64,000 nucleotides of DNA from positions 6,820,001 to 6,884,000 of the forward strand of contig JAPEHQ010000001.1 of the NCBI GenBank assembly GCA_027405735.1. The letters run 5' to 3'. The notes under the pieces were generated by a model. The model worked only from the letters and a program-made list of their open reading frames with translations. It made no database searches and was not told the DNA's origin. Made by a program: the position numbers and the translations under genes. The DNA comes from Mucor racemosus. Lineage: Eukaryota; Mucoromycota; Mucoromycetes; Mucorales; Mucoraceae. Shown here in pieces: positions 1-64,000 of the stretch (the first letter of the stretch is position 1; the number at the start of each line of letters is the position of its first letter).

Positions 1-2004
1 AGCAACATCAGCCCAAAGTTTCTTGATATCATCAGCGTTATTATCATCAAAGTAAATTCTACAATCGGCATTAATAGCACTATATTCCAAAAGATCAGTT
101 TCTTGACCATTGAAAGAAGTAGTAGGTTTATAAACTTCCCTAAAGGTCCAACCCATATCAGCACGTTCAGGAAAGGGAGAAGGAGCATCAGGATCGTTAG
201 CCATATCCAAAATTTCCAAATCCATGAGGAAACTAGATAAACGATCGCTTTCTCCACCGGGGAAAGAAGCGAACTGCATACGATTACCACGGATACCGCC
301 TAAACCCATAGCAGGTACTTGATGAGATAAACGAAGACGAGATGCAACAATAGCACAAGTGGAACCACAACGACCATCAGACAAAATCAATACATCAGAA
401 GACTTCCATTTGGTATTATGGAACTTTTTAGTAGTGATGGTATCATCCCAGCTGTCGCAACTAAGAGTGACAGGTTGAGAGAATTTGACAGTATTCTTGC
501 CACGGGTATATTCCTTGGTTTTGGTAAACCAAGTGCTTCCATCGTAGCCGGAAGCCTTGTAATCTAACCACTTTGTGTTTTCTTGTTCATAAGCTTTTTT
601 AATAACACGTTCCAAGAAGGGAGAGTACTTGACATCAGAGGGATAATCAGGTGTAGAGTTAAAGAAAGTACTAATAATGAATTCACCAGCACAGGCATCT
701 CCACCACCGTTGGAAGAAAGATCCAAAATGATCTTTTCAACACCTTTGGCTTCAAACTTTTCAAGACCTGCAATGAAATCATCAGTGAAAGCTTGTCTAT
801 CTTCAGAGGCAATAGAAAAGCTTTGAATATCAATGACACCAACTTTCTCATTTTCACCGGTTAATTGGATAAATTCAATATAAGGACCACGGCTATTACC
901 AACTACATTAGAAGCTACATTGACACCATCAGAATTCAAAGCAAAAACTTCACCTTCATGAATAGTTTTGAGCTCATGAAGATCGTAATGAATGTTTCTC
1001 TTTGTAACGTTTTTATGATCATTTTGATGAGCAGATTGACAGAAAGAAGACCAATAATTATCAGCAGTTTGGAAATTAGGAGGTACTTGAGCAATCCAAG
1101 GTACTTGAACAGTGAATGGAGTATCATACTCTTCTTGAACAGGTAAAGTACCGCTTTTAGGACAACGCATGGTATAATTATGAAATTCTTGAGCAGGTAA
1201 GAAACGATGATAACCTAAATCATCAGCACCATCATCCCAACCATGGAAGTAACTTTTTGTGTTCATAATGTTATTGAAACATGTATTGGCGTCTTTACTT
1301 TCACCGTTATTGTTGACAGCATAGTTGACAATCATGTCCATGGCTTCTGATCCATCAATTTCGGTTACTTCACAACCAACCCATGATTCTTTAGCTTCAG
1401 GCCAAACATCATTTTTGACATATGCAACATTTGCTACTAATCTTTTGTTTCTTAAAATTGCATTTAATTGAATAGGTTGCCAGAAAATGAATTGACGATA
1501 ACAAAATGGTGAATAGGACTAGTATCAATAGTTAGTTGGCTAATTTGGATATATATATTGTTATATTTACCAAATGAGCATCTTGAACTTTATCTAATAA
1601 TAAAGCAACAGCTTCTTGAAATTCTCTATCTGATTTCCATTCTTCTTTAAGAATTAAATCTAATCCGTAAGAAATATTTACAGCAGTAATAGCTAAACCA
1701 TCAACTGTAGGTGGAGAAGCAGCAACATCCTAAAGAAAATAAAAGATCAATGACATGATGTTGGTGATTTTATAATCAGGAAATTTACATTAAAAACATA
1801 AAGTTCATTTGTCACTTTTCTAACAGTATCCACAGTTTGTTGGGCAATATCTTTGTCATATTTAAAATAGTCTAAACAAGCTTTTGCGTCTTGAAAACTA
1901 GCTGTTTTATTACCAGCAATGTGAGCGCAAGGATCACTTGCTGCTTTTACTGAAGCAAATAAACCAAAAATGGCCAAACCAAGCAATTTATTACTTGGTA
2001 ACAT
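1..2004 (-). CDS. Secreted S41-family (tail-specific protease-like) peptidase, partial at its C-terminus
   Basis: Three exons read leftwards: 2004-1789, 1729-1571 and 1518 to the window edge, giving 631 residues before the edge. Residues 1-21 are a typical signal peptide (short basic start, hydrophobic core, ending SVKA), so the product is likely secreted or vacuolar. The third exon has the S41 core: LSSNGGGDACAGEF, then LILSDGRCGSTCA, where the Ser of GST (about residue 511, bases 363-361) is the expected nucleophile. Cys-rich flanks fit an extracellular enzyme. Large fungal S41-like secreted proteins of this layout are common but poorly characterised; the substrate is unknown. Both introns are phase 0 with GTAAAT donors. 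The C-terminal end lies outside the window. The family call is firm; that it is an active protease is inference. Confidence 0.8.
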
Positions 2005-2204
2005 TTTTTTTGTGTATGTATATTTAAAAGAAAGGAAGGGGGGAAAGAGAGAAAGAGAAGAAGAGTTAAATAAAGATACAAACGAGAAACGAAATCTTTT
2101 TTAAAAAAAAACTAATATAATTCTATAAATAACATGTTTTTTTTGTATAACCACAAAACCAATTAATTAGGGTTCCAAATGCAGTAAAAACCATATTTAT
2201 TTTA

Positions 2205-3056
2205 TTATACTTGAGCAACACCTCTAGCAAAAAAGTGCACATTATTATCCAATATTTTATAGTGTAAAGATTGTTGTGGGGTATTGATATTTTCTTGTTG
2301 TTGTGGCCCAAAAATGACATCTAATTGACCATGTACATCGCGAGCTAATCCACTATTTAATGGTTGGACTTGGAGTACAAGATTAGATCCATAAATGATG
2401 TTTTTGATAAAATTATCTTGCTCAATATCTTCAGATCCTTCTTCATCAGCATGCATTACAGTTAATAATGTGCCTTGTACCTTTTCGACCAATGATCTTA
2501 ATTTTAAGATAAATGTCGACACTTGCTCAATTTCAAATCCATTGTATAGTAACACACTAATATCGTCTAAAATGACAAGTGCATTACTGGATGTCACATA
2601 CTGAGCAATTGTCTTGTAGAATGATTTCAAAAGATCTTGCTTTTCTTTATAATCCAATGTATTTGTAGGTGCAGTAGGTGCTTTAGCTGGAGGATAAGGT
2701 GTGTTGGATGTATATTCATTCAAATGAGTCAAACCATCCAAAAACACAAATTTTCCATTTTGTTTATAGGTTTGTAAATTGATCCCCTAATATTCTATAT
2801 CATGAGCATGTATTTTACCAGATATTATTTATGTACTTAATTTTACCAATTTACGCCCAATTAAGAAGTAATGGTTAAAGATTTGCGCTAAACCCACCAA
2901 AACTACATGCTTATCATTTTTAAGTTGATTTACAACAAAATGGTGGACAAGGAAGTTTGCGTCAGATTTCAAAGTATCTGTAATTGCAATGTGTGCATTT
3001 ATAGGTGCCAAATTATTTGGGAAAGCAAGTGCTGCATCTAAAGAAGCGTAGCCCAT
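2205..3056 (-). CDS. ELP6: Elongator complex subunit 6
   Basis: Two exons (3056-2847 and 2786-2205, intron 2846-2787, phase 0) encode 263 residues, the usual ELP6 length. The protein is a RecA-like fold subunit without a classical P-loop. Visible family features are the N-terminal HFVVNQLKNDKHVVLVGLAQ strand region, the middle ALVILDDISVLLYNG segment (Walker B-like position) and the C-terminal VHFFARGVAQV ending. Elp4-Elp5-Elp6 form the ring of Elongator that binds tRNA and supports wobble-uridine (cm5U) modification in the cytoplasm. I chose the ATG at 3056 because the family alignment begins near MGYASLD; an in-frame ATG at 3161 would add a 35-residue Phe-rich extension that looks like untranslated leader. 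Its stop is 200 bp from the start of the S41 gene, transcribed in the same direction. Confidence 0.85.
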
Positions 3057-3176
3057 CGTTGTATTAGTAAGGCAAAAGGGAAAAAAAGACGTAAAAGAGA
3101 ATGCCTTTATTATGAATTCAACATTTTGAAAGGGTTTAAAAAGGGAGAAAGAAATTTTCAAACAGTCACCGTTAAG

Positions 3177-3932
3177 TTACGATGCTGTAACATCATCCTT
3201 CTTGTTGTTGCTAATGTTGTTGTGTTGTTGTAGTAATTCAATAAGATGTTGCATTACAATTTCCTCATTTCCTACTACTGTCGTTGTTGATGAAGATTCT
3301 TCTTTTTCTGTAATGAATTTTTGAATGATTGGATCGGTCTACATGTACAGAAACAACAATCAGAGCTCATCAACTCTCCAGTGTATAAACCATACCTTTA
3401 TATTCTTGGTCACATCAAACTTGTTTTCTATATCCATCGATTGTATTGTTCTAATCGACAGATTTTAGTGTCCTTTCTCCCTTATTTCTCAACTAATTTA
3501 CCTGCAAACTTCCTCTATTAATGTAGATACAGCTTTATTGTTATTGTGAAGAGCACGATTTGCAGCTACAGTTGCTTTTGCAGCTACTTTGGATACCTAA
3601 AAGAAAATCCATGCCGAGAGGTGAATACATTCAATGAAAAACATGCCTTCTTGTATAATTTACGATTTATATAATTTTAATACTTTTTTAATTTCGTCAT
3701 GATTCACTAAATCTTCGTTTGTCCATTGATGGTTTAATATATGAGCAAGTGTATCTGGAGTTAATATAGGTGGTGATCCCCAATGATCATCTAGATTTTG
3801 AATAATTTCTGATATACGGTCTTCTGCCATTGCATTTGAATCTGTAGATAATATACTACTATTACTAGATTTTTTATTTAAAAAAATTGGTTTTGGTTGT
3901 CTATCCTGACTTTTGGGCAAGGCAAAATACAT
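3177..3932 (-). CDS. Small hypothetical protein, three exons, splicing partly uncertain
   Basis: I do not recognise this gene. Exon 1 starts at ATG 3932 (MYFALPKSQDRQPKP). The open frame runs to a stop at 3660, but a donor GTATTA after DEIKK joins in frame to an acceptor before VSKVAAKATVAANRALHNNN (bases 3595 down). That exon ends at a strong GTAAAT donor near 3501. The final exon, from 3339, reads either TDPIIQKFITEKEE... to a stop at 3179-3177, which needs a weak GTTTGC donor, or a shorter frame ending near 3275 with the strong donor. The middle exon is Ala/Asn-rich and predicted helical; the tail is rich in Glu, Ser, Thr and Gln. Length is about 140-170 residues. There is no signal peptide or membrane segment. 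A small subunit of a larger complex is possible, but no function can be assigned. Confidence 0.5.
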
Positions 3933-4130
3933 GTTGAATATTTAAAGGTAAAAGTAGAGAAAGAGAAAGAGGGAAAGAAACTTCAGAGTCCAGAACATAC
4001 TTTATACCGATATCAACAAAAACAACCATCTTAATTCTTAGCTAACCCTAAAGTGTATTTGATCCCCTTTCTTAAATATGTGCACCCACCTGGGATCTAA
4101 GCTATTTAAAGCAAGTGCAGATTTCCGTAA

Positions 4131-4150
4131 GTGTGTGTGTGTGTGTGTGT
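4131..4150 (+). repeat. (GT)10 microsatellite
   Basis: A pure GT run lies between the hypothetical gene and histone H3. Confidence 0.95.
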
Positions 4151-5489
<1,339 letters not shown>

Positions 5490-5671
5490 ATAACCAATAA
5501 TCTCTTTATTTTCTTTCTCTTCTCTATAATCGCAGTATCTTTAAACATAAATAAATAAAAAAAAATAACAGCAATATCTTGCTTTATAAGGATATTGTTG
5601 GAAATTTCAAAATTTGTCAAATATACTTGATATTTTTTACATGAAAATCTCGCAAATGCACATTTCACAGT

Positions 5672-5706
<35 letters not shown>

Positions 5707-5999
5707 ATTGATGATTATAAAAGCAGTTAATGTCAATGAAAAGAAAGTAATGGCAAAGTTTGGCATCTAAAGAACATCTATGCATTTTTATTTTCAGGTT
5801 GCTTTGTGAATTCAGACATCTATCTAGTGCCGTTTTCTTCAAAAAAAAAAAAGCCTTCAGAAACCAAAAAAATCAAGTGGGTTCTAATAAATGGTCCAGA
5901 GGTGGTTCAAAAAGGAATTCCTTATTTATATTTACATCATAGTAAATTCAATCGTGTTACAATAATGCAAGCAATGAGGAAACATGTTGCACAACAAAT
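5490..5999. other. Convergent intergenic region with a 29-nt poly-A tract
   Basis: This lies between the 3' ends of histone H3 and aspartokinase. It has an uninterrupted A run at 5676-5704 and a shorter one at 5841-5851. No gene is supported; the small plus-strand frames at 5760-6069 run antisense into the aspartokinase end. Confidence 0.6.
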
Positions 6000-7852
6000 T
6001 TATTCAATAGTAGCAGAATTCAAATTTATAAGTTCCACACTGGGGTCAACATCTAATAATCTTTCATGAATAGCTTTTAATGCGTTTAAAGCATTTTTTT
6101 CTTCCACCACACAAGAGATGTTAATTTCTGAAGCACCCTGTGAAATAATTTCAATACTAATGCCTGCTTCTGCTAATGAAGTAAACATTTTTCCTGCTAC
6201 ACCCACTAAATTCTTCATTTGTTTACCAACAAGGGATATAATAGCCATATTTTGATTCACATCAACCTATAAAAAAACATTAATAAAATTGCTCGTATAC
6301 GTAATAAATATACATTACAGCTCCTAGTTTTTGAAGATCAACTAATGCTTTTTCCAGATTGTTCTGATCAGCATCTGAAGACAAGGCCATAGAAACATGA
6401 ACTTCTGAAGTGGAAATCAGATCGACAATAATATTATGTTCGTCCAAAGCCATAAAAATCTTGGCCAAAAAGCCATGACTAACATTTTTACGATTTGAAT
6501 GCACATTGAGTACACAGATCTTATCTTTCACTGTAACTGCAGTAGGATGTTTTCGAGATAAATCTAAATGATAGCCATTTTGTGCCAATACAGCTGGCGT
6601 AGGAGGCGGTGTAGCATAACCATTGGAAGATTTAGTAGTTTGATCTGGGAAAATAACCGTACCAGAGCCAAAAGGATTTTCGACATTTTTGATACGAATA
6701 GGAATTTCAGCTCGAATGACTTGTTCCATGGTAAAAGGATGAATAACTTCAGAACCATAATAGGTTAATTCAGCAGCTTCTTCAGGTGTAATAATGGGTA
6801 ATAATCGAGCAGTTTTCACTTTGCGAGGATCTGCAGTAAAAATGCCATCTACTTCTTTCCAAATTTGTAATTCTTGCGATTGCAATCCCACAGCTGCAAG
6901 GGCGGCACAGAGATCTGTATAGCCTCGGCCAATGCTGGTCAATAGACTACCAGGTACGTTGCCGAAAAAGCCTGTTAATATCGGTACTTTATCTCCACAT
7001 TCTGCTATAACTTGGCGTAAACGTACAGCGATATAATCATAAAATGATTGATCTAAAGTAGTGAATTCTCGGTCGATTATGTTGTTCAACACCACAAGCT
7101 GACTATCGATTCCCTAATTGAATAATTAGTCAAATGATTTCGATTCGAATACTCTTTTTTTCTTCCTTACTCTGTCTTTTAATACAGCAGCCACAATGGT
7201 ACATGATAATTTCTCACCCATCCCAACAATAATATCCTTTGATCTAGGGGAAATCTCATCTATAATCTAATTTATTGTGTTACTCCAATATAATCTCCAC
7301 ATATGATTTCATAATTTGAAATTATACCTCTGCTGCTTCCAAAAATGATCTTAATTTCAGGCACTCATTTTTCAATTGAGATTCGAGATGGAGTAATATT
7401 TCTTTATTTTGAATAACCGATCTTGCTGCATTAAGATGATCATTAGTGATTTCATCGACGATTTCTAAATGCTTTTCTGATCCCTCTGTAAGGGCCTCTT
7501 CTGCTGCTCGTAAGAGCCTTAAATTTCAAAAAAAAAAGAAAAAAAAAACTGCATGAATAATTGCAAAATTTCAATTTCAAATATCCACATTTGAAAGACT
7601 TACATGTTGGTAGTGCCTTTGTCTTTTGATTCTCCACTTCTGGCAGAACACACAACCACCACTCTGTTTGTTTTTATATATGTACTTATGAAACAGTTTA
7701 GTCAATGTCATTTTTAATCATTCAAGTCAACTGTTTTCTTACGGTATAATGGTATCTGCTATTTCATTCAAGAATTTTCCTACACTTGTTCCGCCATATT
7801 TTTGAACAATCCATGGGGAATTAGTTGGGTTTGACTTTAACGATAACTGCAT
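6000..7852 (-). CDS. HOM3: Aspartokinase
   Basis: Six exons (7852-7743, 7663-7604, 7517-7328, 7266-7171, 7113-6319, 6266-6000) give 505 residues, close to yeast Hom3. It phosphorylates aspartate, the first step towards threonine, methionine and homoserine. The kinase domain begins with VQKYGGTSVGKF and continues with VVCSARSGESKDKGTTN, GMGEKLSC, LTGFFGNVPGSLLTSIGRGYTD and KEVDGIFTADPR. Two C-terminal ACT-type regions follow (about residues 370-505), the second beginning NMAIISLVGKQM; these normally bind threonine for feedback inhibition. Exon 5 ends at a GTAATG donor directly before the second ACT unit. All joins preserve frame. The gene is divergent from PUS1 with 277 bp between starts. Confidence 0.93.
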
Positions 7853-8129
7853 TATTTTTTTTAAATAAACTTTCAATGAAAACAAAAGAGAGAGAGAGAA
7901 GGAGATATAGATGAAGAATCGGACCAAATGAAATGAATGCATCTGAATGATGATTTCCCTCTTGAGATTAAATCAATCATAGCAAATCAACTCGCACCGT
8001 CACAAAAGATCATCTATAGACCTCGTTGACCTTCTCACTGGTCAAATTTGTAGATGCGTCATTTAACATCATTTTACAGCCAAAATTCGTTATTTTCCCC
8101 AAGGTTTATCTGAGTTTTGGCCATCTTAC

Positions 8130-9725
8130 ATGTCAATAAGAACACTCTCGCACCACACGAGATCATTCTGTGCAAGTTTTAATTGCTTGAATCGTATCAT
8201 AAAGACTTCTAAAGACCGCAAGTTACATTTTGATAAAGTAAATTCATGGAAAGCGACAGAAAACCATGAATTTCTAGGGAACAATGAACCAAGATTACCC
8301 AAGAAAAAAGTCGCTTTATTAATAGGCTTCAATGGATCTCCATTTCAAGGAATGCAAGCGTAAGAAATTCTCAAATCAAAACTCTTTTATTCAATGTACA
8401 TTGACATTTGAATATAGAAATCCAGGAACTGTTACCATCGAAAGTGTATTATTTGATGCCTTGTGCAAAACAGGGGCTGTCTCTACATCTAATGCCATTG
8501 ACCCTAAAAAGGTACAATTAATGCGAGCAGCTCGCACAGATAAAGGCGTCCATGCTTCCTGTAACCTTGTATCTCTTAAAATGATTTGCCAAGACGAAAA
8601 AATCGTCGAAAAATTAAATGCTGTGTTACCACAACAAATACGGGTTTGGGGTATTTATTGTGATATGTTTGACAGATAAAATAGTCTCTGATCACATATT
8701 CTTGCAGGTTATGTCGAGACACAACGAAATTTTCATGCTAAAAACAAATGCGATTCCCGCATTTACGAATATTTAATGCCATCGTATGCATTGAAACAAT
8801 TAGAACCAAACAAAGAATGGACAGTAGAACCTCAATCAGATAAAGACATTCAGATTGCTACCGAAGATAACACTTTGACTCGCTATATGAAACCCACAAA
8901 CCCAACTAAGTTGCTTGCTTATCGAGTAGATCAAGAGCGTTTCTCTAAATTCAAACAAGCCATGCAAATGTTTAAGGGCACGCATAATTTTCATAATTAT
9001 ACAATCGCCAGAAGCTTTAAAGATCAAGCTGCGAATCGATTTATGATTGATATTAATGTAGATGATCCAGTAATTATAGAAGGAATGGAATGGATCAGTG
9101 TCAAACTTCATGGTCAATCATTCATGTTGCACCAAATAAGAAAAATGATATGTAAGTGTTGTAATCTTTCAAACGAAATTCAGTTGAATAATATTTGATA
9201 GCTATGGCAATGCTTTGCACACGTACTGGTACTCCCTTGACTTTATTGCCCAAGACATTTGGTTCCGCTAAAATAAATATACCAAAAGCTCCAGCCCTAG
9301 GCCTTTTACTTGACAGACCTGTTTTTAAACTATATAATGACCGTATGCAAGCCATTGAACATAGAAACATTTTAGATTTTGATCAATACAAGGTAAATAT
9401 TTTGACAAATATTTAACGTCCAGTTAAATGTTGAGCGAGTTTATCTATAGAATGCGATCGAAACATTCAAGAAAGAGTCTATCTATTCCAAAATATTTGA
9501 ACAGGAAAACCAAGGCAAAGTGTGAGTTTTGTGTATCACGTTATGCCTGTGATATATTGTATTAACTGTTTTATACACTTTAGGTTTGATACATTTTTGA
9601 TGACGATTGATTCGCATGTTGAGAAAGATTACAAGTTTTTCAACAAGGATGGTATTATCCCAGAGGATTCTATTTTATCAACAAAGTACTCTGTATCAAA
9701 TATATCACCCAATACCTTGGACTGA
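8130..9725 (+). CDS. PUS1: tRNA pseudouridine synthase of the TruA/PUS1 family
   Basis: Six exons (8130-8359, 8418-8650, 8708-9151, 9202-9392, 9451-9521, 9584-9725) sum to 437 codons, 436 residues. The catalytic motif is MRAARTDKGVHASCN, with the essential Asp in RTDKG. Other family signatures are LIGFNGSPFQGMQ near the start of the domain, CDSRIYEYLMPSYAL, MFKGTHNFHNYT and GQSFMLHQIRKMI. The enzyme makes pseudouridine at several tRNA positions (27/28, 34 and 36 in yeast) and in some U2 snRNA and mRNA sites. The first residues (MSIRTLSHHTRSFCASF) are basic and Ser-rich and could be a mitochondrial leader, though the first 50 residues may simply be disordered. The fifth exon is only 71 nt. Confidence 0.92.
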
Positions 9726-10289
9726 AAAATGTTGGACATTCGTCTTTAAAATATGATGCAATGGGAAAAAAAATCCTGCATAAAATGTAAACTGATCAAT
9801 TAATAAGCTTCATAACATATAGATACACAAACATACGGCCGAATAAAGTATATTTACCGGCAATAAGATGCATTTTTGCATTCGTTTTATCAACAATAAT
9901 TTAGAAAATGCTCAAGCAAGAATGCTTTCGAAATTTGATAGGAAACCATATATTATTTTTTGCTATTGAGGTTTGCATCTAGGTCAATAATCTATCTTGA
10001 AATCTTGTTTTATCAATAAGTCCATGAAAAAAATTATATTTTTTGAAAGCTTAGAAAGTATTCGGTAGATAATGCTGCCTACTATTTGTTTTACCATTGA
10101 CTGCTGACTATCTAATAAAGCAACTCCTTCAAGGAGCAAAGGTTTATGATTGTTCTAGTATTTGTTTGATTGCAGCTACTTCAATCAATATTTCAAATGA
10201 TTTATTAAGCCACAACCCACCCCTCCCCCCCCACCACTGCCACTAGAAGAAAGTGGGCGTTTGGTATCTTACGATTTAAGCAGCAAATT
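9726..10289. other. Start of the gene desert, no gene seen
   Basis: AT-rich sequence after PUS1 with only short open frames. A C-rich stretch (about 10210-10235) is the one compositional oddity. Confidence 0.6.
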
Positions 10290-12020
10290 AATGGGATGCT
10301 AAAATTTTGGTTCTGGATACTACGTATTACAGCTGTAGTATATGTTTTGAGACTTTCAGCCCATTTGGATCAGTATTTATAGAGATTGTATTTTTAATTG
10401 TTTTCAATAAAAGTGCTCATTAAGCAATAGGTGCGCATTAGCGATGATTTTCTCGGTACATAGTAGGGTTTAAAAGCTGCCCTTTGAGACCATCATGTCA
10501 AAGGTGTGTATCTACTCTCATGTAAAGCGTGAAGTTACTAGGATCGAAATTAGCCAAGATATATAGGATTTTGGTTGCCAAGTAGGTTTTAGATGGTTTT
10601 CAGATGTTTTCCGAATTCTTTCGTCCAACATTGGGACGAATTCCATAAAGTTTTCAAAGACGTACCTTTCCTCTTTGGGCCATTGATATCTGTTCGAAAA
10701 TAAAAGTGTTTATAATACCTGAATATTAGTGGATCGGCCTAACATCAACTAACGATTTACCTAGAATCGATTGTCATTTTTTGTATTCACAAGATATATC
10801 CAAGTGAATGCTACTCTGCATCTTTTGTTTCAGCGAAAAATATTGATTTTTCGTCAAGATAATCGAAATAATAGTTCACGTTTCAGCTTGGGCCCTACCA
10901 CTTTACTCTAACTGAGTTCCAAAATCGATTTGTTGTGAAATCGATCAGAAAATGATAAAAAACCAAATTCGTTTAATGGCTCATGAACTGCAAAGTAAAT
11001 CGACCTAGCGTTTTAAATAGTTTTTGTACAGTTTTAGATTTTACATACATTTCAACAAAAATCTAAAACACATTCCACATTAAATTTTGCGTAAAATGCA
11101 ATTGAAATTTTGGAGGTTTTTTGAAGATACACATCACTTTTTATAAGCATATTTAAAATATAATAAACTGATATAATGCACCAAAAAAGTATCTATCGAT
11201 TGAGCTATTGCTAAAGCTTCTATCTGCATTTTTCGTAGAGAAAACAAGATGTTTGTACCATTTTTTTCAGATTCAGAATTTTGGATGAGGGTATACAAGG
11301 GGAAAATGGAAGCCAGAAATGGAAGTATATTTTTGTACACGTTTTTGAGGATATCTCCACGAAAAATCAATATTTTAAAAAAAACTAAATTGGATCCAAG
11401 AGAGCTCAACTAGCTCGATGAAATGAGTAAAAAAAAATTACTACTCAATTTGACAAATATTTTGAAATCTACTACAAAAATGTCAAAAAAAAAATGAAAA
11501 AAAATAAAAGTGCTCGGAACTTTTTCAAACTGAAATATGTTATAGAGCGCTTTAAAACGAGTAAGTTTTATTATTAAAAAGTGTTAGCATAGCTTAAAAT
11601 TTTCTAGAGACATGAAGCCTCAAAGTTTACAGTCCTTTAGCAGTGAAATACGCGTAAAAAATCTGAAACATTAGCACTAAAAAATTAATACCAACTGCAA
11701 AAAGTAGGATATTTTTGGATACTTATTTTTGGATTAAAGCTGAACATCTCAGGTACATTGGCATATAAATTTTTCTTGATATTATTTAGTGAAAAAAAAA
11801 GTATAGCAGCGATGAAAAGTGAAACCCAGTTTTCAAGGAAAAAGCAGTAGATTTTACGCGTTTTTGAGTCTTTTGAGAGATATAAAATAAATTCTGGAAT
11901 AGGTAAGATAATGCAACCAATTTATATCTATTTAGCAATGTATAGGGTATATCTTAAAAAAATTTATTATGGGGTTAGTTATAGAAAGAAGGCATACTCG
12001 GATTATGAAGATTGAAACTA
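10290..12020 (+). repeat. Noncoding dispersed repeat A, copy A1
   Basis: This stretch recurs as A2 (22285-23530) and A3 (61270-63770), all in the same orientation. The core 11090-11930 matches A2 almost base for base. The upstream part 10290-10740 matches A3 (61270-61620 and 62011-62150), with shared phrases such as tgccctttgagaccatcatg and ggccattgatatctgttcg. The open frames in the copies break at different places: a minus-strand MSSLGSNLVFFKILIF frame is shared with A2 but runs into different tails. I therefore read the repeat as noncoding. No TIR, LTR or poly-A end is clear. It could be the noncoding part of a larger element that also contains F, because A and F are neighbours at both loci. 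Confidence 0.8.
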
Positions 12021-12304
12021 TCAAATTTTTTTGAAACTTCAAATTTAATATTAGAATTTATTTTAATTTATCGAACGTAGTCTTTTTTTGTGTACCACAG
12101 CAAATCAAAATAGGTTGTGAAGGACAGAATGAACAAAATAAATTGTAATTTTTTTATTTCTAAATTAGTAAGAAAAAAAATAATTACATAAATATCATAG
12201 AGTGTGATTGTTTAAGCTTCTTCTACATAAAAAAAATTTAAAAATCAATTTTTATTATATATACTGCATTAACAGATATTGTTTTGCTGTGGAGATTGGA
12301 TGAG

Positions 12305-15300
12305 CACTACGGCCAAACTATGCTTCCCATGGGCATAATGATCTGCACAGATGGGTAGAATAAAAATGTTTTTGCAGATCAGGCAACCCAGATGAGCAGA
12401 GCAATGAGATCAAAATTTTTTAGTAAATTTATTAAAGTATATCGATCATAATATAATTAATAAAGACGATAACTTGAGTGGTTTAAAGCAGATGTGAGTT
12501 ACTCTGATTCAACAGAATTGCCTCATTGACGAGATACTGTTATGCCAGGAGATTATATCAATCTCAAAGCTAAAATATGTACTAAATCATTTAATAAAAA
12601 TAAAGGAAAACTGTTATAAAATGAAAGAGCACACTAAAACTAAAGAACTTTACTATAAGATCGAACCATCTTCTTTTATATTCACATTCTCTAATTATAT
12701 GACCTGTTTAAAGGAGTCTATTTATGTATATACATATATCCAATCAAGTCTAGGTGACACAAACTAGTTCCATATCCCTGCATACACGGAGCTTCATATC
12801 ATAATACACAGCAATGTAGAACTTAACATATCAAACTGTGTCGTAATCTTAACCAAGGAATGCACCCAGATCTGTGGATGCAACAGATACATCAATTTGA
12901 AATTTGGGGTTTGAAAGAGTTCTGCGCATGTTCTTCTTTCGGGGGCCAAATGGGAACAACGAGAACAATCTGTTTGGTAACACTAAAAGTATTTATGCCT
13001 TTGTAAATTCCTGCTTGTAACACACAAATTTTTTTCTTCCCTACTATTTCCTCAGCTCTTTTATTTATGTTTAAAACGACAACAAAAAGACTAATATCTT
13101 TTGTAAACTGAAATCAGGAAGCATGTACAAGTACATGTTTTTCCTATTGTTTATTTGGATATAAATTATCAATTGTTAATGTTATGGGGCGTTATAATAT
13201 TTTTCTCGAACAAAAAAGCATCCAAGACTTAGTCATTTTGTTCCATCATCATCTACGTTATAATCAATGCTTCTTTGGTCTAACGTCGATATCTACCTGC
13301 AGAAAAATTGGTGATTATAAAAGTAAGTATATATAGTATTGACTTAATTTGAATGAATAAATGAATAAGGATGAACACAAAAAAATGATCCAAATTGTGA
13401 TGCTTCGTCGACCTGCACGAAATTTTTTTGCGGCAATAACTGATGGCTCACGTGTAATTTAGGCATTCAATCGTCAAATGTATCTAATCAAGATAAAGTT
13501 GGTTGATTGATATAACGGATAATAAATGCAATATTATTTATTAAATGGATGACCGTAAATGTACAGTATAAAGCAGAGCTTAATTTTGAATGAAAGCACT
13601 AATCATTTTGATTAACATAAATAGGTTCAAAAAGCAAAGTTACGTGCAATCATTGACTACTGAATTGCATAATTTGATATGCAGAAAACTTTTGAAGCAT
13701 TTATTCTTTTTTGTTTGGCAATGCTACAAATCATCGTTCAGTATGACTGAATATTAATGAATCATCAGAAAAGAAAACACAATTGGTAAAAAACTGATAC
13801 CCAATGTAAAACGAGGTCAAGATTGATAAAAGGTGCATTCATTGTGTGGTGGAAATCGCGACATTTTGATGGGTACAAATTACAGGACCAAGATGTTGTG
13901 TTTGCTTCAGGATTTTCAAAAGGGGTTTAAAGGCATATTTTATCAAACTTACTTAGATGTTAAATACTCACCATATTCTATTAGTAGCATCTTATTTTTT
14001 TATTTAATTGCTGTGTTATTAAAAATCAAGCTTTTCGTAGCTTATTATAACAATGACAGTGGGATGTTTCTGATTTTGGGTTGACATTTATGATAGGGCG
14101 GGCTGATGATATGCTTGATACTACTGTAGATGGAACCAGTCAATTTAATTTATGAAATTCGAATGCAAATACCGAGGAACAATTTGTAAGTACTTAATAA
14201 GTTGGTTCTAATAAAGCATTGAATTGGGACAAAGAGGGCAGAAAGGCGGCAATAGGTTCCAGTGATTGCCAAGTTTATGTTTATGATATTGGAGAGGTAA
14301 GACTAAAACTCAATGTAGATGACCTCTAGCGCAATAATTATAAACTAAGACTATATAATCATCAAATAAACTACCACACAATATTAATATGTACAAATAT
14401 TTACAGTAATAAGCTTGAATCAAGTGGGTACAGCACCATAAGTTCTTGAAAAAGTTATGAGGTATTATAAAATCTCTTATTTTTAAGAATTACAAGGCTT
14501 ATAAGCGGAATATTAATTTAGAAAATTATTCTTGTCCAGATCATCAATTTTGACATTTTTTAATTTTTTTTTTCTGATTTTGCAAATCTAGAGTTAATTA
14601 TACTACCAATTATAAAAACAAAAAATATACACATGTACCAGATTTAGTGCTCTATCTGCTCAATAAAAAATAACAAGCATTTTTATTGTAAAATATTACA
14701 TGAAAATCCTTTAATCAAAATTCCGTTTTTGGGCCAAAAATGCTAAGTTTCATTATTTAACATTTAATATTAAGCTTTTATAAAATTCATATTAGCTATG
14801 GCTACAATTTTCTCTCACAATGTAGTATGTTTAAATGTCGATTTTGGTACTAAAATTTGATTTTTCTATTTTTTGATCAAAATCATGAGTGTTGGTAAGG
14901 ATGAAATGAGCCCCGAAAATGTCCGCTACAAAATCTGAATTTTCAGACCGTATGTGGCTAGATATAAGGAAAGTAAAAAAAAATGTGCATTTTTATTTAA
15001 AACTTAGATATACACCATAGTATAAGAGACTTAGCCGTTCAATCTTGCTATGCTCAATTACGGCGTCGCTCTGTGGGCTGGCTTTTTCAATTTTTTGATG
15101 AATGTATGATATGGCAGACGGGTTTTCTGGTAGAAAATGCATGTTTCTATGATAACAGATATTGCCTGTTTTGTTTCGTTTATGGTTCATGCGCTGTAAT
15201 GCTGCTTTTACATTGGCTGAAATGTGCAATTTAGCAGGGTTTTAAATGCGTTAAATAATGTAAAGCCTTGAAAATCCTTTTATAATCGTGTTGTTTTTCT

Positions 15301-16420
15301 CTTTTTGCTTTCGTATTCCAACGATATATTCACTGTTTGATACGACATATCAAACTATCAAACTGGTATTCTTTTCTTTTATCTGAATACGCATGCTAAC
15401 AAAGGGACTAATATTTGTAACATAGGTAGCAGTCGTTATATTAGAAACTGATATTTTCGTTTAACTACATTCTAAAATCAAATATCATTATTTACTACTA
15501 TATTTTTGGACGTATTTCTCGATTACCAGGTCAAATCGAAGGCAATGATATTTGTATCTATTCAATGAAGAGCTAAAACAGGCTACAAACTCACGAAATG
15601 TTCCAGAAAAGTGATAAAATTTCAAATGATAGAGAAACACAAAAAAAAAAGAATAATCTAATGTCTTGTATAATAATCATAGTTTTGATCGTAGCAATAC
15701 TTGAAAATATATCTTTTTACAGCTGACAATCCGTAAACTAAAATAGTAAGTTTAAAGAAGGTTAATTTGTTTAAAATTTATGTGTGATAAAGTACTGTAA
15801 CATCTATAATCTTAGATTTGGTTTGCATATAAATTTAAGCACCAGTAAATGTTATTTAAGTTTATGCTCGAGCAAAAACCATTGTTGCCGTAAACATTTA
15901 TAATAACTATAAACATATTTACGAATGATGATAAACCTAAATATATTGACTCTTGCATGTATTGCTCTACATCACCAACATATTGGATTGTATTGATTGT
16001 CTATAATTTATATTAATAAAAACAAATGTAATTTAAAAACCCATTCCAATAAAAAAATGCAATGGAATTTTGAGAACGGCACGATGATGCTCATGTACAA
16101 CCAATTTGTGCCCATACGATCAGCTCATTATGTTCATGGTCAGATTTTATTATTATGCACAAATGGGAATAATAATATGCTTACGGGCAATTCTACTATT
16201 ATGCACACATGGAATTAATGTCATTCACCCGGACAGAATCTATAATTCTACAAATACAGGCTTTCCATTATTCTCGTGTGCAGTTTCTTTTGTTGTGCCC
16301 ATATGCATCTTGTAACCTTTTTAGCCATTATTCAGTGGGCGCAACAACTCATCAGGCTATAGTGTGCAGCCCACCTGGGCAGAACATAATTATCTTGTGC
16401 AGCATAGGTCGGCCGTAGTG
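12305..16420 (+). mobile_element. TIR DNA element F1 with CACTACGGCC ends
   Basis: The left end CACTACGGCCAAACTATGC (12305) and the inverted right end ...GCATAGGTCGGCCGTAGTG (to 16420) match at 17 of 19 positions, so this looks like one element of about 4.1 kb. Both subterminal zones repeat motifs such as TGGGCATAAT and TTATGCACA, as seen in CACTA-type and similar elements. A solo LTR (12538-12885) is nested inside. From about 13645 to the right end it is collinear with F2 (56948-61154). No transposase frame survives, so it is a non-autonomous or decayed copy. I see no clear target duplication (left flank ttggatgag, right flank gctttcat). Superfamily assignment is open: the terminal CACTA is suggestive only. 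Confidence 0.6.
12533..12890. repeat. Solo LTR (348 bp) with GATAC target duplication
   Basis: The LTR spans 12538-12885. It begins TGTTATGCCAGG and ends GGATGCAACA (TG...CA), and is flanked on both sides by GATAC (12533-12537 and 12886-12890). A 5-bp duplication plus TG/CA ends is the hallmark of integrase-mediated LTR retrotransposon insertion followed by LTR-LTR recombination. An inverted relative lies at 61645-62005. The family (copia or gypsy) cannot be told from an LTR alone. Confidence 0.85.
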
Positions 16421-18177
16421 GCTTTCATATATAAATTCTTTAAATTTGTGATTTTATGGGCTTTTTTTGAATCCGGTTGTATCATTTTATACTTTTCAAG
16501 TTAGATCCGTTATTAGGCTAATAATGTTTTAGGTTGTATTTATGTTTTACTTAAAATAAGCCTTTGAATAATTAATAGTAATGATATACCAGAAGTTTAC
16601 CCAGATGTAGAAATCCAGGAACAACTATTAAAATCCAACATGGCATGACATTTAGTAACTCATACTAAATGTCATACATAACCACTAGCATTAACAGCGA
16701 CTATCAGGAACATTCAGGAACACTTGGCAGCAATGAACACTATGGAGAAAATATCGAACAAATAGCTCCGCTCGAGCAGAAAAAAGAGGTTTCCATGCAG
16801 AAAGCGTGCTGAAATGGTCCTTCCCGAATTATTCTGCACGCAAATGGCTGCTGAAAATGCTAGCGCGGGCTGATTACTCCAGTTTTTAGACTAAAAAGCA
16901 ATTGCTTGCGTTTTTTCTGCAAGAAGTTTAATAAATTAAAAAAAAAATAAAAAAAAAAAAATAGGCAGCACCTAAAATTATGGCTGCAACACAAAAAAAA
17001 AAAAAAAAAAAAAAAAAAGCAATGCATGCGTGAAATGATTATATATAAATGTTGGAACCAGCAGTGTCAAGCAAACTTGCCGTAAAGACATTATTGGAAG
17101 TAATGACACTATAAGTACAGTAGATGAGGATTCTGTAATTTTATATTTCACCAATCCAACAACAGATTCCGCTTCATAAAGAGAAAAACTGCTGTTTTCT
17201 TTCTTTTGAAACAGTTCAACTATAGTTATGGTAGAATCATAAGTTGCAACTGTATTAGTTTTGGCTGTATTCGCTAGTATCAAAAACCTTTGAATACCAC
17301 TGCTATAATGACAATAAGTACATTAAAAACATTCAAGATGCATCTACATTAGCTAAATGAGTGTGAATATTGAAGTTTCCTTCTGAATTGCTGTTAATTA
17401 GTTTCTATCAAAACAATCAATGGAACTCCATTGAAAACAAAAAAGTCTATTTCAAAAGAGGATTTTAGTGAAGAGAAAAAAAAAAAAGATAGCCAGGCTC
17501 CCACAACTACTACTGTATAATGTACTTTCAAGATTTTTAAAGAATTGTTTTTGCATAAATAAAAAAGCATTTAACACTGGTTTTTTTTTCTATTATTATT
17601 CAATATCTAAGATATACAGGAACATTTTTATTTTAAACCTTTTAGTTGATTAAACATTACACAACAATACAGAATCGAAAAATCGAAAAACGTCGTCTCT
17701 TGTTGGTATAATATTATTCAGGGTGCTACCACATTAAAATCACAGTCTTGGGTACACCAAAATTCATTATCATTCCTCCATAAATGCTATCCCCATGCAA
17801 CTTATCTTTCTTTTGTATACTATTATTATACTAAGCATATTAATAAAATACTCCATTTCATTATGATGATAAATTAATAACAAAAATTGTATAAAAATTC
17901 AAGTCTGCTAACTGCTTATTTCACAAGGTAAATATATATTTATTAACATGAAATGACAACTCCTGCTTAATATATTGATAATTTTGCGTCTATTTTCTTA
18001 GTTTTATAGTTGTATGATTGATGACAAAATTTGTTCCAACAAAGCCCAAAATACTAAATTACAGAAGCCTTATATTGGATAAAGTGGATCAATTATAAAC
18101 ACTTCGATGGTATTACATTTACAAAAGTGATCCTAGAGAAATATTTAAAAATAAGACTGGTTGTAAATCATCAGTTT
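16421..18177. other. Repeat-rich intergenic DNA, no gene
   Basis: It contains a cluster of GC-containing words built on GCA/TGC (16790-17035), two long A tracts (16937-16961 and about 16990-17018), and otherwise AT-rich sequence. The minus-strand frame 17283-16978 starts inside a T-rich run and shows no domain. Confidence 0.5.
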
Positions 18178-19400
18178 ATGGTGCTCGATGCTGCTTATAT
18201 TTAATTCAGTGTGATGATACCAAGTTCATTCATCTTAATGGAGATTTTGGTGGGATAATTTACACTTGAAAATCAACTTGAGATGATCAAAATGTTGCTT
18301 TTACTCAATTCAGTACGATGATATCAAATTTATTCATCTTGGTGGAGGTTTTGGTGGGATGTTTTACACTTGTAAATTAGTTTATGGTGATTGAAAATGC
18401 TACTTCTGTTCCATTTAGTATGATGGTACCAAGTTTATTCATCTTAATGGAGGTGTTGTTAAAATGTTTTACACTTAAAAATCAGCTTGAAATGATCAAA
18501 ATGATAGTTATATTCAATTCAGTACGATGTTACCAAGTTTATTCATCTTTGTGGAGGTTTTGGTGGGATGTTTTACGCTTCAAAATCAGTTTATGGTGAC
18601 CAAGATGCTACTTATATTCAATCCAGTTTGATGGTACCAAGTTCATTCATCTTAATGGTGGCGTTGGTGGGATGTTTTACGCTTGAAAATCAACTTGAGA
18701 TGATCAAAATGTTGCTTATACTCAATTCAATGTGGTGATACCAAGTTTATTCATTTTGATGGAGGTGTGGTGAAATGTTTTACACTTGTAAACCAGTTTA
18801 TTGTAATCAAAATGATGCTTATATTCCATTTAGTATGATGATATCAAGGTTACTTATTTTAATGGAGGTGTTGTTGATGGAATGTTTTGCCATTGGAAAT
18901 CAGCTTGAAATAATTTAATGTGATGATACCAAGTTTATTCATCTTAATGGAGATGTTGATGGAATGTTTTACGTTTGAAAATTAACTAGAAATGATCAAA
19001 ATGTTGCTTATACTCAATTCAATGCGATGGTATCAGGTTTATTCATCTTGATGGAGATTTTAGTGGGATGTTTGACGTTTGTAAATTAGCTTGAAATGAT
19101 CAAAATGTTGCTTATATTCAATTCAGTACGATGATACCAAATTTATTCATCTTGGTGGAGGTTTTGGTGGGATGTTTTACACTTGTAAATTAGTTTATGG
19201 TGATTGAAAATGCTACTTCTGTTCCATTTAGTATGATGGCACTAAGTTTATTCATTTTGATGGAGGTGTGGTGAGATGTTTTGCATTTGTAAATCAGTTT
19301 ATGGTAATCAAAATGCTACTTATACTCAATTCAGTGTGATGGTACTAAGTTCATTCATCTTAATGGAGGTGTTGGTGGATCTATTGAGTATAAATCAGTT
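18178..19400 (+). repeat. 104-bp satellite array, about 12 units
   Basis: The phrase gatgataccaagtttattc and its variants recur near 18216, 18321, 18424, 18528, 18634, 18735, 18840, 18924, 19027, 19133, 19238 and 19342. That is a spacing of 101-106 bp, except for one shortened unit of 84. Each unit also has ggaggttttggtgggatg and a cttgtaaatcagtttatgg-like segment. Units differ by 10-20 percent, but the stretch at 18297-18440 is nearly identical to 19107-19250, 810 bp away, pointing to a higher-order repeat of about eight units. Frames are not kept open, so it is not a coding repeat. Confidence 0.9.
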
Positions 19401-22284
19401 TAACTTTTGACAGCATGATATAAATAAAAGTAAATGGATAAGTAATAGAATGCTTATTTTTTACATTAATTGGAAGAGACACTATTAGAAAGATTGTTGG
19501 AAAGATTGAAATAGAAGGTTTTTTTGCGTTTAAAAACAAGTCTAGTAAAGGTTTTCATTGATGTAGAAATTGGACAATGAAGCAACAAAATACATGCAGT
19601 GTTTTCATATTGAGCTTTTTTTGAAGCACGCCGTTGTACCATAGAAATGGTAGAGTACAGTGTAAATCAATTTAATTTGCGTCCATGCGTTGTTTTGGAT
19701 TTTGTTATTCTAAGAACTTTGGATACTGTAGCTGAAAATAAACGCACTGTGCATTATAATCATGATTTTTTCCATCGCTTTACTGGTTTGAAAATTGAGT
19801 TTGGTATATTCTTTGTAGAATAAAAGTAATTTCTATATAAAAAATACCCTGGCTTTTATCGTTTTGTTTTCTTTTTCTTAAGTAGATACCATGAACATCT
19901 ATTATTCATGGCGGTAAGCCCTTTTTATTTTTACGGAATTTTACTTACTTAGCTTATAACACTGTACATGTAGTATGTAAAATTTGCCAAATATACCTAA
20001 TCACGTAAAGCCTTGTAACACAATGAAAGCTTTCCACTTGTATTCATCTCTAATTTTTGCTTTTTTAGATAAAATAAAAAGAGCAGGATAAACAACTAAT
20101 TATAATTGTACGCCTAGTAGTAAGTGTAAAATAATACGACAAGTTTATTAATTGTTGAATATATATTTAGCGTAAACATATAATCTAGTACTACTCGTAT
20201 CCTCATCGTCAAGAGGGCTCATATGCGACTTGTAGGTAAGTATTATTAAATCAAGTCGAGTTTGGTATTTACTTTTTTTTATTGATATGATAGATGATTG
20301 CTCGTTTCAAGGTGAGTAATAAGTTATTGTTTCTATGAATCTATAAAAGTCGCTAATGACATCTGTATCCAGGAAATCCTTGGGCGGCTTTTTCTTTTAT
20401 CATCATGATGTTATTCCCTGTAAGTTTATAAACAATTTACAACATCAAAAGCATCTTATATAATTATATTTTCAGTAAATAGATGACCTTGTTGCTATCT
20501 GGATACAGAACTTTTACCATCTCTGTATCTTTATCAGCTGTTTGCGATACCATTGCTACTCGTTGCTTCCCTACAGGCTATGGCTCTTACTTTCCACTCC
20601 ATTTGTTTCTTTTTTTTTAGTATCCCATTAATCCATTTGCAGTTTGTATATCAAATTGCATCATCTAGTATTATACCGCGTATTTTTATATATATAACAA
20701 ACCAATAAACTATCAACAATAAATAAGTATATGATATCAAAATCGCTCCATAATAGCTATAAAATGCTAAAACAAAAAGCCTGATGCGTGCATCAATTTA
20801 ATACGCATGCAGAATGCGTTCATAAAAATGCTTGCAGAATATGCAATTGCGTACGTATTACACTACTGACAGCTTGCAGAAATGTCACGCTCATGAGTTT
20901 TTTCTATGATGATTGCGTGAAGAAATGTATAGCGCTGAAGTATTCATCAATAATCTTGCGTGCAGAATTGTTCCGTGCCTGAGATATTTTAAAAAACCAG
21001 TGACGCTATTTTGCACGCAAAAGCTCAGTGTTTGCGTGCGGATTAGGCAGGCCAATGCGCAAATTAGGCAAAATTTCAATCGCCATTTTCTCCATAGTGG
21101 AAACATAAGCAATCCTACATCTTATCCAAATAATACAATTACAGATTCCCAATTCCACAAATTCCATTGTATATGATTTGGGAACAAATCATATCAAGTA
21201 CCTCAATACCCGGCAATTCATTAATAATATTAATAATCATATAACTATCTAGAAAACATATAAATACGAAGCATCAATGAATTAATAAAATGTATTTTTT
21301 GATATAACAAGCAATACAGTCGAACCTTAATTTGTGTATGAAATTTCGATACCTGCATCTTATAACTGCTTGGAATATTTAAACAACCGCGTTCGGGCTG
21401 TCCGGTAATTTTTTTTAGAAATTTAAATCTTGGAAATATCATTAGTAGATGGCCACTTCCGGAGATTGTTCGGCTTTTTTTGGAGGAGTGACCATTGGCG
21501 AAAATATGAATCATATATATTATATTGTATGGCACAAGTACCATATGTTATCACCTTCTAAAGTATCAATACATCTTACAATCTATTGATTACGACATTG
21601 TATTGAAGTGCAAAGTCTTGATATCGGATATAAAAAACTCCTAGAGTACTAAGTTTATCCAGCAATTACCAAGAGCGCTTGGACCTCAATGATGATACCA
21701 TATTAATTCATCCCAGGGGTTAATTAATCAAGTAGCTATCAAATCAACATCCAAGCACATTTAGCGCAGCATTAAAACAAAGCAATTCACAAGCTCTGCA
21801 AGAACGGTTAAATTATGATTGATCCATTTCAATCCATAAACTACTATCAAATAGATCTAATGGTTTAATAGTGCCTTAAATTACATCTCAGGATCTCAAT
21901 GTCACATCAATATAAAATGCCATACTTTTATATCTAAATAAACGATATTTTGTTTTTATATACAGTTAAAGAACTGATTCATTACTCATTCTGGTTTAAT
22001 TGTATTCTTTTTTTAAGTATTATTCATAAAACATGCAAATATAGTAGGGAACAACAACAGATAGTTTTATTGGACAGAAATATCATGTTTTGCTGATGGC
22101 TTGTCTCAATTCACAGTCATTTGTAAAAGTATAAACTTTTATGCAAGATATATTTAGATTTATCATCATGTATAATTGAAGATTAATTGGATCAATATTC
22201 ACAAGGATGGGGTTTTTTTTCTTCATTTTCTGCAGTTATAAATAATAGTTTATTATTTTATAAAACTTAAAACTCATTATACAG
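19401..22284. other. Intergenic desert with a GCGTGC-rich patch
   Basis: No gene is supported. At 20785-21065 the words GCGTGC, GCACGC, GCATGC and GCTTGC occur about ten times on both strands in otherwise AT-rich DNA, resembling the subterminal repeats of a decayed DNA transposon. The rest has only short open frames. Confidence 0.5.
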
Positions 22285-23530
22285 GGCTTAATTTCTGTAT
22301 TCACAAGATAGGTCTAATTGATTGCTACTATGCATTTTTTGTTTTAGCAAAAAATGTTAATTTTTCGTCGAGATAATCAAAATAATAGGGACTTATCACA
22401 GCTTAAAACCTATCATAACGGGGTCCCAAAATTTATTATAAAAAATGGGCGAAAAATGATTCAAAAAACAAATTCGTTTAAATGCCCATGAACTGCAAAG
22501 TAAGTCGACCTAGCGTCGTAAATAGCTTTTGTACAGTTTTGAATTCTACATACATCTAAATAAAAACCAAAAACACATTCCACATTAAATTTTGCGTAAA
22601 ATGCAATTGAAATTTTTGAGATTTTTTGAAGATACACATCGCTTTTTATAAGCATATTTAAAATATAACTAATTGAAATAATGCACAAAATTAGTATCTA
22701 TCGATTGAGCTATTGCTAAAGCTTCTATCTGCATTTTTCGTAGAGAAAACAAGATTTTTGTACCATTTTTTTTCAGATTCAGAATTTTGGATGAGGGTAT
22801 ACAAGGGGAAAATGGAAGCCAGAAATGGAAGTATATTTTTGTACACGTTTTTGAGGATATCTCCACGAAAAATCAATATTTTAAAAAAAACTAAATTGGA
22901 TCCAAGAGAGCTCAACTAGCTCGATGAAATGAGTAAAAAAAAATTACTACTCAATTTGACAAATATTTTGAAATCTACCACAAAAATGTCAAAAAAAATG
23001 AAAAAAAATAAAAGTGCTCGGAACTTTTTCAAACTGAAATATGTTATAGAGCGCTTTAAAACGAGTAAGTTTTATTATTAAAAAGTGTTAGCATAGCTTA
23101 AAATTTTCTAGAGATATGAAGCCTCAAAGTTTACGGTCCTTTAGCAGTGAAATACGCGTAAAAAATCTGAAACATTAGCACTGAAAAATTAATACCAACT
23201 GCAAAAAGTAGGATATTTTTGAATACTTATTTTTGGATTAAAGCTGAACATCTCAGGTACATTGGCATATAAATTTTTCTTGATATTATTTAGTGAAAAA
23301 AAAAGTATAGCAGCGATGAAAAGTGAAACCCAGTTTTCAAGGAAAAAGCAGTGGATTTTACGCGTTTTTGAGTCTTTTGAGAGATATAAAATGAATTCTG
23401 AAATATGTAGCATAATGCGACTTACTTATATTTATATAGCAGTGTCTAAGGTATATCCTAAAAGGTATTTAGTACGAGATCAGTTATATATCGAAAAGAA
23501 TGCACGCTCTAATTTCGAAGATTGCTAGTC
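22285..23530 (+). repeat. Noncoding dispersed repeat A, copy A2
   Basis: Homologous to A1 and A3 in the same orientation. From about 22594 to 23440 it is nearly identical to A1 11091-11930, differing mainly in single bases and in A-run lengths; outside this core the two drift apart. It lacks the 10290-10740 upstream segment that A1 and A3 share, so it is either 5'-truncated or a different subfamily. Confidence 0.8.
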
Positions 23531-25229
23531 TTGAAGCTCAACAGTCAAAAGTGCATTTCTTCTCGAAAAAATTTAATAGATTCTATTCATTCAATTGAGT
23601 ATATTTAGCAATAGTTAGTCAGTATTATATTTGCTTGAACAAGTGTATTCATAAATAATGAGAGAAAATGGAATAATTATATTATCCTAAACAGCTACTC
23701 GCTACAAAAAGAATGCTGAATTATGATACTGTTGGAACAACATTTATTAGCATCTCAGATATATTTTTGTAATTTTTAATTTAGATTCAACGACAATAAC
23801 AAATCTTATTGCAGTGGAATTACATACTAAAAACGCTTGATAAAATAAAAACAACCTAAATTTCAAGTGTCGCTCATAAAATATGATGCCACTTGAAATG
23901 TGAACAACGATAATAAACAAACGCTTCAATTGAACACAATAACAAACGCATGCTAAAAATATGAAATACCCTTTTTGAACCATACATGTTGTGTAGATGA
24001 TAGCACCCTTGATCACGGCGCAATCAATTACACAAATGACATATATATCAAAACAGGATTCTATCCAAATCAATAATGTTAATAAACAAAGATATCAATT
24101 TAGTCAACTACTCATCTATATCGTAGTTGCACTATCAATATAAATAAGATTCAAGCATATAAAAACTACCCCTTAAAAATCAAGGTTACATAAAATAGAT
24201 ATAACAGAAATAAACAAAAACAACCATTTCCCAAAAGGTCGATATTGTCACACTTGACATACAATCCCTTATGGTCAATGCTCTATACAATTTACCCCTT
24301 AAAATATCAAATCAATAACAATGTACTCAAAACTGGAAGATTACTAAATATACATCCATTCAAGTCTGATGGTATCCAAGTTCTTCAAATCACTATAAAT
24401 ACCCTCATACTTTTCAATTATTTTAACTCTTCAGAAATCTTTTGTAATAAAAACTTTAGCTGATTATAATTGTATTTCTACTGCTTTTATTTTTATATTT
24501 TTTTTATTTTAGTAAATAACATCGTAATTTACTGCACTTATATTATGGAGCGTTAGTGAGGCGTTTCCTATAACTTCATTTTTCATGGTACAAAATATGG
24601 TAAAAGTACAAAGTCTGTCAACTAGGCTTGTTGAATTGTATAGTATGATAAAAAGTTCGATACTCATTCAAGCTGCATATATCCGTATTTACTTTTATTA
24701 AATATAACAATTTTGGTGTAATGACCACCTGTATTGGCTCGATTTTATGCAAGTTAGATTATGCTTTTGCTTATTGATAATCGGAGAAAGCTTAAATTAT
24801 TCCACCAGGCTCCCCTCACCAAATAAATTTCGCAGCAAGTAAGCTGGGAATTCTATCGGGTTGGTTAGATTCCAAGTAACATCCGGGGAGGATCTATCCA
24901 CAATAAAAATCTAATAAGCGTTCATTCAAACTCAAGATGACTGATAGTGATGTTGCTTATAAATCCGTTATCATGTTCTTGACATTCGCGTCAACTCAAC
25001 CATGGCATGATTGATTATTAATTAAAATGAAGAGTCTCCACTTTTTTCTTTTTTAAATTTCCTGACAAGGTATATACCAAAAATGTTAGTTTTTAAGAAC
25101 CGTGGCCAATTGATTGTTAAAGCTTTTAAATTCGTCAACGATTGGGAGAGTGAATAACCCACAAACCCACACATTTCCTCTAGGCCTTTTTCCTTTCTCT
25201 CCTCTCTTACTCATATATATTTTAAGAAT
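23531..25229. other. Intergenic region upstream of the Lon gene
   Basis: No gene is supported. The last 150 bp before the Lon ATG become pyrimidine-rich (cctttttcctttctctcctctctt), as in many fungal core promoters. The short minus-strand frame at 24073-23747 has no recognisable domain. Confidence 0.5.
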
Positions 25230-28200
25230 ATGAGCCACTCATTTCTAATTCATGTGTCAAAGACTATACCTCGTTCCAAGGTGAACCAGGCTATTTGGTC
25301 TCAGTTACAATCGCCAGCAACATCAAAACCTTTAAATTTACGTTCGTTTTCAACTAGCCGCAGTCAAGGCAACGTGTCTATCTGGGGCGGCGAAAATGTA
25401 GTTCGAGCTGCAAAGAAGAATCAGTCTTTATGCATTGGACTTGAGCCTATTCGTAATGCAGCTGTATTACGACGTGCTGCCTCATCTTATTCGACTGTTG
25501 AAATGAAAGATCGTGACCCAAAAGACAATCCTTCTGACCAAGCACCACCACCTGCCAATAATGGAGGAAATGCCACTGGTGGTAATGAAGGCGGTAATAA
25601 CAACAACAGTAACAATGGAAATGGGGATGGCAAATCAAATAAAAGCCATTCATGGGATGTTGTTGATAATCAACTTCAAAAGCCAACTGTGCCCGAAGTG
25701 TATCCCCAGGTTTTAGCACTTCCTATCGCTGGTCGACCCTTATTTCCTGGATTTTACAAGGCTGTTGTCATCAAAGAACCAACTGTTACTGCAGCAATCA
25801 AAGAATTAATGAAGCGTGGTCAACCTTATGTCGGCGCTTTTCTTTTGAAAGATGAAGGATTAGATGTAGATACAATTACAAACATTGATCAAGTACATAA
25901 AGTGGGTGTATTTGCGCAGATTACAAGTGTTTTCCCTGCAACATCTGGAAAAGAAGAATCTGGATTAACTGCAGTTTTGTATCCTCATAGACGTATCAAG
26001 ATTAATGAATTATTGCCCATAAAAGAAAAACATAGTATTGCAGCTGTTGAAGAAGTTGCATCAAATAAGGAAGTTGTTGCTGAAAAGGGTGAAAAGGCTA
26101 TTGAAAGCGTATCAAAAAAAGCAGAATCTGAATTTGAGCCTGAGAAAGCCGTTGTGCAAAAATCTGGTAATTAATCAGCAATGGATCTTTTATTATATGT
26201 TACCTAACCTTTTTTTCTTATCTGCGTTAGATGAATTCTTATCAGATGAAGCTGCCGCTGCAGAAGCCAATAAAACCGACTCACAATATGCCACTTCATT
26301 TTTAGCTGATGATTATGCTGTATCACTCGTCAATGTCGATAATTTTGTAGAACCTGAATTTTCTAAAAAGAGTCCTTACATTCGTGCGGTTACATCTGAA
26401 ATTGTTTCTGTTTTCAAGGAAATTGCATCATTAAACCCTCTCTTCAGGGACCAAATCGCCAGTTTCTCCATGTCACAATCTGCTGGTAATGTCTTTGATG
26501 AGCCCTCTAAATTAGCCGATTTTGCTGCTGCTGTTTCTGCAGGTGAAGCCTTGGAACTTCAGGAAGTATTAGAAACTCTTCCTGTTGAGGAAAGACTTCA
26601 AAAATCACTTGTTGTTCTCAAAAAAGAACTAATGAATGCTCAACTGCAAAATAAGATTTCCAAGGATGTCGAAAGTAAGATTGCCAAGCGTCAACGTGAA
26701 TATTATTTGATGGAGCAATTGAAGGGTATCAAAAAGGAACTTGGCTTGGAAAGTGATGGTAAAGACAAGTTGGTAGAAGGTTTCAAAGAAAAGGCTACCA
26801 AGCTCGCTATGCCAGCAACTGTAAAGAAGGTATTCGATGAAGAAATCAATAAGCTTGCTCATCTCGAACCTGCTGCTTCCGAGTTTAATGTCACTCGTAA
26901 TTATCTCGATTGGATCACCCAAATCCCTTGGGGTCAACGCTCTCGTGAAAACTACAACATTGTCCACGCTACTACCGTTTTAGATGAGGATCATTATGGT
27001 TTAAAGGATGTAAAGGATAGAATTTTGGAGTTTATTGCTGTTGGTAAATTAAGAGGTACTGTTGAGGGAAAGATCCTTTGTCTTTCTGGACCTCCAGGTG
27101 TTGGTAAGACTTCCATTGGTAAGAGTATTGCTCGTGCATTGGACCGTGAATTTTTCCGTTTCTCTGTTGGTGGTTTAACTGATGTTGCTGAAATCAAGGG
27201 TCATCGTCGTACATATGTTGGTGCTATGCCCGGTAAAGTTATTCAAGCTTTAAAGAAGGTCCAAACCGAAAATCCTTTAATTTTGATTGATGAAATCGAT
27301 AAACTTGGTAGAGGTCATCAAGGCGATCCTTCTTCTGCCCTTTTGGAATTGTTGGATCCCGAGCAAAACAGCAGTTTCTTGGATCATTATATGGATGTTC
27401 CTGTTGATTTATCCAAGGTTCTTTTTGTTTGTACAGCCAATGTTTTAGATACTATTCCAGGCCCACTTTTGGATCGTATGGAAGTTATTCAACTTTCTGG
27501 TTACATTGCTGAAGAAAAGGCTGCTATTGCTGACAAATATCTTGCTCCCGCTGCTAAAACTGCTGCTGGTCTTGAAGATGTGAATGTCAATTTGACTCCT
27601 GAAGCTATTGATTCTTTGATCAAGAATTATTGCCGCGAAAGTGGTGTTCGTAACTTGAAGAAGCATATTGATAAGGTCTTCCGTAAGGCTGCTTTCAAGG
27701 TTGTTCAAGAGATTGGTGAAGATGAAAAGAAGCCTGTAGAGGAAAAGGTTGAAGAAAAGAAAGAAAATGAAACTAATACTGAAATCAAGAAAGAAGATGA
27801 AGAAGCTAGAAAGCCTCTCGTTGTATCCAAGAATGTCAATATTGATATTAATAATGAGAATTTGAAGGATTATGTTGGTCCTCAGGTATACCAAGCAGAG
27901 CGTCTTTATGAAAAGACTCCTCCTGGTGTTGTTATGGGTTTAGCCTGGACCAGTATGGGTATGTTTACCTGATTAAATATGTGTATATATCGATACTAAT
28001 ATAATTTATTTATAAATCAGGTGGCACTTCTCTTTACATTGAGTCTGTTTTGGAATCATCTCTTAATTCTAAATCTACACCTCATCTTTCAAAGACAGGT
28101 CAACTTGGTGATGTGATGAAGGAATCTACAAGCATTGCTTATACATATGCCAAATCTTTAATGGCCACACATTTCCCCAAGAACAAGTTCTTCGATAAGG

Positions 28201-28679
28201 CCAAGGTTCATTTACATTGCCCTGCAGGTGCTGTTCCCAAGGACGGTAAGATAAAGCTGTATATTTTGGTTGATTATAGATTTGCTCATCATTTTTCTTT
28301 GTTTATAGGCCCTTCTGCTGGTGTCACAATGACTACAGCATTAATGTCTTTAGCTCTTAACAGACCTGTTAGTTCAAACATTGCCATGACAGGTGAATTA
28401 ACTGTTACTGGTAAGGTTTTGAAGATTGGCGGTTTAAAGGAAAAGACAATTGCTGCCAAACGCTCCAAGGTCGATACAATTTTATTCCCTAAGGATAATC
28501 AAGCTGATTGGGATGAATTACCTGATTATATCAAGGAAGGTTTGACTGGTGTTCCTTGTGATACTTACAAAGACGTATATGAAGTTGTCTTTGGCGATAT
28601 CAAGAAGGAAGAAGTTGAGAATGTTTGGAGTAATGTCTTGTTTGAGGAAGATGAAAAGAAGGATAAAACTACTGCTTAA
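25230..28679 (+). CDS. PIM1: Mitochondrial ATP-dependent Lon protease
   Basis: Four exons (25230-26166, 26231-27958, 28021-28245, 28309-28679) give 1086 residues, the size of fungal Pim1. It degrades misfolded and oxidised matrix proteins and supports mitochondrial DNA maintenance. The N-terminus is basic and Ser-rich with [10 protein letters not shown], a typical matrix-targeting leader, followed by an Asn/Gly-rich linker. The Lon N domain starts near [15 protein letters not shown]. The AAA+ module has Walker [10 protein letters not shown], Walker [10 protein letters not shown] and the arginine-rich [12 protein letters not shown] loop. The protease domain has the catalytic Ser in GPSAGVTM and the Lys in [13 protein letters not shown] long acidic Lys/Glu insert (about residues 835-870, [14 protein letters not shown]) lies before the protease domain, and another sits in the N domain. 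The frame is intact. Confidence 0.97.
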
Positions 28680-29933
28680 TACAATTATCTGATTAAAAAG
28701 TTGACTAGAATTATATATTATATACAATTGTTTTCTTTGTAGATTTATTCTTTTTTTTTTCTATGTAATATGTCGTTTTATCTGTATAAAAAAACGTTCC
28801 TTAATCTTTATGTATAAATGTTTCGAAGCAATTATGAATGATGCAACCTTTATATAGGCTTTATGTATGGATTGTTTTCCAGTTTTGCCAAAACTAAAAA
28901 TGTAAGGTGTATTTGTATCTATTATAGATGACTTGTTCAGTTGTATTTTTAGAACAAAATCAGCTTTTATTGCTATTGAAGTTCTTTTGTGCATAAATTC
29001 AGGGGCCTCATTTTCAATTGTTCAAAAAGTTTTTGCAAATCACACTTTGATGACATTATCCCTTAAATCCTGTTTGTATGAAACAGGGTATATGCTCTCA
29101 TCATAATGAGACTACTCAGGGTTGATTATATGCATTTGTTTTTACGATTAGCGACAATATTTGACGAGATGCTACCGAATTTCAGTGTACAAAAATGCCA
29201 AGACGGATTCATTTAAAGAGTTTTTCCGGAGCAGTGTTTCTATCAAATGAAAGATTTCAATTATTGAATATCTTTTCTGACAAAAGTCTTACATTATAGT
29301 ATTTTTATTATCGCTTTCATACAAATGCATATGATTTGATAGCCCAAGAATGCATGCATTTTTGCTCTTTTTAGTTTCAAAGCAACCAAAGTTTCCTGTT
29401 GTTTCTATCTAGCAAACAATCGTTTCAGTGATAGTCTATAAACAAGTGAACGGATGAAAAAGTGTTCTTTCTTGTATGAACGGATGAAAAAGTGTTCTTT
29501 CTTGTATGAACACAAAAGTTGGGGAATTATTAGTAGATGTTGAAATGAAATGAAATGAAATAACGAGAACGAGAGCCTTATTTTCTGTACTACATTTGAT
29601 ATTTCTGATTTATAAACGTAAGATATTATTAATAGCTCCACTGACAATAACCTGGTAGATCAATTATTTTCATGTAAAGGATAGTATGGAATAGTGTATA
29701 TGAGTATTAGTTCAAGTAAAAAAGTAAAAATAGAGCCAACACATGTATTGATTTACAAATACATCTTCGAGAAAAGACTACAAAAAAAAAAAAAAAAAAA
29801 AAAAAAAACTTCCCGCACAACACTTAATTACTACATTTGAATGAAAATTGTACATGTAGTAACTCTCCCTTATATTTGATTTAATTTGCCTCTTAATCAT
29901 ATTTCCCTCTTTATCTTTCTTTAATCACAAAAA
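28680..29933. other. Intergenic region between Lon and the CYSTM gene
   Basis: No gene is supported. It holds a 30-bp perfect tandem duplication (29448-29507) and an A tract of about 28 nt (29782-29808). Confidence 0.6.
29448..29507 (+). repeat. 30-bp tandem duplication, two copies
   Basis: A unit starting gaacggatgaaaaagtgttc and ending tcttgtat is present twice in direct succession with no mismatch, followed by a third partial gaac. Confidence 0.9.
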
Positions 29934-30354
29934 ATGGACAAGAAAAGAGCTCATCATATTTCAGCACCCATTTCACCAAATTATCATGGATTTGGTCATT
30001 CCACATCAGATTCGCTTTTTGATGATTATCCGCCACCAGCTTATCAACCACCACAAAACATGCCAGCTTCTGCTGTTGCTGCTACTACCATGCAGCCACC
30101 GCCATCATTACAAAATAAAAATATTCAAAATCTAAATAATTTCAATCAAATGAATCAATTTTATCATCCAACGCCACCACCACAAACTGTGATTATTTAT
30201 CGTCAACCAACTCGATCAAAAGATGCATGTTGTTGGGGATGGTAATATAGATGCAAAACCATTAGATTTATACTATTTCTAACGCTTTTTTCTTTCTTTC
30301 TGTAGTTTAGCAGCATTATGCCTTTGTTTCGGAGCGAAAGAATGCTGTATATAA
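29934..30354 (+). CDS. CYSTM-family cysteine-rich membrane-anchored protein
   Basis: Two exons (29934-30241 and 30306-30354) give 118 residues. The first 90 residues are disordered and rich in Pro, Gln and Asn (YPPPAYQPPQ, PTPPPQTVIIYRQP). The second exon supplies the final residues, so that the C-terminus reads CCWGCLAALCLCFGAKECCI, a clear cysteine-rich transmembrane module. CYSTM proteins are small tail-anchored proteins linked to stress tolerance in plants and fungi; what this one does is not known. Without splicing, a stop would follow CCWGW and the motif would be lost, which supports the intron (GTAATA ... TGTAG, phase 2). Confidence 0.8.
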
Positions 30355-30457
30355 AAAACCCATAAAACAAATTCATAGAATAACTACATTGTATACCCTC
30401 CTTCCTTTTCCCATCATTATTTTGTACTTGTAATAATAAAATATAATAAATATTTAT

Positions 30458-30491
30458 TTTGGTTGTGTGTGTGTGTGCGTGTGCGTGTGTG
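30458..30491 (+). repeat. GT-rich microsatellite
   Basis: A mostly pure (GT)n run, interrupted by gcgtgtgcgt, sits in the shared 3' region of the CYSTM and APN2 genes. Confidence 0.9.
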
Positions 30492-30512
30492 TACTACCAT
30501 TTTCCTCGTGTA

Positions 30513-32309
30513 TTATTTTGTCGTTGATTTCCATTGAAAGAAATCACAACTTTGCTCATCTTTCGGTCCATCTTTCGGCCCAGTTGGTTTTGCGCAGATA
30601 TAAAATGCTCGACCAAAATTAGGCCCTTTTTTTGTTACGATTCTTTCACGACAAGGTTCGTTATGGAATGTGCAGTTTGGTATTTCGGGTGCTTTAAAGA
30701 TCGACGTCCATGCTTTGGCTGTCACCTGCTTTTCTTGAGCTTCTTCAATTAGTGCATTCAGATCAATATCGTCCTGCTGTTGATCTTGATGTTGGGGCAA
30801 TTGCTGCTTTGTTGTCGTTGTATTTGAAATTTCCTCAGTGTTGGTAGTATCTTGTTTTTTAGTAAAATAATTCATAAATGCTGTATTTGGCGACGCTGCT
30901 TTTTTTGTTGATTTAAGTTTTTTAGATTGCTTTGTATTACTTGGAATATTGGAAGACGCTCTTTTTAATGTAGGAGTGGATGATGTGGGTAAAGTTGTAG
31001 ATAAAGAAGTTGATGGTGATGGTATAGTTACTGGGTTTGATGATGGCTTTGCAAAATAGCTTGATAATTTGTTTTGTTTGAATTCTGTAAAGTTGGATGC
31101 CAATAAAGGTGATACGTAGCTTGATACATCTTCATTTGCAATATCTTGATTAATTGGTAAAAAATCAGAGTATACAGGACAATGATCTGAACCAAGAATT
31201 TTTGGTTGAATATCTGAATATTTAAACCATGGTTTTAAACCTTTAGAAGCTAATATGTAGTCAATTCTTGTTCCTGTGAGAGATATTAGTTAATGAAACA
31301 AATACCTAAAATAATAGTTTCATACCGAAATTTCCAGGTCTATCGTTATAATGTGTGTTACATGAAAGCGTTAATATATAATATGGTGTGATTTCCTTTA
31401 ATAGATAAATACCTCGCATTTAATCTTGTATTCCAACCTTAAAAAAATTACAGATTAATTTATATATAAAAATTCTAAATTCTATTATAAATTGCTTACA
31501 TGTGTACATTTTTAAACGGTCAGGGTGATATAAACGGGTCATATCAATTAAAGGTCCTTTAGGGTCAATCATATTATCTAACCATCGTCTATGCGGCAAA
31601 TCCTTAAAATCAGTAATACCATGCTCTTTCATACTTTGCTTAGGATCACAATGATCAATTTCTTCATGTACTGCATTGATATCACCCACAAGCAATACTT
31701 GTTTGCATTGTTCCAAAAAGAATTCAATTCGCTTTTGTACACAATGATGATAATCCATTTTAAAATCACTTCTAGTTTCGTTGCCATCATTTGGAAAATA
31801 GATGTTGAACAAAACAAAGAATCCAAAATCTAAAATAATGCAACGACCTTCATCATCTAATACTTTTGCTGGCGTGCTCAAGTCGTATATAAAATTGTTA
31901 TCTGCATCTAGTACACCGGTAATACCCTCGTAAGTTCGTCTAGGCTGTGTCATTGTATCCTTGACATAGATTGCCACTCCAGAATACCCCAATTTAACTT
32001 TGGAAAAGGAAAAATAAGCATTGTATCCTGGCACAATTGCCATTTCTTTTGTTAATTTGGATCGTTGACATTTGACTTCTTGAAAACTGTTTGTAAAAAA
32101 TGTCAATATAAAGCAAATATTTGATTAATCATATCAGTTATTCACCAAATAATATCAGAATTCAACGCGTCTAATAGAACCTGCATGATAATTTAGTAGT
32201 AACCAATGAATGTATTGCATGAATTTACTTTGTATGATTTTTTTTCGGACCATGGATGATATTGTAAGGTAGTAGCTAATCCATTGACATTCCAAGTCAA
32301 AACTCTCAT
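30513..32309 (-). CDS. APN2: AP endonuclease 2 with PIP box and GRF zinc finger
   Basis: Six exons (32309-32229, 32180-32146, 32086-31500, 31437-31413, 31339-31326, 31273-30513) give 500 residues. It is a class II AP endonuclease and 3'-phosphodiesterase of base excision repair in the nucleus. The exonuclease III fold is seen in MRVLTWNVNGLATTL, CFQEVKCQRSKL (metal-binding Glu), LLVGDINAVHEEIDHCDP, CWNTRLNARPGNFGTRIDYIL and GSDHCPVYSDF (catalytic Asp-His pair). After it come a PCNA-interacting box QNKLSSYF, a Ser/Thr-rich disordered linker and a C-terminal GRF-type zinc finger (CTFHNEPC...NFGRAFYICAKPTG...CDFFQW). This is the full APE2/APN2 architecture. Exon 5 is only 14 nt and exon 4 only 25 nt; all joins are in frame and restore conserved motifs. 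Confidence 0.93.
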
Positions 32310-33429
32310 GGTGTTTAGCTTGTGAACAAGGAGATCACTACTGCGCAGGTAAATGTCTGCTGGGGTGCAGTTGCAATGTGAGCAAATGAAAGTTTTCCAG
32401 AAATGTATTGTGATCGTATAGTATATTTTGGAACTCCGACAGTTACATCCTTTGTTTATAATATAGTATTTGCATGATTTTTTAAAGAAAATATTTATAA
32501 AAAAAATTACAATCACGTATTAAACATGCTAGAAAATATTACTAAAGCTCGTTTCCCTGTTTAAACTTATAAGTTAAGCAGTGAAAAAACCTTTGAAATA
32601 ATAAAGTATATGTATATATTTTTTTGGAACCCGCGATTTTGGCCTAAAAAGGAGCAAATCAACCACAAAAAAATGATTAAGATTTGTATAACCAATCACT
32701 CTTTTTCATGCAATTATCAACCCAGGAACAATTGTATGTGTAATACAGTGCGTAATTCCCTAAAGGAGTATTTCATTATCATCTCTTGTGACGTACATGA
32801 CAGATTGGTGTACCTTTTGCTAATCAAATGCATATCAACATGACATAATGATTGGATAAATTCAAGTTGGATAGGGCGTATTTATCAGTGAAATATACAC
32901 GCATTTTGAGCATGTGATGCATATTTCCTTCTTGATCTCTTATTGTGGTGGGAATGAACTTTGTAACTGTGATAAATGACTCGGAAAATATCGGGCAAAG
33001 ATGTAAGGAAAAGTGCTTAATTTACAACACTTTGTAATTTAAGACATTTGGCATTTAAATCATAGTGATGATTAACGTGTTTAAGGGGCAGGATTGAGGG
33101 AGGAATTTATTTGTTCAATTCATAGATCTTATCATCTACCAACAGTTTTTACACAAAGGAGTAATGTAAGATTGCTTATCTTTATTATTTGATGCCATAC
33201 AAAATTTTTCATTGGTTAAGATAATAAAATATACCTAAAATCAATTTGATCCTGATAAGACTTTTTGTATGATTGGCCAAGTCGGAATCTTTCCTATAAA
33301 CTCATGATTTATTTTCTTTACTTATATATATTAGGAGACTATATAACGATGCCCTTTTCTTCTCTTTCTTTCTCTTTATACATCAAAATATTATAACAAA
33401 ACATAAAAAAGAGAAAGAAAGAATAATAA
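32310..33429. other. Divergent intergenic region between APN2 and a kinase gene
   Basis: No gene is supported. The last 100 bp before the kinase ATG contain a pyrimidine tract (cttttcttctctttctttct) and TATATATA near 33330. Confidence 0.5.
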
Positions 33430-34731
33430 ATGTTTAATACCAGCAATAAAAAATGTCAATTGAATACCAATATTAAGAATAAAAAACCACTTCACATTGA
33501 CACTGATCCATTGGGCATTTCCTTTTATGAAAGTGATCTCAAAAAAGGTTCTGCTCATGCCATTGTATCTCCTGTCTTGACAAACTCTAAAAAGCAATTG
33601 CAACAACCAGAGACTTTATCACCATTTCCATCACCATCATCATCCTCATCATCCCTAAATACAACTACTGCTACATCACCTACACATCACGAATCAAAAT
33701 CATTTCCGCGAAGAGCCGACGTTTCCCGTAGTAAATGTCAATTGAACCGTCCAAGCCAATCATTACAATCACCTTGTAAAATATCTGCAAAATCATGGGA
33801 GAGCATAAAGAGTCCAGCTGCGTCATTTCTTGCAGGATTTGCATTATCCCCTGTTCCATCGCAAGAAAAGCAGGCATTAGATGATGAACAAGAAGGCGAT
33901 GAGATTGATGACTATGTCTTGGATAAAATCATTGGTTATGGTGGTTTTGCTACTGTTCGTAAAGGATTTCGCGTCTCTGATGGACAAAAAGTGGCTATTA
34001 AAATCATTAGAAAGAATTTTGCTCCACAAGAACAAAATGATATTGATTTACGCTTAGAAAGAGAATTAACTATTTGGAAAACATTGGATCATCCCAACAT
34101 TGTTTGTTTGGAAAGAGTCTTGGAAACTGATGCTGCTACATTTCTTATTTGCGATTACTGTTCAAATGGTAATTTATTAGATAAACTGAAGACTCCAATG
34201 TCTGAAGAAGAAGCTCGATCTACATTTTTACAATTATGCTCCGGTTTACAATATTTGCATGAAGAAGCAAAGATCTGTCATAAAGATTTAAAGCTTGAAA
34301 ATATTTTGATCGACCAAGAAAATAATGTGAAAATCTGTGATTTCGGCTTGGCTATTTGTCAACAGCCTGTTAAAGTTAATCCTGCTACTAATTTACCACT
34401 TTCACCTGATATTGTCAATGATCTTGATTGTGCAGCTGGTTCTCTTGCATATGCTGCACCTGAACAGATTAAATCTGCAAAGGCAATCTCATGTCCTTCC
34501 ACTGATATTTGGTCTTTGGGTGTTATTCTTTATGCTCTTGTTACAGCAAAATTACCGTTTTCAGATGATTATGATCTTCGCTTGCAACAAAAAGTATTAG
34601 ACGGTCAATATGAAATGCCTTTTAATCTTTCAACTGGATTACAAGATCTTATCAAGTGTTGCCTTGATTCCAATCCAGAAACTCGTTACAATATCAATCA
34701 AGTTTTAAAATCTGCTTGGTGTACTTTATAA
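33430..34731 (+). CDS. Serine/threonine protein kinase, CAMK-like
   Basis: A single exon of 433 residues. The first 150 residues are Ser/Pro/Thr-rich and disordered. The kinase domain (about 160-430) has the glycine loop IGYGGFATVRKG, the Lys in VAIKIIRK, the Glu in LERELTIWKTLDHPNIV, catalytic loop HKDLKLENILI, DFG in ICDFGLAI, an activation segment ending GSLAYAAPEQI, and DIWSLGVILYALVTAKLPF. The catalytic loop has HKD instead of HRD; loss of that Arg often goes with weaker dependence on activation-loop phosphorylation, though the catalytic Asp and Asn are present. The fold resembles the Snf1/Nim1-related CAMK group, but I cannot name an orthologue. It is intronless, unlike most of its neighbours. 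Confidence 0.85.
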   Translation: MFNTSNKKCQLNTNIKNKKPLHIDTDPLGISFYESDLKKGSAHAIVSPVLTNSKKQLQQPETLSPFPSPSSSSSSLNTTTATSPTHHESKSFPRRADVSRSKCQLNRPSQSLQSPCKISAKSWESIKSPAASFLAGFALSPVPSQEKQALDDEQEGDEIDDYVLDKIIGYGGFATVRKGFRVSDGQKVAIKIIRKNFAPQEQNDIDLRLERELTIWKTLDHPNIVCLERVLETDAATFLICDYCSNGNLLDKLKTPMSEEEARSTFLQLCSGLQYLHEEAKICHKDLKLENILIDQENNVKICDFGLAICQQPVKVNPATNLPLSPDIVNDLDCAAGSLAYAAPEQIKSAKAISCPSTDIWSLGVILYALVTAKLPFSDDYDLRLQQKVLDGQYEMPFNLSTGLQDLIKCCLDSNPETRYNINQVLKSAWCTL

Positions 34732-34877
34732 ACAACAACAAAAGCGACAAAATTGTAAATAACTCATCAATATATCTCTTCTTTCTTTTTCTCATTTTAT
34801 GTATATTTCTCTAAAAAAAAAACCAAAATATTCCCTTCATCATCATTCATTTATATAATTAATAAAAATATCAAAAT

Positions 34878-35942
34878 TTAACCATCATTTACCAAACGAT
34901 CATAACCATCTAGTACAAGATGTTTAATATTGTAAATTTTTATTATTTGAGTAAAAAAATACTTACATGCACAAATGCCTTCCATGTAACACGCTAAAAC
35001 TATACCAGCACCTACTTGAGAAATAGGGTTATCAAATCTTGAAAGAAAGTTAATAATATAACCTTAATTTTATATATAAACTTCATTTTTTTTATACCTT
35101 GTAAAAAACGCTAATACATAAAAGATTTGCCAATGATGAAGATGAATTGCTATTTGTCTGGTGTATGGATTATGAGAAGCTTCTTCAGACACAATAGCGA
35201 CAACTGGTAATAAGGTGGTTCCTTCATCTACTGGTTGTTGTGTTGCATTTTTGTTTTTATTCCTAGACTTCCATGTGTATATTTTTGTTCTACACCAGTT
35301 TTGATTGACTTCCTTGGATAGCAAAAATGAAGATGCTAATATAATAGCAGGGATCGCAAGACAAGATACATAATAAATTACAAATGGCATTGGCAACAAA
35401 TAACCGAGATATATATGATAACCAGCAAATACAAGAATAATGCTAAAGTAAATCATAAATAACAAATTAACACTCACACACACACACACACACTTGTTAT
35501 ATAAGAAACTCACGCTATAGCAGCTAAAAATACAAACCACATCCCTTTTGGCCAATTTTTTATATTGGGTAAAGATGTTTTTGTAAATGGTAGTTCAGCA
35601 ATAAGGGCATAGCCAAATAGTGATGGGTAAAAGGCGGCTACAGTCGTCCAACTAGAACATTTAAAATATAAGATTGTGGTGATAAACGCATTCATAACGC
35701 TTTAAAATTTACCTCAAGGTATTGGAATAATTACCAAATATAAATAATATTAAACCATATGAAATTCCATCAAATAAATCGCTCCAATGGCGAGACATTG
35801 TCTTGGGATTTGTTTCCCATTTCAAGCGATGTGCAATGGAACGATAAATAGGATATGGGATGATATAAAATGCTAGTAAAAACAAGCCAAAAATATAAGG
35901 ATCAAATGAATATAAAGCAGTTGCTTTTTCATCAATTTCCAT
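34878..35942 (-). CDS. Multi-span membrane protein of unknown function
   Basis: Five exons (35942-35713, 35651-35514, 35442-35098, 35037-34967, 34909-34878) give 271 residues. About six or seven hydrophobic segments are visible: IFGLFLLAFYIIPYPIY, YGLILFIFG, SLFGYALIAEL, MWFVFLAAIAIILVFAGY, FVIYYVSCLAIPAIILASSF, IFYVLAFFTRF and GAGIVLACYMEGICAYGYD. There is no signal peptide. A conserved-looking segment HLHHWQIFYVLAFFTRFDN...YGYDRL at the C-terminus joins three exons, and the last exon is only 32 nt, which argues the splicing is right. A polar loop of about 50 residues (NKNKNATQQPVDEG) separates the last two helices. The His-rich segment could bind metal or lipid, but that is speculation. I do not recognise the family. 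Confidence 0.7.
35475..35492 (+). repeat. (CA)n microsatellite within an intron
   Basis: A short CA run lies in the intron between exons 2 and 3 of the membrane-protein gene. Confidence 0.85.
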
Positions 35943-36024
35943 TGCAAGTTTTGAAAAGAAAGAAAGAGTAAAAAAGGTTGGTATTTACACAGTTTCATGA
36001 TCCACAAGCAATTTATAAACGGTA

Positions 36025-36172
36025 TCTTCACCCTGAGACTCAACCAGACTCAAGGTATTTTCTATCTGACTTCGAAATTAAGCAGTGAAATTGAAAAATT
36101 AAAAAGTATTTTTGAGTCACCCGCTTAAAATATTAAAAATACCTTGAGTCTGGTTGAGTCTCAGGGTGAAGA
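36025..36172. mobile_element. MITE, 148 bp, with 37-bp inverted repeats and TA target site
   Basis: The left arm starts TCTTCACCCTGAGACTC and runs to GGTATTTT (36025-36061). The right arm (36136-36172) is its perfect inverse. TA flanks both ends (36023-36024 and 36173-36174), as expected for a Tc1/mariner-mobilised MITE. The central 74 bp are AT-rich and noncoding. Transcribed, it would fold into one long hairpin. Confidence 0.8.
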
Positions 36173-36459
36173 TACTGGGTTTGAGTTGCTTATACTGAAA
36201 AATATGCAAGGACAGTAGTAGTATTCACAAGTTTTGACTTGTGCAAAAACCTTTGACATGTTGGCAATAAGAGTCGCACAGTAGTTTGCTTCGGTTCATT
36301 TGTATTAATAGCCCTTAAAAACACTATAAATAAAGAAAACTATCTTTTGATTCTCCTGTAGATTTACCTAATATATTAACTACTAAATAATAAATAATAA
36401 AAATCTACATACTTGTCATCAATATTTTGCTTAAAGCATTATTTTTATACAAAAAAAAC

Positions 36460-39400
36460 ATGAGCTCCCCACCTCCTACCGAGAATAATATTTGTAAAAG
36501 ACATCTTATTGTTGAAGATGAAGAAGAAATCGAAGCAGAAATCGAAAACCAACATGTTCTCATGAATGCTGTAGATCAAAACCACCCAACGTTTGTACCT
36601 TATACTAAAATTTTCACTAGGGTATGTACGGTATAATATCAAAACAACAAAGAAGCGCATATATCTGCAATTAACCTTTTTTAACAACTTGCGAACTTGA
36701 CATTCTGCAAAACCAAATAAATCATTTGAATTGATTTGGCCCCACAGCGTGAGCGAGGAAACCCCGCTGTTGGCCAACATTGAATGTATTAGCATCGACA
36801 ACATTTGATCTTTCTTTTCTTCTTTGTCTATTGTAATAACATCTCAATGCACATAAAAAGAAAACAATTAAATATATACGTTCCTGGCACTACAAGGAGA
36901 AATTTACCAGCAACTTTGGAAACACAAACAACTAGTCGTAGAAGAGTAACAACTGATGATGATGAAGCTTATATGAACTCGTTGAAAACTCAATTTAGAC
37001 ATAGAATCATAAAGCATATCAAAACATGCCATGATGAAAACGAGTCTTTCGATGATTTATACAAAACATTGATGCAGTTAAAGCAACTTCCAAGAGGTGT
37101 GGTCTCGAGCGCTGAACAGAGCATCAATGCTCCAGTAAATTCAATTGTAGTGTATCTAAATCGTGTAACAAGAACAACCAAAAAGAAAAGCATTGAACAT
37201 TGGAAAGACTATGTAAAAGAAAATTTTGAATCCCTCAAAGATTCAGTAACGATACAAGAAGAATCCATTGCAGCTCAAGAAGGCATTGAAGAGCAAGAAG
37301 AAGTAGATGAAAAAGAACCGGAAGAAATAGATGATAATGAAGTAGAAGACGACGTAGCACATAGAACTTGCTCCACATCCTTCTCATCAGTTATTCGAAA
37401 GGATTTGCCACAAAATTGTCGATCAACATTCATTGGTACTATCAATAAAACCATTGAACAAGCTTCAGATTACTTGGCTGATTTCAGCAAGCAAGTAATG
37501 AAAATGTTGCTGCTTTTCAAAGACAATCAATTTATCACAAATAGCGGCAATATTCAATTAGTGCACCAAGAGGGACAAAGTATCAATCCAGTGTTACCAG
37601 TAGGATATCTACACGAGGATGTGATTGTGCCTAAGCCCTTAAATAGTCAATTCCTGCAGACTGATAGCCTGAAAGAAGAGTACAATGCATTATTCCAAGA
37701 GGCTCACTTTGATCAAATCCATTCAACTTACTTTGGATCAAAAGTAATTAGCAAATCCACCCTGAATACGGCACGACTTCATAAAGCAATAGTAAATTTA
37801 CTTGGGCGTGATGAGGAGAATGTTTACAATGATTTGTCGTCTCACGTTATGAAAATGGCAAGAAATGTTTATATCGCCAATTTCATGAATATGTGGGCAG
37901 ATAATACAATCGTAAACAAAGCATTGAACAGGCTCTTGAATATTCTATTGATTGTCCATTTATCTCCTGCTCGTGATCAAGAATTCAAGAAAAAACGCGA
38001 GGAGCTCAAAGGAAAGAATAAAGGAAAGAATAGACAGCCTCCTAACAACAATTGTGCCATTCCAGTAAACTCGATGTCACTCATCAACAAAACTTATAAT
38101 GGACGCAGAAGGCTTTTCGCTGACGAGATTAAAAGAAGGAATCGTTATATCGAGAAAGGAGGAGATTGGGTTGTTAAGCAATGGAAAGCTAGCTTGTGTC
38201 AGCAAAGGCTGAACTCATATGCAGATGTTTTGCAAAGAGAGGTAAGATTGATGAACAATCGAATTGAACAAGTATATTAAACAACCTTCTTCTAGAAACA
38301 AAAGCGGCAAGTGAGACGAGAGCAGCAACGTCAACAAGAAGAAGAGCAAGGTATCAAAATGCAAGAAGCGTTGGTAGAAGAAGAGATTCAAGATGTTGAC
38401 ATGGAAGATATTTTGGTAGAAGAGGACACCTCGCGAAAAAGAATAAACCAGTTAAAGCAGATAACAAGAGCAGCTCTTTTTGAGGAAAAAACAATTTGCA
38501 AAGCATATTTTGTTGGTAAATTGAGCAACATTAGCGACAAAGAAGTGGAGGTCATCTTGAAGATTATTAAATTTGTAAAGCCATACATGGCATCTAGAGC
38601 CACATATCATGTCTTTTCACATCAAATTCCCTTTCTCTTGATGGTTAATCAAGTATTGCGTTCTGTTGGTTACCATGGGCAAGTGGTGAAATTGACCCCC
38701 ATCATTAGGCCTACAAATCTGCACGCGTTATGGATTGATGCTACTACATTACACTCTTTGTTTTGTGCTCGAAAGCTGGAACATAAGATGGTACTCCATG
38801 ATTTCGAAGGGAATGTCATTCGTGCGGCTTCAGTTACGTCTCAAAAGGATGCTGTGTTTAGTAGTTTTTTCGACATAGATCGTCTAAAAACAATATGTGC
38901 TGGCTACGGGTTGCAATTTGCCTACCGTATGCATGTACTACCTGGACTTCAATGTGTGAGAATCCTTGGTACTAGGAATTACCAAAAGCATAAACAGAAG
39001 AATAAACAGCAAACTCCTGTGACTCAGACATCCACAAGAAGCAATGAGATCAACAGCAGAATTGCAGCATTGATTGACCAGAAGACCACAATAGAGAAAA
39101 GGTTAAAGGACGCTCAAATTACACTTAATAAATATCTACTTGGTTCAGAAAGTGCTTCTCAACTGAAAAAAAAATGGAATGATGAAAATATAGATAGAGA
39201 CTCGCTGCATAAAGAGATACAAGTGACCAAGAAAAAGAAGAGACAATTGATTCAAGAAGTAGTGAAAGCAAAGCAAGAGCTGTCCAGTGCCAATAATGAC
39301 ATCTACAAGCAGAGATATGACGCTACCTCCTCTGCTGAAAGAAGACAGATAATACCAGTCGAGCCCAACAAGCCTTGCCATCACAAGGTGGAGGAGTGTA

Positions 39401-40459
39401 TTATTGATCAAAAAGTAGATGAAGACCAACTTGTATTTTCAGGGACAGATAACGGTATTGTTAATGTTACTGAGACAGTTGCTTTTGGTGTCGATAGGTT
39501 GAAATATCATCTTCGTTTGTACAATCGCTTTCAAGTATTACAAGATCAAGGTAATTTAATACTCGTTGATATCTTGCTTCTGGCTAATTTTTAATGCACA
39601 AATTTTAGAAGACGCTTATATGGAAGAAAAAGAAGACGCTCAGTTGAAGAAATTGCCCACATCATTCAAGGTAAGGAGCGCCGCCCTCCGCCAACATAGT
39701 GGTCTTGCTTCTTTTTCGTCTTCACTCAATAGAAGAAAGCGCCTCACAGTCTTAGGTCAAAATGTTGCTGATCTTGAAAGTGATCTTTCTGAGTCCAGTA
39801 TACAGCAATGTGGTACAATTGATGAACTGGATGCAACATTTACTCGCCATTCCCAAGCCAAGTCATGTATTCGTCAATTTTACTTTTCGAGATCGAGTGC
39901 TAATAAAAAAAGACGATTAGAATTAACGAAAAATCGATTTTATGATAGACTTGCATCAAAGGAACGAAAATTTACGAAAGTATCGTCCCCTATTATGTTT
40001 ATTGGAGATCGTGGGCATGCAATCAGGTCTCCTATTAAAGGACATTTGCGGTTTGGTGGATATTGGAAAGAACTGAGACATTCTCGATATACGTCTACAT
40101 TGATCACAAATGAACACAACAGTTCTCAGACCTGCCTTTGGTGTTTCAGCAAATTATCACATCCGTATACTGCAAAAGATGGTACAGTCAAGAAGACTAA
40201 TGGGTCATTCATTTGTTTGAACGATGTCTGCCCAAATAAGTCTGTCGTCATGAGCAGGGATTGTCTTTCTGCATTAGCGATTGGTCTCGCTGGTGCTGCT
40301 CAGCTTATGCTTGGTTACACCTTTCCTTGCTTTGATCCAAAAAACACAACAGCGAAACAAGCAATGTTTTCTCAATTAGCTCTGGCATTTTCGGATAGAA
40401 AACAGCAGACAAGCTGGCCCTCCGTTGGGGGTAGTACGACGAGAGCTTCGGCTCTTTGA
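36460..40459 (+). CDS. Fanzor-like (eukaryotic TnpB/OrfB-zinc-ribbon) RNA-guided nuclease
   Basis: Firm exons are 36847 (or earlier)-38241, 38296-39550 and 39609-40459, 1166 residues counted from Met 36847. An upstream exon 36460-36621 (MSSPPPTENN...) can join in phase to 36793 and would give 1238. The C-terminal third is a RuvC nuclease in the Fanzor arrangement: Asp850 in SGTDNGIV (39448), GGYWKELR, then Glu1052 in ITNEHNSSQTC (40112), zinc ribbon C1059-x2-C1062 and C1086-x4-C1091, and Asp1101 in SRDCLSALAI (40259). Fanzor proteins carry the active Glu in just this position, next to the zinc ribbon. The long N-terminal part is unrecognised, with acidic (EEQEEVDEKEPEE) and coiled-coil (TIEKRLKDAQITLNKYLL, RDSLHKEIQVTKKKKR) stretches. 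The family cuts DNA with a guide RNA encoded at the gene's 3' end. The frame is intact. Confidence 0.82.
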
Positions 40460-40460
40460 G
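40415..40460 (+). ncRNA. Candidate omega-RNA scaffold at the 3' end of the Fanzor gene
   Basis: The last coding bases form two hairpins. The first is CCCTC-CGTT-GGGGG (40418-40431). The second is GAGAGC-TTCG-GCTCTT (40441-40456), a six-pair stem with the extra-stable cUUCGg tetraloop; the stop codon TGA follows at 40457. In TnpB and Fanzor systems the guide-RNA scaffold overlaps the 3' end of the nuclease gene and the guide lies just downstream. The hairpins are seen; the role is inference. If correct, the bases after about 40460 would be the guide. A GTAAGT donor-like word directly after the stop (40461) is a complication. Confidence 0.45.
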
Positions 40461-40685
40461 GTAAGTTTATATTCATTAGACATAACTCAATACTAAATCA
40501 ATTCATTTTTAATCTTCTAAATTCAAATTCACCTTTGGTGAGTAAAATCCTTCCACATTTGTTACCCAGTCAACTAATCAAATCTCTCTTTCCTTTTTGA
40601 ACTACTTAGCTTGCTATACCCTCAGTATTCGGACTTTTTGCTAGTGAAGAGATAAACTTTTTGCTTCTTTATTTTGCTTTTTTAC

Positions 40686-41302
40686 ATGAATATAATGACT
40701 GATTTAATCTATTCAAAAACTAGCAAACAATTGCTTGAATTGCTTGGTTATTACACAATAGTTACACTTAAAAACCAAAAGTCTATTAAAGGATATCTTT
40801 ATACAATTGATCCACAATCAAGAAATGTTGTGCTGTTTGATATAAAAGATCAACGCGTTCTTGTAATAATGAATAGTTCAATTCAAGATTTAAATAGTAA
40901 AAAGTTATTTGCATACTCAAGTAGCTTTATTTATTTATTTATTTATATTTCTTTACTTTAGTTGATAATGAAGATCATATTGATTTACAAATAATAGATG
41001 ATGCGTTAAAGTATCAAAATGAAAACCAATTTACGAATGCATGGCTTGATAAAAGACGAAATGACCTTATTCAACATTTAGAAAAGGTATTTAGTATATA
41101 AAATCTAGTTCATTTATTATAAATTAATATATGCAAATATACATAGCATCGTATACCAATTCAATATCAATTAAATGAACCTGTGATTCATGTCTTGGGG
41201 TGCGCACGTGTGGAATCTCCCTACGCAGCGACTAGTGTAGTATGTGATAATGCTTTGATTCGTAAACGCGTGCGTGATTTAATATTAGACTTTAGTCAAT
41301 AA
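40686..41302 (+). CDS. GEMIN6: Gemin6-like SMN-complex protein
   Basis: Three exons (40686-40896, 40962-41086, 41147-41302) give 163 residues, near the animal Gemin6 length of 167. The N-terminal half is Sm-like (YTIVTLKNQKSIKGYLYTIDPQSRNVVLFD). The C-terminal half is an AD-type domain with HVLGCARVESPYAATSVVCDNALIRKRVRDLI. Gemin6 pairs with Gemin7 and acts in the SMN complex that assembles Sm rings on snRNAs, in keeping with an intron-rich genome. I start at MNIMTDLIYS; an in-frame Met three codons later is also possible. The exon 1 donor (GTAAAA) is less than ideal, but it is the only one that joins the two domains in frame. It lies 227 bp downstream of the Fanzor stop on the same strand. 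Confidence 0.75.
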
Positions 41303-41478
41303 ATTATTGTATATTATTATAAAGTGAAAAAGGTAAAGATATAGGTTAAGATGTGTTTATCAAAAGGAAAGATATATACGGTATATATATATAAAAGATA
41401 GATTTGTTGATAAAACACATGTAAAAAATAAATAAAAAAGAAGGGAGTATAATGCAAAGAGAGGAATAAATTAATAGG

Positions 41479-42037
41479 TTAAATACATAGAGAAGATGAT
41501 GTTGTTTTATTGCTAGACATGTTATGAAGCATTACCAAGACATTTGCTGCATCTTCAGCAGTAGGAATGATAGTTTTATGCGCTTGTAATGGCGATGTAC
41601 TACGTTTCTCTGATAAAGGATATCTTAATGTCAATGATTGCTGTGATGGTGATAATAATGGCGATGAATTTGAATACATGAATCTGGTACCATGATTACT
41701 TTTATTATTATTAGTCATTGTTGGATAATATCGATGTTTCTCATGTTGATCATGCTTCTTTTTTTCATGATAAATATTCTTTTTTATTTGATTTCTGAGT
41801 AAATTTGATTCTAATGTATGTAAATCATATCGTTCGAAACCATATTGTCTTTTGAAATTGGCTAATGCTAATCGCGTTTTCAGTCGATATATCATCTAAT
41901 TTCGCGCTCCCTTTGTTTAGTTTTTTTTTTTTTTTCGGTGGAGATTCAAATAAAATTGTTACCCCTTGATTTGCATTTACCTGTTTTATATCTGCTTTCT
42001 TTAATCCAATTTCTGGTTGATGAGGTTGTTGTGACAT
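41479..42037 (-). CDS. Whi5/Nrm1-like small regulator
   Basis: Two exons (42037-41981 and 41895-41479) give 157 residues. The key segment is RLKTRLALANFKRQYGFERY followed by DLHTLESNLLRN. It resembles the Whi5/Nrm1 motif (RLxLAxxKxxxGW...), which in yeast binds the SBF/MBF G1/S transcription factors. The rest is basic and low complexity (IYHEKKKHDQHEKHRYYP, then Ser/Pro-rich), ending PTAEDAANVLVMLHNM. The first exon is short; an alternative donor six codons later is also in frame. Continuing through the donor instead would give a Lys-rich dead-end frame. The family call rests on one short motif and is moderate. Confidence 0.5.
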
Positions 42038-43266
42038 TTTGAAGTAAAAAAAGAAGGAAAGTAAAGTAAAGAAAGGAGAGGAGAGAAATAAAAAAAAAAA
42101 GGAAAAAAGAAAGGAAAGAGATGAGATCTTTTATATAAAGGTGAAAAAGAGATTTTATCTTGTTTTGGACAATGACGCGCGGTAGTGGAAAAGGGGATAT
42201 TTCTATACAATTTATTTTTATTGTCAGGCGTCAACATCTGCTGTTGTTATAATATATATTGAAGATACATTATCTAAAAAGAGAGAGCTCTCCTATTTAC
42301 CCAATTGATCGCATGATCTATACCGTAAAAATAACCGATAAAAATTCTAATGTTTCATTAAATATTAGTCTTCGATCATTTCTCTTTTATTGAACGTTGC
42401 TATTTAAACCATATTAAATACATACTTGAGCCCCCACCCCCCTCCTTTCTTTTTTTTTATTATTACATTTTAAAAGATGGAAAGATAACAACTTGTATTA
42501 TTTTCAATTTTCGCATATATGCTATTTATTTACAGCGCACAGACTTTGTATGTGCACCCAGCATGACTTTATTCCCGTTTGTTATTGTATCGGCTACCTA
42601 ATCAAAAAGAATGATGTTTGTATTATATGGATTTACATCCATGTTGTGCTGGCAAATATAAAGCTGCAATTACAAATTTGATGATCGCAAGGCAATTTGA
42701 GTGTCTACCAGATTAAAAAAAAAGTACCATATACGTATATTTTCCCACAGTTTCCTCGTAAACAAATATAAGGTTACTATCTGCTTAGTCCTTGATCAAT
42801 TACTGCATTTGCTTCAAGTAAATCAATCTCGCATATCTTTTTTTTTGCTTGTTGTTTTTAGGTGTTTACAATGCATTATATAAAAAACAGCAATATAAGC
42901 GTGCTTCAGATTTTTTAATAGGTGTGTTACATGCTGATATTAGGTTCTTAATATATTCGCGTTGCTGGAAATCTCACAAACTATGTAATTTGTTTCTGGA
43001 AATAGTATAGAAAATCATTACAGTTGGGCTTCATAATAATAGCTGCTCCTTAAAAACCTCTATTGTTGTCCCATTTCACCACTTTTTTCTAAATAAAAAA
43101 ATGCTGAATAAGCATCAAACATCTAAACAATATTATTGTACAGCATACAAGTAGTATATGTTATGAAAATATATCAAAACAACTTTTTAAAAGTGAATAT
43201 ATCCTCAAATTCACAGCAGCCAAAACTATTTAAATTCCGCTTATTTCATTTCTGTTGTTGGAGGTC
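42038..43266. other. Intergenic region, no gene
   Basis: A purine-rich leader on the Whi5-like side (42040-42120), then AT-rich sequence. Short frames at 42493-42883 overlap one another and have no domain. Confidence 0.5.
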
Positions 43267-46200
43267 AATTTCGGCACGATTTGACAAGGACGTATCTCTC
43301 TCTCGACTATAGATTACATGTTTGCCGGGAAGGAGCTCTTTCAAAGGATGAATGGTGGAGATGTAGAATTTTTCGGTCAGGAATTTACCGATCATGCACT
43401 ACTTACCAAGACCTTAACTATAGAAATGTATAACTGTGGAAAAGGTATATGGAGAGCCAATCCTTACCTATGTAAGAACAAAAGATATGTTAGCATTTTG
43501 AATAGAGAAATAGAAAACTACGTTCAAAACAAGCTAAATCCTGAACTGTCAACTCAAGACCAATGGGATTGTCTTAAGAATATGGTCAAAAAAGTTACAA
43601 CTAATTTCTGTCGCACTACCAACCAAATCAGAGAGACAACACTGAAGAAACTAAACAGTGAGAGGAACCGTATCTTGAGGTTATACCGTGATAATAAAGA
43701 ATGTCTGAATATACTACTGCCTGATATTGAAACACAAATTTCAAAATTACAAAAGGAAAAGACAGACATTGCAAGGTTGAGATCAGGAAAGTATTGGATG
43801 GAGAACAACGAAAACTCGCCGTCATATATCAAAAGAACCATTGACCAGCGAAGAGAAGCTCGTACCCTCAATATGATCAAACACCCGGATACTAGAACTG
43901 ATTGCAATGATAAGGATTCTAAGATTGGAGCAGCAGAATCTTTTTACTCTAAGTTGTACACTGAAGAAAGAATAGATATTAACTGTTTAGATGCAATACT
44001 GAACCACATTAACAAATCCATCTCTAAAGAGGAAACTGAGGAAATTACACAAGACATATCTTTTGAAGAGATCAAACAAGGTGCAAAACGAAGTCCACGT
44101 AAAAGTAGCCCTGGTTTGGATGGATTGCCATATGAAATTCTCAATATTGTAATGATTCACCCAAGATGTAAAGAAATTGTCGAAAAGGTGTACAATGATG
44201 CATTGAAATATGGAATTATTCCTAAATCTTGGCAACAAGCATGTATTATCCTACTACCAAAGAAAGGCGATTTGTCAGATTTGTCAAACTGGAGGCCGAT
44301 TTCTCTAATCAATACCGACTGCAAAGTGTTTACTAGGATTCTGAACTCCAGACTCATGGGAATAGCTTCACAGCTGATTAATAACTTCCAAACAGGATTC
44401 ATGCCACAAAGATTTATTGGAGATCAAGGGTTTTCATTAAACCTCATGATTGAAAACTCAAAAGTATGCAAAGGTTTGAATAAATCCGAGTTCACTGAAT
44501 ATGTTGGTATAATGCTAGACAACCATAAAGCCTATGATAGAGTTCATCCATACTATCTGACCAAGGTCCTAGAAAAATTTGGTATCCCTGAGTCCATCAT
44601 TCAATGCATCCAAAATCTGTTCTTCAACAATGAAATATTCGTCAATGTCAATGGTTTTCTAACAAATCCAATTAAACAAAAACGAGGCCTAAGACAAGGT
44701 GATGCTATTTCACCTCTTCTTTTTAATTTTGCGATAGAGCCATTTCTACTCTCTATCCTTAATAATGAAGCTGTAACTGGGTACACTATGCAATCAACTA
44801 AACCAAGCAGTCAAAATTCTATGAACATGGTTTCTCCAAAACCAATTAAGCTACTAGCCTATGCTGATGATATACTAATTTTTGCAAAAAACAAAGCTGA
44901 ATATTTGGCAATTGAAGATTGCTTGAAAGGATATAGCAAGGCGTCAAATTCTAAAATCAACTTAGATAAGTCGGTCGCGTTTCCCCTCCATGGCAGTAAG
45001 ATGGTGGGTCATAAAGGTGCAGAATTACGGAACTATATCACAAACAATCAACGGATGAAATGGTTTGATAATTCAAGTACAGGCTATCTTAAATATCTAG
45101 GCTACCCTCTCTGGTTCAACAATCAACAAAGAGATACCTTTGTGGACAACATTAGTGGAAAAATTCAAGCAACTGTCAACTTTTATAAAGAAAGAAAGAT
45201 ATCAGTATATGGTCGAGCAACTGTGGCCAACACAATGATACTATCAAAACTGTGGCATGTCCTAAGACTAACCAACCTACCAAAGGTGGTTACTTCAAGA
45301 TTGAATTCCATTATCTATCAATATATTGTTGATGACAGACGAATCCAAGTGAAGAAGGATGTCTTCTATCTGCCAAAAAACGAAGGGGGATTAGGCCTGC
45401 TAAACATATCAGTGCAACAGAAGATGCTACAACTTAGATACATCAATGCGTTACTTAGTGTGAGTGGAACTCCAAATCCAGTACCTAGCCATTTATATAG
45501 CTTGATGGTATTTGCCCTTCAAAATGGATGTGATACACCTCACCATGAAGTGCCTCTTCTGTTTCCTGAATCTCGTTACAAAAGTTCATTTACTGGTTTA
45601 CACTCCTTTCACAACATCTTCGAAGCTATAGACTCTTGTATAGAACAATGCAAACCGGATGCTGAAAAAATAAAAATATCACCTAAAATACTTCTCTCGC
45701 TGCCGTTCACCACCATATGCAACAAGGAACAACTCAATAATGAATTAATAAATATAAATACTGCCACAATCAAACAAAGCAAGGTACAAGACTTCTTTCA
45801 ATACACTCCTTTGACAAAATCCATAATCTACAAACCAAGACAAGAATGCAAAAAACCTAAAGTGTTATCAAAAATCATTCGACTTGAAAGAGAACAACAC
45901 ATTAAATACAATCATTTTTTCCAACAATACATGGAAAACAATTCCATAGAAAATTTTTTTGAAGAATCAAATGATTTATCAGAATACTCTAAACTAATAC
46001 AAGATGTCAACAAGAAGCCATTGCTGGATCAGAAGAAAAAACGTATAAGATACATCCTAAATCAAGGCATTCCTTTAATAATACCAAAAGGTTACAACAA
46101 TAATATATCCAAAAAACAATGGACAGAATTTTACAAGACAAATATGCATCACACAGCAAGAAACCTTTGGTTTAAAGTTATCCATGACAGAATACCATCC

Positions 46201-46738
46201 AAGTCCTTCCTTTACAACATGCAAATGAAAGATATTGATTCAGACAAATGCCACCTATGCAATCTTAGAGAAGACAGTATGCATCTGTTGATCTCGTGTG
46301 TACACAAAAAAGATATATGGCAGGAAATTTTCAACAAGTTTCTTGGGTACCCAAGAGTGGTAAATCCTCAACAGACTTATCATGACTTCAAAAATTTAAA
46401 ACTGTCCAGATACTATATATACAATTTAGACATACACATCAACATATACGACATTTTCTCAACGATAACACGCCTTATATGGTTTCATCACTTCAATCAT
46501 GTGCTCAACTCAGTGCCATTTAACAGCACAATAGTCTCAAAGAAAATATGCTCAGAGCTATATAGAATGTCTAATATGAATGACTTGTAGGATAATATAT
46601 ATATATGATACTAATATGGCAGGTCACTTTACCTAGTATACACCTTGTCCATCACTATGATGAGTTTCAATTTTCTTTTTTTAAATAAAATTTAAAACTT
46701 TCATCCCATAAAAAAAAAAAAAAATTTCGGCACGATTT
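43267..46738 (+). mobile_element. 5'-truncated non-LTR (LINE) retrotransposon with 16-bp target duplication
   Basis: The direct repeat AATTTCGGCACGATTT stands at 43267-43282 and 46723-46738. Between them lies 3440 bp that ends in a poly-A run (46709-46722) directly before the second copy, the signature of target-primed reverse transcription. ORF1 and nearly all of the endonuclease are missing, so the copy is 5'-truncated, but the remaining ORF is intact and the duplication is perfect. Both facts point to a young insertion. Confidence 0.93.
43318..46590 (+). CDS. LINE ORF2 remnant: end of endonuclease, reverse transcriptase, zinc knuckle
   Basis: 1090 residues, uninterrupted. Residues 15-30 (FFGQEFTDHALLT) are the tail of an APE-type endonuclease with the last catalytic His; the rest of that domain is absent. 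The reverse transcriptase has SPGLDGLPYEIL, LLPKKGDLSDLSNWRPISL, MLDNHKAYDRV with Asp401, GLRQGDAISPLLFN and YADD at 515-518, so all catalytic Asp residues are present. A C-terminal CCHC knuckle (CHLCNLREDSMHLLISC, from residue 978) is typical of L1/Tx1-like elements. The Met at 43318 may not be a real start, because the natural ORF2 begins upstream in a full-length copy. As it lacks the endonuclease, this copy should not move by itself. Confidence 0.9.
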   Translation: MFAGKELFQRMNGGDVEFFGQEFTDHALLTKTLTIEMYNCGKGIWRANPYLCKNKRYVSILNREIENYVQNKLNPELSTQDQWDCLKNMVKKVTTNFCRTTNQIRETTLKKLNSERNRILRLYRDNKECLNILLPDIETQISKLQKEKTDIARLRSGKYWMENNENSPSYIKRTIDQRREARTLNMIKHPDTRTDCNDKDSKIGAAESFYSKLYTEERIDINCLDAILNHINKSISKEETEEITQDISFEEIKQGAKRSPRKSSPGLDGLPYEILNIVMIHPRCKEIVEKVYNDALKYGIIPKSWQQACIILLPKKGDLSDLSNWRPISLINTDCKVFTRILNSRLMGIASQLINNFQTGFMPQRFIGDQGFSLNLMIENSKVCKGLNKSEFTEYVGIMLDNHKAYDRVHPYYLTKVLEKFGIPESIIQCIQNLFFNNEIFVNVNGFLTNPIKQKRGLRQGDAISPLLFNFAIEPFLLSILNNEAVTGYTMQSTKPSSQNSMNMVSPKPIKLLAYADDILIFAKNKAEYLAIEDCLKGYSKASNSKINLDKSVAFPLHGSKMVGHKGAELRNYITNNQRMKWFDNSSTGYLKYLGYPLWFNNQQRDTFVDNISGKIQATVNFYKERKISVYGRATVANTMILSKLWHVLRLTNLPKVVTSRLNSIIYQYIVDDRRIQVKKDVFYLPKNEGGLGLLNISVQQKMLQLRYINALLSVSGTPNPVPSHLYSLMVFALQNGCDTPHHEVPLLFPESRYKSSFTGLHSFHNIFEAIDSCIEQCKPDAEKIKISPKILLSLPFTTICNKEQLNNELININTATIKQSKVQDFFQYTPLTKSIIYKPRQECKKPKVLSKIIRLEREQHIKYNHFFQQYMENNSIENFFEESNDLSEYSKLIQDVNKKPLLDQKKKRIRYILNQGIPLIIPKGYNNNISKKQWTEFYKTNMHHTARNLWFKVIHDRIPSKSFLYNMQMKDIDSDKCHLCNLREDSMHLLISCVHKKDIWQEIFNKFLGYPRVVNPQQTYHDFKNLKLSRYYIYNLDIHINIYDIFSTITRLIWFHHFNHVLNSVPFNSTIVSKKICSELYRMSNMNDL

Positions 46739-47519
46739 TAAAAAAATCGACACTCTTTTGATTATATCTCAAAAGGTCGCATATAAAGTAGCCATTGCTC
46801 ATTAATTGAGATTTGTACAACTATTGATTGCGCTTCTGATGGTAATATTTTCAGATTTTTTTTTCACTAAAAATGATTTAGAAATCACGAAAATAAAAAT
46901 AAGGAGTTTTCTACAAAAAGTCAAATTTTTGATAGAGAATAAAAGAAACAAATTATACTGTATAAAGAATTGAAGAATTCTGGTCATTTTGAACTTAGAA
47001 ATACCATATTAAAAGTCCCGTTTTTGAGGTTAAAAATTGAAAATAACGATTTTAAGTGATTTGGCCTTGTATTTGTAAGGGGAGTTTGTGGCCATATCTA
47101 TGGTTAAGGGCATTTAATTAATTTTTTCAAAAATTAATTAAAAATAGGGAAAAAATAGGGAAAAAAGAGAAAAAAATAGTATTAGGCGAAGTATAATACG
47201 TATGACGCTCTGTATACGCCTAGGAATAGCTTAATTCATAATAGCGAGGGGTGTATCGCTCAAAATCATGTTTTTTTGAGACTTGATCGTCGAATAATTA
47301 CTTTTTACGCGGCGACATTAATTGTGTTTTACAATAAATTCCACCATAAAGTATTAATTTTAAGAGAATATTAAAACAATATTAACTTAAAGGATTATTT
47401 TATGACAATAAAACTTTATTGGGACAAACTAAGTTTTTTTTATTGAATTACAAAATAATGATACATTTTAATCTATTTTTTTTTTGCTTTAAAATTATTA
47501 TTTGTGGAAGAAAATCGAA
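46739..47519. other. Flank downstream of the DUF6729 transposase gene
   Basis: No gene. GGCCATATCTATGG (47090-47103) is matched inverted, with one mismatch, at 52412-52425 beyond the other end of the DUF6729 gene, so this may contain the left end of that element. Confidence 0.4.
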
Positions 47520-50500
47520 TTAATTAGGACAGGTACCACGAGGTTGTCCACCAGGACATCCCATAGTACTGCATGTTTTACAAAACCGTGGTCTTTTTAT
47601 ACGATTTATACTTACAGAACCCAAAGCAGGTTGTGATTGTATACTTAAAATTCTTGGAATAGGTTGAGAATCCAATACAACTGGATGAGCGACGGGAAGG
47701 GAGGAAGAACGGTTTGGAGCAGGAACCAATGCACGTTGTTGGCGGTTAGCTGAAGCAACGGATGGTTCCTCCAATATGGACTGAACGGTACGAGTAGCAG
47801 GAAAATCTTGGAGTTGCTGGAATGTTGATGTTGATGCAACTGGTGCTCTTCTTTCTGGATTTTGGACCAAGACATTCATTTTTCGAAGAGTAAGGCGGTT
47901 GTCTATTCTTGCATTGACGATCTTCAGAGATTTGAGCTTTTTATTGTAGTATGCTTTTAATTGCTCTGGTGTCTTGTAAAATATAGCGATGCCATCGCTA
48001 GTAGAGCACCAATGTTTGCAAAGCTTCAAAAAATCGGGAGAAGTTCTTTTACCATAATCATTGAATTGGTTGTTTGCTTGATCAAAGATAAGGTGTTTGA
48101 ATTTATTTCTCTCTTCTGTAGTATGTACATGGACAATGGCAAACTTGGTGCCTTGTAATTGAGCCAGATATTCATAACTGTCGAAGAGGATGTTTACTTC
48201 AGAAGCAAATGTGACAATTGGCAATGCTGATACTTGCAAAAATGAATCCAATTTTGTTGCTTGAGAGATTGATGCTGGTGTTGTGGCCGTGGTGGATCTT
48301 CTTTGAACGTTTTTAGATCGACTTGAAACTCTATTATCAGGTTTTGGAGTGTAGGATTTCATAGAGAAAAAGTTTACCAAAGGAGAAGGAAGGGGTGTGA
48401 TACCAAACGTCTCTTTTGAAGAAGCAAAATCAATGGGAGAGAGATTATTCATGCAAAAGTAGGAAGCTTGTTTGGGCAAAAGAAGATGGTAACGAAGCGC
48501 ATTTATTGAATGAATCAACCAAGGTTCGAAATGGCCAACGTATTTCTTGTTCAACCTATGTTTAGAGCCAGCCTAATAGCAGAAATTTGGTTAAAACTGT
48601 ATCTAATCTACAAATTAAAGAACTTACATTTGCATTATGTCTTAAACGGTAATCAGCAAGAGCAGCATCAGCAAGTCGAATACTACCATTAATGCTCGAA
48701 AATTTTCTTACAATATTGGAATGTACACCTCCTATAGCACCAGATAATTAATGTTAGATTTATTTCGTATTGAACATTGTTATTGTTTATTACCTTCCAA
48801 ACTATTTGTTCCACGACAACAATGATATTTTGCAAGACCATTACTATCATATCCATATAAAGTGTATAAAGGGATACCTTCAGGATCCGAAACATGGCCT
48901 AAACGAACTGTTTCTAACACATTGTCTGCTGTCTTCTTGGCATCTCTATCAAATAATGGAAGGTTGATATCTGTGCAAATTATAGGACCATATTCATCAA
49001 ACAGCTTCTTGAGTAAAGGAAGCAACTGATTAGCGGGAGGAATTCGACGCTTGACACGGCTCCAAACCCAAGCAGAATTGGTCACAACTTTGTAATCCCA
49101 GGTAGTGTTCATTGATTCTAGAACTCGAGAAACATTGGCTTTGTCAGCTGGATCAGGAACTAGGAGAATGTCTCGGAACTTGGCCTTGAACTCAGAGCAC
49201 AAAGTATGCTTAATTGGCACCTTGATCATGTCAATTAAATGAAAGACATCTTTCAATACCCTACTAGTATGTGTAGAAGTCGTATCATTATTGGTAGCAG
49301 CATTTCCTACAACAGTGTTAGGCCCATCTTCATTTAGTAGCTCAGAATATCTTTGTAATTCATTAGCTTGGTTGTTGTTAATAGCTTGAGCAACTGAATT
49401 CCTCATGTTACCACCATTACCGCTATTCAGAGGACATTGTCGAAGCATAACCTTGTTGACAACAACAAAAGAATGCGAACAGCCAGTATTATCCAATGTC
49501 TTTTTAGGGCCATGCTCTGGAAGACGCATGTTTGGTTTTAATACTTCTGTGATTTCAACAAGCACAGATTTGTTGCTCTTCAAGTTTCTTCTCATAGGGA
49601 CACCAAAAGCTTGAGAAGATTTCTCTCTTATGTAGCCAAATGCCGAAGGAGTCATAGACAGAGAGTTTCTTGGGAAAAGAGCGACATATGTGTCAACGGG
49701 AGGAATGTCCAAAAATGATGTATAAAGGGTTTCAACAGATTTTGCCTTGCAATATACGCGAAGCATAAAATAAGTTTCCAGAGTCAATCTTTGCACTTGG
49801 GCATCATCAAGAAATTCGGCTTCCCACCTTCCAGATTCAACGAGTGTAGGCTCCTTTGGAAATTTCAGGTCGAAGAAAATTCTGCAGAAATCTGTCAATG
49901 TACTACCAGAACCATTTGGGCATCGATTATTGCAAAATGAAGTAAATCCAACAGAGTTTCTAATTTGCAGTAATAAGGCAGGATATTGCTCATTTAGACT
50001 TGCAACAAGTACGTTCAATCGAGTTCCAATTTTACCAATGCTTGAATCTTCAAAAATCCTTCGTAAAGCAGAAGAAAAATTGTTGTTGATAATTTTGAAA
50101 ATGAAGACCTTACAATCTAAAGTTGCGATTGATATACGAACTACATTGCGACCATTGATTGAAGATCTCTTGTAATTAATCAAGACAAAAAGACCAGAAT
50201 AATTACTCAAAATACTGAGGCAGTGATTGTTCATCTCCTCAACTGTATTGCTGACAATTATTTCGAGACCATGAGGGATTGTAGCAACCGGAAGGCCATC
50301 GATGGGTTGTACATTTTCCAAAAGTGAAGGTAAATGCTCTTCCAGAAAATTACTATCGGTTCTAACATTGTCCGTATAAAAGATCTTGGGCTTTTCATAT
50401 CCGTACATAGTATACGCATTCCACAATTTGTCGAAGGAAGTTATCAAATGAATGAGTGATTTTGTCAAAACGAAAGATTGTAATCTTATCTCTTCATATT

Positions 50501-51967
50501 CATTTGTTACTGTATATAAAGCATCAAAAACATTTACACCACTAGCAAGTGGACTGATGTTGCTTGCTGCCTTGAATGTATGATCACCTTTCAATATAAC
50601 ACCATCAACTTTCATAATTTGATTATCAAGATGTGGTCTGAGCGTTGCTATCAAAGATGTATAAACAAAACTGAGATAGTTTGCTGAAGGATAATAACCA
50701 TTATAACCATCCTTATCATTGAATTTTGAGAATTCAGGAGCAGGAACTGGGAGAGAAATCAAACTGGAGCTATTATCGACTCTGTATTTGTAGTTGGCCA
50801 AGTACTGGAACTGAAGCGTATCATATCTTTTAAGATGCAATTCTTGTAGGATATTACTAAGTCTAAGTGGACCAGTTGAGGATTGCACCAAAGGACGCAT
50901 CAAGTCAGCAAGGTCTCTTGATATACCACTTCTTTTAGTCAAGAAAGCAGGGAATTCAGCCTGTGCAATGATAGGAAGTTGTCTAATGAGTTCAGTGTCG
51001 GTACCAATTATTCTGCAACTACATTTATTACATTTGTAAAAGCATGACATGAGGTAAAAGCAACTATGTATACAAATAATTTGTTAATACAAAGGAAAAT
51101 TTACGACAATTGTTTATATACATACTCTTTAATATCAATAATCCTTCTGGCAAGCGGGCTCTTGGTATATCCATCATTAATCATGAAACGAGGTACAGAA
51201 TCATTCTTTGCACATTCAGGGCATTTAAACTTTTGGTTATCATTGTAAAACAGGTAATGAGGAAACCAAAGAAAGACTCGTGGTTGCAAAACACATTTCT
51301 GATCTGCTGTTACACTCTTCTTCAATTTAAAAAAGGCAGCTTGTTGAGAATACCAAAATGTACCATCCTTGTAGGCTTGTGGCATTTCATTTCGCTGAAA
51401 CTTTTTCTGGATTGATTCAAGATATTCATTCAAACTGGATGAATCTCCATTTGTTGTAATGTCATCCTCAATTCTATCAAACATGTCGCTATCAACATCA
51501 ACTTCTTGTTCGTATTCGTCATACTCAATGTCGATTCCATAGCTGTTACTTTCAGTTAAATCGACGCTTTGATTATAAATCGATGGGATCTAAAGTGGTT
51601 TTTTTTATTATTAAAATCATATAAATACATAGCACATGTTTGTATATATATATATTACCTCTTCTATATCACTTGATCCTTCATCATTATCAGAATTACC
51701 ATCACTAGAATCCATCGAATCACTTGCAGAATTACTGTCACCGGCAGAGACATCATCCACACTGGCAGAGGCATTATCAATATCAATATTGCTTGCTGAG
51801 GTACTAGCACCGACACCGAAATGGGATAACAAACTTGTTTGGTTTTGACAGCTAGTTAGCCCCTTATTTACAGGAGGTCGGCCAGCGTTAGGATTTGCTC
51901 CTCCTCGACGTCTACCTCTTTTACCGCCTAAATTAGATCTTCTTCCTCTAATAGGCATAATAATCAA
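47520..51967 (-). CDS. DUF6729 / DDE-like transposase with degenerate 3'-5' exonuclease domain
   Basis: Five exons (51967-51659, 51589-51105, 51063-48794, 48731-48628, 48572-47520) give 1406 residues in one intact frame. Order of parts: basic RGRR N-terminus; acidic Ser/Asp linker; a zinc domain with RVFLWFPHYLFYN, CPEC and CNKC (DUF6729-like); a DDE-like core with Asp425 in LKGDHTFKA and Asp496 in FYTDNVRTDSNF; a region resembling RNase D/WRN 3'-5' exonucleases (NVVRISIATLDCKVFIFKI ... LTLETYFMLRVY) but without the DEDD acids; then CCRGTNSLEGGVHSNIVRKF, ADYRLRHN and a C-terminal Cys-rich knuckle (RPRFCKTCSTMGCPGG). This layout is typical of mobile-element proteins in fungi and corals; how it acts is undescribed as far as I know. 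The start could also be ATG 51958. Confidence 0.72.
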
Positions 51968-52898
51968 AATAAATTAAGGAAAATCAAGTATCTTTGATCT
52001 ATTTAATCTTTATATATGTGCCTTTTTATTAAGACAAAAAAACTTTAACAAACTAATTTTATGGTATCACCGTGGTAAATTTACAAATTAAGGGACTCCG
52101 TTTTCTAATGATGGCCTTGATGTAAAACATATTTACGCTCAGAATAATAATTTTTACGATCAACAAATTAACTGAAATCTAAACTAATTTATTTGGTGTT
52201 TATTATGATATTTTCTTTATTCAAATCTGTGATTCATGAGTGCATTTCGATCAACAATGACCTATATACTATATTTGATTGGATGCTTTTGGAGAACCTT
52301 TGATTGGATAGATTTTTGCTTTTGGCGGTTATTTGATTGGCTTTTCTATTTTTTGGAGGCATTTCTACTGGCTAAATTATTCTTTGGAGCAATTTTAATT
52401 GGTCACGTTTCCCATAGTTATGGCCATATAGCCGTAAGGGTCGAGAGGCCGGATTTCAGTAGATTTTTATGACCCAAGAAAAATCAAGTAAAAAATATAG
52501 CAAGTAAATATGCATTTAGAGAAATCGTTTGAACACTTTTTACGCTTCAAGAAATGATTAAAAGTAACTTAATTAATCCTTTAAAATTGTATCCGTAAGG
52601 CGATTTTGATAGGAATTATTCCTTTGTATGTACCTCAAGTGCTTGAGGAAGCAAACGAACTTATTGAAATAATGGCCGAAAGCCCTAGAAGCGTCTACAG
52701 GAACTCTTGCTTACATATTTTACGTGATCGATATACAGTACAAAGCCTGCTGAATAACTCAATTGCTAATACGCTGGGTTTCAACGCACTGGGACCTGCA
52801 ATATTACATGAGCATTAATAATCCTTTGAAATTGTACAGTATAAATACTCCACAAATTTTCATAATAAAATTCTTAAATTCACTCAAAAACAATTAAA
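51968..52898. other. Intergenic region with degenerate tandem repeat
   Basis: At 52268-52400 phrases like tttggagaacctttgattgg recur about every 36-40 bp. A pair of similar words (ttaattaatcctttaaaattg at 52570, ttaataatcctttgaaattg at 52815) flanks a 213-bp open frame that shows no domain. No gene is supported. Confidence 0.5.
52840..52847 (+). promoter_or_regulatory. TATA box of ZNG1
   Basis: TATAAATA stands 52 bp before the ZNG1 start codon, a normal distance for a fungal TATA box with a short leader. Confidence 0.5.
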
Positions 52899-54055
52899 AT
52901 GACTAGTCGTATCCCAGTTACAATTATTACAGGCTTTTTGGGTTCTGGAAAGACAACACTTTTAAATCAAATCTTGGACGAAAATCATCAATCAACTACC
53001 AACAATCTACGCATTGCTGTTATTGAGAATGAATTTGCTGCAGCGTTTGGTATCGAGAATGAAATATTACATCAAGATAAAATCGAAGATATACAGAATC
53101 TATATGAATTCGGAATGTAAGTATCTAGATAGTCTTTCCTTTTGAAAATGGCAAATGACTAATCGGTCATTATTACAACTTTAGGGGCTGTGTATGCTGT
53201 TCCTCAAGTGGCGAATTGATCAATGCACTTGTAGAAATTGCTATGCGAAATGAGCATGAACCAAAAGATAAGCGCATTCAACATGTCATCTTAGAAACAA
53301 CCGGGTTAGCTGATCCAACACCAATTTTGCAGCTCATAGCTCAAGGCGCAGATAAAAGAGGAACCGACGATATCGTTCAAAACTACTATATAAACGGTAT
53401 TGTGACATTATTAGACAGCAAGCATTTCCATCAAAATTTAGCGTCATTATCAACATCATCAACTAGTTACAAAAACGAATTACTGGCACAAGTATTAACA
53501 ACAGACTCAATCATCTTGAATAAAGTTGATTTACTGACAAATGAACAACAAGATATTAAGAGCATAACAAAATTCATTCGCCAATATAATACAACAGCCA
53601 AAATATTCACAACATCATTTGCTAAAGTTCCAATTCAGGAAGCTATATTCAATTTGAGGCCTGAGAGAAGCGCACAAGAAACTATCGACATGATACAATC
53701 ACAAGCAAATGATGAAGCACAAAAGAAGCATGATCCTTCCATCGAACAAACCATGCTGCTAGCTCCTGGCTTTGTGGATCTGGCTGGTGTGCAAAGTTTC
53801 ATCAAGGATACAACATCTAAGGGTCAAATTTATCGAGTAAAAGGTGTATTAGCACTGAAACAAAATCCCAAAATCAAATTTGTTGTGCAAGGCGTTAATA
53901 ATGATCAATTGAGTATAACAGAGCATGGTCCATGGCTTCCAGAAGAAGTGCAAGAGAGTAGAATTACTTTAATCGGTAAAAACGTAATGGAACAATGTAA
54001 TCAATTTGAAAAAGAGTTTCAAAAGCATTTATTAAAGATTAATAAAGAACTATAA
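52899..54055 (+). CDS. ZNG1: Zinc-regulated GTPase metalloprotein activator (CobW family)
   Basis: Two exons (52899-53116 and 53185-54055) give 362 residues. P-loop GFLGSGKTTLLNQ at residues 12-24, IENEFAAAFGIE, the zinc-binding CxCC motif in GCVCCSSSGEL (formed at the exon join), LETTGLADPTPI and NKVDLL mark a COG0523 GTPase. The CobW C-terminal domain contains IYRVKGVLAL and ITEHGPW. ZNG1 delivers zinc to methionine aminopeptidase 1 in yeast and animals and is important when zinc is scarce. The intron splits a Met codon right before GCVCC, so the metal site depends on correct splicing. Its stop codon overlaps the stop region of the ferric reductase on the other strand. Confidence 0.9.
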
Positions 54056-55889
54056 TTCAAATCTTTCTTTTCTAATAGCCCATGAATTATATAAGCAAAG
54101 ATTATTTAACTTTACAATGGTGCTTTCATGAGCACAAACACCAACAGCTGTAGTGTTTCCTTGCTGATTTAATTCTTGAAATAAATCATGATAATTAGGT
54201 CGACAAGATGCTGTGAATTTGATGTAGGTTAAATTATCGGGTATACTATAATTTTCTTCAGGATCTGATAATCCTGTAATGTAGATTTTGATGTTTAAAT
54301 CTAATTGCATTGAATCGGAAAATCGTTCAAATTCTTGTTCAAATGCATAAAATGTATCTATGAAAAGGAATCTTTGAGTATAGTTCTCTTTCATTTAAAA
54401 TATCAATGTTACCTATAACGTGAATACTCCATATCAGGTTGACTGATTTTGTTTTAATGGCATGTTGTTTTTGTTCTATATATTGTAAAACGGAAATCCA
54501 AGGTGTAATGCCCATGCCCTCCGCTACTAAAACGACAGATTCAAAATCTCCAAACTCTGCTCCTGAACTAGTTACATAGGGTCTACCTAAAGGTTTACTG
54601 ATTCTAGCTTTAATAATTTTCGATTCTGATTGAGCTATATCGTATAATGGTCTAGTGCGATTTCCAGTTGCTTTGATGTAAAATGTAAAGAGCTGGTTAT
54701 CCATTGGCTTAACGAGTGATTCGTTTGTTGATTCATCAGCAGTAGCTTCGTCGTCGTCTTCTTTGAGTGCATCATTTCCATCTATCCTACAAATCGAAAA
54801 CGGATGTGCGTATATCATGGCAGCCCATGAAGATGGCGATAGAGAAATAAATGCAAATTGTCCTGGGATCAATCCAGCACTCATAGAATATGGTATATTA
54901 CATTTAACTTTTATAATATCCCCTGGCAAGGCCTCTGCCATCAGCATGTTGGTTCTATAAGATCTGTCTAATTGATCCATGACCCAGAATAAAAGGACAG
55001 TTACGTAAAATACATAAAATGACCAATGATGGAAACAACCACAAAATATCAAAATAACGAAAGCGGCTAAATGTGTAATTCGAAACAATCTGTACGAGAT
55101 GAGTCGAATAAGCGAATGTGATCCAAATACTAGTAAAAGCATTGCACTTAGCATCAATATGCCTGTGCTATGTCGTGTATTTGATGTAAATGTAGCTATA
55201 ACATTATAGTCCTGTTTCTTGTAGTTGTTTTGTATTTGATAGGATGCATGGTATAGAACTTGAGAAAATCCAATACGTCCAAACCAACCATGCCAGCGGA
55301 TCGTCTCGTTCACTTCAAAAAAGTACCGTTGAATAATTGATAATTTGGCCGATAGTAATACAGAGAAAGCAATATTGGTTACTGCAAGTTGTGCAGCTCG
55401 ATTACTTAGTGATTGTATGTACATGTTGGGATCCTCGAAACCCCCATGAGGATCGTTTTCTGGTACAGTTCCATTGGCAGTACTGAATAATAAAAATACG
55501 TTGAGGGTGATGACAGATCCAATTTTAAATAGATCGATTAAAGAAAAAGTGATGCAGGAAAACAATTGTCTTTCGTATCTAAGCAAACGCTGCCATGAAC
55601 TGGTTTTCGATGTCCAAGACAAGCCTAGTAACTTGGATCTTTTGTATCTTACTTGTTGTATCCAGGAGCGAGCAAGTAATATTAAATTACTAATGGTAAG
55701 AATAGCAATATATGCTAATAAAGTTGTATTATCTCGATGATAATGTTGTTGCTGTGTAATAACAGTGTCTTGCTTATCGACGGAAGGGGTATGATGTATA
55801 GATACAACGGCAAGGTATGAATTCAACTGTATCAAAATACCTGCAATAAATAAAGAAATCACACTATAGGCTAATAGTCTTTTGATCAT
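54050..55889 (-). CDS. Ferric reductase-like transmembrane protein
   Basis: Two exons (55889-54413 and 54357-54050) give 594 residues. It has an N-terminal hydrophobic anchor, several membrane helices, and paired haem-ligand histidines: HGWFGRIGFSQVLYH and, in a later helix, HLAAFVILIFCGCFHH. The FAD domain has PGQFAFISL and HPFSIC; the NAD(P)-binding part has VVLVAEGMGITPW and VNLIWSI. This is the FRE/NOX superfamily, moving electrons from NADPH through FAD and two haems across a membrane. Iron or copper reduction is the most likely task; a NADPH oxidase is less likely given the fungal FRE-like layout. The intron (phase 1) joins IHVI to DTFYAFEQEFERF. An acidic linker (KEDDDEATADEST) is inserted in the FAD domain. 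Confidence 0.85.
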
Positions 55890-56849
55890 TGTGTGAAGGG
55901 CATCAAGACATAGGTCCCAAAAAAAAATCTATAAAAAGATATACGGTATATAAAGCCAAGCCCAAAAGAATTAATTTATATAATTTAGTTCTAATTTGGG
56001 TATCGCTAATTTAGATTCAGACGACTGTAGTTAGTATTAGACAATGATTTGTAATTGCTGCTTCCTTTTTTTATTTCAATAAGGTATTGAAAAACAGAAA
56101 ATATGATAAAATACTTGAGATACTACAGCTCAGATTAGCTCTTAAAAATTAAATTTACTATGCTCTATGGTTTAGAATAAACTCTTTGATTTTCTGAGCT
56201 CACCTTTTCACCAGGAATATTATAGCATGTATTACCAGATATTAAGTATTGTACTCGTTCCTGTACGTTCCCTGCACCAAAGAAAACATCAACAAGTATG
56301 GAAAGACAATGAAAGAGATCGGTGAAATTAAAATCTATTATACAATTAACCCAAACCAATTAATAATAGTATCAGCAAGTAGAATTTAGGAGATGTCCAT
56401 GACATGCTAAAAGTACATTACCTCATCAAAGAACGACAACAATTGGCTGAAAATAATAAGAAATCTTCTCAATCTTTCAGTTTGTGTAAATAAAAAAAAA
56501 GGCTGGAAACAAATGCTTTGTGAAGTAATTCTAATGGAAGCCATGGAGTAATTGGATGCGTACGTAAATTTATTAAGCAAATTAATGACTCAAAAAGGCT
56601 TTTGTCATTACAAAAAAATGGCTAATCGGATCAACAGTATTGATAAAATGCAAATGCTAATGTAAAAACACTTAAGAAATATGGAGAATAACCAAACCAA
56701 GTGACTAATTTACCTCAGTTTTTTAATAATTTTCTTATTATCCAGTGTTTAATTCAGTTGCTCGAATATGAAAAGCCTTTATTATTAGCAGTATTATTTA
56801 ATACTATAAACTAGTAGCGCCTTTCTGTTCTCATTTTTTGATCCAATAT
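55890..56849. other. Intergenic region, no gene
   Basis: AT-rich. TATA-like atataaagcc at 55950 may belong to the ferric reductase promoter. The frame 56359-56165 is short and without a domain. Confidence 0.5.
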
Positions 56850-56940
56850 TACGGAAAATGATTTATTCGACTTAGTAGAAAATTCGATTTAGCAGACACT
56901 TTTCTCCCTCCCAACGATTCCACTAAATCGAATCACGACT
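56850..56940. mobile_element. End fragment of a pogo/Tigger-like DNA transposon
   Basis: The block ends with ccactaaatcgaatcacgactg followed by TA and contains three more variants of the word tcgatttag/tcgacttag. Read from the right it begins CAGTCGTGATTCGATTTAG, a style of end common to pogo-like and Tigger-like MITEs with TA targets. The matching left end is not found; F2 starts immediately to the right. Confidence 0.45.
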
Positions 56941-58463
56941 GTAGTTAAGTGCAATCATTGCTACTAAATCGCATAACCAAGATGTTGTGTTTGCCTTAGG
57001 ATTTTTAAAAGGGTTTAGTAGCATGCTTTATCAAACTTACTTAGATGTTAAATACTCACCATATGCTATTATCATCTTGTTTTTTATTTAATTGCTGTAT
57101 TATTAAAAATCAAGCTTTCCATAGCTTATAATAATGACAGTGGGATGTTTCTGATTTTAGATTGACATATATCATAAGGAGGGCTGATGATACGTTTGAT
57201 ACTGCTGTAGATGGAACCAGTCAATTTAATTTATGAAATTTGAATGCAAATACCGAGGAAAGATTTGTAAGTACTTAAGTTGGTTCTGGTAAAGCATTGA
57301 ATAAATTGGCTTGGGACAAAGAAATTAAAAAGGTGGCAATAGATTCCGGTGATGGTCATGTTTATGTTTATGATATTGGAGAGGTAAGAGTAAAAAAAAA
57401 AAACTTAATGTAAATCACCTCTAGCGCAATAATTATAAAGTATGACTATATTATCATCAAATAAACTACCACACAATATTAATATGTACAAATATTTACA
57501 GTAATAAGCTTGAATCCAGTGGGTACAGCATCGTAAGTTCTTGAAAAAGTTATGAGGTATTATAAAATCTCTTATTTTTAAGACTTACACGGCTTATAAG
57601 CGGAATATTAATTAAGAAAATTATTCTTGTCCAGATCATTAATTTTGACATTTTTAAATTTTTTTTTCTGATTTTGCAAATCTAGAGTGAATTATACTAC
57701 CAATTATAAAAGCAAAAAATATACACATATACAGAATTTAGCGCTCTATTTTCTGAAAAAAAAATAACAAACGTTTTTATTGCAAAATATTACATGAAAA
57801 TCCTTTAATCAAAAAACCGTTTTTGGGCCAAAAATGCTAAGTTTTATTAATTAACATTTAATATTAAGTTTTTATAAAATGCATATTAGCTATGGCTACA
57901 ATTTTCTCTCACAATGTAGTATGTTTAAACGTTGATTTTGGTACTAAAATTTGATTTTTCTATTTTTTGATCAAAATCATGAGTGTTGGTAAAGATAAAA
58001 TGAGCCCCGAAAATGTCAGCTACAAAATCTGAATTTTCAGACCGTATGTGGTTAAATATAAGAAAAGTAAAAAAAAAAAAAACGCTTTTTTTATTTTAAG
58101 CGTAGATATACCATAGTATAAGAGACTTAGCCGTTCAATCTTGCTATGCTCAATTACGGTGTCGCTCTGCGGGCTCGCTTTTTCAATTTTTTGATTAATG
58201 TATGATATGGAAGCCGTTTTTCTGGTAGAAAATTTTATGTTTCTATTATAGTAACATATATTGCCTATTTTACTTTAGTTTATAGTTCAGGCGCTGTAAT
58301 GCTGCTTTTACATTCGCTGAAATGTGCAATTTAGCAGGGTTTTAAATGCGTTAAATAATGTAAAGCCTTGAAAATCCTTTTATACGTGTGTCGTTTCTCT
58401 CTTTTTGCTTTCATATTCCAACGATATATTCACCGTTTGATAAGATATATCGCATATCAGACT

Positions 58464-58745
58464 ATCAATGTAATGAGTCAAATATTTCAGTTTCATTCAT
58501 GCAAAACCTTGCCTCATTCCTTATATAAATACTACAAGGAAATCATTACATGATCCCTTGTAGATTTATCTGTGTTGTTACACTCCTTTTACTTTTATTT
58601 CTTCACTAATAAATATTTAATTTACAAATAAAAACACCAACCTTCATCAATCCAGTGATCACCAATTTATAATAGCAAGAATAATATCTATAAGCATATT
58701 ATCCACCTTTGTTGTTAGTCCAAAATTATAGATCATTACAATCAA
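58464..58745. repeat. Solo LTR (272 bp) with ATCAA target duplication, inside F2
   Basis: The LTR is 58469-58740, beginning TGTAATGA and ending TCATTACA (8-bp inverted ends), flanked by ATCAA at 58464-58468 and 58741-58745. The F1 copy shows the empty site with a single ATCAA (15357-15361). A TATATAAAT word at 58522 and AATAAA words near 58610 fit the U3/R layout of an LTR. It is unrelated in sequence to the LTR at 12538. Confidence 0.92.
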
Positions 58746-59320
58746 GCTGGTATTCTTTTCTTGTATATGAATACGCATTCTAACATAAGGGACTAATGTT
58801 TTAATATAGGTAGCAGTCTATATTAGAGACTGATATTTTTATTTAACCGCATTGTAAGATCAAATATCATTATTTATTACTGTATTGTTGGATGTATTTC
58901 TTGATTACCAGATCAAATCGAAGGCAATGATATTTATACAGTATCTAATTAATAAAAAGCTAGAACTGGCTACGAACCCACGAAATGTTCCAAAAAAGCG
59001 ATAAAATTTTAAATGATATAGAAACAAAAATAAAGAATAATCTAGTGTTTTGTTTAATAACCATAATTTTAATCGTAGCTACTGTATACTTGAAAACAAA
59101 CCTTTTTACCGTTGACAATCCGTAAGCTAAATAGTAAGTTTAAAGAAGAAGGTTAATTTGTTTAAATTTTATAGGTGATAAAGTAACATCTATAATCTTA
59201 GATTTGGCTTGCATACAAACTTAAGCAATAATTGTTGTTTAAGTTTAAGCTCGAGCAAAAGCCATTGTTGCTGTCACCTTAAAAGCTATAAACATATTCA
59301 CAAATGATGATAATCGTAAA

Positions 59321-60674
59321 TACAGTCGGGGTTACTAATGTTTCATCCATTCCCTATTTTTTCTATTTTTTTTTTTGTTATACTTTTCTTTCAAACTCTT
59401 TCTTTATTAATAAAACAATGTCCAAAACTTTTGAAATTAACATCAAAAAATTGCAAGACCCAACAGGAACCAAGCAAGATGTAAAAAAAAATGAAGCTTG
59501 GCGCAATTTTTTATTTAAAACAGCTTGGATTTAGCCAATATGACATTTCTACTATGATTGACATAAAGCGTCCTACAATCCAAAGTATCATATCCAGAGG
59601 AGATCAAACTGGTACTACTTTAACAGGAAAAAGTACTGGAAGGCCATCTACCTTTGATGATTATACACAACGCCATTTGGAGCGATCAATAAGGAGAGAT
59701 CCCTTTCAAACATTAGAGACCATTACGGGGCAACTCAGAATGATGGGAAAAAATGTCTCTCGCTCGACAACAAGAAAATGGATAAGAAAGTTGGGCTTCA
59801 AGTACTATAAACCTGCTGTTAAACCCAAGTTAACAGAGGAACATAAAAAAAATAGACTGGAATGGGCACAATTTCATATCAATTGGTCTAATGAACAATG
59901 GAGACAAGTGGTTTGGTCTGATGAGTCAAGATTTCGTATTTGTGGCAATGATGGTACACCATTAGTTCTAAGAAAACAAGGTGAAAGGTATGAGAGTTGC
60001 CATATATTACGTTCGGTAAAATTTGGTGGTGGTAGTGTGATGGTTTGGTCTTGTTTTTGGGCTGGGGGTTTTGGACCTTTGGTCTTTATTGACGGAAATA
60101 TGAATCAAGAATCATATATTGATGTATTCTCGCAACACTACATTCCATGGGTTCAAGACTTACATCAAAATGAAGGTACTAATTTTGTGTTTCAGGAGGA
60201 TAATGCTACCTGTCATACAGGTGCATATGCAAAATGGTGGAAGAGATCACATTCAATGAATGTTATGGAGGACTGGCCATCACAAAGTCCTGATCTCAAC
60301 CCCATTGAACATGTTTGGAGCGAGCTCGCTCGTAAATTACGTAGCCGTAAACATCTAATTAATAATACCGAAGACCTTCGACGGGAACTTCTCGTCGCTT
60401 GGGAGAATATTGATGTTGAGTTCGCTGCCAAGTTAATTGAAAGTATGCCCAAAAGATGCAAGGCAATTATAGATAGCAAGGGAGAAGCAACAAAATATTA
60501 GTTTTATTATTTTATTTTTACTTTCAAGTAATAAACATATATATCTTATTTTTGACGAAGTATAGAATTATCAGAGACTTGCAATAAAGAGCAAACCAAA
60601 TTTGAAAATAGGTGTTCATTATATTTTCATTTTCTTAATTTTTTTTGGATGAAACATTAGTAACCCCGACTGTA
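59321..60674 (+). mobile_element. Complete Tc1/mariner element with 27-bp perfect TIRs
   Basis: The element 59323-60672 begins CAGTCGGGGTTACTAATG; the first 27 bases are repeated perfectly inverted at the right end. TA flanks it on both sides (59321-59322 and 60673-60674). The F1 copy has the unoccupied site near 15941-15945 (cctaaatatattgac). Perfect TIRs and a long open transposase frame suggest recent activity. Confidence 0.95.
59491..60501 (+). CDS. Tc1/mariner transposase, DD35E spacing
   Basis: 336 residues from ATG 59491. A helix-turn-helix region opens it (YLKQLGFSQYDISTMIDIKR), followed by a second one with STTRKWIRKLGF. The catalytic triad is Asp144 in WSDESRF, Asp237 in QEDNATCHT and Glu273 in SPDLNPIEHVW, with 35 residues between the last two instead of the 34 usual in Tc1. 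Another frame starting at 59418 (MSKTFEINIKKLQ) runs into this one across a run of nine A (59483-59491). So either translation begins at 59491, or the A run has slipped by one base and cut off about 25 N-terminal residues. Confidence 0.9.
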   Translation: MKLGAIFYLKQLGFSQYDISTMIDIKRPTIQSIISRGDQTGTTLTGKSTGRPSTFDDYTQRHLERSIRRDPFQTLETITGQLRMMGKNVSRSTTRKWIRKLGFKYYKPAVKPKLTEEHKKNRLEWAQFHINWSNEQWRQVVWSDESRFRICGNDGTPLVLRKQGERYESCHILRSVKFGGGSVMVWSCFWAGGFGPLVFIDGNMNQESYIDVFSQHYIPWVQDLHQNEGTNFVFQEDNATCHTGAYAKWWKRSHSMNVMEDWPSQSPDLNPIEHVWSELARKLRSRKHLINNTEDLRRELLVAWENIDVEFAAKLIESMPKRCKAIIDSKGEATKY

Positions 60675-61269
60675 TATTGGCTGTTGAAGAATGTATTGCT
60701 CTACTACATCAACAACCTATTAAATTGTATTGTCTATAATCTATATTATTAATAAAAACAAATGTCATTTAAAAACCCATTCCAATAAAAAAAATGCAAT
60801 GGAATTTTGAGAGCGGCACGATGATGCTCATGTACAAACCAATTTGTGCCCATACGATCAGCTCATTATGCTCCTGGTCAGATTTTATTTTATGCACAAA
60901 TAGGGATAATGATATGCTTCTGGGCAATTTTACTAATATGCACGCATAGGATTAATGTCATAAACATGGACAGAATCTATAATTCTGCACATACAGGCTT
61001 AGCGTTGTGCTCGTGGGCAGTTTCTTTTGCAATGCCCATGCGCATCTTTTTATCTTTTTAGCCATATTCAGTGGGCATAGAAGCTCAGGCTATAGTATTA
61101 CACAGAAATACAGCCCACCTGGGCACAACGAAATCATCTTGTATAGCACAGGTCGGCCGTAGTGTAGTAGTAAATAGTAAATAATAGCCGGTACGTAACC
61201 AACTTGTTGTTCAAACTTATTACCGAATGCACAATGACCCATGGAAGCTAATAATAATATCTAGAATGC

Positions 61270-63770
61270 TTTTAGTATCTATTTATAGCCATGTCCATGT
61301 AGAGTAGTGGTAGCTTATTTGGACCAGTATTTGTAGATATCATATTTTAATTGTTTTAATAGAGATAGGGATGTTGTCGAGCCAAGCTTACACTAGCAAA
61401 TTTAGCTAGCAAACCCCAGCTCGACACCAGTGCTAAATGGAGAGCACAATGGTAAGCTATAGGTGAACTTTGATGATGATTTTCTCTACACACAGTAGGT
61501 TGTGATAGTTGCCCTTTGAGATCATTGTGTTAAAAACGTATATCTATTCTTTTGTAAAATTGGAAGTTATTAGGGTCGAAATTTGTCGAGATATGGATTT
61601 TGTTATCAATTTTGGACGGTCGTAAAAAATAAATTTAAAATATTTGCTGCATCCACAGATCTGTGTGCATTCCTTGGTTAATAATACGACACAGCAGTTT
61701 AATATGTTAAGTTCTAAATTGCTGTGTATTATGTTATAAAGCTCAGTTTATACTGCACGTATTAAAAAATGTGGAACTAGTGCGTGGAACTTATACTTTA
61801 TTGGATATATATATATATATTATAAATAAACTCATTTTAGATTAGTCATATAATTAGAATATAAAAGAAATTGTTTCGATTTTATAATAAAGTTCTTCAG
61901 TTTTAGTGTGCTCTTTCTTCGTTTTATGACAGTTTTTCTTTATTTTTATTAAATGATTTAGTACATATTTTAGTTTTGAAATTGATATAATCTCCTGGCG
62001 TAACAACATTTCCGATGGTTTGCAGATGGTTTTCAAATTTCTCGTCCAATATTGAGTCGAATTACGCCAAATCTTCAAAGGCAATGAACTTTTTCTCTAT
62101 GGACCATTGATATCTATCCGACAATAATAGAAAATTTAATACCAGATGAATATAAGTCCACTACTCTAACATTGACCATGATTGACCTAAAATTATTAAT
62201 TATAAAAGATTGAGCACCTAAGTTGAGGTTGATTTATCAAAACATAAATCGTATGAAATTAATCAAATAAAAAAGTACCATTTTATTATGAGTTTACAGA
62301 CAGGGTTTATATACTAATTGGATGAGTGTATTAAATATGAATGATAATATAATTAGAATGGGCATTTGAATATTGTATGTATATATTGGAATCATACTAC
62401 TTTGATTCAATAGTAGCATGATGATAGACGCATAAAATATAACCTTCTTGCTTTAATTTGCATGTTGAACATCATAGTTTGACTTTTGACAGGTGTTCTA
62501 AATTGGTAATTTGGTAATTCCTAATTCTGATAGATCAGAGGTATTAATTTTTTGTGCTCACAAGATAGATCCAACTAGAAGCTACTCTACATTTTTTGTT
62601 ACATTCAAATATATTGATTTTTTGTCGCGATGATCAAAATAATAGTTCGCATTACGGGTTATAATCTATGGTAGCTGAATTTTAAAACTTATATGTCGAA
62701 TCGACCAGAAAATGATAAAAAAAAATCGTTTAATAGCTCATGAACTGCAAAATAAGTAGAACTAGCGTAATATATGTTTTTTGTACAGTTTTGAATTTTG
62801 CATCCATCTAAACAAAATTTAAGCAAATGTTTCACGTTAAATGTTGCACAAAATGCAATTGAAATTTTGGAGGTTTTTTGAAGATATACATCACTTTTTA
62901 TAAGCATGCATTAAATATAAGCAATGGAGATAATGTACAGCAAAAGTATATATCGATCGAGCCATTGCTGAATTTTTTAGTTAAATTTTGCGTAGAGAAA
63001 ACAAGATTTTTGTCAATTTTTTTTTCAAATTCAGAATTTGAGATGAGGGTATGCATGAGAAAAATTGAAGCAGAATACCATAATATTTTTTTTTCGTTTT
63101 TGAGGATATCTCCACGAAACATCAGTATTTTGAAAAAATCTAAATTGAGTCCGACAGAGCTCAACGAGATCAATGGCATGAATATAAACAAAATACTGCT
63201 AAATTTAACGAATATTTGGAAACCGACTACAAAGATGCCAAAAAAATCAAGAAAAAAAAGTATTCGGAATTTTTCATATTAAAATATATTATAAAGAACA
63301 TTAAAGCAGGCAAGTTATATTATTTAAAAGTGTTAATGTAGCTTATTTTTTTACAGAGATATATAGGCTCAAAGTTTTAATTCTTCGCAGTAAAATATGT
63401 GTGAAAATCTGAAACATTAGGACTAAAAACGCTATAACAACTGCAAAAAATAGGATATTCCCGAATACTTGTATTAAAGTTAAATTTGAGCATCTCAGGT
63501 ACATTAGCATATAATTTTTTTTGATAGTGTTTTGTGGAAAAAGAAGGTGAGTAGGGATGAAAAGTAAGATTTAATTTTTAGTGAATTTTACCTGTTTTTG
63601 AGTTCTTCGTGAGATATAAAATAAATTTAGAAATAGGTAGCATAATGCATTTAGTTCATATCTATTTAGCAGTGTCTAAAGTATATTATAAAAAGTATTT
63701 AACTTAAGGCTAGTTATTAGAAAAAGTCAGGTACTTCAATTTCGAAGATTAGCAACTTTGAAAACTAGCC
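61270..63770 (+). repeat. Noncoding dispersed repeat A, copy A3
   Basis: Homologous to A1 10290-12020 over its whole length in the same order, more diverged than A1 and A2 are from each other. It is interrupted by a 361-bp LTR at 61645-62005 in a place where A1 is continuous. It begins about 115 bp after the end of F2, mirroring the A1-F1 neighbourhood in the opposite order. Confidence 0.75.
61640..62010. repeat. Solo LTR inside A3, inverted relative of the 12538 LTR
   Basis: 61645-62005 runs TGCTGCATCC ... GGCGTAACA. Its reverse complement matches 12538-12885 from end to end (TGTTACGCCAGG ... GGATGCAGCA against TGTTATGCCAGG ... GGATGCAACA). Flanks ATATT (61640-61644) and ACATT (62006-62010) look like a decayed 5-bp duplication with one mismatch. 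Confidence 0.8.
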
Positions 63771-64000
63771 TTTTCACAATTGATTTTTAAATTGATGATA
63801 CACCTAAAGCACGTCAAAGACATTGAAGCATACCGAATAATACTTATTCATGGTATTTATTACATTAAATTCTAATATACCAAAATGGTACCCAGCAGTG
63901 TGGCCATCAGTTTGAGTGTTTATATCCAACTGTAGCGCCATTTTTGTCATTTTACATTATTTTTGGGATTGCCTGTTTTTAGTGGGCATCTAATCAAACG

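Follow-up and report, generated by a model that had tools for sequence, protein, structure and literature searches.

A multicopy, probably Fanzor-type mobile element of Mucor racemosus with CAGTAT at its junctions

A stretch of 64,000 nucleotides of the Mucor racemosus genome (contig JAPEHQ010000001.1, positions 6,820,001 to 6,884,000; hereafter the window) carries a mobile element, family A, that is probably a young, recently active member of a group of Fanzor1 elements lacking inverted repeats at their tips and a recognised transposase. Fanzors are RNA-guided DNA-cutting enzymes, and the protein encoded by family A likely belongs to the Fanzor1 lineage, as judged from its sequence. The features of the element in the window are collected in Table 1.

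Table 1. Features of the family A element in the window (positions are those of the window)
Feature	Position	Strand	Remarks
Long imperfect palindrome, left end	36006..36191	+	Arms 36006-36061 and 36136-36191, with 74 bases between
Fanzor-type mobile element, family A, about 4.6 kb	36016..40628	+	Ends common to 20 other copies
Left insertion motif	36018..36025	+	AACGGTAT in the window copy; AACAGTAT in 17/21 copies
Proposed first exon	36460..36621	+	Probably non-coding; non-coding-like variation; donor altered in 7/21 copies
Coding exon 1	36847..38241	+	Residues 1-465; purifying selection; start shared with family B
Intron	38242..38295	+	GT-AG in 21/21 copies
Coding exon 2	38296..39550	+	Long helices, likely a coiled coil, followed by Asp850 (SGTDNG)
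Asp850 codon, RuvC-I candidate	39448..39450	+	Conserved in families A, B and C
Intron	39551..39608	+	GT-AG in 21/21 copies; missing from family C
Coding exon 3, including stop	39609..40459	+	Glu, zinc ribbon, last Asp
Glu1052 codon	40112..40114	+	Aligned with a Glu of SpuFz1
Zinc ribbon CxxC...CxxxxC	40133..40231	+	C1059, C1062, C1086, C1091
Asp1101 codon, RuvC-III candidate	40259..40261	+	Last Asp, in register with SpuFz1
3' non-coding end, expected scaffold place	40460..40622	+	No positive signal
Right insertion motif CAGTAT	40623..40628	+	DNA past the motif differs from copy to copy

Copies, ends and junctions of the element

Family A occupies 23 places in its own genome (53.2 Mb in 54 contigs): 22 copies are full-length and one is split into two pieces, all at 97-100% identity. 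A count of 23 was also obtained for genome matches to the right end and for places with the active-site word of the family. We read 21 of the 23, the window copy and 20 others (L009-L028), which are 97.1-99.8% identical to it and whose alignments end at about 36016 and 40628. The search for other genomic copies that the initial annotation had proposed as a way to define the ends of the element gave 23 places with sharp ends. With its multiple copies, sharp ends and introns, the gene is carried by a eukaryotic mobile element. The copy L009 lies 49 kb from the window copy in inverse orientation and is 99.8% identical to it. Three of the 23 copies (C1:6738756, C1:6803581 and the window) fall inside 122 kb, a clustering that suggests local hops.

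The frame is open to its end in 18 of the 21 copies; L011 and L016 carry a stop, and L020 has a one-base deletion. With each variant counted once, N/S per site is 0.27 (over 36910-38241), 0.44 and 0.27 across the three coding exons, which hold one, one and no stop-making variants, respectively. The coding frames are under purifying selection.

Among the matches listed (25 of 77), there is no inverted pair at the element tips, and the inverted matches that link the two ends are AT-rich inner ones only (I3 and I5, 78-80% over 20-23 nt). No Pfam transposase was found in the frames. The two marks of a cut-and-paste DDE transposon, terminal inverted repeats (TIRs) and a transposase of its own, are thus both missing from family A by these searches. 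Scans of the whole window with Rfam (at gathering scores) and for tRNAs gave nothing.

The junctions carry a fixed motif. At the right, CAGTA is present in 20 of the 21 copies and TAGTA in one, and the full CAGTAT is present in 18. At the left, where the search pattern required AA, two copies (window and L028) differ by one base from the AACAGTAT of the 17; the exceptions are L015, which is truncated, and L019, which reads TTCAGTAT. Past the hexamer, the left junctions and the right flanks of the same copies have 33 bases in common over 19 copies, compared to 11.7 expected from permuted flanks, and none of 20,000 permutations was as high as 33. The shared runs are unequal: there is none in 12 of the 19 copies, but L018, L023 and L013 share 8, 6 and 5 bases, so that their duplications are 14, 12 and 11 bases long. 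In seven copies such target-copied bases follow the motif at the left junction (0-8 bases across the 19 copies). In those copies the motif and the bases after it are therefore target-derived, and the position of the left joint varies.

When the joined flanks of 19 copies were compared to the genome, none of the 40 candidates scored, out of 82, was an unoccupied site. Two partial genome matches, at C19:365459 and C9:215582, were found for the right flank of L020. At all three places a stretch of 52-60 bases (90-92% alike) follows CAGTAT, and the upstream DNA differs; this stretch may be the left end of a different element family that served as a landing site. As the C19 and C9 matches are perhaps a repeat starting at CAGTAT, they do not settle the pre-insertion sequence.

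The two ends of the element differ in their constancy. The right tip keeps the family sequence to within a few bases in 20 of the 21 copies, and only L019 ends in GCTATATCGTTA, as in family B, a related family in this genome. At the left end, the full palindrome is absent from six of the 21 copies (L014, L015, L018, L019, L022 and L025), being shortened in L014, L022 and L025, and its loop is inverted in L017 and L027. Palindromes are inherently unstable, and this instability may account for part of the left-end variability. Over about 100 bases, L019 and family B have left ends that are 87-90% identical, and an A-type palindrome (98-100%) lies about 2.8 kb upstream of the expected start of three family B copies. 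Judged from these alignments, left ends are exchanged between families, and right ends mostly remain with the gene.

The nearest precedent is MCi-2 of Mucor circinelloides (Bao and Jurka 2013, PMC3627910). In its description there, MCi-2 resembles family A in having a Fanzor1 gene and no recognisable TIRs, in copies with a near-identical 3' part and differing, partly fuzzy 5' parts, and in duplications in which variable bases follow a fixed hexamer, ATAATTNNNN(N) in MCi-2; a second family, MCi-5, has putative 6-bp duplications, ATTTAT (PMC3627910). By description, family A has the features of the MCi-2 type: the duplication of hexamer plus variable bases, the fuzzy 5' ends and the shared 3' part. 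It differs from the published account in its hexamer, CAGTAT, and in its number, 23 places versus 11 copies of MCi-2 (PMC3627910), and, in a comparison made by description only, in its palindromic left ends shared with another family. The Fanzor literature covered, mostly open-access titles and the openings of abstracts, gave no account of CAGTAT-directed elements. A target motif and a guide start can be predicted from the junctions of the 21 copies, and these junctions sharpen the oddity of 2013, fuzzy 5' ends with fixed-hexamer duplications, into a question of how a Fanzor element moves.

Candidate routes of movement

The RNA-guided model that we put forward was built by analogy with TnpB and Fanzor, and it fits the junctions. 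The guide RNA would be taken from the 3' end of the element, such that the right CAGTAT would be the end of the scaffold and the flank that follows would be the guide, and the left CAGTAT, perhaps just its last bases, would act as the target-adjacent motif (TAM). The complex would cut element-free copies of the site, and repair would copy the element in or keep it there; the first joint at a new site would, by default, be the work of a separate enzyme acting in trans. The TnpB proteins of IS200/IS605 and IS607 would be alike in their RNA-guided nuclease logic and in the fixed motif at the left junction, but differ in that the family A gene has introns and no recognised recombinase beside it. 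The TAMs reported for Fanzor1s include CATA, TTAA and ATN (PMC11423790); ATN, the TAM of PpFz1 from Parasitella parasitica, would match the last bases of CAGTAT together with the base after them. In other Fanzor1s, the guide-RNA scaffold is predicted to include the target duplication (PMC10711439). The enzyme of family A may itself read the insertion motif.

At the 3' end, we found no guide-RNA folding signal better than shuffles (z -0.15; 0.02 for family B) and no guide-RNA conservation signal (22 of 159 sites variable versus 86 of 565 in other non-coding DNA, P 0.71). A slower rate of change at this end (9 versus 19 per 1000 bases) was also considered, but vanished in that same count of variable sites.

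It is an even call whether the element is a Fanzor-derived passenger, in which case an unrelated transposase from elsewhere would move it and fix the CAGTAT site, and the nuclease would aid retention only; this account overlaps our best explanation, which leaves the mover open. Fanzor1 genes are described as known passengers of several transposon superfamilies (PMC3627910). The genome is indeed rich in DDE transposases (40 matches to the Harbinger-type model and 167 to DDE_3), and the three B copies with A-type left ends about 2.8 kb upstream belong with this account in that long B forms may carry extra genes. However, no Harbinger-type, tyrosine-recombinase or DDE_3 match falls in the B extensions, by position, among the matches listed, no inverted repeats were found at the element tips, and, to our knowledge, these transposon superfamilies do not typically make duplications that combine a fixed hexamer with variable bases.

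We consider it unlikely that the nuclease itself opens the insertion site, in a transposase-free movement in which the cut falls at the TAM-like CAGTAT and break repair copies the element in. Repair would then fix the right end at the motif, and the left end would be joined loosely, so that, if true, this route would account for right ends that are conserved and for left ends that carry target-derived bases, are truncated and are exchanged between families. Both the looser left joints and the left-end exchange would be as compatible with break repair at a nuclease cut as with a trans-acting enzyme.

A guide-free mode of cutting, in which the RuvC-like part would be a site-specific endonuclease for about AACAGTAT, is improbable. 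In its favour, 19 of the 21 copies have a fixed target of 6-8 bases (altered by one base in two of the 19), the 3' end gave no guide-RNA signal, and the large unrecognised N-terminal region of the protein could read DNA, but characterised homologues with the same C-terminal arrangement are reported to use a guide RNA (PMC10432273, PMC11423790).

Gene model and predicted protein

The initial annotation had described an open multi-exon gene bearing nuclease motifs, and indeed the motifs sit in one open gene, with three coding exons and a product of 1166 aa. The first exon that it placed at 36460-36621 is probably wrong. Among the 21 copies this interval has 24 differences per 1000 bases, similar to the 5' DNA (19) and intron 1 (18), compared to 7-11 in the coding exons, and its donor, GT at 36622, is GC in five copies and TT in two. 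Because the proposed exon varies like non-coding DNA, its donor varies and family B starts at the equivalent position (with MRRRKRQLDVYISGTT, compared to MHIKRKQLNIYVPGTT in family A), we take the ATG at 36847 as the likeliest predicted start of the protein. Two splice choices via the proposed exon were tried, and their frames are also open (1238 and 1200 aa). The in-frame bases directly upstream of the ATG (36793-36846) have 6 differences per 1000, a conservation at exon level, and therefore an upstream exon joined at 36792, and a longer protein (1238 aa in one model), is possible. Of the earlier estimate of about 1170-1240 aa, the unusual length stands, the likeliest value moves to 1166 aa, and the conservation of 36793-36846 leaves room for 1238 aa.

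Most Fanzor1s are reported to have 600-700 aa (PMC11423790), and some up to about 800 aa (PMC10711439). The 1166-aa protein stands out against these usual sizes, and open frames of its kind occur in at least two multiplied families of the same genome. Its large N-terminal region has no recognised domain: a Pfam search of the gene's frames for a known N-terminal domain fusion gave matches below cut-off only (TNB 0.083, Herpes_UL69 0.0034 and two weaker), with the TNB model at 13.5 bits versus a cut-off of 26.3.

The motif positions given in the initial annotation were confirmed, namely SGTDNGIV (Asp850), TNEHNSSQTC (Glu1052), CxxC (1059/1062), CxxxxC (1086/1091) and SRD (Asp1101). The Asp, Glu and Asp follow each other in RuvC order, and the Glu stands six residues ahead of the zinc ribbon, the arrangement that marks Fanzor1. 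The first Asp, the Glu motif, both Cys pairs and the RD are kept in 20 of the 21 copies, the exception being the frameshifted L020. The position of Asp850 is assigned from its order and its conservation in the families, and no alignment to a known Fanzor spans it. Residues 824-915, which include Asp850, match RNA polymerase alpha weakly (PDB, E 0.058; NCBIfam, E 0.0018 in one of the three members of a three-family set), and this identity was set aside as a chance match. For the RuvC fold with REC and WED domains that is expected of a Fanzor1, structure models from the single sequence are of low confidence (mean pLDDT 35.6 and 46.9). We infer a RuvC nuclease fold with a zinc ribbon for this protein.

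Probable Fanzor1 affinity, related families and surroundings

A DNA pattern for E-[FLYH]-[NK]-x-x-Q-[TA]-C is found at 57 places in the genome and at none when the pattern is read backwards, and the Glu/Gln/Cys pattern is therefore found more often than by chance. Sorted by word, the 57 places are 23 A, 12 B, 16 C and one C-like (L034), 3 D, and the singletons L032 and L033. The family B copies that were read (L029 and L030) are 96.5% identical to each other and 43-50% identical to family A, with open frames and the family A introns; the one family C copy read (L031) carries a stop and is without the last intron. Invariant in five families are TNE, SQTC, the second Cys, NG, F, the second Cys pair and RD. 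The same kind of pattern search in viral and genome contig collections gave 51 and 138 matches, none of which was confirmed as a relative.

A genome scan with the TNB model (PF07282) found 11 places, five of them above cut-off and none in family A. One place, L037 (C11:327917), is a canonical Fanzor1, with 36.1 bits to PF07282 and SpuFz1 of Spizellomyces punctatus as its best solved relative (E 5.9e-4). Upstream of L037 there is also a zinc-knuckle match, below cut-off (18.8 of 22 bits).

The claim that the family A protein is Fanzor-like is supported by profile comparisons, although the family's own scores are weak. A five-family C-terminal profile (126 positions) ranked SpuFz1 (8GKH) first of 177,635 solved sequences, with a weak E of 0.11, and in this alignment the Glu, the CxxC, the second Cys pair (CTNPNC versus CLNDVC, also written CxNxxC) and the RD are all in register. 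The aligned Glu and Asp of SpuFz1 both lie 394 residues past the published numbering E541/D606, an offset that fits a fusion tag in the solved chain; the metals of SpuFz1 are reported to be held by E541, D383 and D606 (PMC10432273, PMC11423790). A three-family profile aligned with L037 over 111 columns (score 27.7; P 0.0036, weak), compared to at most 21.6 in 60 shuffles and 19.3 for the reversed sequence, and the five-family profile gave P 0.011. An upstream piece of L037 gave no useful alignment, and no alignment covers the first Asp or the first 800 residues. Against the solved sequences, the three-family profile had no Fanzor in its 11 matches, which are mostly coiled coils, and searches with the protein, its frames or the three-family set were negative or below cut-off. 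It is quite improbable that this is a RuvC/zinc-ribbon protein of another, non-Fanzor lineage. The weak or absent scores of family A to known Fanzors would suit such a lineage, but the best profile match is the Fanzor SpuFz1, with catalytic residues in register, and the alignment to L037 in the same genome was unmatched by 60 shuffles.

As a likely Fanzor1, the family A protein can be set beside two characterised members. SpuFz1 is alike in the Glu beside the zinc ribbon, but has 633 aa, in an element described with 33-bp TIRs and putative TA duplications (PMC3627910), compared to 1166 aa and no TIRs for family A. PpFz1 is likewise a Mucorales Fanzor1 with an insertion in its nuclease part; it differs in that this insertion, of about 100 aa, is described as cyclophilin-binding (PMC11423790). 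Sequence searches with family A did not recover PpFz1.

Other frames and a tandem array lie in the window. An open frame of 1101 aa at 43285-46590 (+), 2.7 kb past the element, has reverse transcriptase and zf-RVT domains and is perhaps a non-LTR retrotransposon. At 48780-51083 (-) there is a 767-aa DUF6729 protein with 49 genome matches, several copies giving two; on C12, C13, C26 and C39 its copies are spaced about 5,062 bases apart, near contig ends in the case of C13 and C26, and they are perhaps a subtelomeric array. A frame at 59485-60501 (+) encodes a Tc1/mariner-type transposase (HTH_Tnp_Tc3_2 and DDE_3), and tandem repeats of 104 or 208 bases per unit fill 18170-19378, with 6.9 and 4.5 copies of the 104-base unit in two stretches.
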